Positions 1 to 51,669 of a DNA stretch of 51,669 bases are shown here, piece after piece. Source of the DNA: an uncultured Pelagibacteraceae bacterium (GTDB taxonomy: Bacteria > Pseudomonadota > Alphaproteobacteria > Pelagibacterales > Pelagibacteraceae); contig CACKBK010000006.1 of NCBI GenBank assembly GCA_902598425.1, forward strand, positions 1-51,669, in the 5' to 3' direction. Under the pieces are notes generated by a model. That model was not told where the DNA came from. It was given only the letters and a program-made list of their open reading frames with translations, and searched no databases. The first letter of the stretch is position 1, and each line of letters opens with the position of its first letter. The translations under genes were made by a program, and so were the position numbers.

Positions 1-1
1 T

Positions 2-1357
2 AAATTAATTGATGATTTTTTAGTAGAAAAAAATAGTTTTATATTTGAGTCAGTTGAAAAAGGAAAAATAAAAGGCAGATATACAATATTTGGTAGGAAC
101 CCTGATAAAATTTGGGAATTCAATAATAATTATGGTTATTTGATACAGAATAAAAAAAAAATTAAAATTAAAGGAAATCCTGAAAAAATAATAGAGAAAA
201 TAATAGAAGATTTTAAATTTAAAACTCCCTCAATTTTACCACCAATATCATCTTTAATTTCAGGATATTTTTCTTATGATTCAATTAGATATATTGAAAA
301 AATACCTAATACTTGTAAAGACGATTTAAAATTGCCAGACGTTAGGCTCTTAAGACCTAGAACTTTGATTATTTATGACAATTTAAAAAAAAAAATATTT
401 TATATTATTAATGTTTTCAATGACGAAAAAATAACAAATTTTTCAAAAAAATATACTCAAGTTCAAAATGAACTAAATAGTCTATACAATAATAATTTTA
501 ATATTAAAAAGAAAAATAATATTAAAAAAAGTAGCTCAAGAATAAATATAAAATCGAATACTTCAAAAAGTAGTTTTCTAAATATGGTGAATAAAGCTAA
601 AAACTTTATAAAAATAGGTGATATTTTTCAGGTGGTTTTAAGTCAAAGATTTGAAGCTAAATTATCAAAAGATCCCTTAGATATATATAAAAAATTAAGG
701 GTCACAAACCCCTCGCCTTTCATGTTTTTTTTTAATTTTCCTGACTTTCAAATTATCGGTGCGAGCCCTGAAATTCTAGTCAGACTAAGAGACAATAAAA
801 TAACTGTAAGGCCTATAGCTGGAACCAGACCAAGGGGGAAAAATTATATTCAGGATAAATTTTATGAAAAAGATTTACTAAATGATAAAAAGGAACTTTC
901 AGAACATTTAATGTTATTAGATTTAGGAAGAAATGATGCGGGTAAAGTTTCGAAAATTAACAGTGTAAAGGTCACAGAAAGCTTTACTATTGAGAGATAT
1001 TCACATGTCATGCATATAGTCTCTAATGTAACTGGTGTATATAATAACAAGTATTCTAAATTTAAATCATTACTGGCTGGATTTCCTGCTGGAACTGTTT
1101 CGGGTGCGCCAAAAATAAGAGCCATGGAAATTATTGATCAGCTAGAAAAAACAAAACGAAAAGTTTATGCTGGAGGTATCGGTTATTTTTCTGCTAATGG
1201 AGAATTTGATACTTGTATAGCACTAAGAACTGCAATGGTAAAAAATAAAAAATTTTACGTTCAAGCTGGCGCTGGGATAGTAGCAGACAGTGTTCCTTTA
1301 AAAGAATATGAGGAAACTGTAAATAAAGCTAAAGCTTTAATTAATGCTTTAAGATAA
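2..1357 (+). CDS. trpE: Anthranilate synthase component I, 5' end outside window
   Basis: This cytoplasmic subunit converts chorismate to anthranilate using ammonia supplied by TrpG, the first committed step of tryptophan synthesis. The frame is open from base 2. The residues upstream of the first possible internal start (TTG at 140) already fit the family, including an E-S element resembling the tryptophan-feedback site (ESVEKGKIKGRY), so that TTG is not the start. About 451 residues are visible against roughly 490-520 in the family. Chorismate-binding motifs are intact: PIAGTRPRG, GAPKIRAMEIID and AGAGIVADS near the C-terminus. Its TAA overlaps the trpG ATG by one base (TAATG), pointing to translational coupling. 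The trp promoter and any leader are outside the window. Confidence 0.95.
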   Translation, partial: KLIDDFLVEKNSFIFESVEKGKIKGRYTIFGRNPDKIWEFNNNYGYLIQNKKKIKIKGNPEKIIEKIIEDFKFKTPSILPPISSLISGYFSYDSIRYIEKIPNTCKDDLKLPDVRLLRPRTLIIYDNLKKKIFYIINVFNDEKITNFSKKYTQVQNELNSLYNNNFNIKKKNNIKKSSSRINIKSNTSKSSFLNMVNKAKNFIKIGDIFQVVLSQRFEAKLSKDPLDIYKKLRVTNPSPFMFFFNFPDFQIIGASPEILVRLRDNKITVRPIAGTRPRGKNYIQDKFYEKDLLNDKKELSEHLMLLDLGRNDAGKVSKINSVKVTESFTIERYSHVMHIVSNVTGVYNNKYSKFKSLLAGFPAGTVSGAPKIRAMEIIDQLEKTKRKVYAGGIGYFSANGEFDTCIALRTAMVKNKKFYVQAGAGIVADSVPLKEYEETVNKAKALINALR

Positions 1358-1929
1358 TGAAAATTGTATTAATAGATAATTACGATAGTTTTACTTTTAA
1401 TTTGTTTCATTATTTATCATCTTTTAAAATAAAAGTTGATGTAGTTAGAAATGATAAGATTACCTCAAAGCAAATTTTAAATAAAAAATACAACAAGATT
1501 GTAATATCACCTGGACCAGGAAACCCCAATCAATCTGGAAATTGTCTAAATATCGTTAAATCACTTCATGAAAAAGTTCCTATTTTAGGCGTTTGTTTAG
1601 GTCATCAAATAATTGGACAAGTGTTCGGTTCAAAAGTAGTTCAAGCAAAAAAATTAATGCATGGTAAAACAAGCAAAATTATTTCAAAAAAAACAGGAAT
1701 ATTAAAAAATTTACCAAAAAATTTTGAGGCAACAAGATATCATAGTTTAATAATTGATAAAAAAACCCTTTCAAAAGACCTTGAAATTACTGCACAGACC
1801 ACGGATGGATTAATTATGGGAATTCAGCATAAAAAATATAACGTTCATGGAGTGCAATTTCACCCTGAAAGTATTAAAACAAAATTAGGATTAAAAATTT
1901 TAAAAAACTTTATAAAATATAAAAATTAG
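1357..1929 (+). CDS. trpG: Anthranilate synthase component II (glutamine amidotransferase)
   Basis: This class I glutamine amidotransferase hydrolyses glutamine and channels ammonia to TrpE. At 190 residues it has the usual length of a stand-alone TrpG. The nucleophile elbow is GVCLGHQ with Cys80, the oxyanion-strand motif SPGPGNP lies at about 51-57, and the His/Glu pair is in HGVQFHPES (His169, Glu171). The start is fixed by the 1-base overlap with trpE, and the stop codon shares its last base with the GTG of trpD. A PabA role is possible because some small genomes use one amidotransferase for both tryptophan and folate. The position between trpE and trpD makes the trp role primary. Confidence 0.95.
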   Translation: MKIVLIDNYDSFTFNLFHYLSSFKIKVDVVRNDKITSKQILNKKYNKIVISPGPGNPNQSGNCLNIVKSLHEKVPILGVCLGHQIIGQVFGSKVVQAKKLMHGKTSKIISKKTGILKNLPKNFEATRYHSLIIDKKTLSKDLEITAQTTDGLIMGIQHKKYNVHGVQFHPESIKTKLGLKILKNFIKYKN

Positions 1930-2921
1930 TGAAAAATTATATCGATAAAATTAAAAAAAAACAAAGTCTGACCTTTGATGAAAGTAAAGCTGCTTTTGAG
2001 ATATTAATGGAAGGAAAAGCAAATGATGAGGAAATATATGATTTTTTAACATCATTATCTGAGAAAGGTGAGTCTTCAGATGAAATAGCTGGTGGAGTTT
2101 TTGTGCTTAGAAATAAGTCCAAAAGGGTATCTATAAGGGGTTGTGTTGATACATGTGGAACTGGTGGAGATGGTATGAACACGCTGAATATATCCACTGC
2201 CTCCGCTTTGTTACTAGCAAGTATGGGAATAAAGGTTGCAAAACACGGGAATAAAGCTGTGTCATCAAAATGTGGATCTGGTGATGTGTTAGAGGCTTTG
2301 AATATCAAAATAAATTTAGAGCCAAATGATATTGAAGATCAAATAAAAAAAAATAATTTCGGTTTTATGTTTGCGCCTAATTATCATAGTGCAATGAGAT
2401 TTGTTGGTCCAATCAGAAAAAAAATTGGAAAAAGAACTATATTTAATATGATTGGACCTTTAAGTAGTCCTGCTCTAGTGAAAAGGCAAGTTGTTGGAGT
2501 TTTTGATAAAAAACTCTTAAAGATATTTGCAAATGCTTTAAATAATTTAGATATTAAATTTGCATGGATTGTTAACAGCGAGGATGGTTTAGATGAAATT
2601 TCACCATATGCTAAAACAAATGTAATTCAACTTAAAAACAGTAAAATTTCTGAAATTATTATTGATCCAAAAGAACTAGGTATAAATGCAGATAAGTTTG
2701 AAAATCTTGTGGGCAATGATGCTAAATTTAATGCAGATAAAATGATTAATATATTTAAAGGAGAGGATAATGATTTTTCTAAAGCTGTGTGTTTAAATGC
2801 TGCTGCTGGTTTGATTGTAAATGAAACACATAAAAATTTCGCTCATGCATATAACGCTTCAAGAGAACATATTCTATCAAAAAAAGTTATAAAACATTTA
2901 GAAAAAATTCAAAATGCCTGA
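1929..2921 (+). CDS. trpD: Anthranilate phosphoribosyltransferase
   Basis: Transfers the phosphoribosyl group of PRPP to anthranilate, the second dedicated tryptophan step, in the cytoplasm. The protein has 330 residues, normal for the family. It shows the PRPP-binding GTGGDG (77-82), NIST (87-90) and the KHGNKAVSSKCGSGD segment (105-119). The start is a GTG whose G is the last base of the trpG stop; no later ATG would retain the N-terminal helical domain. The 3' end overlaps trpC by 8 bases. The tightly overlapped order trpE-G-D-C indicates one operon. trpF, trpB and trpA are not in the window. Confidence 0.95.
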   Translation: MKNYIDKIKKKQSLTFDESKAAFEILMEGKANDEEIYDFLTSLSEKGESSDEIAGGVFVLRNKSKRVSIRGCVDTCGTGGDGMNTLNISTASALLLASMGIKVAKHGNKAVSSKCGSGDVLEALNIKINLEPNDIEDQIKKNNFGFMFAPNYHSAMRFVGPIRKKIGKRTIFNMIGPLSSPALVKRQVVGVFDKKLLKIFANALNNLDIKFAWIVNSEDGLDEISPYAKTNVIQLKNSKISEIIIDPKELGINADKFENLVGNDAKFNADKMINIFKGEDNDFSKAVCLNAAAGLIVNETHKNFAHAYNASREHILSKKVIKHLEKIQNA

Positions 2922-3705
2922 TAATGTTCTTGAAAAAATAATTCAAAAGAAAAAAGAAAAAATAGAAAATTTAAAAAAAAATATTACTTTAGAGTCGTTA
3001 AAAGAATCAGTTGCTTCAAGTAAAACATTTATTAATTTTAAAGAAAAAATTGAAAATAATTTAAAAGATAACAAAATTTCAATAATTGCTGAAATCAAAA
3101 AAGCCAGCCCCTCTGCTGGTATACTTATAAAGGACTATGACCCTGTAAAAATAGCTAATATATATGATGAAAATAAAGCTACTTGTTTGTCAGTTTTAAC
3201 TGAAGAAGATTTTTTTTTAGGAAACTTGAATCATATAAAAAAAATCAAAGAAAAAATAAACTTACCAATTCTTTGTAAGGATTTTTTTGTGGATAAATTT
3301 CAAGTGCCATTAGCAAAAAGTTATGGTGCAGATGCAATATTAATTATATTAGCTGGAGTAAGTGAAAACCTTGCAAATGAATTGTATGAAGAAGCATCTA
3401 AATTAAATATGTCAGTTATAGTTGAGGTCCATACTGTCGAAGAAGCTAAAGAGGCTCTAAAATTTAAAAATGCTTTAATAGGAATAAATAATAGAAATTT
3501 AAAAACTTTAAAAACTGATATAAATACAACTTTTGATATTCATAATGTTCTGAGAGATCACCCAGGTCCATTAATTTCTGAAAGTGGAATTAAAACAAAA
3601 GATGAGCTTTTAGATTTATCAAAAAAGACCTCTATTAAAACTTTTTTAATCGGTGAATCACTTTTAAAAAATTTACATAATAATTCTATTTTTTCAGTTC
3701 TTTAG
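2914..3705 (+). CDS. trpC: Indole-3-glycerol phosphate synthase
   Basis: This (beta/alpha)8-barrel enzyme closes the indole ring of carboxyphenylamino-deoxyribulose phosphate, giving indole-3-glycerol phosphate. It has 263 residues and is monofunctional, with no TrpF domain fused. Catalytic landmarks are visible: the EIKKASPS strand with Lys62, CKDFF with Lys122, the glutamate of VEVHT (Glu171), GINNRNL (Asn192) and the phosphate-binding SESGI (222-226). It is the last gene of the overlapping trp cluster; the next gene, lexA, lies 88 bases further on with its own operator, so the trp transcript probably ends in that gap. No strong intrinsic terminator hairpin is visible there. Confidence 0.95.
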   Translation: MPDNVLEKIIQKKKEKIENLKKNITLESLKESVASSKTFINFKEKIENNLKDNKISIIAEIKKASPSAGILIKDYDPVKIANIYDENKATCLSVLTEEDFFLGNLNHIKKIKEKINLPILCKDFFVDKFQVPLAKSYGADAILIILAGVSENLANELYEEASKLNMSVIVEVHTVEEAKEALKFKNALIGINNRNLKTLKTDINTTFDIHNVLRDHPGPLISESGIKTKDELLDLSKKTSIKTFLIGESLLKNLHNNSIFSVL

Positions 3706-3754
3706 TCAATTAATCCCAGTTTTTATTACTTTTTTTACTATTGTTAATTATAGA

Positions 3755-3769
3755 GAACTTTTGTAGAAC
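3755..3769 (+). promoter_or_regulatory. LexA operator (alphaproteobacterial SOS box)
   Basis: The site reads GAAC, seven bases, GAAC: exactly the direct-repeat LexA box known for Alphaproteobacteria (GAAC-N7-GAAC, equivalently GTTC-N7-GTTC). It lies 24 bases upstream of the lexA ATG and overlaps a plausible promoter (TTGTTA, 17 bases, TAGAAC). Binding there would block lexA transcription, so lexA should be autoregulated. Confidence 0.85.
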
Positions 3770-3793
3770 AGATTCTGTACGATATTTGTTCTT

Positions 3794-4468
3794 ATGCTTA
3801 CAAAAAAACAAAAAAATTTACTTTTATTTATCAACAAGAAGTTGAGAAGCTCTGGTGTATCTCCTTCTTATGAAGAAATGAAAGCTTCACTTAATCTAAA
3901 ATCCAAATCTGGGATACATAGACTAATTAGTGCTTTAGAAGAAAGAGGATTTATTAAAAGATTGGCTCATAAAGCAAGAGCGCTAGAGGTAATAAAATTA
4001 CCTGAAACAGCTTCTGCTAACGATATTTATAACAGCTTCTCACCGAGTATAATAAAAGGTGGCTTAGACAATGAGCAGGAAGTTGGTGGGGCAGAAATAC
4101 CAGTATTAGGAAAAATTGCTGCTGGAACTCCTGTTGAGGCAATACAAAATGAGGTTTCTAGAATTCCACTTCCTGAAAATATTGAAAAAAAAGGTGAATA
4201 TTTTGGATTAAAAGTACAAGGCGATTCTATGATTGAAGCCGGTATTAACGATGGAGATACGGTCGTTATAAAGAAAACTGATACAGCAGATAATGGAAAG
4301 ATAGTTGTTGCTCTTATTGATGATCATGAGGCAATGTTAAAAAGAATTCGAAAAAAAGGCAAAACTGTAGCATTAGAAAGTGCTAATAAAAACTATGAGA
4401 CAAAAATTTTTGGGCCAGATAGAGTAAAAGTTCAAGGCGTTCTAGTATCTTTATATAGAAGTTTCTAA
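3794..4468 (+). CDS. lexA: LexA SOS repressor
   Basis: Represses DNA-damage genes and cleaves itself when RecA is activated. It has 224 residues. An N-terminal winged-helix DNA-binding domain occupies about 1-68 ([20 protein letters not shown]) and a C-terminal S24 peptidase domain about 100-224. The self-cleavage site is the Ala110-Gly111 bond in GKIAAGTP. The catalytic Ser145 is in GDSMIEAGI and Lys183 is in AMLKR, so the protease is intact. The ATG is chosen because the winged helix begins directly after it. The linker between domains (about 70-100) is longer than in E. coli LexA. The SOS box in front supports autoregulation. gltX follows 22 bases downstream and may be cotranscribed. Confidence 0.96.
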
Positions 4469-4490
4469 TTAAATATAATAAACAATTATA

Positions 4491-5882
4491 ATGAAAAAAG
4501 TAGCAACTAGATTTGCTCCGTCTCCTACTGGACCTTTGCATATTGGTGGAGTTAGAACCGCGTTGTTTAATTGGTTATTTTCCAAAAATCAAAATGGATC
4601 TTTTTATTTAAGGATAGAAGATACTGATAAGGAGAGATCTAAAGATGAATACAAAGATCAAATAATCAAATCACTTATATGGATTGGTATTGAAAATGAT
4701 GGGGATGAATATATTCAATCAACAAAAATACAAAATCATATTAAAGTTGCAAAACAATTGCTTGATAAAGGTCTTGCTTACAAGTGTTATTGTTCAAATG
4801 AAGAAATAGAGGAACAAAAAAAAAGAGCTAAGCAAAAAAAAATTCCATATATTTATGATAGGAAATGGAGAGATAAAAATGAAACAGATGCCCCCAAAGA
4901 TGTTAAACCTACTATTCGCTTCAAAAGTAAAATTGAAGGAACATCTATTTTAAAGGATTTAGTTCAAGGTAAGGTAGAAATCCAAAATAACACAATTGAA
5001 GATTTTATAATCCTTAGAAATGATGAATCACCAACTTATAACTTATCTGCATCAGTTGATGATCATGATATGAATATAACACATATTATAAGGGGTGATG
5101 ATCATAAAATTAACACCTTTAAACAAATGCAAATTTATCAAGCTATGAATTGGGAAGTACCCAATTTTGCCCATATACCTTTAATACATACATCAGAAGG
5201 AAAAAAATTATCAAAAAGAGACAAAGCTTCAACTTTAGATGATTACTCTAAAATTGGAATATTGCCAGAAGCATTAAGAAATTATCTCCTAAGATTAGGC
5301 TGGTCGTATAAAGATAAAGAAATATTTTCAAAAGAGGAAAGTATAAAATATTTTAATTTTGAAGGAATCGGAAAGTCACCCTCTAAACTGGATTTTAATA
5401 GAATTCTTTCTATTAACGAACATTATATTAAAAATATAGATGAAAATGATTTGTTTAGTAAATTTCAAAAATATGCTCAAACATATAAATATAAAATATC
5501 TGAGGATAAGACTAATCAATTAAAACAGTCACTGGGATTTCTTAAAAATAAGGCCAAAACATTAGAAGATATTTTTAAAAATTCACAATATTTATTAAAC
5601 GATACAGTCAAAATTAATCAAGATGATTTGAAGTTAATTGACGAAAAGTCTAAAAAAATTATTAAAGAATTTATCGAAAAAATCCTAAATTTAAATAATT
5701 TCGATAGAAGTGAACTAGAACCCATAGTTAAATCTTTAATATCTAAATTTGATACAAATTTTAAAGGCGTTGGTCAGCCTTTAAGAATAGTTTTGACAGG
5801 ATCGAGATTTGGACCTGGTATTTATGATATTTTAACATCTTTAGGAAAGGTTCAGGTTGTCGAAAGACTAAAGAATATCTAG
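4491..5882 (+). CDS. gltX: Glutamyl-tRNA synthetase
   Basis: This class I synthetase charges tRNA-Glu (and, in many alphaproteobacteria, tRNA-Gln for later amidation). It has 463 residues, the usual bacterial length. The HIGH-type signature is in PSPTGPLHIGG (His17-Gly20) and the KMSKS-type loop is KLSKRDK (239-245). The C-terminal anticodon-binding domain is complete. The ATG lies 22 bases after lexA. The 3' end overlaps the convergent lectin autotransporter gene by 4 bases, leaving no room for a terminator between them. Confidence 0.96.
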   Translation: MKKVATRFAPSPTGPLHIGGVRTALFNWLFSKNQNGSFYLRIEDTDKERSKDEYKDQIIKSLIWIGIENDGDEYIQSTKIQNHIKVAKQLLDKGLAYKCYCSNEEIEEQKKRAKQKKIPYIYDRKWRDKNETDAPKDVKPTIRFKSKIEGTSILKDLVQGKVEIQNNTIEDFIILRNDESPTYNLSASVDDHDMNITHIIRGDDHKINTFKQMQIYQAMNWEVPNFAHIPLIHTSEGKKLSKRDKASTLDDYSKIGILPEALRNYLLRLGWSYKDKEIFSKEESIKYFNFEGIGKSPSKLDFNRILSINEHYIKNIDENDLFSKFQKYAQTYKYKISEDKTNQLKQSLGFLKNKAKTLEDIFKNSQYLLNDTVKINQDDLKLIDEKSKKIIKEFIEKILNLNNFDRSELEPIVKSLISKFDTNFKGVGQPLRIVLTGSRFGPGIYDILTSLGKVQVVERLKNI

Positions 5883-8017
5883 AATGATTGTGAAAATTCT
5901 ATTGTAATTATATTTTCAAAGTCATCGTTACTTTTTTGAATTCTTCCAAGCTTTGTGTAAACGTTTAATCCTCTATCTGTATTATAATTGTATCCTGTTT
6001 CAATTTTCATGAAATAACTGTAAGGAACGACATAATTATAAGTATAAAGTTTTTCTGTTGAATCGCTTATTAAATTTGCTTGTATCGAGGCTTTTTCAGA
6101 GTGATCTTTTTTATACTCAAATTTTAAAAATGATACATGTTTATCAATTTCATTTTCTCTTCTATAGAATAATGTTGATCCAATTGAAGATGTGTAATTT
6201 GTCAAAGTGTGAGGTTTAAATTTAAGTTTTTGATTGTTTCCAGATTCTGAGTATCCATTAAAATCTGTATAAATATAGTCTAATCCTGAAAATAATTGTA
6301 AATCAAATTTATCAACATTTTTAATATAATTTAAATATGTTGTTCCATAAAATTGCTCAGATTTTCTATCACCTATGACTAAATTAGATGTATTTGATCT
6401 ATCTACAACTCTCTCAGTTAAACTTTTTAATGCCCCATAACCAAGTATACTATCAAGATATAGGGATTTAGAGTTCCAAGCTGAATAAACAATTAAATTT
6501 TCACCGCGCATTGTCAAATTAGAACCATGATTACCTATGTCAGTTTTATCATCAGCGATGTTGAGAGCTATACCAAACAAAGTATTATTTTTTAATTTAT
6601 CAAAACCAATAGTAATAGAATCCATCTCATTTTCTTTAGCTAAATTATTTAATTTTAAATCTGTTCGTCCTGTTGAAATTTTACCATTTATCCAAAACTG
6701 CCAGTCGTTCTCTTTAGTATTATCAACTTTTTTATTTTGCACATAGTTAGCAAGTGATATAAGACCTTTTGATGCATAATGATTAATTATATCTTCATAA
6801 TTTTTACCAATTTCATCTAAGTTAACTTGAAGCGAAATTTTATTATTTTTGAAACCTTTATTATTTTTTCTTAACCTAAATTCATGAAGCCTATCTAATA
6901 CGCTATCCATACTATTTCTTGCAAATCTTGTGGCTGACTCGTTTTGAGCATCAACGATACCAACTAACTCCTGATCATCAAAAACATTATATGTACTGTC
7001 TGATGCCTCAATAGACTCTATTCTTAAATTAACAACTCCGGTTGTGGTGGCGCTTTCTCCATCAGTACCACCATATTCTATAATATAAAACATGACACCT
7101 GCTCTATCACATTCGTAATCATTCCAATCTCCATCAGATCTCATATGTGCACAATCTTCATCAGCAGGATCACCAGTAGGGTGGTCATTAGGTTCAAATT
7201 TAGATGGCTGTCCTTCAGGTCTTCTCCAGCTATTATACTCGTAACCTGATGCTAATGCACAATCCGCGTGTGCATCATCTGCCTTTGATCCAACAGCAGT
7301 TTGACAAAAAAAAGTATTTCCATTATCAGGACCAGACACCCACTCCCAAGTCCCCTCGGTTACAGGGTGAGAATTTGATGTATAAGTAGAGCTATCTGAT
7401 CCACCAATCCAAGTATCTTGGCCTACTTTACTATCCAAAAAATCATTTTCAGCTTGAGAAGTAATTGTAGCAAGATAACCAGATAAACCGTACAAGGTTG
7501 ATGCTTCAGCAGCAGCCTTTGCTTCAGGCCATGTTTTTTCTGCATTCACTATTTCATAGTAATGACCAGTACCCGAAAAATAATTCGTACCTGCGGGTGT
7601 TATTGAAACAGTTATCGTTGGAGATCCAGTTGATCCGTCACCTTTAAAAGATAAAGTAGCAATAGCAATATTTATATCATCCTGTGTTCCTCTAAAACCT
7701 ACTTCTGTTAGGGAATTACCCGAGCAGTTTGTAGGCTCAGTTGATGCATCACTCGTATAACCACAATAGCCCTTAGCTCGTAACAAATTTGACGTTGTAG
7801 TAACCTTAACATTTCCGGAAGATGCTACAGCTGAAAATATAAGTGTTCCAGAATAACCTGAAATTGATGGAGTTGTTCCAGAAGAAGATAATAAAACAAA
7901 ATCTGTTGTATTAGCAACCAGGTTTGTAGGAAATGTTAGGGTCTCTGCTTTAACAATTTTATTATAACTAAAGAGCAAAAATAAAATGAGAAAGAAAGTT
8001 TTTCTTACCTTGGTCAT
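5879..8017 (-). CDS. Autotransporter-like outer-membrane protein with C-type lectin domain
   Basis: A predicted surface protein of 712 residues, not a named gene. Residues 1-24 form a signal peptide (basic start, long hydrophobic core, cleavage after KAE-preceding Ala24). Residues 25-145 are Ser/Thr/Gly-rich and beta-like, with two Cys (85, 98). Residues 148-318 read as a C-type lectin fold: GHYYEIVNAEKTWPEAKAAA, WIGG (203-206), WEWVSG (224-229), the calcium/sugar-type EPN (275-277), EDC (287-289) and WNDYEC (298-303). A helical linker (about 358-384) leads to a barrel-like region (about 437-712) ending in Phe, as expected for a BamA client. Family knowledge suggests calcium-dependent glycan binding at the cell surface; the ligand is unknown. 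It starts 5 bases after lpxB with no clear Shine-Dalgarno. Confidence 0.85.
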   Translation of the reverse strand: MTKVRKTFFLILFLLFSYNKIVKAETLTFPTNLVANTTDFVLLSSSGTTPSISGYSGTLIFSAVASSGNVKVTTTSNLLRAKGYCGYTSDASTEPTNCSGNSLTEVGFRGTQDDINIAIATLSFKGDGSTGSPTITVSITPAGTNYFSGTGHYYEIVNAEKTWPEAKAAAEASTLYGLSGYLATITSQAENDFLDSKVGQDTWIGGSDSSTYTSNSHPVTEGTWEWVSGPDNGNTFFCQTAVGSKADDAHADCALASGYEYNSWRRPEGQPSKFEPNDHPTGDPADEDCAHMRSDGDWNDYECDRAGVMFYIIEYGGTDGESATTTGVVNLRIESIEASDSTYNVFDDQELVGIVDAQNESATRFARNSMDSVLDRLHEFRLRKNNKGFKNNKISLQVNLDEIGKNYEDIINHYASKGLISLANYVQNKKVDNTKENDWQFWINGKISTGRTDLKLNNLAKENEMDSITIGFDKLKNNTLFGIALNIADDKTDIGNHGSNLTMRGENLIVYSAWNSKSLYLDSILGYGALKSLTERVVDRSNTSNLVIGDRKSEQFYGTTYLNYIKNVDKFDLQLFSGLDYIYTDFNGYSESGNNQKLKFKPHTLTNYTSSIGSTLFYRRENEIDKHVSFLKFEYKKDHSEKASIQANLISDSTEKLYTYNYVVPYSYFMKIETGYNYNTDRGLNVYTKLGRIQKSNDDFENIITIEFSQSF

Positions 8018-8022
8018 AAATA

Positions 8023-9159
8023 TTAATTTTTGATATAATCAGCTATAATATTTGCTGCATTTGAGGATGACAATCCATTATTTCTAATATCACTGATAGT
8101 TTTTTGACAAATATTCATTTGTTTTTTCATTAATTCTGGATTTTTTAAAAGGTAAACTACAGAATTAAAAATTTCTTTTGGATTGCATTCGTTTTGAATT
8201 AATTCAGGAATAACTTCTTCATTATTAATAATATTAATAATATTCGCATACTTTACCTTAACTAACATTTTAACAATTAAATAATTTAAAAAATTCATTT
8301 TATATATAATTATTGATGGTACCTTTGCCTGACAGATTTCAAGAGAAACAGTTCCAGACTTAGCTACTGCAAAAATAGATTTTGATAGTATATGCGATTT
8401 TATCTTTTCATTAGAGATAACGTCGATATTGTTGTAATTTATTTTTTTTATCTCATCTTTTATTAAATTTTTGTTTTGATCAGTTGCATGAAAAACAAAG
8501 TTATATTCTTTAGATTTTTTGTTCATTAACTTAATAAAATCTATCAATATTGGTAAAAGGATACCTGTTTCCGAAGATCTACTTCCAGCAAATAAAGATA
8601 TAATTTTTTTGTTATTATCAATTAAATTTGATAAATCTGTTTTTACATTGTCTGCAGTTTCCAATAATGGATGTCCTACAAAAGTATTTTTAATATTTTC
8701 TTTATCAAAATATTTTTTTTCAAAATTAAATAATAATAAAATATGATCTAAAAACTTTTTAAAATTCTTTACCCTTCCCTCTCTCCACACCCAGACTTGA
8801 GGAGCAACATAATGTATAGTTTTAATATTTGGATTAATACTTTTTACTTTTTCAGCAACTCTTAAAGTAAAATCAGGACTATCTACACTAAATAAAATAT
8901 CCGGATCAAATTTTATAATTTCTTCTACAGTATAATTAATTTTTTTTTTAATCTTTAAAATGTTAAATAATACACTTGTAAAACCAATATAAGTAATTTC
9001 TTTAAGATCAAAAATAGATTTTATTCCTAATGAATTTAAGTGTGTTCCACCAACACACGAATATTTAATATTAGGATTATCTATTTTAAGTTTGGATATA
9101 ACTTTAGAAGCAAGTTTATCTCCTGAAGGTTCTCCAGTTAATATAAAAATCTTTTTCAT
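8023..9159 (-). CDS. lpxB: Lipid-A-disaccharide synthase
   Basis: This glycosyltransferase (GT19) joins UDP-diacylglucosamine and lipid X to form the lipid A disaccharide at the inner face of the cytoplasmic membrane. It has 378 residues, full length. Family motifs are clear: the N-terminal TGEPSGD (8-14), APQVWVWREGR near 120, the nucleotide-site FAGSRSSE near 190 and KSGTVSLEICQAKVP near 270. The ATG overlaps the end of lpxI by 4 bases, so translation is probably coupled. It is the last lipid A gene of the cluster; the lectin autotransporter follows after 5 bases. Confidence 0.96.
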   Translation of the reverse strand: MKKIFILTGEPSGDKLASKVISKLKIDNPNIKYSCVGGTHLNSLGIKSIFDLKEITYIGFTSVLFNILKIKKKINYTVEEIIKFDPDILFSVDSPDFTLRVAEKVKSINPNIKTIHYVAPQVWVWREGRVKNFKKFLDHILLLFNFEKKYFDKENIKNTFVGHPLLETADNVKTDLSNLIDNNKKIISLFAGSRSSETGILLPILIDFIKLMNKKSKEYNFVFHATDQNKNLIKDEIKKINYNNIDVISNEKIKSHILSKSIFAVAKSGTVSLEICQAKVPSIIIYKMNFLNYLIVKMLVKVKYANIINIINNEEVIPELIQNECNPKEIFNSVVYLLKNPELMKKQMNICQKTISDIRNNGLSSSNAANIIADYIKN

Positions 9160-9950
9160 TTAACAGATATGAACATCCTATTTTTATCAACAAATTTGAT
9201 ACATTTGTTTTTATCTAAAAAGACATGGTGTTTATTTTTAATTACAATACCTTTCAATCCAGCAGCTTTACTTTGCTTAATCGTTTTCAACCCAATTGTT
9301 GGAAGATCTACTCTTAAGTCTTGTTTCTTTTTTGGAAACTTAACTAAAACACCATCATTTCTAAACTTTTTACTTCTACTTTTTTCAAGCATTTTTTTTG
9401 TCCCACCTTTTCCTTCTATAGAAATTATCTTTTTATTTCTAACCACAACTCCTTGGCTAAAGTTATATTCTCTTAAATTATTTAGTGTTTGAATTGCTTT
9501 AATAATATCTAATTGGTCTTTTTTATTCGGTTTGATCTTGGAATATGTACCTTTTTTTAAAGATAGTTCAGGATTAAATTTTAATGAATTTTCGGTTTTA
9601 ATTTTATTTTGCGCTAATATTTTAATAATTTCTTTAAGTATAGCTGCGTCTCCAAGCTTGGATGCTTTGATTATTCTTGAGATATAATAAACTCCTTTAA
9701 AATCTAATTTTAATTTAGAAAAGTTTGGTTTATTTACTTTTCCAGCAAACAAGACTCTTTTGCAGTTATTTTCTTTAAGAATATTTAAAATTTTACCAAA
9801 TTGGCCTATGGATACCGAGTGAGATTTGTTATCTTTATTAAATTTTTTTGATTTTGATAAATCTATTATCAAATATCTTATTTTTCTTTTTTTAATAGTT
9901 TTAAGAATTTCGTTTGGAAAATCAGTGTCACCAAAAATTAGTCCTATCAT
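9156..9950 (-). CDS. lpxI: UDP-2,3-diacylglucosamine pyrophosphatase LpxI
   Basis: Hydrolyses UDP-2,3-diacylglucosamine to lipid X. LpxI (formerly DUF1009) is the alphaproteobacterial replacement for LpxH. It has 264 residues, the family length. The N-terminal half carries an FAGKVNKP motif and the C-terminal catalytic half contains EGKGGTKKML and KKKQDLRVDLPTIGLKT, in which the RxDLPTIG aspartate matches the metal-site residue of the family. Its position between lpxA and lpxB is the usual one in Alphaproteobacteria and supports the call. The start is 1 base after the lpxA stop and the end overlaps lpxB by 4 bases. Confidence 0.93.
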   Translation of the reverse strand: MIGLIFGDTDFPNEILKTIKKRKIRYLIIDLSKSKKFNKDNKSHSVSIGQFGKILNILKENNCKRVLFAGKVNKPNFSKLKLDFKGVYYISRIIKASKLGDAAILKEIIKILAQNKIKTENSLKFNPELSLKKGTYSKIKPNKKDQLDIIKAIQTLNNLREYNFSQGVVVRNKKIISIEGKGGTKKMLEKSRSKKFRNDGVLVKFPKKKQDLRVDLPTIGLKTIKQSKAAGLKGIVIKNKHHVFLDKNKCIKFVDKNRMFISVK

Positions 9951-9951
9951 C

Positions 9952-10728
9952 TTACGAAAATGGTGTGCAAATAGATCTTTTTTTATCTTTTGTTATAAAA
10001 TCAATAACATTTTTAACTAATGGATTTTCTTTGAATGAGCCATTTAATTTACTTATATTTTCATTAAGATTCTTTGTGGCAAAAATCTCCTTATAAGCTT
10101 CGGACAAACCTAAGATATCCTTATTTTCAAACTTAGCCCGTCTTAGACCTATTAAGTTCAATCCTTGCAATGAATTTCTATTTCCAGTTGACAGTCCATA
10201 AGGAATTACGTCATGAAGTACACCTGTCATTCCTCCAATCATTGCCATTTTTCCAATTCTTGTAAATTGTTGAACTGCAGAATTACCACCTATAACGACA
10301 TTATCTTCAATAATCGCATGTCCTCCTAACGGCACATTGTTAGCAATTATTACATTATTTCCTACCTTACAATCATGGGCAATATGAGATGAGATCATAA
10401 ATAAACAATTGTTTCCAATAACTGTTTTGCCACCACCACCAACTGTACCTGGATTTATAGTTACATATTCTCTAATTTTATTATTATCTCCAATCACTAA
10501 ATTTGTTGGCTCGCCATTATATTTTAAATCTTGTGGATCGTTGATTGATACAAAAGGGTATATTTTATTACTTTTACCAATTTTGGTATTTCCAGAAATG
10601 CTAACATGAGAGTGTATTATAGTACTCTCTCCAATTTCTACATTTGGACCAATTACACAATAAGGTCCTACCTGAATGTTTTTGCCCAATTTAGCTTTTG
10701 TATCTATGATTGCAGTTTTATCTATCAT
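9952..10728 (-). CDS. lpxA: UDP-N-acetylglucosamine acyltransferase
   Basis: Adds the first hydroxyacyl chain from ACP to UDP-GlcNAc, the first step of lipid A synthesis, in the cytoplasm. It has 258 residues and a left-handed parallel beta-helix built from hexapeptide repeats (for example IGKSNK, IGNNCL, IGGNSA). The catalytic histidine is the second His of HIAHDC (His118). A C-terminal helical segment follows from about residue 190. The ATG overlaps the end of lpxD by 4 bases, so the two acyltransferases of the pathway are translationally coupled. Confidence 0.96.
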   Translation of the reverse strand: MIDKTAIIDTKAKLGKNIQVGPYCVIGPNVEIGESTIIHSHVSISGNTKIGKSNKIYPFVSINDPQDLKYNGEPTNLVIGDNNKIREYVTINPGTVGGGGKTVIGNNCLFMISSHIAHDCKVGNNVIIANNVPLGGHAIIEDNVVIGGNSAVQQFTRIGKMAMIGGMTGVLHDVIPYGLSTGNRNSLQGLNLIGLRRAKFENKDILGLSEAYKEIFATKNLNENISKLNGSFKENPLVKNVIDFITKDKKRSICTPFS

Positions 10729-11726
10729 CTGTTGTTTTTTATAAATTCTCTTAAATTTTTTGCAGGGTAACCCATAACTTTTGTATTATCAGATATATCA
10801 TTAATAACACCACTGCCTCCACCGATATGAACATTGTTTCCTATCTTTAAATGACCTGATATTCCAGCCTGTCCACCAATCATTACATTATTTCCTAAAA
10901 AGGAACTGCCAGCAAAACCAACTTGACCTGCGATTATACAATTATCGCCAATTTTATTGTTGTGTGCAATGTGCACTTGATTGTCCAAGTATGTATTTTT
11001 ACCAATTACAGTATTTGATAAAGAACCTCTGTCAATTGTAGAACCACAACCTATTTCACAGTTATCATTTATTATAACTATACCAATATGTGGATATCTT
11101 ATATTGCGCTTTTGGTTGGGAAAAAAACCAAAACCTTTTTTTCCAATAACACATCCATCTAAAATACTTACATTATCCTTAACAATTGTATTCCTAATAA
11201 TGACGTTTGAACCAATAGAACAATTGGAACCAATAAACACATTTTTTTCGATAATTGTATTATGACCGATTAGACAATTTTTTCCAATTTTTACATTTTT
11301 ACCAATTAAAATATTTCTACCGTGTTTAACTTTTTTTTTAAAAGGTGTTTTTGAAATATCTTTGACAGTTTCATCAAAATCATCAACAATTGACTTAGGA
11401 TAGAATTCCGCTGTAATTTTTGCCATCGTTAATAGAACATTTTTTACAATAATTTTTTTGCATGCATTAGGAAGAAATTGAGAAAGACTTTCGGTTGTAA
11501 CACAATAGGAAGCTTTTGTTTTAGATGCAAGAGAAGCATAATTTTTAGAATGAAAAAAAGTCAAATCTTTTTTGCTGGCTGATGGAAGATCAGTAACATT
11601 GTAGATTTTATCCCTTTTTAAACTTTCTTTATTTTTAATATCAATTTTACTTAATAATTTTTCTATACTATGCGGTCCGACATTTTTAAAAAATGGATTT
11701 AACATAATAGAATATCTATCAAACAT
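10725..11726 (-). CDS. lpxD: UDP-3-O-acylglucosamine N-acyltransferase
   Basis: Adds the N-linked hydroxyacyl chain to UDP-3-O-acylglucosamine, the third step of lipid A synthesis. It has 333 residues. The N-terminal uridine-binding domain (about 1-130) has the expected DLTFFHSKNY element. It is followed by a long hexapeptide-repeat beta-helix (about 135-315). The catalytic His is in HIAHN (His255). Unlike the common order lpxD-fabZ-lpxA, here fabZ comes first and lpxD directly precedes lpxA. The 32-base gap after fabZ is one of the larger ones inside this array. Confidence 0.95.
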   Translation of the reverse strand: MFDRYSIMLNPFFKNVGPHSIEKLLSKIDIKNKESLKRDKIYNVTDLPSASKKDLTFFHSKNYASLASKTKASYCVTTESLSQFLPNACKKIIVKNVLLTMAKITAEFYPKSIVDDFDETVKDISKTPFKKKVKHGRNILIGKNVKIGKNCLIGHNTIIEKNVFIGSNCSIGSNVIIRNTIVKDNVSILDGCVIGKKGFGFFPNQKRNIRYPHIGIVIINDNCEIGCGSTIDRGSLSNTVIGKNTYLDNQVHIAHNNKIGDNCIIAGQVGFAGSSFLGNNVMIGGQAGISGHLKIGNNVHIGGGSGVINDISDNTKVMGYPAKNLREFIKNNR

Positions 11727-11758
11727 TAGATATTCTTTTAATCAACAAATATTACTGA

Positions 11759-12208
11759 TTATTTTCTATCTACAATAGTGGCTGACCATTGCGCATCTGC
11801 CATTTTTTTTGTATCTACAAAAGCTTCTCCCTTATATTTCCAAACTCGACCGTGGGATCTAATTGCCTCAATGTTTAACTCTAGCTTGCAATCAGGTATT
11901 ACTGGATTTCTAAACCTGGCTTTTTCAACACTCATCAAAAAAACTAATTTATTTTCATATGTAGATTTGTCTATGCCGTGTGCTGTTAAAGCAGCAGCAG
12001 CTTGTCCAAATGCCTCGACAATAAGTACACCTGGCATTACAGGTTGACCAGGAAAATGACCTTGAACAAAAAAACTATTTTTTTTAACATTTACAACAGC
12101 TGTTGCAGAATGAAGTTTTACTATATTATTCAATTCATCAATGAGAAGCATAGGTTCTCTATGTGGCAGTAATTTAATTATATCTTCTTTTGTAAGTATA
12201 TTTGACAC
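11759..12208 (-). CDS. fabZ: 3-hydroxyacyl-ACP dehydratase FabZ
   Basis: This hot-dog-fold dehydratase of fatty acid elongation removes water from 3-hydroxyacyl-ACP and so competes with LpxA and LpxD for the same substrate. It has 149 residues, typical length. It shows LLPHREPMLLID at the N-terminus and the active-site helix GHFPGQPVMPGVLIVEAFGQ with His51 and Glu65. It abuts ompH with no intervening base, consistent with a single transcript. Its placement ahead of lpxD instead of between lpxD and lpxA is unusual. Confidence 0.96.
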   Translation of the reverse strand: MSNILTKEDIIKLLPHREPMLLIDELNNIVKLHSATAVVNVKKNSFFVQGHFPGQPVMPGVLIVEAFGQAAAALTAHGIDKSTYENKLVFLMSVEKARFRNPVIPDCKLELNIEAIRSHGRVWKYKGEAFVDTKKMADAQWSATIVDRK

Positions 12209-12742
12209 TTAATTAATTTTAAGTTTATTTATTTTTTTATCGACAATTTTTAAAATGTCATCTGTGATATCAAGATCTGTTTTTCCCATTATTATATTCT
12301 TTTTTTGTATTATCATATCAATATTATTTTCTTTTGCATATTCGGCTAATATAGGTTTAATTTTTTCTGAAAAGTCAGCACTTGCGTTAAGACGTGACTT
12401 AGTAGACAAATCAATTGCTTCTTGACGTAAGGTTCTATAATTATTAATTTCTTTTGAGAGAGAGTCTAGTTTTTTATCAAACTCCTCCGCGCTGATAACG
12501 TTTTTTTTTGAAATTAATTCCTCCTCTTTAGATTTAAGATCTTTCTCAATTTTCTGAAATTTGCTCACATCTTTTTTTTTTTGATCATTAATCTTGGAAA
12601 TAGCTTCTTTTCCTGCTTTTGAGATCTGCATTATTTTATCCATATTAATGTAAACAATTTTATTCGCAAAGACTGAATTTGAGTTTACACAAAAATATAA
12701 AATTAATACAAAAGATAATAAAACTTTTAACTTTTTCATCAA
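12209..12742 (-). CDS. OmpH/Skp-family periplasmic chaperone
   Basis: This periplasmic holdase carries unfolded outer-membrane proteins to the Bam complex. It has 177 residues. A signal peptide covers about 1-26 (cleavage after VFA). The rest is lysine-rich and helical, with a coiled-coil central arm (about 45-115: heptad-like KKKDVSKFQKIEKDLKSKEE) and a short beta-type start (KIVYINMDKIM), as in Skp. It directly abuts bamA upstream and fabZ downstream, which is the standard place of ompH/skp. Sequence conservation in this family is low, so the call rests on architecture and context together. Confidence 0.88.
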   Translation of the reverse strand: MMKKLKVLLSFVLILYFCVNSNSVFANKIVYINMDKIMQISKAGKEAISKINDQKKKDVSKFQKIEKDLKSKEEELISKKNVISAEEFDKKLDSLSKEINNYRTLRQEAIDLSTKSRLNASADFSEKIKPILAEYAKENNIDMIIQKKNIIMGKTDLDITDDILKIVDKKINKLKIN

Positions 12743-14977
12743 TTAAAAAGTAGTTCCAATGTTGAACCTAAAAGACTCTGTTTTATCAGTATCAGCTTTT
12801 GTTAAAGGCTGTGCCACAGAAAAATTTAATGGTCCTATAACCGTATACCAATCAACACCAAAACCAACAGAGGATCTTAATTTTGAACTATCAAGTGAAC
12901 TGTCGTAGTCTACACCAAATACATTAGCTGCATCTAAAAAAACCTGAAAATCCAAATTCTCAAGATTTGCACCGAATTCTGGTAAAGTTGTTGCTGCGTT
13001 AATTGCAGTAGTATAATTTCCTCCAATAAAATCACCCGCATCTTTTGGACCAATTTTTCCTGGTTCAAAACCTCTCAAACGTTTTCCAGCAATATATAAT
13101 CTTTTTGAAATCCTGACATCCTCATCTGTCAATGAATTAATAGCTCTTGCTTGAATAGACAATTTTGTAACAACCTCTTTAATTTTATTAAAAGTTGTAT
13201 ACTCATAACTATTATAAAATGAATAATCCTCTGAAATAAATGGAACTCTTTGATTAAACCTACTTAAGTAACCATCTGTAGTTTGATATCTTCTATCCCT
13301 TTTATCCAAAACTAGTCCATAGGAAAAATCTGCATCCAAATAGTCGCCTTCTTGTTTTTTTAATTTATCTGAGGCACTTTGATTAGTATCTAATTTTTCG
13401 TGAAACATTGCTATTTTTGGACTAAAATAAAGATCGTCATATTGCTCCCAATTAGATCCAAAAGAAAATCCGGTTTGAGATGTTTTATATCCATAGTCGC
13501 CCATTCTATCAGTGACACTGCTTTCAATTGAAGCAATCAAAGCTCTATCTGAATAATTCCAATTAGGATTTACAACTGAAAATTTTCCTCTTATTGTTTC
13601 CTCATCTATTCTTAAATTACTATCTAATGATATATTTTTCCCTAAAAAATTATTTTCTTTAATCCCAAAGCCAAATGTACCTCCGGATGTTCCTGTTCCT
13701 GCAGAGGCACTAATTTCACCAGTTGGCTTTTCCTCAATTGTAATATTTAAAATTTTCTTTTTATCATTATCACTTGTTGGAGTCACATTATAATCAACTT
13801 TTCCAAAAATGTTTAAAGCCTTAAGATTATTTATAGACTTCATTAACAATATTTTATTGAAAGGATCGCCCTCATCTACCTCCAAATTATCCCTAATTAC
13901 TTTTTCTTCAGTTATATTATTTCCAAAAACGTTAACCTTAGCTAAGTATTCTTTTTCAAACTCTTTTATTACAAACTCTAGGTTGATTTTATTTGGGTCA
14001 ACAATATTTTCTTTAAAAGATGCATCTATAAATTCGTAGTCATTTCTTAAAGTCAAATATTCAACTTCTTTTGCGATTTTACTTAATCTATTCAACGAAT
14101 ATAACTTTCCTTCAAGTTTTGAGAGTAATTTTTTTATTTTTGAAAAATCTTTTTCATTATAATCAAGAGGTAATTTAAGTTTTGTAGAGTTAATAATAAA
14201 TTTTGGACCAGCATTAATATTATAGGTCAATTTGAAACCATTATCTTCAGTAAATTCAACAAAGCTTCCTTTAATCTCTACTTGATAGTGACCTCTATCT
14301 AGATAATATTTTTTAAGCAATCTTTCATCAAGCTTAATAAGATCAGAATTAATGAATTTTTTCTTTGTTAAAAATTTCCAGAATCTTTTTTCTTCACTTG
14401 CAATTATATTTCTAAGAACCCTTTCTTTATAATACTTATCACCAATAAACTCTATCTTTTCAATAAAAGCTTTTTCACCAAGATTAAGTCTAAATATAAG
14501 ATCAACAGTGTTATTATTATTTTCTATAATTTTTGTTTTGACATCTGAAAAATAATACCCAGAAGATTTCAAAAGTTTTTTTATTAGCAATACATCATTT
14601 TTAATATTATTTTCAACAAATGGATTTTTGTCTTTTGAGGATATCCTTGATTTAAGATCCTCAACTAATTCTTGTCTTTTAATACCTTCAACAGAAATGT
14701 TTTGAATTATTTTGTTTTCTTTAACATCTATAATTAGAATTCCGTCATCAATTTCTATAGATACATCAGAAAAAAAATTTGTATCATAAATATCTTTTAG
14801 TATTCTATTTAAATCATTTTGATCATAACTTTCACCGATTTGAATGTTTGAAAAAATTTGTATTGTATCTTTTGAAATCCTATCATTATTAATTACTCTT
14901 ATTTCTCTTATTTCCTCAGCTTGTACTGCAAATACAATAAAAAAATATAATAATATTGATGATATTAATTTAAACAT
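12743..14977 (-). CDS. bamA: Outer membrane protein assembly factor BamA
   Basis: This Omp85-family protein is the central insertase for outer-membrane beta-barrel proteins. It has 744 residues. A signal peptide spans about 1-20 (VQA). POTRA domains fill roughly 21-345 (the first begins IREIRVINNDRIS). A 16-stranded barrel runs from about 370 to the C-terminal Phe. The conserved loop-6 motif is present as LRGFEPGKIGP. The ATG overlaps the end of dxr by 8 bases; rseP, which commonly lies between dxr and bamA, is absent. BamA would assemble the autotransporter encoded further down this array. Confidence 0.96.
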   Translation of the reverse strand: MFKLISSILLYFFIVFAVQAEEIREIRVINNDRISKDTIQIFSNIQIGESYDQNDLNRILKDIYDTNFFSDVSIEIDDGILIIDVKENKIIQNISVEGIKRQELVEDLKSRISSKDKNPFVENNIKNDVLLIKKLLKSSGYYFSDVKTKIIENNNNTVDLIFRLNLGEKAFIEKIEFIGDKYYKERVLRNIIASEEKRFWKFLTKKKFINSDLIKLDERLLKKYYLDRGHYQVEIKGSFVEFTEDNGFKLTYNINAGPKFIINSTKLKLPLDYNEKDFSKIKKLLSKLEGKLYSLNRLSKIAKEVEYLTLRNDYEFIDASFKENIVDPNKINLEFVIKEFEKEYLAKVNVFGNNITEEKVIRDNLEVDEGDPFNKILLMKSINNLKALNIFGKVDYNVTPTSDNDKKKILNITIEEKPTGEISASAGTGTSGGTFGFGIKENNFLGKNISLDSNLRIDEETIRGKFSVVNPNWNYSDRALIASIESSVTDRMGDYGYKTSQTGFSFGSNWEQYDDLYFSPKIAMFHEKLDTNQSASDKLKKQEGDYLDADFSYGLVLDKRDRRYQTTDGYLSRFNQRVPFISEDYSFYNSYEYTTFNKIKEVVTKLSIQARAINSLTDEDVRISKRLYIAGKRLRGFEPGKIGPKDAGDFIGGNYTTAINAATTLPEFGANLENLDFQVFLDAANVFGVDYDSSLDSSKLRSSVGFGVDWYTVIGPLNFSVAQPLTKADTDKTESFRFNIGTTF

Positions 14978-16145
14978 TTCGGTTGGATCTTACACATAAA
15001 GAGTGTGTTTTCAATCTCACATATTTATTAAGTTTAGATATTTCATCAAAGTTTTTAGGCTTTCTTTGCCTCATTTTTTTAAATTCTTTTAAATTCATAA
15101 TCATAATGAGTTTTTTAGTAATATCTAAAAATCTTATTTTATTTTGTAAAAAAAGACTTACTAACTCATCATTTGCACTAACTAGAACAGTTTCATAAAG
15201 TGAATTATTAACATTTTTAAATAGCTTTAATATTTTAATAGATTGAAACTGATTCATTTTAACTGTTTCAAATTTTAAATTATTTAACTTTGAAATATCT
15301 AATGAATTAGATTTAAGTATTTTTTTTTCATTTTGGTAAATTGAATTGAATATAGGTACTTTCATATCCGTATCATGAATTAAAAGTTTTGTTATACCAT
15401 TTTGAAATTTTACAATAGCATGCACATAAGAGTCCGGGTGTATTAAAATTTTAAGATTTCTTAAATCAATATCAAAAATATTTTTTGCTTCAATTAATTC
15501 AAATACTTTATTGATCATTGTAGCTGAGTCTATTGAAATTTTTTTTCCCATATTCCATTTTGGGTGTTTAATAGCTTGATTTGGTTTTATATTTTTCATT
15601 TGTTTAATATTTTTTTTAAAAAAAGGTCCGCCAGAAGCAGTTATATAAATTTTCTCAATTTTTGAATTTGTGCCTTTTAATAAAGACCAAATAGAAAAAT
15701 GCTCTGAATCTATTGGTATAAAATTTGTTTGATATTTAACTATTTTTTTTTTTATCAAATTCCATCCACATATTAGAGATTCCTTATTCGCTATTGCTAT
15801 TGTTTTTGAAAAGGGTATTATTTCTAGCGTAGGCTCAAGACCATCGAAACCGCTTATTGCACTAATTGTATAATCAATTTTTTTTTTTAATTTAGAAATA
15901 TCTTTGTAAGTATTAAAAACTTTACAATTATTCTTATTTTTTCTAGCAAATTTTTTGTAGCTGTCGCTATCATTTATTATAATAAATTTTGGCTTAAATT
16001 TTTTACATTGTTTATTAATTTCTTTAATATTTTTGTTTGTAGATAAAAGTAAAATTTCAAAATCTTTAATATTTTTTGAAATAATTGAAAGAGTAGATTT
16101 TCCAATTGAGCCTGTTGATCCAAGAATAGCAATCTTTTTTTTCAT
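14970..16145 (-). CDS. dxr: 1-deoxy-D-xylulose 5-phosphate reductoisomerase
   Basis: Makes 2-C-methylerythritol 4-phosphate, the committed step of the MEP isoprenoid pathway; the isoprenoid product feeds UppS encoded nearby. It has 391 residues, full length. The NADPH-binding GSTGSIGKST is at 9-18, the substrate/metal region contains IPIDSEHFSIW and ASGGPFF, and the downstream motif NKVFELIEAKNIF is clear. The start overlaps the cdsA stop by 4 bases and the end overlaps bamA by 8, showing tight coupling. Lysine and asparagine content is high, matching the A+T-rich background. Confidence 0.95.
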   Translation of the reverse strand: MKKKIAILGSTGSIGKSTLSIISKNIKDFEILLLSTNKNIKEINKQCKKFKPKFIIINDSDSYKKFARKNKNNCKVFNTYKDISKLKKKIDYTISAISGFDGLEPTLEIIPFSKTIAIANKESLICGWNLIKKKIVKYQTNFIPIDSEHFSIWSLLKGTNSKIEKIYITASGGPFFKKNIKQMKNIKPNQAIKHPKWNMGKKISIDSATMINKVFELIEAKNIFDIDLRNLKILIHPDSYVHAIVKFQNGITKLLIHDTDMKVPIFNSIYQNEKKILKSNSLDISKLNNLKFETVKMNQFQSIKILKLFKNVNNSLYETVLVSANDELVSLFLQNKIRFLDITKKLIMIMNLKEFKKMRQRKPKNFDEISKLNKYVRLKTHSLCVRSNRNV

Positions 16146-16777
16146 ATAAAATTGAAAATTATAAAAAATGTTGGAAAAACAAAAATCATACCATCAATCC
16201 TATCAAGTAAACCTCCATGACCTGGTAAAATTTTTCCTGTATCTTTTATTTTCGCCTTTCTTTTGAAATAAGAAATTATTAAATCCCCTATTTGGCTTAT
16301 TAAGGAGATGAATAAAATTATTATTAAAAAATATAATCCACTGTCAGGAATTTCATTTGTATATTCATACTGGTAAACAACTAAACCTGCTATAAAAGGA
16401 AGTAAAAAACCACCAAAAACTCCGGCATAAGTTTTTTTTGGACTAATCTTGGTTAATTTAGGTCCTTTAAAAATTTTACCAAATATATAGCCACCTATAT
16501 CTGTTAAAATACAGATTAATACAGCGAACAAAAAATCTTGATAATTTTCGTTAACTCTAAATTCGAACGCTGTATAAAATGAAAATAATAGAAAAATTAT
16601 TCCTAAAAACTTTAATAAATTATTTTTTTTAGTCATCTTAATCCACTCATAGGTTGTAGCTAAAAACAAAGTACCTAAAAAAAATATAAAAAAAATTGAA
16701 CCTTTAATAATAAAAAATATAGATATAGGTATCAGTATTAAGGAAGTTATTAATCTTTTTTTAAATTCATTTATCAT
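16142..16777 (-). CDS. cdsA: Phosphatidate cytidylyltransferase
   Basis: This integral membrane enzyme makes CDP-diacylglycerol from CTP and phosphatidic acid, the branch point of phospholipid synthesis. It has 211 residues, clearly shorter than the ~270-285 of E. coli-type CdsA, apparently by losing N-terminal membrane segments. The C-terminal signature is complete: KISPKKTYAGVFGG, SQIGDLIISYFKR and KIKDTGKILPGHGGLLDRID. At least five hydrophobic segments are visible. It shares one base with uppS upstream and overlaps dxr by 4 bases downstream. Confidence 0.94.
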   Translation of the reverse strand: MINEFKKRLITSLILIPISIFFIIKGSIFFIFFLGTLFLATTYEWIKMTKKNNLLKFLGIIFLLFSFYTAFEFRVNENYQDFLFAVLICILTDIGGYIFGKIFKGPKLTKISPKKTYAGVFGGFLLPFIAGLVVYQYEYTNEIPDSGLYFLIIILFISLISQIGDLIISYFKRKAKIKDTGKILPGHGGLLDRIDGMIFVFPTFFIIFNFI

Positions 16778-17451
16778 TAAATCTTACCAAAATTTCTTTT
16801 AATATTTTTAAATTTTTTGATTATGCTATTATAATCTTTCTCATTAAAATCTGGCCATAATTTCTTTTCAAAAAAAATCTCAGAATAGGCTAATTGCCAC
16901 AAAAGAAAGTTACTTAACCTTTTGGTGTTTCCTGTTCTAATAAGTAAATCTGGATCTGGGATGTTCTTAGTCAGCAAATATCTGCAAAAATTTTTTTCGT
17001 TTATACTAATCTTTTTTTTTTGAAGAGACTTAAAGGCGTTTATTAATTCAAATTTCGAACCATAATTTAAAGCTAAATTAATCTGTAATCTTGTGTTTTT
17101 TGACGTTTTTTTTTCAGAAAAGGATAAGAGTTTATTCAATTTTTTTGTAAATTTTTTTACTCCTAATATTTTGAGTTTTATATTTTGTTTATTTAAATCA
17201 TCGATTTTATATATTAAAAAGTTTTCAAGTAAGGAAAATAAGTAATTTATCTCTTTTTTTGGTCTTTTCCAATTTTCTGTGGAAAAAGCATAAAGTGTCA
17301 AATATTTAATTTTATTTTTTATGGTCTCTTTTATTATTTTTTCGACTGTATTTAGTCCTGCTTTATGACCGGCATTTCTAGATTTTTTATACTTTAATCC
17401 CCATCTACCATTACCATCCATAATAATGGCTACATGATTTATTGGGTTCAT
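16777..17451 (-). CDS. uppS: Isoprenyl (undecaprenyl) diphosphate synthase
   Basis: This cis-prenyltransferase elongates farnesyl diphosphate to the undecaprenyl carrier used for peptidoglycan and polysaccharides. It has 224 residues. The catalytic region IIMDGNGRWG carries Asp12. FSTENWKRP (about 76-84) and the C-terminal RTGNTKRLSNFLLWQLAYSE are the family's conserved regions. The start overlaps frr by 4 bases. The order frr-uppS-cdsA-dxr is the standard one. Confidence 0.95.
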   Translation of the reverse strand: MNPINHVAIIMDGNGRWGLKYKKSRNAGHKAGLNTVEKIIKETIKNKIKYLTLYAFSTENWKRPKKEINYLFSLLENFLIYKIDDLNKQNIKLKILGVKKFTKKLNKLLSFSEKKTSKNTRLQINLALNYGSKFELINAFKSLQKKKISINEKNFCRYLLTKNIPDPDLLIRTGNTKRLSNFLLWQLAYSEIFFEKKLWPDFNEKDYNSIIKKFKNIKRNFGKI

Positions 17452-17999
17452 ATTGTCATTATTTCTTTTTCTTTAGCTATAACTTTATCATCAATAATTT
17501 TTATATGATTATCTGTTAATACTTGTATATCTTTTTCATATTTTTTCTCCTCATCTTCAGAAATATCTTTTTTTTTAAGTAAATTTTTTAAATCATCATT
17601 TGCTTCTCTTCTTATATTTCTAATTGATATCTTGCATTTTTCACCCATTGATTTGATTATCTTTTTCATTTCACTACGTCTCTCCTCACTTAGATCTGGA
17701 ACAGGTAGTCTAATTAGCTGTCCATCAATTTGAGGATTTAATCCTAGCTCAGATTTTTTTATTGCTGAGTCAATTAAATTTACATTATTCAGATCCCAAA
17801 CCTGAATATTTATTGTCCTGGGTTCTGGTGTTGTTATTGTTGCTAGTTGATTAATAGGCATCTTTTGTCCATAGACATCAACTTTGATAAGATCCAACAT
17901 ATTTGCATTTGCTCGTCCAGTTCTTAAAGCACCAAGTTCTTTATTAAAGACATCTAAAGTCTTTTGCATTTTTTGATTATAAATTTCTTTCTTAAACAT
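17448..17999 (-). CDS. frr: Ribosome recycling factor
   Basis: Splits post-termination ribosomes together with EF-G. It has 183 residues, normal length. The family features are the LRTGRANANMLD segment (about 26-37), the MPINQLATITTPEPRTI stretch of the beta domain, and the C-terminal helix with KIIKSMGEKCKISIRNIRREA. It begins directly after the tsf stop. In most proteobacteria pyrH (UMP kinase) lies between tsf and frr; here it is missing. Confidence 0.96.
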   Translation of the reverse strand: MFKKEIYNQKMQKTLDVFNKELGALRTGRANANMLDLIKVDVYGQKMPINQLATITTPEPRTINIQVWDLNNVNLIDSAIKKSELGLNPQIDGQLIRLPVPDLSEERRSEMKKIIKSMGEKCKISIRNIRREANDDLKNLLKKKDISEDEEKKYEKDIQVLTDNHIKIIDDKVIAKEKEIMTI

Positions 18000-18851
18000 C
18001 TATTCTCCAATTTTTAGTCTGAAGAAATCATTTATTTTTAAGTCTGATATATTCAATTCTTTTAAAACATCTTTTACTTTTTTTTTTGGTTCCATAACCC
18101 ATGGTTGACTTAATAAACTATTATCCTCTTTAAATTTATTTATTTTACCTAAACTAATTTTTTTTACAATCTCATCAGGTTTTCCAGAATTTTTAAGTTC
18201 CTCAGTTACTAGCTCTTGTTCTTTATCAATAATTGACTGAGGAATATCTTTTGACTCAAGTGCTATTGGGCTAGAGGCCGCAATATGCATCGCAAGCTGC
18301 TTTCCAAAAATATTAATTTTTTCATTTTTTTCTTTAGTATTTATAGAGACTACAACTGCAAGTTTTGATAAATTATCTTTGACCACTGTATGCAAGTAAC
18401 TAAAATTTAGTGAATTATCATTCGATATTGTTTTAGCCCGACCTATAGTTATTTTTTCACCGATTTTAGCAATAATTGATACAAGATTATTTTCTACCGT
18501 ATCTGTATTTTTCATTTTAACTTTTTTGATTTTTTCTACATCTGAGTTGTTCAATAAATTTATTTCACTTAATTCTTTTACAAAATTAATGAAATCTTCA
18601 TTTTTTGCTACAAAGTCTGTTTCACAATTTACCTCTATTATTGAGAACTTTTTTTCATTACCACTCAAAGCAACTACTCCTTCTTTAGCCTCTCTAGACA
18701 TTTTTTTTGATGCTTTTGAAACGCCTTTAACTCTTAATATTTCTATTGCTTTATCGATATCTCCACCCGACTCTTGTATTGCGGAATTACAATCTTTAAA
18801 ACCTGCACCCGTAGATTGTCTCAATTGCTTTATCTTCTCAATGTCACTCAT
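18000..18851 (-). CDS. tsf: Elongation factor Ts
   Basis: Nucleotide exchange factor for EF-Tu. It has 283 residues. The N-terminal UBA-type module ends in [11 protein letters not shown], and the EF-Tu-contacting [10 protein letters not shown] (conserved as TDFV) follows at about 77-86. Two further dimerisation/coiled-coil parts are present. The ATG lies one base after the rpsB stop, so rpsB-tsf are cotranscribed and would share any S2-mediated control exerted by the rpsB leader. The stop is immediately followed by frr. Confidence 0.96.
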
Positions 18852-18852
18852 T

Positions 18853-19629
18853 TTAATTAGATTTTGGTTTTAGTGACGCTTTATTTTCTGGTTGTTTAAG
18901 GGTTTCTAGATCTTTTAATTTTTTTTCTTCAGCTGGTGATGGGGCTTCAAGTTTAGCACTTTCAATTGTTTCTTTTATTAGTTTACAATATAGATCAATT
19001 GATCTTCTTGCATCATCATTACCAGGAATTGGAAAATTTATACCGTCTGGATCTGAATTTGTATCTAATATAGCAATTATAGGTATATTTAATTTAATAG
19101 ACTCTTTAATTGCCAATGACTCATAATTTGTATCAATAATAAATACTAAATCTGGAACTTTTTTCATGTCAGATATTCCACCAAGTGATCTTTGTAACTT
19201 ATCACGCTGTATACTCATCTTTAAGAGCTCTTTTTTTGTAAATCCTCTATTTTCTGCAACTAAATCGGTATTTAATTTTTGTAATTTTTTAATTGAATTC
19301 GATATTGTGCCCCAATTTGTAAGCATTCCACCAAGCCATCTGTAATTAACATAATATTGGTTCGTTTCTTTTGCCAAATCTGCAATTGCCTCGGATGCCT
19401 GTTTTTTTGTTGAGATAAAAAGTATTTTTCCATTATTTTTAATTACTTCAAATATTTTTTCCAAAGCAACTTTAGTAAGTTCTAAAGTTTGTGTTAAATC
19501 AATAATATGAATTGAGTCTCTTTTTCCAAAGATATATCTCTTCATTTTTGGGTTCCATCTCAAGGTTTTATGACCAAGATGAACACCAGCATCTAATAAT
19601 TGTTGTATACTTAGTTCAGGTAATTTCAT
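18853..19629 (-). CDS. rpsB: Small ribosomal subunit protein uS2
   Basis: Late-binding 30S ribosomal protein. It has 258 residues. Conserved blocks include [19 protein letters not shown] near the start, [20 protein letters not shown] and the [12 protein letters not shown] / [14 protein letters not shown] region. The C-terminus adds a Lys/Glu/Pro-rich tail (about 230-258). The start codon directly follows a structured leader (see separate entry). Only weak purine-rich Shine-Dalgarno material (GGGAAAAA) lies in front of the ATG; the stronger GGAGG is 17 bases away and lies in the predicted pseudoknot. Confidence 0.96.
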
Positions 19630-19636
19630 AGTTTTT

Positions 19637-19699
19637 CCCGGTTATGCCTCCACAGTTATTTCCATTTAAGGACCGGAGGTTTTACAACCACTAACTGTG
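19637..19699 (-). ncRNA. Candidate structured leader of rpsB (hairpin plus pseudoknot)
   Basis: Read on the minus strand, an 8-bp perfect inverted repeat CACAGTTA/TAACTGTG (19692-19699 with 19651-19658) encloses a 33-base loop. The loop contains ACCTCCGGT (19672-19680). Just 3' of the stem lie GGAGG (19647-19651) and ACCGG (19638-19642), complementary to the two overlapping halves of that loop segment. This allows two alternative loop-to-downstream pairings, i.e. a pseudoknot ending 7 bases before the rpsB ATG. Such placement fits autogenous translational control by S2, as is known for other bacterial rpsB leaders. The structure is seen in the sequence; the control is inferred. Confidence 0.7.
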
Positions 19700-19754
19700 T
19701 GTGTGTTAATTTGGCTTTGTTTACAATCTTATTTAAAATTAAACAAGTATTTTT

Positions 19755-22700
19755 TTAAAAAATATTGGTGGAAATACCTTGGTTTTTAAGCAGGTTTAGG
19801 TTTTTTCTATCAACTAACCTCCTATTTTTTAAATTAAATACTAACTTATTATCCTGATCTAGTATTTTAATGATGACTTGGGTTTGGCCATTTTTTTCTA
19901 ATATTTTTTGAACATCATTTAAGTATTTCTGGTCTTTAATAATAATTTCTATGTTGTTTATTGGTTTTTCATAGAGATTTTTTAAAGATGCAACTTTTCT
20001 TACATTAATACGCTTAAAACGATTATCATCTTCTAAGTTGTTTTTCGTAAGAGTTAAAATGATTGAATTACCCTCAATTAGTATATCTCTATTAGATTCT
20101 AAAACATCAGAAAAAAGGAAAAGCTCAAAAACTGATCCAAGATCTGTTAATTTAACTATTGCATAGGAATTCCCCTTTTGAGTTTTTTTTTCTTGGATCT
20201 TCAATATAGTAGATGCAATATTAGCCTCTTTAATTTCATTATTATTAAAATCTATGTAACTAATTATATTGTAGTCCTCAAAACTATCTCTAAATTGATT
20301 TAATGGGTGATCAGATATAAAAAATCCTACAGCTTCAAATTCTTTAGATAATCTATCCTCGAATTTCCAGTCTTCAATTTTTTTTAATAAATCTTCCTCA
20401 ATAATTCCTTCTTCTTCAAATAAATTAGATTGATTTACCGATTTATTTTCAAAAATATTTTTTGACTTTAGGATTAAACTCGGTATCGAGTCATATAAAG
20501 ACTGTCTGTTATCTACAAGATTATCAAAAGCTCCTGCTTTTACTAACCCTTCCAATTGAAGTTTATTAAGATTTTTAGGATTAATTCTTTCAATAAAATT
20601 GTTTATTGATTTAAATTTACCATTTTTTTTTCTTTCCTCGACTATACTAGAGATTGCCTCAAAACCTACATTTTTTATAGCACCTAATGCATAATAAAAA
20701 TTCTCATTATCAGATCTAAAATCTGCGTAACATTTATTAATATTTGGTCTTACAACATTTATATCCAACCTATTCAACTCTTCATAAAACTCTCCTAATT
20801 TTGATTGACTTGAAATGTCCATTGTCATTGATGCAGAGAAAAATTCATTTGGATAATAACATTTTAAAAAAGCTGTCTGATAAGCAATTATTGCATAAGC
20901 TGCGGCATGACTTTTATTAAAACCATATTCAGCGAAAGGTTCTATTTTTAGAAAAATACCCGCGGCAACATCTTTTTTAATACCATTTTTAACAGCTCCG
21001 TCAATAAATCTCATTTTTTGTTTTTCTAATTCAGCTCTCTTTTTTTTTCCCATGGCTCTTCTTAATATATCTGCCTCACCAGCAGTAAAACCTGAAAGCT
21101 TTTGTGCTATTTGCATAACTTGCTCTTGGTATATTATTACACCGTAAGTGGGTTTTAATATTTCTTCCAATAGTGGATGCAGATAATCGGGCTGTTGTTT
21201 GCCATTTTTACAATCATTGTAGGTTGGAATATTACTCATTGGTCCAGGTCTATATAGTGCAACAAGAGCGATGATATCCTCTAAATGGTTGGGTTTCATT
21301 TTTATTAAAGCCTCCCTCATCCCTGCACTTTCAAGCTGAAATAATCCAACGGTATTGCCTGTTGATAACATTTCAAAAACTTTTTGATCCTCAAAGTCAA
21401 TATTCTCAATTGTAAAATCTTTTAATTTTTTATTTATTAATTTTTGAGTTCTATTGATTACTGTTAGTGTTTTAAGACCTAAAAAATCAAATTTAATAAG
21501 ACCAGAATTTTCTGCTGAATACATATCAAATTGTGTAGATGGTAAAAGTAAATTGGTAGACATATCTTTGTATAAGGGAACAGTGTTAGTAAGTTTTTTA
21601 TCTGCTATTACAACACCTGCTGCATGAGTAGCAAAGTTTCTATTCAAACCCTCTAGTTTCAAAGATAGATCGATCAACTTTTTAACTCTTGTGTCTTCTT
21701 TAATGAGTTTAATTAGTCTTGGTTCATTGTTAATGCACTCCGTTAAGGTTTGGGGTCGTGAGGGATCAAATGGTATCATTTTAGATATACTATCTACAAA
21801 ACCGTAAGAAAGACCTAAAACTCTCCCAACATCTCTTATTACCATTCTTGCTTTTAATTTTCCAAAAGTAACGATATGTGCGACGCTATCTTTATATTTT
21901 GAGTTTAAGTACTTAAAAACTAAATCTCTTTTTTCTTCACAAAAGTCTATATCAAAATCAGGCATGGATATTCTATCAGGGTTTAAAAATCTCTCAAATA
22001 TCAAATTAAATTTTATTGGATCAACATCAGTTATAGAAAGACACCATGCAACTAAAGAACCAGCACCAGACCCTCTGCCCGGACCCACTGGAATTTCATT
22101 ATTTTTAGCCCATTTAATATAATCCGCAACGATAAGAAAATAACTTGAGTATTTCATTTCTATGATAATTTTAATTTCATGATCAAGTCTTTGTTTATAT
22201 TTTTTAAATTCTTGATTTTGAAAAAGATTATTTTCATCAATTTTAAATATTTTTAAAAATTTTTCTTTTAATCCCAAATTTGAGTCCTCAATAAGATTTT
22301 CATCTGCATTTCCACCTTTATCAGAACTTATATTTGGTAATACCGGCTTTGAGAAACTTGGCTTAAAATTACATTTGTATATTAAGTTATAATTATTTTC
22401 TAGAGCTTCGGGAAGATCAGAAAAAATTTTTTCCATTTCATTATCTGATTTTAAATAATGATTGTTGGAATATTTAATTCTATTTTTTTCGTTCAGATAT
22501 GTTTTATTTCCTATACAAATTAAAGCATCATGAGCATCATGCATATCCTTGCTTATGTAAAAAACCTCATTTGTAGCAATAATCGGTATATCTAATTTTT
22601 TTGAAAGATTTAAATTAAATTGCTCGAAAGTTTTCTCATTTTCATCACCATGTCTTTGAATTTCTATATAAAAATTATTTTTGAATTTTTTTTTTAAGTT

Positions 22701-23162
22701 TGAGTAAATTTCCTCAATTTCTTCAATTCTACCCTTAACGAACAATTTTCCAATTAAACCATTTATAGTACCAGATAAGATTATAATATCATTAACAGTA
22801 GATAGAACATCATTGAAATTACAATGAGGTTCGTCTTTATCTTTATTTTTTAAATATGAATTGGATGAAAACTCTATAATATTTTGATAACCTTTCTCTG
22901 ACGTTGCTATAAGAGGTAATAACCCAATAATATCTTTAAATTTAAAATTTATTTGAGTTCCAATTATTGGTTGGGTACCTGATTTGGATAAGTTTTCTGA
23001 AAATTCTAGCGCTCCACACAAATTTGATGTGTCTGAAAGACCTGCGCCCTTAATTTTATTTTTTTTACAAAATTCAGCTAATTCATTTATTTTTAATGCT
23101 CCTTCGCAAATTGAATATTGAGTATGAATTTTTATATGATTGAAATTTTTATAATTGTCCAT
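19755..23162 (-). CDS. dnaE: DNA polymerase III alpha subunit
   Basis: Catalytic subunit of the replicative polymerase. It has 1135 residues, usual DnaE1 size. The N-terminal PHP domain starts with HIKIHTQYSICEG. One ligand position of the metal-binding HxHxH is Lys instead of His, so this PHP is probably inactive, as in E. coli where Arg occupies it. The polymerase palm shows GPGRGSGAGSLVAW (about 360) and PDFDIDF (about 400). The finger/tau-binding regions and a C-terminal OB domain (about 960-1060) follow. The start lies within the end of lolD (14-base overlap). The 125 bases after the stop hold the rpsB leader. Confidence 0.97.
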   Translation of the reverse strand: MDNYKNFNHIKIHTQYSICEGALKINELAEFCKKNKIKGAGLSDTSNLCGALEFSENLSKSGTQPIIGTQINFKFKDIIGLLPLIATSEKGYQNIIEFSSNSYLKNKDKDEPHCNFNDVLSTVNDIIILSGTINGLIGKLFVKGRIEEIEEIYSNLKKKFKNNFYIEIQRHGDENEKTFEQFNLNLSKKLDIPIIATNEVFYISKDMHDAHDALICIGNKTYLNEKNRIKYSNNHYLKSDNEMEKIFSDLPEALENNYNLIYKCNFKPSFSKPVLPNISSDKGGNADENLIEDSNLGLKEKFLKIFKIDENNLFQNQEFKKYKQRLDHEIKIIIEMKYSSYFLIVADYIKWAKNNEIPVGPGRGSGAGSLVAWCLSITDVDPIKFNLIFERFLNPDRISMPDFDIDFCEEKRDLVFKYLNSKYKDSVAHIVTFGKLKARMVIRDVGRVLGLSYGFVDSISKMIPFDPSRPQTLTECINNEPRLIKLIKEDTRVKKLIDLSLKLEGLNRNFATHAAGVVIADKKLTNTVPLYKDMSTNLLLPSTQFDMYSAENSGLIKFDFLGLKTLTVINRTQKLINKKLKDFTIENIDFEDQKVFEMLSTGNTVGLFQLESAGMREALIKMKPNHLEDIIALVALYRPGPMSNIPTYNDCKNGKQQPDYLHPLLEEILKPTYGVIIYQEQVMQIAQKLSGFTAGEADILRRAMGKKKRAELEKQKMRFIDGAVKNGIKKDVAAGIFLKIEPFAEYGFNKSHAAAYAIIAYQTAFLKCYYPNEFFSASMTMDISSQSKLGEFYEELNRLDINVVRPNINKCYADFRSDNENFYYALGAIKNVGFEAISSIVEERKKNGKFKSINNFIERINPKNLNKLQLEGLVKAGAFDNLVDNRQSLYDSIPSLILKSKNIFENKSVNQSNLFEEEGIIEEDLLKKIEDWKFEDRLSKEFEAVGFFISDHPLNQFRDSFEDYNIISYIDFNNNEIKEANIASTILKIQEKKTQKGNSYAIVKLTDLGSVFELFLFSDVLESNRDILIEGNSIILTLTKNNLEDDNRFKRINVRKVASLKNLYEKPINNIEIIIKDQKYLNDVQKILEKNGQTQVIIKILDQDNKLVFNLKNRRLVDRKNLNLLKNQGISTNIF

Positions 23163-23832
23163 TGATTGATTTTATATTACCATCAATCATTTCTATTTTA
23201 CAATCAGACATGTTTGCAAATTCTCTATTATGGGTTGCAAATATAATTATTCTATTTGATTTTTTTAAATTAATTAATACTTTGAAAACATTTTTAGCCG
23301 ATGCAATATCTAAATTTCCAGTAGGTTCATCTGCTAATATTATTTTTGGTTTATTTATTAATGCTCTTGCAATAGCAACTCTTTGATTCTCTCCACCAGA
23401 AAGTTCTGATGGAAAATGATCAAATCTTTTTGATAGTCCCAAATTGCTCATAATTTTTTTTGCGTCTAAAAGTACCTGTCTTCTATTTTTGTTTAAAGCG
23501 AGTCCTGCTAGTGTAACATTTTCAATGGCAGTAAAATCGTTTAGAAGATTATAATTTTGGTAAATTATTCCAATTAGGCTCGCTCTTAAGTTATCATTTT
23601 CATTGTTATTTCCTATAATTATATTTTGATTATTTATTTTTATATGTCCTGAGGTTGGGCTATCGATTAAAGATAGCATATTTAATAAAGTTGATTTACC
23701 TGATCCTGATGGACCAACGATTGAATAAATTTTTCCAAGATTAAATTCAAGATTTATATTTTTAAGTGCTCTCACTTTATTTTTTAAATCAAAAATTTTG
23801 TTTATTTTTTTTAATCTTATAAAACTACTCAT
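23149..23832 (-). CDS. lolD: Lipoprotein-releasing ABC transporter ATPase LolD
   Basis: ATPase of the LolCDE complex, which extracts outer-membrane lipoproteins from the cytoplasmic membrane. It has 227 residues. The Walker A GPSGSGKST is at 40-48, the signature LSGGE at 144-148, Walker B IILADEP at about 164-170 and the H-loop His at 201. It overlaps lolC by 8 bases upstream and dnaE by 14 downstream. The MacB-type ATPase family is closely related; the adjacent permease of LolC/E type and alphaproteobacterial gene order (proS-lolC-lolD-dnaE) decide for LolD. Confidence 0.92.
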   Translation of the reverse strand: MSSFIRLKKINKIFDLKNKVRALKNINLEFNLGKIYSIVGPSGSGKSTLLNMLSLIDSPTSGHIKINNQNIIIGNNNENDNLRASLIGIIYQNYNLLNDFTAIENVTLAGLALNKNRRQVLLDAKKIMSNLGLSKRFDHFPSELSGGENQRVAIARALINKPKIILADEPTGNLDIASAKNVFKVLINLKKSNRIIIFATHNREFANMSDCKIEMIDGNIKSINGQL

Positions 23833-25057
23833 ACTTTAATGCCTTGATTGGATCTAGTTTTGACGCTTTCTTTGCAGGAAATATTGATACAATAGTAGTT
23901 GCTAAAATCGAGCAAAAGGAAATTAATATTATGGATTGAATATTTATTTCGGAGGGCATTTTACTTAAAAAATAAATTTCTTCTGGAAATAGAGAAATAT
24001 CAAATATTTGGCTTAGAAAAGTTCTTATATTCTCTATGTATATTGAAAATAATACTCCGATTATAACTCCGAATATTGTAGCGGTTAAACCAATATAAAA
24101 ACCAATTAAAAAAAAAATTTTATATATTGATTTATTTAAAACACCGATAGATTTTAATATAGCGATATCCTTAGTTTTATTTTTTACTAAAATTGTTAGA
24201 CCAGATATTATATTAAATGCCGCAACAATTATTATTAAAGAAAGTATAATAAACATGACATTTCTTTCAACTTTGAGAGCTGAAAAAAGTGACCTATTTA
24301 GATCTGCCCAAGTATAAATAAAATTTTTAGTAAATACTTTTTGAAATTCTATTTTTGCATTTTCAATTTCTAGAGGTGATTTAAGATAAACTTCTATATT
24401 ACGATTTGTTACATCCTGATTAAGTAAATTTGCTAAAGAGTTAATATTTACAAAAGCAACATTTTGATCAAATTCAAGTAAGCCACTCTCAAATATATAT
24501 GAAATTTTATAAACTTCTTGCTTTGGCAAATTACCAATAATTGTATCCTCACCGATTGGTGACATCAAAAGAACATTGTCTCCAACATTAACCCCCAAAT
24601 CAAAACTGAGCTCTTTACCAATTGATATATTATTTTTATCAAAAATTTTATTATTTTTATCAAAATCAATATTTTTAAAAATCTCTAACTTTTTAAAATC
24701 GTTGACTTTATAGCCTCTTAGGGAGAGACCTTTTGTAAAATTTTTATTAATTAAAACAACCTCACCCATAGATGATTCCAAAGTACTTGATGAAAGATTT
24801 TTAATATTTTTTGAATTTGTAAGTTTTAAATCATTTTTTATATCATTACTTTGAATAATTATATGTGAGTTAAATCCCACTATTTTATCAACAAGTTCTG
24901 CTCGGAACCCATTCATAACAGACATTACAATAATTAATACTGCTACACCCAAAGATATACCGATAAATGAAAAAATAGATATTATGTTTAAAAAACCGTC
25001 TTTTTTTTTGGTTTTTAAATATCTAAAAACAATCTGTCTTTCGAGTTGTGATATCAA
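23825..25057 (-). CDS. lolC: Lipoprotein-releasing transport permease LolC/LolE
   Basis: Membrane permease of the lipoprotein release system. It has 410 residues. The N-terminal cytoplasmic part has the family start RYLKTKKKDGFLNIISIFSFIG, with the first transmembrane helix at about 25-48. A large periplasmic domain (about 50-265) is followed by three membrane helices near 268-292, 315-345 and 370-395, and the typical C-terminal PAKKASKLDPIKALKYE. Only one permease gene is present, so the transporter is probably a homodimeric LolF/LolC type, as is usual in alphaproteobacteria. It begins one base after proS and overlaps lolD. Confidence 0.9.
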   Translation of the reverse strand: MISQLERQIVFRYLKTKKKDGFLNIISIFSFIGISLGVAVLIIVMSVMNGFRAELVDKIVGFNSHIIIQSNDIKNDLKLTNSKNIKNLSSSTLESSMGEVVLINKNFTKGLSLRGYKVNDFKKLEIFKNIDFDKNNKIFDKNNISIGKELSFDLGVNVGDNVLLMSPIGEDTIIGNLPKQEVYKISYIFESGLLEFDQNVAFVNINSLANLLNQDVTNRNIEVYLKSPLEIENAKIEFQKVFTKNFIYTWADLNRSLFSALKVERNVMFIILSLIIIVAAFNIISGLTILVKNKTKDIAILKSIGVLNKSIYKIFFLIGFYIGLTATIFGVIIGVLFSIYIENIRTFLSQIFDISLFPEEIYFLSKMPSEINIQSIILISFCSILATTIVSIFPAKKASKLDPIKALKYE

Positions 25058-25058
25058 T

Positions 25059-26384
25059 TTACTTCTTATTAATTTTAATTTGTTCTATTATTTTATCAAT
25101 TGGTAAGCTTTTAGGCTCCTGACCAACTTCTCTAAATTCAAAGTTTGTGCCATCATTTTTATTTCCAATCATAATTTGAAATGGAATTCCAATTAAATTG
25201 AATTTTTTTATTTTAGATGAAAAATTATCATCTGTATCATCTATAATAAATTCAATATTATTTTTACTTAATTCATTTGAAAGATTAATTGCCTTTTCCA
25301 AATTACTTTTATCATTTTTATTAATTAAAGGTAAGATTGCACACTCATATGGTGCAATAGAAATTGGCCATTTCATAACTTCATTTTTGTCGTCAAATTT
25401 AGCTTCTATAATTGCACCAACCAATCTTGATACACCTACACCATATGACCCCATTTTAACAAATTCTTTCTTGCCTTGTAAGTCAACAGATGCATTCATA
25501 GGTTTTGAATACTTGTCACCAAAATAAAATATATGACCAACTTCGATTCCTTTGGTATTTAACCTATATTCTTCTGGAACCTTGTTATCAAATTCTTTTT
25601 TATTATATTTTTCATCTGTAACAGCATAAAACTTTTCAAATTTTTCTCTCAATTCAGATAGTGATTTTTTATTGAGTTTTGTATTATCGCTTTGAACATC
25701 AAAGATTCTTTTATCTGTATAAATTTTACTTTCACCTGTTTCGGCAAGGATAATAAATTCGTGGGAAAGATTTCCACCTATTGGTCCAGTATCGGCAGCC
25801 ATTGGTATAGCTGATAACTCTAATCTTTTGAAGGTTCTTAAATAAGATAGAAAAAATTTATTGTACGAAAATAATGCTTCCTCATCACTTATATCAAATG
25901 AGTATGCATCTTTCATATAAAATTCTCTACATCTCATAATTCCAAATCGTGGCCTTAATTCATCTCTAAATTTCCATTGTATATGGTACAAAAGTTGGGG
26001 TAAAGATTTATACGACTTTATTGAGTTTCTAAAAATATCTGTAATGAGTTCTTCGTTTGTAGGTCCATATAACATTTCTCTATTTTGTCTATCTGTAATT
26101 CTTAACATTTCTTCACCGTAATCCTCATACCTTCCACTTTCTTTCCAAATTTCACTTGATTGTATTGTTGGCATTAACATTTCTTGTACACCAATATTAT
26201 CCTGTTCTTCTCTCACAATTTGCTCAATTTTTTTCATCACTTTAAATCCTAATGGTAGCCAAGAATATATTCCTGAAGCTGATTGCTTAATCATACCAAT
26301 ACGTAACATTAGTTGATGCGATTTAATTTTTGCCTCTGTTGGATTATTTTTTAAAATTGGTATCAGTGATTTTGAAAAATACAT
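25059..26384 (-). CDS. proS: Prolyl-tRNA synthetase (short alphaproteobacterial type)
   Basis: This class II synthetase charges tRNA-Pro. It has 441 residues, the short form that lacks the ~180-residue editing insertion found in E. coli ProS between motifs 2 and 3. Visible are the MLMPTIQSSEIWKESGRYE block, GPTNEE, motif 2 (RFGIMRCREFYMKDAYSFD) and motif 3 (MGSYGVGVSRLVGAI). The anticodon-binding domain fills the last ~100 residues. Its ATG shares one base with the DUF1467 stop. Without the editing domain, alanine mischarging would need a separate trans-editing factor, not found here. Confidence 0.95.
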   Translation of the reverse strand: MYFSKSLIPILKNNPTEAKIKSHQLMLRIGMIKQSASGIYSWLPLGFKVMKKIEQIVREEQDNIGVQEMLMPTIQSSEIWKESGRYEDYGEEMLRITDRQNREMLYGPTNEELITDIFRNSIKSYKSLPQLLYHIQWKFRDELRPRFGIMRCREFYMKDAYSFDISDEEALFSYNKFFLSYLRTFKRLELSAIPMAADTGPIGGNLSHEFIILAETGESKIYTDKRIFDVQSDNTKLNKKSLSELREKFEKFYAVTDEKYNKKEFDNKVPEEYRLNTKGIEVGHIFYFGDKYSKPMNASVDLQGKKEFVKMGSYGVGVSRLVGAIIEAKFDDKNEVMKWPISIAPYECAILPLINKNDKSNLEKAINLSNELSKNNIEFIIDDTDDNFSSKIKKFNLIGIPFQIMIGNKNDGTNFEFREVGQEPKSLPIDKIIEQIKINKK

Positions 26385-26629
26385 TAGCTTATTAGGTTTC
26401 TTATATTTAAATATTCATATTTTACTAACAAAAATATAATTATAAAAATTATAGAGGTAATTAAAGTAGAATAAACAAACTTTTTTATTATTTTGGGGTT
26501 TTCTGGAGCTCCAGCGTCAATTCCTATGATATTTTGTTTTTTTTCTCTATTTACATCTATTGGTAGTAAAGCAAAAAATACTATCCACCATATTAATACA
26601 TATATTATTAGGGAACCTGTTAAACTCAA
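26384..26629 (-). CDS. DUF1467-family small membrane protein
   Basis: A protein of 81 residues with two hydrophobic helices (about 5-23 and 52-70) and between them the family-like PIDVNREKKQNIIGIDAGAPENP stretch (shown in part). This matches DUF1467, small alphaproteobacterial inner-membrane proteins of unknown function. It sits between rnj and proS, the place where such genes are repeatedly found in alphaproteobacteria, which supports the family call. It directly follows the rnj stop and shares one base with proS, so it is cotranscribed. No biochemical role can be assigned. Confidence 0.82.
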   Translation of the reverse strand: MSLTGSLIIYVLIWWIVFFALLPIDVNREKKQNIIGIDAGAPENPKIIKKFVYSTLITSIIFIIIFLLVKYEYLNIRNLIS

Positions 26630-28288
26630 TTATATTCTCACTAAATTAATATTTGTTAAAGGTTTTTTTCCTGTTTTATCTCTTGAGTATTTCTTGCAAA
26701 TACTTTTGAGTGTATCTATTAAATTTGCTTCTTGTTTTGTATTATTTAAGGAAAAAGTTTTAGTTACTTTTTCAATTTCATCCTCTAAACCATATGTAAA
26801 TCCACTATCTTCATTAAGTGGTAGACCTTTATATGAAAGAATTGGCTTTTGATGAATATTTCCCTTTGGTGTAATTAGAATTGTTACCTCCAAAAAACCG
26901 TTGATAGATAAATTTTTTCTCTCTTTAATTGATTGAGAATCTTCCTCTACACTCATTTTTCCATCTAAAAAAAGTTTTCCACTTGGCGCCTTATCGTAAA
27001 CTTCTGGAGCTGTACCTGGAGAAAGTTTGACTATATCTCCATTCTCTACTTGTACTGGATAAGCAACCTGCATTTCTTTAGCAAAATTAATATGTTCTAT
27101 CATATGACGATGTTCTCCATGGACCGGGATTACACATTTTGGTTTTACCCAACTATACATTTCTTTTAAATCTTCTCTATTAGGATGACCTGATACGTGA
27201 ACAAATTCATTATCTTCTGAGATTACCTCAATGCCTTCTCTCACTAGCTGATTATGTAATTTATAAAGTTTTTTTTCATTTCCGGGTATAATTTTTGATG
27301 AAAATATTACTGTATCTCCTTTTTCAATAAATACATCTGGATGAGTATAATTTGATATTCTTGTCATGGCTCCCATTGGCTCTCCTTGACTTCCTGTACA
27401 CAAATAAACAATTTTGTCTCTAGATATATTTTTTACATCTCTGGAGTCGATGGGTTCAATCGTATTTTCTAAATATCCACACTTTCTTGCAGCTTTATAA
27501 ATTCTATGCATGGATCTTCCAACTAATGAAATTTGCCTACCAGTTTTTTCAGCACAAAAGAATATTGTCTCCATACGAGCAACATTTGAAGCAAATGATG
27601 TTACAATTATTCTTTTTTTTAATCTTTGCATAATTTTAAGAATGCTTTTTCTAACATCCATTTCTGATCCTGACTTTCCAACACTAAAAACATTTGTTGA
27701 GTCGCAAATCATTGCTAAAACACCATCATCACCGATTTCTTTTAACCTTTTTGAATTTATATCACCACCAATCAACGGATTAGGATCTACCTTCCAATCT
27801 CCTGTGTGTAAGATGTTACCTGCGGGGGTTTCAATTCTTAAACCATTTGGTTCTAAAATTGAGTGCGTTAGTGTTATAAACTCTATTTTGAATGGATTTA
27901 ATTCTAATATACTATTAAGCTCTTTTATTTTTAAAAATGGACTTATATCTATTTTTTTTTCTTTAAATTTTTCTGAAATTAAAACACTTGTAAATGGGGT
28001 TGCATATATATTGCATTTTAGCTTTGGCCAAATATGTGCGATTGCTCCTATATGATCTTCATGTGCATGTGTTAAGACAATTCCTAACAAATCATCTTTT
28101 TTGTCAACAATAAAACCCGGATCAGGATAAATTAAATCTATACCCGGAACACTATCATCTGCAAATGTAACTCCAATATCAACAATTATCCATTTTCGAT
28201 TATCTGGTTTTCCGTAAGCAAAAAGGTTCATGTTCATACCAATTTCACCAGATCCTCCTAATGGACAAAATAATAGCTCTTCTTTCAT
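26630..28288 (-). CDS. rnj: Ribonuclease J
   Basis: This metallo-beta-lactamase/beta-CASP ribonuclease (5'-3' exo and endo activity) handles mRNA decay and rRNA processing. It has 552 residues, typical length. The metal-binding HAHEDH is at 74-79. It also has THSILEPNG, LHTGDWKVDP, the beta-CASP CDSTNVFSVG and VSGHPNRED motifs and the C-terminal dimerisation domain. The start overlaps coaX by 4 bases. RNase J beside coaX and birA is a usual alphaproteobacterial arrangement. Confidence 0.94.
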   Translation of the reverse strand: MKEELLFCPLGGSGEIGMNMNLFAYGKPDNRKWIIVDIGVTFADDSVPGIDLIYPDPGFIVDKKDDLLGIVLTHAHEDHIGAIAHIWPKLKCNIYATPFTSVLISEKFKEKKIDISPFLKIKELNSILELNPFKIEFITLTHSILEPNGLRIETPAGNILHTGDWKVDPNPLIGGDINSKRLKEIGDDGVLAMICDSTNVFSVGKSGSEMDVRKSILKIMQRLKKRIIVTSFASNVARMETIFFCAEKTGRQISLVGRSMHRIYKAARKCGYLENTIEPIDSRDVKNISRDKIVYLCTGSQGEPMGAMTRISNYTHPDVFIEKGDTVIFSSKIIPGNEKKLYKLHNQLVREGIEVISEDNEFVHVSGHPNREDLKEMYSWVKPKCVIPVHGEHRHMIEHINFAKEMQVAYPVQVENGDIVKLSPGTAPEVYDKAPSGKLFLDGKMSVEEDSQSIKERKNLSINGFLEVTILITPKGNIHQKPILSYKGLPLNEDSGFTYGLEDEIEKVTKTFSLNNTKQEANLIDTLKSICKKYSRDKTGKKPLTNINLVRI

Positions 28289-29037
28289 ATTTTTAATTTT
28301 AAAATCACTTTTTTTAAACCATTTATAGTTAAATCTTTTTTTATTAATGGTTTACCTTTTAAAGAATTTTTAAAAAGATGAGATAAACCACCTGTAAGAA
28401 TTACTCTAAATTGTTTTTGTGTATTTTTTTTAATCAATTTAATTATATTGTCAATTAGACCTGAGTATCCCCAAAAAAAACCTGATTTAACAGCATCAGA
28501 CGTATTTTTTCCAATAATATTAGAGGTTTTATTTAACTTTATTCTAGGGATCAAAGAAGCTTTGTTTATTAAATTTTCTAAGGAAAGATTAACACCTGGA
28601 GCTATAATTCCTCCTAAATAAATATTATTAGTTATGACATCAAAAGTGGTCGCGGTTCCAAAATCTATTACTATATAATTTTTATTTTTTTCCATAATGC
28701 CAATAGCATTTGCTAGTCTATCAGATCCAACTTGTTTTCTATTTACCCTTAATTTTATTAGATTTTTTAAATTAATCTGTTTTAATTCAATAACTCTTAT
28801 TTTTTTAATCTCTTTATTTAAAAATTCCTTTATTAAAAAAAATGATTTTGGAACAACACTGCTAAATATAATTTTTTTAACTTTTGATCTTTGACTTATC
28901 AAAAATCGCATATTCGAATAGAGATATCTTCTACTTATCTTAATTGATGGAAGGTTCCATTTTTTTTTAATTTTAAAATTTTGATCAAACAAAAAAATTT
29001 TGGTTTCCGTATTTCCAATATCACCTATTAAATACAT
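28285..29037 (-). CDS. coaX: Type III pantothenate kinase
   Basis: Phosphorylates pantothenate, the first step of coenzyme A synthesis. The type III enzyme needs a monovalent cation and is not inhibited by CoA. It has 250 residues. The ASKHA-fold phosphate loop DIGNTETK (Asp6 to Lys13) is at the N-terminus, with SDRLANAIG in the middle, the catalytic region VIDFGTATTFDVI, GGIIAPGV and a C-terminal TGG loop. It overlaps the birA end by 10 bases and rnj by 4. No coaA gene is in the window. Confidence 0.93.
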   Translation of the reverse strand: MYLIGDIGNTETKIFLFDQNFKIKKKWNLPSIKISRRYLYSNMRFLISQRSKVKKIIFSSVVPKSFFLIKEFLNKEIKKIRVIELKQINLKNLIKLRVNRKQVGSDRLANAIGIMEKNKNYIVIDFGTATTFDVITNNIYLGGIIAPGVNLSLENLINKASLIPRIKLNKTSNIIGKNTSDAVKSGFFWGYSGLIDNIIKLIKKNTQKQFRVILTGGLSHLFKNSLKGKPLIKKDLTINGLKKVILKLKI

Positions 29038-29555
29038 TTATAAAATCCTATATTTTTTTCAAATATTTTTTGTAGACTTTTAATAACAGATATTTTATCT
29101 ATTTTTTTAATACTATGCTTATTTAAAAATGTTGTTTTATATTTATTGATTCTCGGAGATTTTTCTATATTTATTCCAATCCCAACAATCATCAGTTTTT
29201 TAAGTTTAAAAAAAATTACCTCTTGAAGTATTCCACAGATTTTTTTTTCATTAATAAGTATGTCGTTTGGGTGTTTTATTGTTAATTTTTTTTTAATATA
29301 TTTTTGTATTACTCTTTTTATTATTTTTAAATTAAATTTGGTAAATTCAGAAATTTTTCTTTTTTTGTTGATTTCAAAAAAAATTGTCATGAATAAATTT
29401 CCCTTTAATGAAATCCATTTATTCCCATACTGTCCTCTGCCATGAGTCTGTTCTTCAGTAATAATAATGCCTTTATTTAATCCTCTTTTAATCATTTTAA
29501 TTGCTTGATCATTAGTACTTTTAATTTTTTTAAAATAATATTTCTTAATTACCAT
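29028..29555 (-). CDS. birA: Biotin-[acetyl-CoA-carboxylase] ligase, minimal form
   Basis: Attaches biotin to the carrier domain of acetyl-CoA carboxylase. It has only 175 residues. The catalytic core is recognisable: KSTNDQA (13-19), the biotin/ATP loop GRGQYGNKW, KHPNDILINEKKICGILQE and VGIGINI. The N-terminal DNA-binding domain is absent, as is usual in group I enzymes. The C-terminal SH3-like domain that most group I enzymes keep is also largely missing, so the enzyme is close to the minimal catalytic fold. The codon frame is intact up to a stop inside coaX, so this is a short gene, not an obvious frameshift. It starts at the base where nuoN ends. Confidence 0.88.
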   Translation of the reverse strand: MVIKKYYFKKIKSTNDQAIKMIKRGLNKGIIITEEQTHGRGQYGNKWISLKGNLFMTIFFEINKKRKISEFTKFNLKIIKRVIQKYIKKKLTIKHPNDILINEKKICGILQEVIFFKLKKLMIVGIGINIEKSPRINKYKTTFLNKHSIKKIDKISVIKSLQKIFEKNIGFYKCI

Positions 29556-30973
29556 TAAATGATATTGATTTTTGAGATTATTCCTAAAAGACTGTTTGGA
29601 TATGTGAAGTAAAAAACTAAAAAAATAGTAGACACAATCAAGGATATTCTTAATCTTAAACTATGATTAGAGTCATACTTTTCTTTGCTTGGATCAAAAT
29701 ATATAATTTTAATAATTCTTAAATAATAAAAAGCTGCAACAACTGTTGATAGTAAGCCGATTATTGCTAAAAAAAACATTGATTGTTCTATAACTGCCAT
29801 AAAAATATAAAATTTTGCAAAGAATCCTGCTAATGGTGGAATTCCAGCTAATGAAAATAATATGACTAATAAAGATAGTGATAAAATCGGGTGATTTTTA
29901 GAAAGACCAGACAGATCCTCAATATTCTCAAAATATGCATTATTTCTTTTCAACATAAATAAACAGCAAAACAGTGCTAGATTCATAATTACATAAATTG
30001 TTATATAAATTATTGAACTTTGTGCACCTTCACTACTTCCTGTGGCAATCCCTGCAAGTGAATAGCCCATATGCCCTATAGAGCTATATGCTATAAGTCT
30101 TTTCAAATTTTTTTGACCAATTGCAGCTACAGCTCCAAAAATCATTGAGGCTATTGAAATAAATATTATTATCATTTGCCATTGTTCAATCATATTTACA
30201 AAGGGTACGTATAAAAATCTTATAAATACACATGTGGCTGCTATTTTTGGAACCAAAGCAAAAAACAATGTGACAGATGTTGGTGAACCTTGATAGACAT
30301 CAGGTGCCCACATATGAAATGGCACGGCTGAAATTTTAAACGCTAAACCAACTAATATAAAAACAATTCCAAACGTTAATCCATAAGGAACTTGGTTTGT
30401 GTTGTTCGCTATTTCATTAAAATTTGTTGAACCTGTAAAACCATATATTAATGAACAGCCATAAAGTAATAAACCAGAGGATAGTGCGCTTAATACAAAA
30501 TATTTTAAACCCGACTCGGAAGACAAAACATTATCTCTATTAAAGGCAGCAAGAACATATAGAGCAAGAGATTGAAGTTCCAGGCCAATATAAAAAACAA
30601 TCAAATCATTTGAGCTTATCATAACCATCATGCCTAGGATCGAGCAGAGAATTAAAATTGGATATTCGATTTGGTAAATTTTTAAACTCTTCAAAAAATC
30701 TGTCGAAATAGATAAAACAAAAATTGCTGATATAGCTGTCAATATTTTCATAAAATTGGCAACATCATCTATCACATAGCTACTGTTGAAAATTAAAATT
30801 TTATTTAATGAGGATAAATTTAAAATTAAAGCTGCAAGAATAAATAAAGTTAATATTGATAAATTAAATACAAGATTAGAACTATTTTTTTTAAAAACTC
30901 CAATCATTAATAAAGACATTATTGATAGTGATAAGAATATTTCCGGTAATATGAGATTAAAATCAATATTCAT
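29555..30973 (-). CDS. nuoN: NADH-quinone oxidoreductase subunit N
   Basis: Antiporter-like proton-pumping membrane subunit of respiratory complex I. It has 472 residues and about 14 hydrophobic helices. Motifs of the proton_antipo_M family are present, e.g. FYIGLELQSLALYVL with the key Glu, KISAVPFHMWAPDVYQGSP with the conserved Lys, and LKRLIAYSSIGHMGY. It is the last gene of the nuo operon, overlapping nuoM by 4 bases and sharing one base with birA, so birA and the following genes are probably read through from nuo. Confidence 0.96.
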   Translation of the reverse strand: MNIDFNLILPEIFLSLSIMSLLMIGVFKKNSSNLVFNLSILTLFILAALILNLSSLNKILIFNSSYVIDDVANFMKILTAISAIFVLSISTDFLKSLKIYQIEYPILILCSILGMMVMISSNDLIVFYIGLELQSLALYVLAAFNRDNVLSSESGLKYFVLSALSSGLLLYGCSLIYGFTGSTNFNEIANNTNQVPYGLTFGIVFILVGLAFKISAVPFHMWAPDVYQGSPTSVTLFFALVPKIAATCVFIRFLYVPFVNMIEQWQMIIIFISIASMIFGAVAAIGQKNLKRLIAYSSIGHMGYSLAGIATGSSEGAQSSIIYITIYVIMNLALFCCLFMLKRNNAYFENIEDLSGLSKNHPILSLSLLVILFSLAGIPPLAGFFAKFYIFMAVIEQSMFFLAIIGLLSTVVAAFYYLRIIKIIYFDPSKEKYDSNHSLRLRISLIVSTIFLVFYFTYPNSLLGIISKINII

Positions 30974-32466
30974 TTACTCATTACAATATTATTTGATAAA
31001 TTTGTATTATACATGTCGATTAAATTATTAATTGACACCTCCATGGTATTAATTAAAGGTTCGGGATAAAAACCAAAAAATATAATTGGTACTGCTAAAC
31101 TCCAAAGAATTAATATCTCATGTTTATTTAAATCTAGCATTTTTGTAACTTCCTGATTTTTTACTTTTCCAAATATAACTCTTTTATATAACCACAGTAT
31201 ATATGCAGCGCCTAAAATTACACCAATACTTGCAACCGTTGCTACCAAAAAGTTTTTTTTGAAGGCTCCCATTAAAATTAAAAACTCGCCGATAAAACCA
31301 CTTGTACCAGGTAGGCTTAAAGAACCTAGAGCAAATATCATAAAAACAATTGCATATTTTGGCATTATTGATACCAAGCCACCATAATCTTTTATCAATC
31401 TTGTGTGCATTCTTTCATACACGACACCTACACAAAGAAATAAAGCTGCTGATACTAATCCATGACTTACCATTTGAAAAATGCCTCCTTCTAAACCTTG
31501 TTGAGTAAGCGTGAATATGCCTAATGTAACAAAACCCATGTGTGCTACTGAAGAATAAGCAATTAATTTTTTCATATCTTCCTGCATTAGAGCTACCAAT
31601 GATGTATAAATTATAGCTATCAAACTTAAGATATATACTAATGGTACAAAATATTCTGACCCAATTGGAAATAATCCAATTGAAAATCTTATAAATCCAT
31701 AACCTGCCATTTTAAGAAGAATTGCAGCCAATATAACAGATCCAGCTGTCGGTGCTTCAACATGAGCATCGGGTAACCATGTATGTACAGGCCACATTGG
31801 AGTTTTAACAGCAAATGAACTAAAAAAAGCAAGCCATAATAAATTTTGGTATTTTGCATCAATACCAATTTCATAAAGTTTCTCTACATCAGTTGTGCCT
31901 GTTAGCCAATAAATAGATATTATTGCTATTAACATCAAAACAGATCCTAAAAGTGTAAACAAAAAAAACTTAAAAGCAGAATACACTCGTCTCTCACCAC
32001 CCCAAATACCTATTATTAGAAACATTGGTATTAAGCCACCTTCAAAGAATAAATAAAAAATTACTAAGTCAAGAGAGCAGAAAACTCCGATCATTAGAGT
32101 TTCAAGAAGTAAAATCGATATTAAAAAATCTTTTAGACGTGACTTAATAGTTTTATTGACTGATATAACGCATATAGGTGTTATAAATGTGGTTAAAATA
32201 ATAAATAAAATAGAAATACCATCAACACCTACTTTGTAATTTATAAAACCAGGGATCCATTCTCTGGTTTCTACAAATTGAAAATCTGATGTTGATTGAT
32301 CAAAAATTAACCACAAATATATAGAGAGAAAAAAATTTGCTATAGTTATAAATAATGCAACATATTTGCTACTATTATATTTTTCATTTTTAGATCTAGA
32401 AAAGAAGATAAATATTGCTCCAATTGTAGGTAGAAGTATTAAAGACGATAAAATCGGTATATTCAT
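30970..32466 (-). CDS. nuoM: NADH-quinone oxidoreductase subunit M
   Basis: Antiporter-like proton-pumping subunit of complex I. It has 498 residues and about 14 membrane helices. Diagnostic stretches include FFEGGLIPMFLIIGIWGG with the conserved Glu, KTPMWPVHTWLPDAHVEAP with the conserved Lys and KKLIAYSSVAHMGFV. It shares one base with nuoL and overlaps nuoN by 4. Differences from nuoN and nuoL (PxHTWLPDAHxEAP rather than FHMWAPDV or HTWLPDAMEGP) identify it as NuoM. Confidence 0.96.
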   Translation of the reverse strand: MNIPILSSLILLPTIGAIFIFFSRSKNEKYNSSKYVALFITIANFFLSIYLWLIFDQSTSDFQFVETREWIPGFINYKVGVDGISILFIILTTFITPICVISVNKTIKSRLKDFLISILLLETLMIGVFCSLDLVIFYLFFEGGLIPMFLIIGIWGGERRVYSAFKFFLFTLLGSVLMLIAIISIYWLTGTTDVEKLYEIGIDAKYQNLLWLAFFSSFAVKTPMWPVHTWLPDAHVEAPTAGSVILAAILLKMAGYGFIRFSIGLFPIGSEYFVPLVYILSLIAIIYTSLVALMQEDMKKLIAYSSVAHMGFVTLGIFTLTQQGLEGGIFQMVSHGLVSAALFLCVGVVYERMHTRLIKDYGGLVSIMPKYAIVFMIFALGSLSLPGTSGFIGEFLILMGAFKKNFLVATVASIGVILGAAYILWLYKRVIFGKVKNQEVTKMLDLNKHEILILWSLAVPIIFFGFYPEPLINTMEVSINNLIDMYNTNLSNNIVMSK

Positions 32467-34379
32467 TATTTTACAATTAAAATTGTTAATAAAATTGAAA
32501 AGCCTATTAGCATCACAAAAGCATATTGATATACATAACCGGTTTGAAATTTGACCGCTTTATTTGATAAAAATTTTATTACATTTGAAATACCGTCAGG
32601 TCCAAATTTATCTATTACAGCTACATCAATTTTTTTCCAAAAGAATTTCCCGATAAATTTAAAAAATCTTACAAATAAAAAATCATATAACTCATCAAAA
32701 TACCATTTATTTTTTAGAAATTGGTATAGCGGTTGATTCGTAGAAATGAAATTTATTAGGAAATCTTTATTTTTAACAAATAAAATATATGAAAACGGAA
32801 TTGTTAAGACAACTAATATTGGTGTAAGCAAAATAAACCATTTAGGTGGATGATTTTGACTTAAGGGCTCTAAAAAAAATATAGAGTTTCCCCAAAAATT
32901 AGCTGAACTATTATAGCCTATAAAAAGCTCTTTAAATAAGTAACCTGAGCCAATTGCACCTAAACCTAAAATAAATAAAGGCACAATCATCACTAAAGGC
33001 GACTCATGCATCTCATCTATTTTTATATCTTTATTTTCATAAGTTCCGTGAAATGTTTTAAATATCAATCTCCAAGAGTAAATAGATGTCAATAAAGCTG
33101 TAAGTATTCCAATTGTTGCCGCATAATATCCAACATTGCTCCCACTTAGATAAGCAAACTCAATAATTGCATCTTTTGAATAAAATCCTGACAAAAAAGG
33201 AAATCCTGTTAATGCTAATGTCCCAACAATCATTAAGGAGTATGTTACAGGTAACTTATTCCATACTCCTCCCATAAAGTTTATATTTTGTTCATCTTTA
33301 AAAGAATGAATAACTGAACCTGATCCCAAAAATAATAAAGCTTTAAAGAAAGCGTGTGTAAATAGGTGAAACATTGCAACATTATATGCACCAACACCAG
33401 CAGCAAAGAACATATAACCTAATTGACTACAGGTTGAATATGCAATTATTTTTTTAATATCATCTTGAACTAAAGCTATACTTGCTGCAAAAATTGCGGT
33501 TGTCATACCAATTATAGTAATAAATGCCAAAATTAATTCAGAATATTCGTATATTGGTGAACATCTAACAACTAAAAAAACACCAGCTGTTACCATTGTG
33601 GCTGCATGTATAAGTGCAGATACGGGTGTCGGCCCTTCCATGGCATCGGGTAACCAAGTATGTAAGAAAATTTGGGCGGATTTACCCATTGCACCAATGA
33701 AAAGTAACAAACATATTAAATCTACTGCATTAAAATTTACCCCTAAAAAATTAATACTTGTTTTGTCAATTTGCGGAATTTGTTCAAATACAACATCAAA
33801 ATTTACAGTTCCAAAATAATAAAAGATTAAGAAAACACCTAAAGCTAGACCAAAATCACCTACTCTATTTACTAAAAAAGCTTTTATTGCTGCATTATTC
33901 GCTGTTTCTTTTTTGAACCAAAATCCAATCAGTAAATAAGAACATAAACCTACTCCTTCCCAACCAAAAAATAATTGTAAAAAATTGTCTGCAGTAACAA
34001 GCGCTAGCATTGAAAATGTAAATAAGGATAAATAACACATAAACCGTGGTTTATTTGGGTCATGAGACATGTAGCCAATGGAGTAAATATGAACTAATGA
34101 TGATACAAACGTAACAACCACCAGCATTACTGATGATAAAGCATCAATTTTTATGGACCAATTTACATCTAGAGTACCAGAGTAAATCCATTTAAATAAT
34201 ACTATATTATTTTCATACCCCTCAAAGATAACATTATAAAAGATGATAATAGATAAAATTGCTGCCGTTGTTGTAAATAAGCTAGTTAAAATTTCTGAAG
34301 ATCTATCTCCAATCTTATTTCCAAAAAAACCAGATATGATTGCACCTATCAATGGTAAAAATAATATTAGGTATTCCAT
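32466..34379 (-). CDS. nuoL: NADH-quinone oxidoreductase subunit L
   Basis: Distal proton-pumping subunit of complex I with the long lateral helix. It has 637 residues and about 16 membrane helices. Signatures are FFGWEGVGLCSYLLIGFW, IFLHTWLPDAMEGPTPVSAL and IIAYSTCSQLGYM. The C-terminal part has the amphipathic lateral helix followed by a last transmembrane helix (about 612-635). It begins one base after nuoK and shares a base with nuoM. Confidence 0.97.
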   Translation of the reverse strand: MEYLILFLPLIGAIISGFFGNKIGDRSSEILTSLFTTTAAILSIIIFYNVIFEGYENNIVLFKWIYSGTLDVNWSIKIDALSSVMLVVVTFVSSLVHIYSIGYMSHDPNKPRFMCYLSLFTFSMLALVTADNFLQLFFGWEGVGLCSYLLIGFWFKKETANNAAIKAFLVNRVGDFGLALGVFLIFYYFGTVNFDVVFEQIPQIDKTSINFLGVNFNAVDLICLLLFIGAMGKSAQIFLHTWLPDAMEGPTPVSALIHAATMVTAGVFLVVRCSPIYEYSELILAFITIIGMTTAIFAASIALVQDDIKKIIAYSTCSQLGYMFFAAGVGAYNVAMFHLFTHAFFKALLFLGSGSVIHSFKDEQNINFMGGVWNKLPVTYSLMIVGTLALTGFPFLSGFYSKDAIIEFAYLSGSNVGYYAATIGILTALLTSIYSWRLIFKTFHGTYENKDIKIDEMHESPLVMIVPLFILGLGAIGSGYLFKELFIGYNSSANFWGNSIFFLEPLSQNHPPKWFILLTPILVVLTIPFSYILFVKNKDFLINFISTNQPLYQFLKNKWYFDELYDFLFVRFFKFIGKFFWKKIDVAVIDKFGPDGISNVIKFLSNKAVKFQTGYVYQYAFVMLIGFSILLTILIVK

Positions 34380-34380
34380 T

Positions 34381-34695
34381 TTAACCTTTTAATTTATCTA
34401 TCTCCTCAACACGTATAGTTCCAGCGTTTCTGTAGTATACAACTATAATTGCAAGTCCTATTGCTGCTTCAGCTGCAGCAACAGTTAGGATAAATAATGT
34501 AAATATCTGACCACTCAGATCATTAATAAAAATTGAGAATGAAACAAGATTTATATTTACTGATAGCAAAATAAGTTCAATACTCATTAAAATTACAATA
34601 ATATTTTTTCTATTTAAAAAAATTCCAACTACTCCAATAGTAAATATAACTGCTCCAAGTGTTAAATAATGACCAAGACCAATTTCAAACATCAA
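34381..34695 (-). CDS. nuoK: NADH-quinone oxidoreductase subunit K
   Basis: Small membrane subunit of complex I in the proton-translocation path. It has 104 residues and three membrane helices. The two functionally important helix glutamates are in [11 protein letters not shown] and [11 protein letters not shown], and the C-terminus has the usual [16 protein letters not shown]. It overlaps nuoJ by 11 bases. Confidence 0.96.
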
Positions 34696-35314
34696 TTTTT
34701 ACTCCTTTGTTTTTCTCAACATCTACTAGATCTACGCCATCAGTTTTTTCTCTTGAAATTTGACTAAAATAACTTTGCCTTTTTAACCCTTCTCTTTTTC
34801 TATAAGTTAAAATAATTGCTCCAATCATGGCAACTAACAGAATCATGCCAGAGAGCTGAAATAAATGTATGTAATCAGTATAAAGAACATATCCTATTGA
34901 ATGAGTGTTTGAGACCTCGCTTATTTCTAAAGATATACTATTTATTAAATCAGGCTTATATTTCCAGCCACCAACTACTATTACTAATTCAAAAAAAATA
35001 ATTAAACTTATTAATAGTCCAATAGGTATGTGTCTTGATCCATGAGTTGATTTAAAAAATGTATTTTTTTGATGTGCTACGTTTAACATCATCACAACAA
35101 ACAAAAATAATACTGCAACAGCACCAACATATACAATAAGCATAATCATTCCCAAAAACTCTGCACCAATCATAATGAATAAACATGAAATGCTTATGAA
35201 ATCTAAAATTAAAAAAAAAACTGAGTGAACTGTATTTTTTGAAACAGTAACCATAATTGCTGAAATAACGGCTATAAAAGAAAATATATAAAAAAAAATT
35301 GCGTGAGCTATCAT
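34685..35314 (-). CDS. nuoJ: NADH-quinone oxidoreductase subunit J
   Basis: Membrane subunit of complex I linking the quinone site to the pump modules. It has 209 residues and five membrane helices. It contains the conserved helix-3 stretch [21 protein letters not shown] (given in part) with its pi-bulge region, and the C-terminal motif [13 protein letters not shown] hydrophilic tail of about 30 residues (180-209) follows. It shares one base with nuoI and overlaps nuoK. Confidence 0.96.
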
Positions 35315-35799
35315 TATCTATAAGGATTGTCAGCTTTGATATTTGCTGCTAATACACTCTCCCAACGATCTCCATTTTCTAACAATTTTTCCTTATTATA
35401 ATATAATTCTTCTCTTGTTTCGGTTGCAAATTCAAAATTAGGTCCTTGAACAATTGCATCTACGGGGCACGACTCTTCACATAATCCGCAGTAAATACAT
35501 TTGAGCATATCAATATCATATCTGGTTGTTTTTCTACTGCCATCAGCTCTTTCAGTCGACTCTATAGTTATAGCTTGAGCTGGACAAACTGCTTCGCATA
35601 ATTTGCAAGCAATACATCTTTCCTCACCATTAGGATACCTTCTTAAAGCATGCTCCCCCCGAAATCTTGGGCTGATTTTTCCTTTTTCAAAAGGGTAATT
35701 AATTGTTTTTTTTTCTTTAAATAATTCTTTAACAGCCATTGACAGACCAGAAATGAAGTCTACCATTAATACTGTTTTAAATATTCTTCGTAATTTCAT
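35314..35799 (-). CDS. nuoI: NADH-quinone oxidoreductase subunit I
   Basis: This ferredoxin-like subunit of complex I carries two [4Fe-4S] clusters (N6a, N6b) that pass electrons towards NuoB. It has 161 residues. Both cluster motifs are complete: [12 protein letters not shown] and [12 protein letters not shown]. The N-terminal amphipathic helix and [17 protein letters not shown] lead are typical. It lies 2 bases after nuoH and shares one base with nuoJ. Confidence 0.97.
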
Positions 35800-35801
35800 A
35801 A

Positions 35802-36803
35802 TTAAACCGTCGGTAATAAATCAAAATACATTAAATATCCTGCAGTTAAAACCACCCAAATTAAAGAAAATGGAAGGAATATTTTCCAACCTAGCTTCAT
35901 TAATTGATCATATCTATATCTTGGTACGATAGCTTTAACTAGCGCAAATAATATAAATAAAAAGAGAATTTTAAGAATTAACCATAAAGGACTGGGTACT
36001 ATATCAAATGGGTACATATTTATTGGAGATAACCATCCACCCAAAAATAATATAGAACCTAATGCACACATTAAAAGTATATTTGCATATTCCCCTAACC
36101 AAAACATTGCATACATCATTCCGGAGTATTCTGTTTGATAACCTGCTACAAGTTCCGCCTCAGCCTCAGGTAAATCAAATGGTGGTCTATTTGTCTCTGC
36201 AAGTGCTGATATAAAAAATATCACAAACATTGGAAATAAAGGTATTACAAACCAAATTTTTTCTTGTGCTAAAACAATATCGCTTAAATTAAGAGACCCA
36301 ACACATAACAATACATTAATTATTATAACACCAATCGATACCTCATAAGATACCATCTGGGCTGCTGATCTTATTGAACCTAAAAAAGGATACTTTGAAT
36401 TTGAAGCCCAACCTCCCATAATTATTCCATAAACACCAAGTGAGGAAACAGCAAAGATATATAATATTCCTACATTAATATCAGCTAAAACAAATTCGTC
36501 ACTAAAAGGTATTACTGCCCAAGCTATAAGTGCCAACGTCATTGTTACAATTGGTGCTAATATGAAGATTACTTTATTTGAGCTTGCAGGTATTATTATT
36601 TCTTTAAATATATATTTAAGCGCGTCTGCTAGTGATTGTAGTAGTCCAAACGGTCCAACTACATTAGGACCTCTTCTTTTTTGAACAAATGCCCATACTC
36701 TTCTATCTAACCAAACAATCATTGCTACAGAAACTAAAACCGGAATTAGCAAAAATAAAATTTTGTAAATTTCAGAGGCTAAAACTAAAAGATAATCTTG
36801 CAT
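35802..36803 (-). CDS. nuoH: NADH-quinone oxidoreductase subunit H
   Basis: Membrane subunit of complex I forming much of the quinone chamber. It has 333 residues and about eight membrane helices. It shows [21 protein letters not shown] near the N-terminus, the acidic loop [20 protein letters not shown] and a late [16 protein letters not shown]. It directly follows nuoG and is 2 bases before nuoI. Confidence 0.97.
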
Positions 36804-38831
36804 CTATCCTTCTGTGCCTGTTTTTTTTATATCAGTTTTAATATTTCGACACTCAGACATTGTTTTTGACGCTCTAGCTATAACGTTTGAGTAATAATAA
36901 TCTATTGGATTAATTATTATTTTTTCATCAATATAATCTACAGAGGAAAATTTTATTGATTGTGTTTTTTTTTTATTTAAATCTAAATAGTTAAGAAGAT
37001 TATTAGTAATTTCATCTTTATTTTGAAATAGTTTTTTTCTTTTCAAAAGTTCAGATAATTCATTTAAAATTTTATAATCCTCTTTTGCTTCACCTGGTGG
37101 AAATGATGCTCTATAAGCTTTTTGTAATTTTCCCTCTAAATTTGTAAAAAATCCATCTTGCTCTGTATAAGTAGCACCTGGAAGAATTACATCTGCAATT
37201 TCAGCACCATTGTCTCCATGACTTCCAATGTAAACAACAAATTCATCTTTTTTTTTAAATTTAAGGTTATCTTGACCAATCAAAAATACTATTTCAAAAT
37301 CATTTTCTTGTAATTTTTTTAATGTTAGATTTTCATCATTGTTAACCAAATTTAGATCATAACTACCTACAGATGATGCATTAACCGATAGTATATTAAA
37401 TGGATTCCATTCATCTGTGATTTTTTTATTTTCAATCAAAAATTTTTTAATATTTTCAAATATAAATTTTCCAGATTTTGAATTTAAAGCTGATTTTCCA
37501 ATAATCACCAAAGGTTTTTTTGAATCTAAAATTTTCTTACTTATTTCAGATTTATTTTCATATATTTCTCTAATAATTTTTGTTTCTGCTGGAAGTTTTT
37601 TATATGGATATGTTTGATCTCCTACATCACCAATTGAATAGATTTCTGTTTTGTTTGCTACATAATTTTTTCTAATTCTTGCATTTAACATTGTCGCTTC
37701 AAGTCTTGGATTTGCTCCAACCAATAGAATAAAATCTGTTTCTTCTATACCGTTAATTTGACTATTAAATAAATAATTAGTCCTCTCTTCAGTATTAATA
37801 TAAGTATTATCATCTCTTGCTTCTAAGTTTTTTGATTTGATTGTTTTTTCAAAAAACTCTTTTGTCACAAACATTGTTTCCATATTGGTTAGATCTCCAA
37901 CAAATCCTGCGATTTTATCAGATGAAGTAATTTTAATTTTTTCCGCGATGATTTCATAAGCTTCTTTCCAAGAAATTTTTTTAAATTCATTATTAATTTT
38001 TTTTAAAGGGTGATCTAATCTTTGACTTTTTAAACCATCGCATGCATAACGTGTTTTATCAGAAATCCATTCTTCGTTTATTTCCTCATTTATTCGCGGT
38101 AATACCCTTTTCACTTCCCATCCGTAGGTATCTACCCTGATGTTTGATCCTACTGCATCCATAACATCTATGGTTTCAGTTTTTTTTAATTCCCAAGGTC
38201 TTGCTTCAAATACATAAGGTTTAGATGTTAGTGCTCCAACAGGGCAAAGATCGATTACGTTTCCAGAGAGTTCAGACTCCATTGCTTTTTCGAGATAAGT
38301 AGTAATTTGCATATCTTCACCTCTTCCTATTGCTCCAAGTTCAGGAATGCCGGCTACCTCTGTAGCGAACCTTACACATCTTGTACAATGAATACATCTC
38401 GTCATTTGTGTCTTAATAAGAGGGCCCATATATTTCTCTGGAACAAATCTTTTATTTTCTTTAAATCTTGATTTATCAATTCCATAATACATTGATTGGT
38501 CTTGTAAATCACACTCACCACCCTGATCACACACCGGACAGTCTAATGGATGATTGGCTAATAAAAACTCCATTACACCTTTTCTTGCTTTTTCTACCAT
38601 AGGTGTGTTTGTTTTAATATTCATTCCATCTACAGCAGGCATCGCACAAGAAGCAATCGGTTTAGGTGATTTTTCCATCTCCACTAAACACATCCGACAA
38701 TTACCTGCTATTGATAGTTTTTCATGATAACAGAATCTTGGTATTTCTACCCCAGCTTGTTCACATGCCTGTAAGACAGTTAAACCTTCCTCTATCTCGA
38801 TATCTTTGTCGTTAACTTTTAATTTCAGCAT
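36804..38831 (-). CDS. nuoG: NADH-quinone oxidoreductase subunit G
   Basis: Large iron-sulfur subunit of the peripheral arm of complex I. It has 675 residues. The N-terminal [2Fe-2S] site includes [21 protein letters not shown] (shown in parts: CRMC and SCAMP). The His-ligand region [15 protein letters not shown] and the [12 protein letters not shown] cluster follow. The rest is a molybdopterin-oxidoreductase-like domain without a cofactor role. Its ATG lies 20 bases inside the end of nuoF, an unusually long overlap in this operon. Confidence 0.96.
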
Positions 38832-40155
38832 TTTCCTTCTCTAACAAGTGTTGATCCACAAGATAAGGAATTTCGTTATCTTTATTTACAAGTGGATTAA
38901 AATTATTTCTTTTTACAATTTCTTTTTTAAAATGTCTTAAAAGCCCTTGAACAGGCCATGCTGAGCCCTCCCCAAAAGCACAAATTGTATGCCCTTCAAT
39001 TTGTTTTGTTACGTCCATAAGCATGTCAACTTCCTCTCTTGATGCTTCACCTTTTGCCATTCTCTCAAGCATTCTCCACATCCAGCCGGACCCCTCTCTA
39101 CATGGAGTACACTGTCCACAACTCTCATGTTTATAAAATCTTGCAATCCTAGCCATACATTGAATTATGTCTTGGTCTTTATTAATAACAACAATCCCAG
39201 CTGTCCCTAGTCCACTTTTTTGTTCAACTAAAGAATCAAAATCCATTTTAATAGTTTCGCAAATTTCTTTTGGAAGCATTGGCATTGAGGAACCACCAGG
39301 TATTACAGCTTTAAGATTTTCCCAACCACCAATAACACCACCAGCATGTTTTTCTATTAATTCTTTCAATGGAATACCCATTTCCTCTTCTACGTTGCAA
39401 GGTCTGTTCACGTTACCAGAAATACAGAAAATTTTAGTACCAGTATTTTTTGGTTTACCTAAATTTGAAAACCATTTTGCGCCTCTTTTTAATATTGTTG
39501 GGACTACAGCAATCGTCTCTACATTATTTATAATTGTTGGGCATCCGTAAAGTCCAATGAGTGCAGGAAAAGGAGGTTTAAGTCTTGGTTGACCTTTTTT
39601 ACCTTCTAAACTTTCAAGCAGAGCTGTTTCCTCACCACATATGTATGCTCCTGCTCCATAATGTATATAAATATCTAAATCCCAACCTGTATTCGAAGCA
39701 TTCTTACCAATCAATTTTTGTGAATATGCCTCGTCGATTGCTTTCTGTAGTTTTTGTCCCTCGTTATAATATTCTCCTCTGATATAAATATAACAAACAT
39801 GTGCATTTACTGTATAAGCAGCAATTAAACATCCCTCTATCAGTTTATGAGGTTCAAATCTTAATATGTCCCTATCTTTGCAAGTCCCTGGTTCAGACTC
39901 ATCAGCATTGATTACTAAATAATGCGGTCTTGAACCAACTTCTTTTGGAGCAAAAGACCATTTTAGTCCTGTTGGAAAACCTGCTCCACCTCTGCCTCTT
40001 AATTCAGATGATTTTATTTCGTTAATTATCCAATCTCTTCCTTTTAAAATAATTTCTTTAGTATCTTTCCAATCACCTCTTTTCCTAGATGACTCTACGT
40101 CTTCTCCTAAGTCATTATATAAATTTTGAAATATTCGATCCTTGTCCTCAAGCAT
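38812..40155 (-). CDS. nuoF: NADH-quinone oxidoreductase subunit F
   Basis: NADH- and FMN-binding subunit of complex I, where electrons enter. It has 447 residues. The NADH site is [14 protein letters not shown] (about 54-67), the FMN site includes [19 protein letters not shown], and the [4Fe-4S] N3 motif is [10 protein letters not shown] with the later Cys in TICAFGEG. It overlaps nuoE by 8 bases and nuoG by 20. Its order after nuoE is standard. Confidence 0.97.
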
Positions 40156-40756
40156 TTTTAATACCTACCAAAGTTGTTCTATTATTTTCAGGTTCTGAAT
40201 TAACTCTTCCTTTATAAGATCCTGGTTTTGGTGTTTTTCCTTTCATCGTTTCTTCAATAATGTTTTCTAGTTTTTTTTCATCTAAATCTTCATAATACTC
40301 ATCATTAATTTGAATCATTGGAGCATTTATACAAGCACCTAAACATTCCACTTCCATCCATGAAGAATTTCCATCGCTCGATATTTCGTTTTCTTTATTT
40401 GAAATTTTTTTCTTACATACGTCCACCAATTTATATGCACCTCTGAGCATACATGGTGTTGTTGTACAAACTTGATAAAAAAATTTACCTACTGGTGATA
40501 AGTTATACATTGAATAAAATGTAGCGACTTCATAAACTTTTATATATGGCATATTCAAAAACTTTGCTATGTACTTCATTGCAGCTAATGGGATCCAGTT
40601 ATTATTTTGTCTTTGAGCTAGATAAAGTAATGACATAACAGCACTCTGCTGTTTACCTTCTGGATAATTATTAATCATTTTTTTTGCTAACTCGATATTT
40701 CTATCATTAAACTCAAACTTTTCTGGCTGGTCTTTTGAAATTTTCTTTAGGCTCAT
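40148..40756 (-). CDS. nuoE: NADH-quinone oxidoreductase subunit E
   Basis: The thioredoxin-fold [2Fe-2S] subunit (cluster N1a) of complex I. It has 202 residues. Ligands are in [10 protein letters not shown] and [13 protein letters not shown]. The N-terminal helical part contains [13 protein letters not shown]. The C-terminal tail after the domain (about 175-202, Lys/Gly/Asn-rich) is longer than in E. coli, as in alphaproteobacterial homologues. It overlaps nuoD by 4 bases and nuoF by 8. Confidence 0.96.
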
Positions 40757-41928
40757 CTATCGATCTCCCCAAAAACTATATCTAATGATCCTAAAACTGC
40801 TGGTACATCAGCAAGCATGTGTCCCTTTATTAAGTAATCCATTGCTTGAAGATGTGAAAATCCTGGAGCTCTTATTTTGCATTTATAAGGTTTGCTAGAA
40901 CCATCTGAAATTAAATAGACACCAAATTCACCTTTTGGTGCCTCAACAGCTGTATAAATCTCATCTTTTTCAACTCTATAACCCTCGGTAAAAAGTTTAA
41001 AATGATGTATTAATGCTTCCATCGACTCTTTTAACTCTTTTTTTGCAGGAGGAGAAATTTTTCCATCTGTTGATTTAATAGGGCCCTTGGGCATTTTTTG
41101 TAAGCATTGATTGATAATCTTTACGCTTTCTCTCATTTCCTCAACTCTACAAAGATAACGATCATAACAATCACCATTTTTACCAACAGGAATTTTAAAA
41201 TCCATTTGATCATAACAATCATAAGGTTGTGACTTTCTCAAATCCCATGGCACATTTGATCCACGTAACATAACGCCAGAAAAAGAATAATTTAATGCAT
41301 CTTGTTTTGATACAACACCAATATCAACATTTCTTTGTTTAAAAATTCTATTTTCTGTAAGAAGACTTTCTAAATCATCAATAATTTTAGGAAATTTTTT
41401 TGTGAAATCAAAAATATCTGCGTCTAGTCCTCTAGGCATGTCCTGGTGAACCCCGCCAGCTCTAAAATAATTTGCATGTAATCTTGATCCAGAAACTCTT
41501 TCATAAAACGTCATTAACGTTTCTCTTTCCTCAAATCCCCATAAAGATGGAGTAAGCGCTCCAACATCTAATGCCTGGGTTGTGATGTTTAAAATATGAC
41601 TTAAAATTCTACCAATTTCACAAAACATTACTCTTATAAATTGAGCTCGAATTGGGACTTCAATTTTTAAAATCTTTTCAATAGCAAGAGCAAACGCATG
41701 TTCTTGATTCATAGGTGCAACATAATCTAATCTATCGAAGTATGGCACTGCTTGTGCATAGGTTTTATTCTCTATTAATTTCTCTGTTCCTCTATGAAGT
41801 AACCCTATATGTGGATCAGCTTTCTCAACTACCTCACCATCTAATTCTAAAATCAATCTCAAAACTCCATGTGCTGCAGGATGTTGTGGACCAAAATTTA
41901 AATTTAAAGTTTTAGTTTGTTTTGCCAT
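40753..41928 (-). CDS. nuoD: NADH-quinone oxidoreductase subunit D
   Basis: The 49-kDa-type subunit of complex I that helps form the quinone site. It has 391 residues and is not fused to NuoC. Typical stretches are [22 protein letters not shown] (in part), [31 protein letters not shown] and the C-terminal DIVFGEIDR. It follows nuoC with no gap and overlaps nuoE by 4 bases. Confidence 0.97.
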
Positions 41929-42519
41929 TTATTCTTTTGTTTGATTTTTTATATATTTAGTTCCTTCCCATGGGCTCTCATAATCAAAATTTCTATAATT
42001 TTGTTCCAATTTAACAGGCTCATAAATTACTTTCTTTGTCTCCTCACTATATCTAACTTCGTTATGTCCAGTTATTGGAAAATCTTTTCTTAATGGATGA
42101 CCCTCAAAACCATAATCGGTTAAGATTCTTCTCATGTCTGGGTGATCTTTAAAATCAATTCCATACATATCAAAAACCTCTCTTTCCATCCAGTTGGCAG
42201 AAGGGAATATTTTAGTTAGAGATGGAATTTTTTCTCCTTCGGAAATGTTAAATTCTATTAGTACTCTTGTATTAAATTCATGACTTAATAATAAATAAAC
42301 AATTTTAAATCTTTGTTCTTTCTCTGGAAAATCAACAGCAGTTATATCTATAAGCTGTCTAAATTTTGTGTTTGTATTAGTTTTTAAAAAAAGAATTACA
42401 TCGATAATATCATCACTATCAATTAAAAGATAAATTTGATCATGTTTAATTTTTGATGAATTTATTTTAGTAGTTAGCTCAGAATTTATTTTCTTTTCTA
42501 AATTGATTAAGTTTTCCAT
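41929..42519 (-). CDS. nuoC: NADH-quinone oxidoreductase subunit C
   Basis: The 30-kDa-type peripheral subunit of complex I. It has 196 residues. The central domain includes LIDITAVDFPEKEQRFKIVY and the signature EREVFDMYGIDFKDHPDMRRILTDYGFEGHPLRKDFP (only parts: EREVFDMYGI, GHPLRKDFP). It starts 2 bases after nuoB and ends where nuoD begins. Confidence 0.96.
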   Translation of the reverse strand: MENLINLEKKINSELTTKINSSKIKHDQIYLLIDSDDIIDVILFLKTNTNTKFRQLIDITAVDFPEKEQRFKIVYLLLSHEFNTRVLIEFNISEGEKIPSLTKIFPSANWMEREVFDMYGIDFKDHPDMRRILTDYGFEGHPLRKDFPITGHNEVRYSEETKKVIYEPVKLEQNYRNFDYESPWEGTKYIKNQTKE

Positions 42520-42521
42520 AA

Positions 42522-43043
42522 TTATCTTTCAATTGATCCATGATTACGAATTTTTTTTTGTAACTGCATTATCCCATACAAAAGAGCCTCTGCAGAAGGC
42601 GGACATCCTGGGACATAGACGTCAACTGGTACTATCCTATCACATCCTCTTACAACAGAGTATGAGTAATGATAATATCCACCACCATTTGCACAGCTTC
42701 CCATTGATATAACATATCTTGGTTCTGGCATTTGGTCGTATACTTTTCTTAAAGCAGGTGCCATTTTATTTGTAAGCGTGCCTGCTACAATCATTACATC
42801 TGATTGTCTAGGTGAAGCTCTAGGTGCAGCTCCAAATCTTTCCAAATCATATCTAGGCATGGATGTCTGCATCATTTCAACTGCGCAGCATGCTAGACCA
42901 AAAGTCATCCAATGTAATGATCCCGTTCTTGCCCAGTTTACTAAATTGTCCATAGATGTTGTTATAAAACCTTTATCTGCAAAATCTTTAGCTAATGATT
43001 TAAATTCATCAGGAATTTTTTTTTCTCTATCAATAATATTCAT
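42522..43043 (-). CDS. nuoB: NADH-quinone oxidoreductase subunit B
   Basis: The PSST-type subunit of complex I with cluster N2, the direct electron donor to quinone. It has 173 residues. The N2 ligands are in CCAVEMMQ (adjacent cysteines), [15 protein letters not shown] and [12 protein letters not shown]. The short N-terminal extension is hydrophilic. It starts one base after the nuoA stop. Confidence 0.97.
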
Positions 43044-43044
43044 A

Positions 43045-43413
43045 TTACTCCCAGTCTAATGCTCCTTTTTTCCACTCATAAATAAAACCTATGGTAAGTA
43101 TAAATAAAAATATCATCATAGAAACAAAACCGAATATTCCAATTGTTCCAAGAGAAATTGCCCAAGGAAATAGAAATGCAATTTCTAGGTCAAATATAAT
43201 GAAAAGTATTGCTACAAGATAAAATCTTACGTCAAATTCCATTCTTGAGTCATTAAATGGTTCAAACCCACACTCATAAGCGGATAATTTCTCTGGATCG
43301 GGGTTATTGGGTGATAGTAAAAAATTTATCAAAATAAAACCTGCGCTTAAAATAAGTGCAATTATTAAAAACAAAATGATTGGCAAATAATCTTTTAAAA
43401 ATTCTACAAGCAT
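43045..43413 (-). CDS. nuoA: NADH-quinone oxidoreductase subunit A
   Basis: Small three-helix membrane subunit of complex I near the quinone channel. It has 122 residues. The conserved loop [21 protein letters not shown] and [12 protein letters not shown] are clear. It is the first gene of the 14-gene nuo operon. The 217 bases upstream, to tRNA-Asp, are extremely A+T-rich. No Shine-Dalgarno and no convincing promoter can be picked with confidence in them, but a Fur-box-like sequence is present (separate entry). Confidence 0.96.
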
Positions 43414-43604
43414 AATTTTATAACTAAAAATTAAAGAATAAGAAAAATCTGGTAAGATTCATACTATATTTGTTTTTGTAATTAATTAAAGTTTTATTAT
43501 TTAATATATTTATTTAGTTAAGTTGGATTTTTTATAGGTGTTTTTGACAATAATAATAGTGAAATTTAGTCACGTTTTTTAGCGCTTATTTATTGAATGA
43601 TTGA

Positions 43605-43623
43605 TGAAATGAGAATCGTTATC
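43605..43623 (-). promoter_or_regulatory. Fur-box-like palindromic site between tRNA-Asp and nuoA
   Basis: On the plus strand the 19 bases match the classical Fur consensus (GATAAT GATAAT C ATTATC) at 14 positions, with a nearly intact right half (GAGAATCGTTATC). It sits inside a 6-bp perfect inverted repeat ATTGAT/ATCAAT (43600-43605 and 43621-43626). It lies 7 bases from the encoded CCA end of tRNA-Asp and about 190 bases upstream of nuoA. It could be an iron-responsive operator for nuo, or just part of the tRNA 3' trailer. The match is seen; the function is a guess. Confidence 0.3.
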
Positions 43624-43630
43624 AATTTAA

Positions 43631-43708
43631 TGGCGGGAGTGACGGGACTCGAACCCGCGACCTATCGCGTGACAGGCGATCGCTCTAACCAAACTGAGCT
43701 ACACCCCC
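43631..43708 (-). tRNA. tRNA-Asp (anticodon GTC)
   Basis: Read on the minus strand, the 78 bases fold as a complete cloverleaf. The acceptor stem is GGGGGTG/CACTCCC with one G-T pair, the D stem GCTC/GAGC, the anticodon stem ATCGC/GCGAT with loop CTGTCAC (anticodon GTC), and the T stem GCGGG/CCCGT with TTCGAGT. The discriminator is G and the CCA end is encoded. It follows tRNA-Val after 4 bases, so both are probably cut from one precursor. Confidence 0.95.
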
Positions 43709-43712
43709 ATTT

Positions 43713-43788
43713 TGGTGGGCAGTAAAGGACTCGAACCTTTGACCCCCTCGGTGTAAACGAGATGCTCTACCAACTGAGCTAACCGCCC
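43713..43788 (-). tRNA. tRNA-Val (anticodon TAC)
   Basis: Read on the minus strand, 76 bases form a complete cloverleaf. The acceptor stem is GGGCGGT/ACTGCCC with one G-T pair, the D stem GCTC/GAGC, the anticodon stem CTCGT/ACGAG with anticodon TAC, and the T arm has TTCGAGT. The discriminator is A and the CCA end is encoded. It is the first tRNA of the Val-Asp pair between lon and nuoA. Confidence 0.95.
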
Positions 43789-43801
43789 AAAATATTTGGT
43801 A

Positions 43802-43830
43802 CTAATACATCAACGTTCGTACAAAGTAAA
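43802..43830 (-). promoter_or_regulatory. Candidate promoter for tRNA-Val/tRNA-Asp
   Basis: On the minus strand TTTACT, 17 bases, TATTAG resembles a sigma-70 promoter (4 of 6 matches in each box). It ends 13 bases before the first base of tRNA-Val, nearly the same spacing as the better promoter of tRNA-Leu in this window. The A+T-rich background makes chance matches likely. Confidence 0.4.
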
Positions 43831-43837
43831 TTATAAA

Positions 43838-46225
43838 TTATTGAATACTGGCTTGAGATTTGTCGTCTTTTTTTCCGTCAGAAATTTTTTCTACTTCAAC
43901 CCAATCGATTTTTTTCAATTGTTTTGTAAGAGCTATTTTTAAAACATCATCTACCATTTCAACAGTAGTTAATTTGATATCTTTTTTTACTTTTTCAGGA
44001 ATATCTGTAAGATCTTTCTCATTATCTTTTGGAATTAAAACTTCCTTTATACCTGCTCTATGGGCTGCTAATAATTTTTCTTTCAAACCACCTATAGGAA
44101 GAACTTGTCCAGTTATTGTTACTTCTCCGGTCATTGCTATATCTCTTCTTACAGGTATTTTTGTTATTGATGAAACAATTGATGTAACCATACCAACACC
44201 TGCGGAAGGTCCATCTTTGGGTGTTGCCCCTTCGGGTACATGAATATGAAAATCCTTTTTTTCAAAAATTGGAGGGATAATTCCAAAATCTAAACTTTTT
44301 GACCTTACATAAGATTTTGCAGCTTTAACAGATTCTTGCATAACATCACCAAGTTTTCCTGTTATTTGCATACGACCTTTTCCTGGCATATTTACTGTTT
44401 CAATCTTAAGAATTTCACCACCAAACTCCGTCCATGCAAGTCCTGTTACGATACCAACTTTATCTTCATTTTCTAATTCCCCAAACTTGAATTTTTTTAC
44501 ACCAAGAAAATCATTAATATTTTTAGGCTCAACTTTTACTTTTATTTCCTCTGAATTTACAACCTTTTTAACTACCTTTCTGGTGATTTTAGATATTTCT
44601 CTTTCTAAGTTTCTAACACCGGACTCTCTAGTATAGTTTCTAATAATTTCCTTAAATGTTCCCTCTTGTAAATCCATTTCACCTTCTTTTACCCCATTTT
44701 CTTTTAACGCTTTGGGTAATAAAAATTTATTTGCTATATTTATTTTCTCATCCTCTGTGTATCCAGGAATTCTTATAACTTCCATTCTGTCGAGAAGTGG
44801 TGGTAAAATATTTAATGTGTTAGCTGTAGTAACAAACATAACGTCAGATAAATCATAATCAACTTCAAGATAGTGGTCATTAAATGTAGTATTTTGCTCG
44901 GGATCAAGAGCCTCTAATAACGCTGATGATGGATCTCCTCTGTAATCATTTCCAATTTTATCTATCTCATCTAATAAAAAAAGAGGATTTTTTGTTCCAG
45001 CTTTTTTCATCATTTGAATAATCTTGCCAGGTAATGAACCAATGTATGTTCTTCTATGACCACGTACTTCGGCTTCGTCCCTAACACCTCCTAAGGACAT
45101 TCTTACAAATTGCCTATTTGTGGCTTTGGCAATTGATTTACCCAAAGATGTTTTTCCAACACCAGGTGGACCCACCAAACACAATATAGGGCCTTTAATT
45201 TTTTCCATTCTTTTTTGCACAGCTAAAAATTCAATTATTCTCTCTTTTACTTTTTCTAAGCCGAAATGGTCCTCATCTAAAATTTTAAGAGCTTTGTTTA
45301 AATCAATATCTACTTTGTCTTTTTTAAACCAAGGTATGTCTATCATCCAATCTAAGTAATTTCTAACTACTGTTGCCTCTGCAGACATAGGACTCATGTT
45401 TCTCAATTTTTTCAATTCAGCCATACATTTTTTTTGTACTTCTTTTGGCATTTTTGCTTTTAGGATAGCTTTATTTAGATTCGATGTTTCGTCTTTCCCA
45501 TCTTCAATTTCTCCTAATTCTTTCTGAATAGCTTTTAATTGCTCATTTAAATAATATTCTCTTTGTGTTTTTTCCATTTGAGTTTTAACTCGTCCTCTAA
45601 TTCGTTTCTCAACACCTATGATGCTAGTTTCATTTTCCATAATTTTAATAACTGCATTTAGCCTTTTTTTCACATCACTTGTTTCAAAAATTTGTTGTTT
45701 TTCTGAAATTGTAGTACTTAAATGAGAGGCAATATTATCAGCTATTGCTGATGGATCCTTTAATTCTTTGATACTGTTTATTGTTTCGCTAGAAATTTTT
45801 TTATTTATGGTGTTCAACTTATCCAATCTTCTAACTGCTGTAGTAGCTAAAGGCATAAGATCTTCATTCTTATCAAATTGATCGTTCAAATACTCAAAAG
45901 TACACGTTATGAATTTATTATCATCTTTAAAATCGATAATTTTTACTCTTTTTGTTCCTTCAACTAAAACCTTTACTGTTCCGTCCGGTAGTTTTAATAA
46001 TTGTAAAATATTACTTTCACATCCATAAGCAAAAACATCGGTTTTTTTAGGATCATCTACTTCAGAATTTTTTTGAGTAACTAAGACTATTTTTTTTTCA
46101 TTTTTCATAACCTCGTTTAATGCGGTTATAGATTTATCTCTTCCGACAAATAGCGGGATTACCATACTAGGAAAAACTACAATATCTCTTAACGGTAATA
46201 ATGGCAGATTTACTTTGATTTCCAT
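43838..46225 (-). CDS. lon: ATP-dependent Lon protease
   Basis: This cytoplasmic AAA+ serine protease degrades misfolded and regulatory proteins. It has 795 residues. The N-terminal substrate domain (about 1-200) starts LPLLPLRDIVVFPSMVIPLFVGR (in part). The AAA+ module carries the Walker A GPPGVGKTS near 350 and LFLLDEIDK, and the protease domain has the Ser/Lys dyad in DGPSAGVGM (about Ser674) and KLLAAHRAG (about Lys714). The C-terminal tail is hydrophilic. It stands alone, 78 bases after clpX, and is followed by tRNA-Val instead of hupB. Confidence 0.97.
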   Translation of the reverse strand: MEIKVNLPLLPLRDIVVFPSMVIPLFVGRDKSITALNEVMKNEKKIVLVTQKNSEVDDPKKTDVFAYGCESNILQLLKLPDGTVKVLVEGTKRVKIIDFKDDNKFITCTFEYLNDQFDKNEDLMPLATTAVRRLDKLNTINKKISSETINSIKELKDPSAIADNIASHLSTTISEKQQIFETSDVKKRLNAVIKIMENETSIIGVEKRIRGRVKTQMEKTQREYYLNEQLKAIQKELGEIEDGKDETSNLNKAILKAKMPKEVQKKCMAELKKLRNMSPMSAEATVVRNYLDWMIDIPWFKKDKVDIDLNKALKILDEDHFGLEKVKERIIEFLAVQKRMEKIKGPILCLVGPPGVGKTSLGKSIAKATNRQFVRMSLGGVRDEAEVRGHRRTYIGSLPGKIIQMMKKAGTKNPLFLLDEIDKIGNDYRGDPSSALLEALDPEQNTTFNDHYLEVDYDLSDVMFVTTANTLNILPPLLDRMEVIRIPGYTEDEKINIANKFLLPKALKENGVKEGEMDLQEGTFKEIIRNYTRESGVRNLEREISKITRKVVKKVVNSEEIKVKVEPKNINDFLGVKKFKFGELENEDKVGIVTGLAWTEFGGEILKIETVNMPGKGRMQITGKLGDVMQESVKAAKSYVRSKSLDFGIIPPIFEKKDFHIHVPEGATPKDGPSAGVGMVTSIVSSITKIPVRRDIAMTGEVTITGQVLPIGGLKEKLLAAHRAGIKEVLIPKDNEKDLTDIPEKVKKDIKLTTVEMVDDVLKIALTKQLKKIDWVEVEKISDGKKDDKSQASIQ

Positions 46226-46284
46226 AAGTCAAATATGGAGATAAAAAAAGATATTGCAATAGAAAATTATCAATTATTAACGTC

Positions 46285-46312
46285 TATTTATGCCGCGATG
46301 TATTTATGCCGC
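46285..46312. repeat. Short tandem duplication at the 3' end of clpX
   Basis: TATTTATGCCGC occurs twice (46285-46296 and 46301-46312), each followed by GATG or TGATG, so the unit is 16-17 bases. On the minus strand the copy nearer clpX encodes the last two alanines and the stop codon, and the second copy lies just after it. It looks like a slippage or local duplication that left the reading frame of clpX intact. Confidence 0.75.
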
Positions 46313-47572
46313 TGATGTTTTGCTAGTTTTGCTTTTAGATTGTGAATTTTTTGAATGTACTATAATTGGCTGAGATGAACCTTTGGCCGCACCAGAATCT
46401 ACTATAACTTCCTCTACATTTTCTAGGCTTGGAAGATCAAACATTGTTTTTAATAAAATATTTTCAAGAATTGAACGCAATCCTCTTGCACCAGTTTTTT
46501 TGGAGATTGCTTTAAGTGCGATTTCACGCACTGCACTGTCTTTAAAGTTAAGCTTAGCTCCCTCGAGTTTAAATAATTCTTGGTACTGTTTAATTAAAGA
46601 GTTTTTTGGTTCTGTTAAAATTTTTATTAAAGATTTTTCGTCTAGGTCCTCAAGTGTTGCTATAATAGGAAGTCTTCCAATAAACTCTGGTATCAATCCA
46701 TATTTTAATAAATCCTCTGGTTCTAAAGTTTTCATCCACTCACCTGTTTTTTTATCTTCTGAACTTTTTACTTCAGCACCAAAACCAATTGCGGTCCCTT
46801 TGTTTCTTTGAGAAATAATTTTGTCTAAGCCTGCAAAAGCTCCTCCACATATGAATAAAATATTTGTTGTGTCTACTTGTAAAAATTCTTGTTGCGGATG
46901 TTTTCTTCCACCTTGTGGGGGCACACTTGCGATGGTACCTTCCATAATTTTTAATAATGCTTGTTGAACACCTTCCCCTGAAACATCTCTGGTTATAGAG
47001 GGGTTCTCTGACTTTCTACTTATCTTGTCGACTTCATCAATATAGACTATTCCTCTTTGAGCTTTTTCAACATTATAATCAGCAGCTTGTAATAGTTTTA
47101 AAATAATATTTTCAACATCCTCACCAACATAACCCGCTTCTGTCAGAGTTGTTGCGTCAGCCATAGTAAAGGGTACATCTAAAATTCTTGCTAACGTTTG
47201 AGCTAATAAAGTCTTTCCGCAGCCGGTTGGACCTACTAATAAAATATTAGACTTTGACAACTCAACAGTTTTAGAGGTTTTATTTTCATAATTTAATCTT
47301 TTGTAATGATTATGAACAGCTACAGAAAGCACTTCTTTTGCATGATGTTGTCCAATTACATAATCATCTAAAACTGAGCAAATCTCTTTTGGAGAAGGTA
47401 AACCATCTTGGTGTTTGACTAATGTATCTTTGCTTTCCTCTTTAATAATGTCCATGCAAAGCTCCACACATTCATCGCAAATAAATACTGTGGGACCAGC
47501 AATTAATTTTCTAACTTCGTGTTGGCTCTTACCGCAAAAGGAACAATATAAAATGTTTTTGTTGTTGCTCAT
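46304..47572 (-). CDS. clpX: ATP-dependent Clp protease ATP-binding subunit ClpX
   Basis: This AAA+ unfoldase feeds tagged proteins to ClpP. It has 422 residues. The N-terminal zinc-binding domain uses Cys10, Cys13, Cys32 and Cys35, the Walker A is GPTGCGKT (114-121), Walker B is VYIDEVDK, and sensor/arginine motifs follow ([19 protein letters not shown]). The Ser/Lys-rich tail after about 405 is not conserved. It lies 89 bases after clpP, so it may have its own promoter in addition to readthrough. Confidence 0.97.
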
Positions 47573-47661
47573 AAAATTTTTAAACGAATCAATTTTAATA
47601 CTTTATTACAGATTATGATGGGTAATCAAGTATAGGTTGTGGATAAACTATATCTAGTTGT

Positions 47662-48288
47662 TTAACTTCTTTTATCTACAACTTTATCTATTAAACCAAA
47701 GTCTTTGGCATTTTCAGCTGTCATAAAATTATCTCTCTCCAAAGCTTGTTTAATTTCGTCCACAGATTTTCCTGTGTGCTTAGAATAAATTTCATTTAAT
47801 CTTTTTTTTAAAGACAAAACTTCATTTGCATGTATCTCAATATCTGTTGCTTGACCTTGAAATCCCGCAGATGGTTGATGAACCATTATTCTAGAATTTG
47901 GTAAAGAAAATCTTTTTCCTTTAGTTCCAGCTGCAAGCAAAAATGATCCCATCGAGGCTGCTTGACCAATGCACAGAGTTGATACTTCAGGTTTAATATA
48001 TTGCATTGTATCATAAATACCTAATCCAGCAGTAACTAGTCCCCCAGGACTATTTATATAAAAGTAAATTTCTTTTTTTGGATTTTCAGATTCTAAAAAT
48101 AAAAGTTGAGCAGTTGCTAATGATGCTACTTGATCGTTTATCGGACCTGTTAAAAAAACAATTCTTTCTTTTAATAATCTTGAATAAATGTCATATGCCC
48201 TCTCTCCTCTACTCGATTGCTCAACAACCATCGGAATTAAAGTATTCATATGTTCTGAAATTTTAGATGTCATAAACTGATTCGACAC
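47662..48288 (-). CDS. clpP: ATP-dependent Clp protease proteolytic subunit ClpP
   Basis: This serine peptidase barrel works with ClpX. It has 208 residues. The catalytic triad is readable: Ser112 in GQAASMGS, His137 in [10 protein letters not shown] and Asp186 in LERDNFM. The start gives a short propeptide-like leader before [20 protein letters not shown] (in part). It starts 17 bases after tig, in the conserved order tig-clpP-clpX-lon. Confidence 0.97.
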
Positions 48289-48305
48289 CTTTATACAACT
48301 TGTAC

Positions 48306-49721
48306 TTACTTTTTGCTAACTTTTTTTGACGTTTTCTTTTTTACTTGAGTTGGTTTCTTTGAAATATCTGCTTTTTTTGTTTTAATTTCGTTAGTTGATT
48401 TATTAGCTTGTTTAACCTCTTTTAAATCTTTCTCATTTTGCTCCTTTATTAATCTTTCTGCCTCAACTTTGCTAATTTTTTTCTTCGATGCTTTAGATTT
48501 GGAGATTATTGAATTAATTATTTTTTCCTCATATATATTTCCTCTTAAGCTAGCAACTGCTGAAGGATTTTTTTGATAGTACTCCATTAAAAATTTTTCT
48601 TGACCTGGCATCATTCTGAGTTGCTTTTGAACTTCAGCTTGCATTTCATTTTCTTCAACTTTTATTTTATTTTGTTCACCGTATTCATTAAGAATAAGAC
48701 CGACTTTTATTCTTTGTTTTGCTCTCGATTCAAATTCTTTTTTTTTTGATTTTATATCATCTTCCTTCAATCCTTGAGACAATATTTTCATTTCCTGTTC
48801 AACTAAGTTCTCTGGAATTTCTTCAATTTTAAATTTTTCAATTTGATTCAAAATTTGCTTTTTTGTAATCATTCCTAAAGAATTTTTATATTCCTCATTT
48901 ATTTGTTTATCCAATAATGATTTTAGATCATTTAAATCTTTAGCTCCTAGATTTTTTGCGAACTCGTCATTAATTACAACTTCTTTGGATTTCTTTACTG
49001 ATAAAATTTTACAAACAAATTTAGCTTTCTTCCCAACTAAATTTTTTTCTGGGAAGTTTTCAGGTAAAGTAACTTCAACTTCAACTGTTTCATTTTTTTT
49101 TACCTTTAATAATTGTTTATCAAAACCTTTAATAAATAAGTCTTTGCCTAATTCTAATTGTGTGTTTTTACCTTCGCTACCTTTAAAATCATTTCCATCA
49201 ACTGTAGCCTTATAGTCAAAGACAACAAGATCTCCTTCATTAGCAACTTTTGCTGGATCAACATCTACAAAATTTTTTTGATTTTTGGCAATATCATTAA
49301 TTCTTTTATCTATTTCTTTGCTATCAATTGTAACATCATATTCATCTGCTTTAATATTTTCTAATTGTTTTAAATCTATTTTAGGAAGTTCTGTGACTGA
49401 GATTATATATTCTAAATCTTTATCTTCTCCGAAAGATTTCAAGTCTATTTTTGGTTGTCCTGCTGGTTTGATTTTATTGTCAGATAATGCTTGTAATGAG
49501 GTTTCTTTTAGAACTTTATCTAAAACTTCTCCATATACTGCTTTTCCAAATTGTCTTTTTAGGATTTCTTTTGGCACTTTACCAGGTCTAAAACCTTTTA
49601 ATTGAACAGTTTTAGAAACTTCTTCATATTTCTCATTTAAATATTTTTCTAGAGTTTTTTTATCTACTAAAACTTTTAGATCTTTACTTAAACCTTTTTT
49701 ATTTTGTACTGTTACTTTCAT
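48306..49721 (-). CDS. tig: Trigger factor
   Basis: Ribosome-associated chaperone and peptidyl-prolyl isomerase that receives nascent chains. With the start at [10 protein letters not shown] it has 471 residues. A longer in-frame reading that begins inside tRNA-Leu is rejected. The ribosome-binding signature is present as KGFRPGKVP. The FKBP-type domain occupies about 150-245 and the C-terminal chaperone arms follow. The last ~40 residues are a very Lys-rich tail, longer than in E. coli. The ATG lies 6 bases after the encoded CCA of tRNA-Leu, leaving no room for a Shine-Dalgarno outside the tRNA. Confidence 0.95.
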
Positions 49722-49727
49722 AATTTT

Positions 49728-49812
49728 TGGTGGGCGAGAAGAGACTCGAACTCTTAAGCCTTGCGGCACTAGTTCCTAAGACTAGCGCGTATACCAATTC
49801 CGCCACTCGCCC
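49728..49812 (-). tRNA. tRNA-Leu (anticodon TAG)
   Basis: Read on the minus strand, 85 bases form a class II tRNA. The acceptor stem is GGGCGAG/CTCGCCC, the anticodon stem CTAGT/ACTAG with loop CTTAGGA (anticodon TAG), the long variable arm is TGCCGCAAGGCTT-like, and the T arm is AAGAG/CTCTT with TTCGAGT. The discriminator is A and CCA is encoded. It is followed after 6 bases by the tig start codon in the same direction, so the tRNA and tig probably share a transcript. Confidence 0.94.
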
Positions 49813-49826
49813 TTAATTCCTGCTGC

Positions 49827-49855
49827 TTTATATAATATTGAAATGATTTGTCCAA
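49827..49855 (-). promoter_or_regulatory. Promoter of tRNA-Leu (and probably tig)
   Basis: On the minus strand TTGGAC, 17 bases, TATAAA matches the sigma-70 consensus well with ideal spacing. The -10 box ends 14 bases before the tRNA, so transcription would begin a few bases upstream of its mature 5' end. It is the clearest promoter in the window. Confidence 0.65.
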
Positions 49856-49866
49856 TCTGAATAATA
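49838..49866 (+). promoter_or_regulatory. Candidate divergent promoter for the DUF1289 gene
   Basis: On the plus strand TTGAAA, 17 bases, ATAATA lies just upstream of the DUF1289 ATG and overlaps the tRNA-Leu promoter in the opposite direction. If used, transcription would start within a few bases of the ATG, giving a nearly leaderless message. In so A+T-rich a background the match is only suggestive. Confidence 0.35.
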
Positions 49867-49875
49867 GAGTAAATT

Positions 49876-50142
49876 ATGAAAAAAATGATTGTTTCTCCTT
49901 GTATTAGTATTTGCAAAATGGATCCTATTACTGGTTTTTGTACTGGATGTGCAAGATCTAGTGAGGAAAAAATAATTTGGAAGGACAAAAATACAGCTGA
50001 TGATTGGAAAACTAGCAATTTAATTGATATTCAAAAAAGGATGAACACATCAACCCTTAAAAACTTTAAAGAATCTTATGAATTTAAATTAAAAAATGGT
50101 ATTTCTTTAATAAAGAAAAAAAAATTAGATGAGCAAAAGTAG
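49876..50142 (+). CDS. DUF1289-family small cysteine protein
   Basis: A protein of 88 residues. The N-terminal part matches DUF1289: SPCISICKMDPITGFCTGCAR, with Cys9, Cys13, Cys22 and Cys25 in the C-x3-C-x8-C-x2-C pattern, followed by an acidic/Trp stretch (EEKIIWKD). The four cysteines probably bind a metal, but the function of the family is not established. The start is the first ATG after the divergent promoter region; a second Met at position 4 is an alternative. Its end overlaps the next small gene by 14 bases, suggesting a small operon with the glycosylase gene. Confidence 0.83.
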   Translation: MKKMIVSPCISICKMDPITGFCTGCARSSEEKIIWKDKNTADDWKTSNLIDIQKRMNTSTLKNFKESYEFKLKNGISLIKKKKLDEQK

Positions 50143-50302
50143 TTTAGCTGTAATTATATACGTTGTAGGTCTTGTTTTTGGAGCCTTATTTTTAAATCTT
50201 TGGGGAGCAGAAACTAGTCCACAAAAAGCGCTTTTAGGTCTGGGTTGGACAGCAATTTTTTTAATTGCTTTGTTTTTTGCAGAAAAAGATAAACATGACT
50301 AA
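50129..50302 (+). CDS. Small two-helix membrane protein (57 residues)
   Basis: An open frame of 57 codons beginning MSKSSLAVIIYVVGLVF and ending EKDKHD. Two hydrophobic segments (about 6-25 and 35-51) are separated by a short polar loop (WGAETSPQKA), so it is probably an inner-membrane hairpin with both ends on one side. It overlaps the DUF1289 gene by 14 bases and its TAA is immediately followed by the ATG of the glycosylase gene; this exact fit between two real genes is strong evidence for a coding frame. No family is recognised. Confidence 0.75.
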   Translation: MSKSSLAVIIYVVGLVFGALFLNLWGAETSPQKALLGLGWTAIFLIALFFAEKDKHD

Positions 50303-50968
50303 ATGCTTTCTCAGCTAAATAATTCGATCATTAAATGTAATAAGTGTCCTAGACTTGTTCAATTTAGAAAAAAGATTGTAAAAAATAAAAGGAAACAATA
50401 TTTTAATGAAACATATTGGGGAAAACCAATTACTGGTTTTGGAGATAACAAAGGGAAAATTTTATTTGTAGGGCTTGCGCCTGCTGCTCATGGGGGAACT
50501 AGAACTGGAAGAGTTTTTACTGGTGATAAATCCTCAGATTTTTTATATAAATGTCTCTTCAAAGCTAAAATCTCAAATCAACCTACATCCAAACATGTAA
50601 ATGATGGTCTTAAATTGAATAATGCTTATATCACAACAGCGCTAAAATGTGTTCCTCCAGAAGATAAACCTACTAGTGATGAATTACATAATTGTTTTAA
50701 TTTCTTTGATAAAGAAATTAACAACCTTAAGAATTTAAAAGTAATTGTAGCTTTAGGCAAAATAGCTTTTGATGCTTGTGTATCTTTTTATAAAACTAAT
50801 TACAATTTCAGTGATAAAATTAAATTTCAACATAATCAAATCTATCAATTAACAAATAAAATACTTTTAGTTGGCTGTTATCATCCTAGTCCTAGAAATG
50901 TAAATACTGGGCGTATAGATGAAAAAAAAATGACAAAATTATTTAAAAAAGTTCTAAGGCTAGTTTAG
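50303..50968 (+). CDS. Uracil-DNA glycosylase, family 5 (UDGb)-like
   Basis: This DNA repair glycosylase is expected to remove uracil and possibly other deaminated bases. It has 221 residues. The N-terminal CNKCPRL gives two of the cysteines of the [4Fe-4S] site. Motif 1 is GLAPAAHGGTRTGRVFTGD, in which the residue after GLAP is non-catalytic Ala, as in family 5 rather than the GxAPG-E of family 4. A further Cys is in ALKCVPP and motif 2 is GCYHPSPRNVNTGR. The 3' end overlaps the convergent thioesterase gene by 4 bases. No family 1 ung gene is in the window. Confidence 0.87.
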   Translation: MLSQLNNSIIKCNKCPRLVQFRKKIVKNKRKQYFNETYWGKPITGFGDNKGKILFVGLAPAAHGGTRTGRVFTGDKSSDFLYKCLFKAKISNQPTSKHVNDGLKLNNAYITTALKCVPPEDKPTSDELHNCFNFFDKEINNLKNLKVIVALGKIAFDACVSFYKTNYNFSDKIKFQHNQIYQLTNKILLVGCYHPSPRNVNTGRIDEKKMTKLFKKVLRLV

Positions 50969-51357
50969 GTTAATTGCTTAGCTAATATATCTGGAATTTT
51001 AACTGGTTTTCCAGATGAATTAACTGTTACCAAAACAACTTCCGCCTCAGAAGCTAAAATTCCATCTTTCTCTATTAATTGTTCCATTACAAAAGATGAT
51101 TTACTCATTGTTTTAATTTTTGATTTAACAACTATTAAATCCTCTAACATTAATGGTTTTTTATATTCAATTTTACAGGACTTAACTATTATTAATACTT
51201 TATATTCATCCAATAATTTTCTATTTGAAAGAGTTAATGATGATATCATTTCTGTTCTTGCCCTCTCTAAAAACTTTAAGTAATTTGCATAATATACCAC
51301 TCCACCAGAGTCGGTATCCTCGTAATAGATTTTAATTTTGAATTCTCCTGTAATCAT
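50965..51357 (-). CDS. ybgC: YbgC/4-hydroxybenzoyl-CoA-type acyl-CoA thioesterase
   Basis: This hot-dog-fold thioesterase hydrolyses short acyl-CoA or acyl-ACP thioesters. It has 130 residues. The family active site is YEDTDSGGVVYYANYLKFLERAR, with the conserved aspartate of the DTD element. The start at MITGEFKIKIYYEDTD is the only one that keeps the first strand. In many proteobacteria this gene leads the tol-pal operon; here no tol gene follows, and its 3' end collides with the glycosylase gene. Confidence 0.9.
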   Translation of the reverse strand: MITGEFKIKIYYEDTDSGGVVYYANYLKFLERARTEMISSLTLSNRKLLDEYKVLIIVKSCKIEYKKPLMLEDLIVVKSKIKTMSKSSFVMEQLIEKDGILASEAEVVLVTVNSSGKPVKIPDILAKQLT

Positions 51358-51364
51358 AATTATT

Positions 51365-51394
51365 AATATAAAATTACTAAAATATTTTGTACAA
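51365..51394 (-). promoter_or_regulatory. Candidate promoter for the YbgC-type gene
   Basis: On the minus strand TTGTAC, 18 bases, TATATT precedes the gene, with the -10 box ending 7 bases before the ATG, which would give a leaderless or nearly leaderless message. It lies in the 53-base gap shared with the divergent 46-residue gene. Chance matches are common in this base composition. Confidence 0.35.
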
Positions 51395-51410
51395 ATGAAG
51401 ACTTAATTAT

Positions 51411-51551
51411 ATGAATATTTATATAATATGGCTTATCGGTGTAGTAATTTGGAATTTCGGGGTTCCTAAGGCTAGTCCTTTGGAAGATGTAATAGTTGCG
51501 ATATTACTATCTTTATTAACTCTTGCCTTAAAAAAATATACGAAACTATAA
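51411..51551 (+). CDS. Small hydrophobic protein (46 residues)
   Basis: An open frame of 46 codons beginning MNIYIIWLIGVVIWNFGVP and ending LKKYTKL. Two hydrophobic segments (about 2-18 and 25-40) are split by a short PKASPLED turn. The loop between the helices is acidic and the end basic, fitting a membrane hairpin. It is divergent from the thioesterase gene, and its stop is directly adjacent to the stop of the convergent partial gene. The composition (Trp, Ile, Leu, ordered charges) looks coding, but no family is recognised. Confidence 0.65.
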   Translation: MNIYIIWLIGVVIWNFGVPKASPLEDVIVAILLSLLTLALKKYTKL

Positions 51552-51669
51552 TTACTTTGATGAGAAAAAAATATTTTGGTAATAAGCTACTGCTTTAAGT
51601 TTTGAATTATCTGTATCTGTCATTATAGCGACTCCATTAAGCTCACTAATATCTAGATCATGGAGTTTT
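51552..51669 (-). CDS. 3' end of a probable DUF3047-family gene
   Basis: The last 39 codons of a minus-strand gene whose start lies beyond the window. The visible end contains ELNGVAIMTDTDNSKLKAV followed by AYYQNIFFSSK. The GVAIMTDTDN core and AYY-x-x-I ending recall the C-terminus of DUF3047 proteins, a family of unknown function. With so little sequence the family call is tentative, though the reading frame itself is convincing. Confidence 0.55.
   Translation of the reverse strand, partial: KLHDLDISELNGVAIMTDTDNSKLKAVAYYQNIFFSSK

Follow-up and report, generated by a model that had tools for sequence, protein, structure and literature searches.

What would a SAR11 bacterium do with a C-type lectin that seems built for its surface? 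The question arises from one gene in the window, the whole stretch of 51,669 nucleotides that was analysed. The host genome belongs to SAR11 (Pelagibacteraceae), in keeping with the small-genome marine bacterium supposed in an earlier note on the same DNA. The open reading frame lies on the minus strand at 5879-8017 and encodes 712 amino acids plus a stop; the earlier note had this interval exactly right but gave no strand, and a plus-strand reading is ruled out by a translation full of stops. The explanation that we consider probable is a predicted type Va autotransporter adhesin that would bind glycans at the cell surface and diversify its specificity by allele exchange.

Gene context and domain architecture

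The gene stands 5 bases downstream of lpxB, with which it may be co-transcribed, and its end overlaps that of gltX by 4 bases (Table 1). The protein begins with a signal peptide, followed by a beta-rich N-terminal domain, a C-type lectin with EPN and WND motifs, a linker and an autotransporter barrel with a terminal phenylalanine (SQSF). EPN at 275-277, WND at 298-300 and phenylalanine as the last residue are all found in the translation where they had been reported, and the proposed order of a signal peptide and a passenger before the barrel also holds, the signal being recognized by eye and the passenger modelled. Cleavage of the signal peptide would follow residues 1-24, a segment more variable on average than any other region compared.

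Orthologues were compared in a 34-row alignment, which omits the fragments L034, L052 and L060, the other-scaffold proteins L062-L064, and L001 and L053 (the same genes as L035 and L007); the window protein was entered as L035. A second alignment, A1, has 27 rows and omits some near-copies. A Pfam scan of the window protein matched no family to the N-terminal domain, whose C85 and C98 are present in 34/34 orthologues. Linker helices are predicted at 360-384 and 408-428 by a low-confidence full-length model. NCBIfam gave nothing meaningful for the window protein, its one match reaching 11.7 bits where the cut-off stands at 450.

Table 1. Features of the lectin autotransporter gene and its neighbours, in window coordinates
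Feature	Position	Strand	Basis or remark
gltX (name presumed from sequence)	4491..5882	+	ORF list; convergent neighbour, other edge of the empty site
Predicted autotransporter barrel domain, residues 437-712, terminal Phe	5882..6709	-	Pfam, EstA profile match
Linker, residues 317-436, predicted helices	6710..7069	-	Low-confidence model
Predicted C-type lectin domain, residues 150-316	7070..7570	-	Pfam, PDB profile, model
Hypervariable stretch after WND, residues 301-309	7091..7117	-	Clade-variation counts
C289 and C303, flanking WND	7109..7153	-	Cysteine counts in 34 orthologues
WND motif, residues 298-300	7118..7126	-	34/34 orthologues
E287	7157..7159	-	Invariant 27/27; also in 37-row passenger alignment with viral relatives
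Hypervariable loop between EPN and E287, residues 278-286	7160..7186	-	Clade-variation counts
EPN motif, residues 275-277, putative calcium/sugar site, mannose type	7187..7195	-	34/34 orthologues
N-terminal beta-rich domain, residues 25-149, GTQxxIN motif, C85 and C98	7571..7945	-	
Putative signal peptide, residues 1-24 (MTKVRKTFFLILFLLFSYNKIVKA)	7946..8017	-	By eye: charged start, hydrophobic core, A-x-A-like end
lpxB (name presumed from sequence and position)	8023..9159	-	ORF list; 5 bases upstream of the lectin gene, end of the lpx run

A C-type lectin on a predicted autotransporter barrel

Several lines of evidence converge on the predicted fold of the passenger. Pfam Lectin_C (PF00059) is matched at E 4e-8 (34.4 bits against a cut-off of 22.6, best stretch 162-258), and both Lectin_C and Autotransporter are matched in 27/27 orthologues scanned (Pfam, E up to 0.01). 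When a profile of the 27 orthologues was compared with the PDB, solved C-type lectins were returned with E from 4.1e-9. A model of residues 25-325 (mean pLDDT 67.1, pTM 0.59) gave a best Foldseek E of 8.4e-8 to C-type lectin structures and VIA Z scores of 13.8-15.2 to C-type lectins among the 50 matches listed, the top match (Z 15.2) having an rmsd of 2.0 over 129 residues; lectins of collectins, langerin, DC-SIGNR and CD23 match at Z about 14-15. Confidence in this model is 62-90 in most lectin blocks and 45-57 at residues ~235-284, which hold a long loop and EPN. The structure check suggested in the earlier note hence returns a lectin fold, with pLDDT about 50 at the EPN loop, and the claim of a C-type lectin fold with EPN/WND residues is borne out by Pfam, the PDB profile and the model matches.

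Residues E275, P276, N277, E287, W298, N299 and D300 are invariant in 27/27 aligned sequences, which excludes chance. By its position, E287 is presumably the third acidic ligand of calcium site 2. C289 and C303, which we take to be the usual C-type lectin disulfide position, are both present in 17/34 orthologues, both missing in 17/34 and single in 0/34. The fold, the EPN-E-WND order and the position of one cysteine pair are shared with animal EPN-type lectins (collectins, langerin, DC-SIGNR, CD23). Unlike those, the SAR11 protein is bacterial, fused to a barrel, carries by eye a long loop (about 211-263) and lacks the cysteine pair in 17 of its 34 orthologues. PMC5379193 links EPN to mannose and QPD to galactose.

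The C-terminal domain is predicted to be a classical (type Va) autotransporter barrel, as had been proposed. Pfam Autotransporter (PF03797) matches residues 441-688 at E 6.6e-23 (82.2 bits, cut-off 26) and is covered over its positions 1-252 of 255, and the 27-orthologue profile finds the autotransporter esterase EstA (3kvn) at E 1.5e-10. These sequence profiles carry the assignment; in the full-length model, built from near-identical sequences only, nearly all of the barrel has pLDDT <40 (blocks about 28-37). The signal peptide, passenger, linker and C-terminal barrel of ~275 residues ending in phenylalanine resemble type Va autotransporters such as EstA, whose passenger is an esterase, whereas the SAR11 passenger is a globular spacer plus a C-type lectin. 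The usual passenger of classical autotransporters is a beta-helix. Intimin and invasin (type Ve) are also barrel-anchored surface proteins with a lectin-like domain, as described in parts of PMC7718877 and PMC3008723, but in these the order is reversed, with the passenger following an N-terminal barrel; membership of that class is ruled out by the C-terminal SAR11 barrel.

Hypervariable loops and exchange of lectin alleles

Within the mature protein, variation peaks in the stretches just after EPN and WND: the mean number of clades, out of 5, that vary at a site is 3.1 for residues 278-286 and 3.2 for residues 301-309, against 0.86 in the barrel. Variation in four or more of the 5 clades is seen at 12/167 sites of the lectin, 1/125 of the N-domain, 1/120 of the linker and 1/276 of the barrel; 8 of the 12 lectin sites fall in the two stretches, both of which were chosen after the counts were seen. 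In a shift test the whole lectin was unusual (16/688) and residues 264-300 were not special (107/688 shifts as high). A hypervariable lectin loop, for which the earlier note had proposed a search, is present, with residues 278-286 and 301-309 varying most. Among 66 close pairs (barrel >80% identical), every other region is better conserved than the C-terminal half of the lectin in 56; in 7, this half is not below the barrel. Since dS as well as dN is raised in the lectin, where dN stays below dS save in a few of the closest pairs, this pattern points to exchange of diverged alleles rather than positive selection on single sites.

Indeed, lectin alleles recombine on nearly constant barrels. Between L003 and L004, DNA differs by 0-2% in the preceding gene and by 0-6% in the linker and barrel, against 21-50% in the N-domain and lectin. 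Starting some 480 bases past the gene, the downstream DNA of the two differs by 5-14%, so that near-identity is confined to the neighbourhood and does not extend to whole genomes. The lectin of L037 is 74% identical to that of L044, with which it shares 28% in the barrel, and 70% identical to that of its barrel sister L036. The window protein and L032 have nearly identical lectins despite different flanks. In AU tests, lectin data reject three barrel clades (p 9.6e-5, 1.4e-4 and 0.017) and barrel data reject two lectin groupings (p 1.8e-6 and 7.6e-6), the groups being partly picked after identities were known and L061 being omitted from both the identity comparison and these tests.

This exchange appears to stay within one family. 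A quick tree places the 34 lectin-bearing barrels on one side of a branch (SH-aLRT 95) and 24 other-passenger barrels, those fetched with the window protein as query rather than a full sample, on the other. Fusion of lectin and barrel therefore looks single, with exchange inside the lectin family, and hopping of the lectin passenger among unrelated SAR11 barrels is rejected on this split of the barrels compared. The host genome has a second autotransporter (L002, at C11), 27% identical over the barrel part. Autotransporters of SAR11 were also described in the HVR1 region (SAR11_0042, 0044 and 0046) in a section of PMC2217521; the lectin barrels differ in being split from the 24 other-passenger barrels, a set that need not include the HVR1 genes.

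Distribution and other carriers

The gene is optional and sits where the lpx operon ends, at a clean site of insertion. It is carried by 27/399 same-genus genomes, so that the earlier impression of rarity stands, and lpxB and gltX are directly adjacent, leaving the site empty, in 28 of the 30 lpxB loci read (from 46 lpxB matches). Elsewhere in the class, 190 genomes were searched, the host's included; in the 5 others positive for Lectin_C no combination of C-type lectin and barrel was seen by eye in translations of the first 700 residues within the fetched stretch, one of them also scanned with Pfam.

At another address, the lectin autotransporter L003 adjoins genes read as prepilin peptidase and pilin, and a related lectin module is also found on a SAR11 pilin-like protein. 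Lectin proteins of 1,729 and 1,909 amino acids were found as well. Portions of PMC12636525 describe an 'autotransporter adhesin' from coastal SAR11, about 5-9.5 kb long, whose neighbours are genes for a type IV pilus or for type II secretion. That adhesin is likewise a SAR11 surface adhesin proposed from genomes, with pilin-type neighbours as at L003, but it is far larger than the 712-residue lectin autotransporter; the 1,729- and 1,909-residue proteins may be the same adhesin. Among the matches listed in open-licence literature, no description of a lectin autotransporter in SAR11 was found. The empty site, the exchange of lectin alleles, the viral relatives discussed below and the second, pilin-like carrier are new beyond the earlier note.

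Alternative explanations

Phages offer the strongest competing explanation, which we nevertheless hold to be unlikely: the lectin would be a phage receptor with rotating exposed alleles, or a decoy for phage or host glycans, and viral relatives would take part in the same contest. Patchy presence and allele exchange on a near-identical neighbourhood fit such a role, as do relatives of the lectin module encoded in 230 stretches of viral contigs (80 kept), found by scans with alignments, while a scan with the single protein confirmed none. In these relatives a domain resembling the N-terminal domain also stands before the lectin, and endolysin-like genes lie nearby, by eye, in 2 of 3 loci read gene by gene. 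Parts of PMC10504331 place a structural lectin-domain protein in a pelagiphage hypervariable region, and parts of PMC3909814 count lectin-like proteins among the commonest genes of marine-phage variable islands. However, the viral relatives are just 27-36% identical, the three loci resemble Bacteroidota or Actinobacteria phages and not pelagiphages, a search of the 50,697 annotated phage records of INPHARED gave no match, and the invariant calcium/sugar residues would be needless for a mere receptor. PHROGs gave no family for the window protein or the three viral relatives. Searches of a viral-structure library gave mostly distant matches, some to C-type lectins of animal viruses, and four plasmid records gave weak partial matches.

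A non-binding C-type lectin-like fold, serving as a structural surface module whose loops drift neutrally under ordinary homologous recombination, is less probable still. Frequent recombination is expected in SAR11, and the rise of dS with dN in the lectin would suit this explanation. It sits poorly with seven site residues that stay invariant over 27 divergent sequences while their neighbours vary, and with the same residues being invariant in 37 rows that include viral relatives.

Diversity-generating retroelements act on many variable proteins of the C-type lectin fold, and variable stretches adjoin the predicted binding site here, but such an origin is scarcely credible and was ruled out by the finding of no RVT_1 reverse transcriptase in the host genome and 12 other lectin-positive genomes (0/13, with 3/14 control genomes positive and most searched genomes incomplete, G040 being given as 100% complete) and by changes in two close pairs that fall mostly at third codon positions (36/66 and 67/131) without adenine bias; a query with the window protein also found no second lectin in the host genome.

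Proposed function and significance

For the glycan-binding adhesin that we favour, we infer surface display, calcium and sugar binding, a ligand and a selective agent along the following lines. The signal peptide would direct the protein to the periplasm, and the C-terminal barrel would insert into the outer membrane, exposing the beta-rich spacer and the EPN-type lectin. With calcium taken up from seawater, the lectin would bind sugars that bear mannose-like hydroxyls (the mannose, GlcNAc, glucose and fucose class), whether these sit on a particle, an alga, a phage or another cell. Mannose-binding lectins of grazers are described in parts of PMC2704228 and PMC9457565. Whole lectin domains pass as alleles from lineage to lineage, while the barrel and the genomic address are retained. 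Given the fixed calcium-site residues, their variable neighbours and the exchange of lectins, ligand specificity is probably what the population varies.

A hypervariable, calcium-type lectin on a display barrel would mean that some SAR11 cells spend scarce genome on recognizing particular sugars. With one optional gene, an empty site already known and natural pairs of alleles on near-identical barrels, hypotheses of attachment, grazing and phage interaction become directly testable. More tentatively, surface lectins may form a repertoire that SAR11 maintains at the level of the population: the calcium ligands would be fixed and the specificity loops exchangeable, and homologous recombination would swap a single EPN-type module among autotransporter genes at different chromosomal addresses, with kin of it on type IV pilin-like proteins. 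If so, the ocean's most abundant bacteria would share a lectin-based system of variable recognition that needs no dedicated diversification enzyme, and cells supposed to drift freely would recognize specific partners or enemies.

The gene and its product

The signal peptide, C-type lectin and C-terminal barrel that the earlier note had combined in one protein are borne out as a single open frame on the minus strand. In the list of open frames, 5 bases separate its start from the end of lpxB upstream, and at its 3' end it shares 4 bases with the end of the convergent gltX. The same-strand run before it presumably comprises dxr, bamA, a skp/ompH-like gene, fabZ, lpxD, lpxA, lpxI and, last, lpxB. 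The genome belongs to SAR11: at three uncultured Pelagibacteraceae loci, protein identity is 94-99%. The genome itself (915,646 bases, 38 contigs, 75% complete) encodes another autotransporter, with a lactonase-like passenger, and many of the SAR11 autotransporters fetched are similar to each other at their start.

Coordinates of the lectin autotransporter, its parts and other proteins (residues numbered on the window protein)
Feature	Position	Strand	Size or match
Lectin autotransporter gene	5879-8017	minus	712 codons plus stop
Signal peptide	residues 1-24	minus	
Beta-rich N-domain	residues 25-149	minus	
C-type lectin	residues 150-316	minus	Pfam Lectin_C E 4e-8, over cut-off
Linker	residues 317-436	minus	
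Barrel, final residue Phe	residues 437-712	minus	Pfam Autotransporter E 6.6e-23, over cut-off
L062 (G493), pilin-like SAR11 protein	1114-2949	minus	611 aa; Pfam N_methyl E 1.5e-5
L237 (G078), giant SAR11 protein	3919-9648	minus	1,909 aa
L238 (G288), giant SAR11 protein	1878-7067	plus	1,729 aa
L231 (G1171, another alphaproteobacterium), flagellin containing a C-type lectin domain	994-1989	plus	Pfam Flagellin_N E 1.3e-8, Lectin_C E 5.5e-8
L002 (own genome, contig C11), autotransporter	508-2733	plus	passenger matches beta-propeller lactonase family, E 5.7e-5

Both Pfam families were matched in 27/27 orthologues scanned (E up to 0.01). A profile of 27 orthologues retrieved solved C-type lectins (CD23, CLEC10A, ASGR1, mannose-binding proteins; E 4.1e-9 and weaker) and the EstA barrel (E 1.5e-10), so that the proposed barrel ending in Phe is upheld by sequence profile. 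The model of the whole protein was poor (mean pLDDT 44.5, the barrel nearly all <40) because its alignment took only part of the relatives. Modeling the passenger by itself, on an alignment of 34 viral and two SAR11 relatives, raised the mean pLDDT to 67.1, with the lectin blocks mostly at 62-90. Foldseek matched this model to C-type lectins (best E 8.4e-8), and VIA-align gave Z scores of 13.8-15.2 among the 50 matches listed, which include collectin-11, langerin, DC-SIGNR, surfactant protein D and mannose-binding protein. E275, P276, N277, E287, W298, N299 and D300 are unchanged in 27/27 sequences, and EPN and WND are kept in 34/34 orthologues; these residues form the putative site of an EPN-type lectin. 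Pfam, profile, passenger model and invariant residues agree with the lectin fold and EPN/WND motifs first noticed by eye, residues ~235-284 (long loop and EPN) being modeled at pLDDT 45-57. C289 and C303, which flank WND, occur together in 17/34 orthologues, are both missing in 17/34 and occur singly in none.

Variability along the protein

The earlier note had raised the question of lectin-loop hypervariability among related genomes, and the answer is positive. Where barrel identity exceeds 80% (66 pairs), residues 256-316, the lectin's C-terminal half, rank lowest in conservation among five regions in 56 pairs and fall below the barrel in 59. One or other half of the lectin also ranks lowest in eight of nine hand-picked pairs with no row in common, the ninth (L039/L040) being at least 98% identical along its whole length. 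Sites varying in at least four of five clades number 12/167 in the lectin, and 1/125, 1/120 and 1/276 in the N-domain, linker and barrel; EPN, E287 and WND are unvarying in the same comparison. Eight of the 12 lectin sites fall between EPN and E287 (278-286) or directly after WND (301-309), stretches picked once the counts were known. In a circular-shift test, 16/688 shifts were as high for the whole lectin and 107/688 for residues 264-300 alone, which supports the lectin as a whole, not 264-300 by itself. Of all regions, variability is highest in the signal peptide, as is usual for signal peptides.

Exchange of lectin alleles

Synonymous as well as nonsynonymous divergence is elevated in the lectin, a pattern that points to the import of diverged alleles. 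Between orthologous loci L003 and L004, DNA differs by 0-2% in the preceding gene, 21-50% across residues ~20-320 and 0-6% in the remainder of the gene; past its end the difference is 0% at first, then 5-14% further downstream. The window gene and L033 differ by 7-11% in the gene start and N-domain, 9-15% in the lectin and 0-8% elsewhere, and L036 and L037 by 18-30% in the lectin and 3-11% elsewhere. The window gene and L032 show the opposite pattern, with a lectin 0-1% different, flanks up to 8% and a signal peptide region at 13%. Exchanged stretches span residues ~141-320 (L042/L044), ~161-320 (L036/L037) or nearly the entire passenger (L003/L004).

Lectins move between barrel lineages: L037 and L044 are 74% identical in the lectin and 28% in the barrel, L003 and L006 83% and 48%. 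In AU tests, lectin data rejected three barrel clades (p 9.6e-5, 1.4e-4 and 0.017), two of which have support of 100/100 and 100/98 on barrel data, and barrel data rejected two lectin groups (p 1.8e-6 and 7.6e-6); these p-values are indicative, since the groups were partly selected once identities were known. Resolution of the lectin tree is weak: 10 of its 29 inner branches are starred, and two long rows are joined in it. A search of 13 genomes gave no reverse transcriptase, and the changes, compared in two close pairs, are without adenine bias. L037, L044 and the pilin-like L062 carry a CC pair immediately following EPND or EPNN within the variable loop, perhaps an allele type common to several lineages and carriers.

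Distribution and genomic address

Queried with the passenger and start of the linker, 32/399 same-genus genomes match: 27 with lectin autotransporters (two, L052 and L060, ending at contig edges), four with giant proteins (classed by frame length; two were read) and one with L062. The whole protein matches 39/197 genomes of a family-wide draw, 26 of these via the barrel part alone. Lectin_C matches occur in 7/197 order and 6/190 class genomes, and the N-domain plus lectin matches 2/398 Pseudomonadota genomes, own included in each case. The lectin autotransporter is therefore rare beyond SAR11 in Pseudomonadota and patchy inside SAR11.

lpxB was matched in 46/61 genus genomes and 30 loci were fetched. 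In 28/30, gltX follows with <100 bases between matched parts; the junction holds the lectin gene in 2/30 (own and L074). The same address is used in L008, L032, L033, L036-L038 and L054-L059, and is common to two barrel lineages with only ~28-30% identity. Orthologues in L042, L043, L045, L047 and L049 are flanked by genes read as pnp and as a short-chain dehydrogenase gene, that of L003 adjoins genes read as prepilin peptidase and pilin, and those of L007 and L010 adjoin another autotransporter.

Other carriers

The N-terminus of L062 is that of a type IV pilin, with methylation motif, and over 97 query residues the protein shows 41% identity with part of the window lectin. EPN and WND are present by eye, Lectin_C is not called by Pfam, and the protein is a putative second carrier of the lectin-like part. 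L237 and L238 contain a LamG domain according to Pfam; by eye they also show a pilin-like start, for which Pfam gives no pilin family, and several C-type lectin-like domains, and adjoin FecR-like proteins. Lectin_C is called by Pfam in one of the two. These giant proteins are possibly the coastal SAR11 'autotransporter adhesin' (PMC12636525) under another name. Since lectin-like parts also sit on these three pilin-like proteins, related lectins seem to have more than one display machine. The flagellin L231 could form a lectin-bearing flagellum.

Interpretation

The reading we favor, and consider fairly probable, is a calcium-dependent glycan-binding adhesin: the barrel protein would be displayed on the cell surface, its lectin would bind glycans with calcium, and homologous exchange of the lectin would diversify specificity. 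Candidate selective agents are the variety of ligands (glycans of algae or particles), grazers and phages. Attributing the lectin diversity to phages is a serious rival that overlaps with the adhesin reading, and one we regard as rather unlikely. An alignment scan of IMG/VR found 230 viral-contig stretches encoding a relative, of which 80 were kept (27-36% identical); across 34 aligned viral rows, EPN, E and WND never change. Such viral relatives are distant and do not indicate a direction of transfer. The viral proteins inspected have a signal-peptide-like start and different tails beyond the lectin, and among three viral loci gone through gene by gene, two have neighbors that read as endolysin-like genes, which were not seen at the third. 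L104, L106, L117 and other viral contigs encode secreted proteins of N-domain plus C-type lectin with varied tails; three viral relatives tested gave no PHROG family.

Each part of the lectin autotransporter is already known, and no SAR11 combination of lectin and barrel with such an exchange pattern was found in searchable, open-licence papers.
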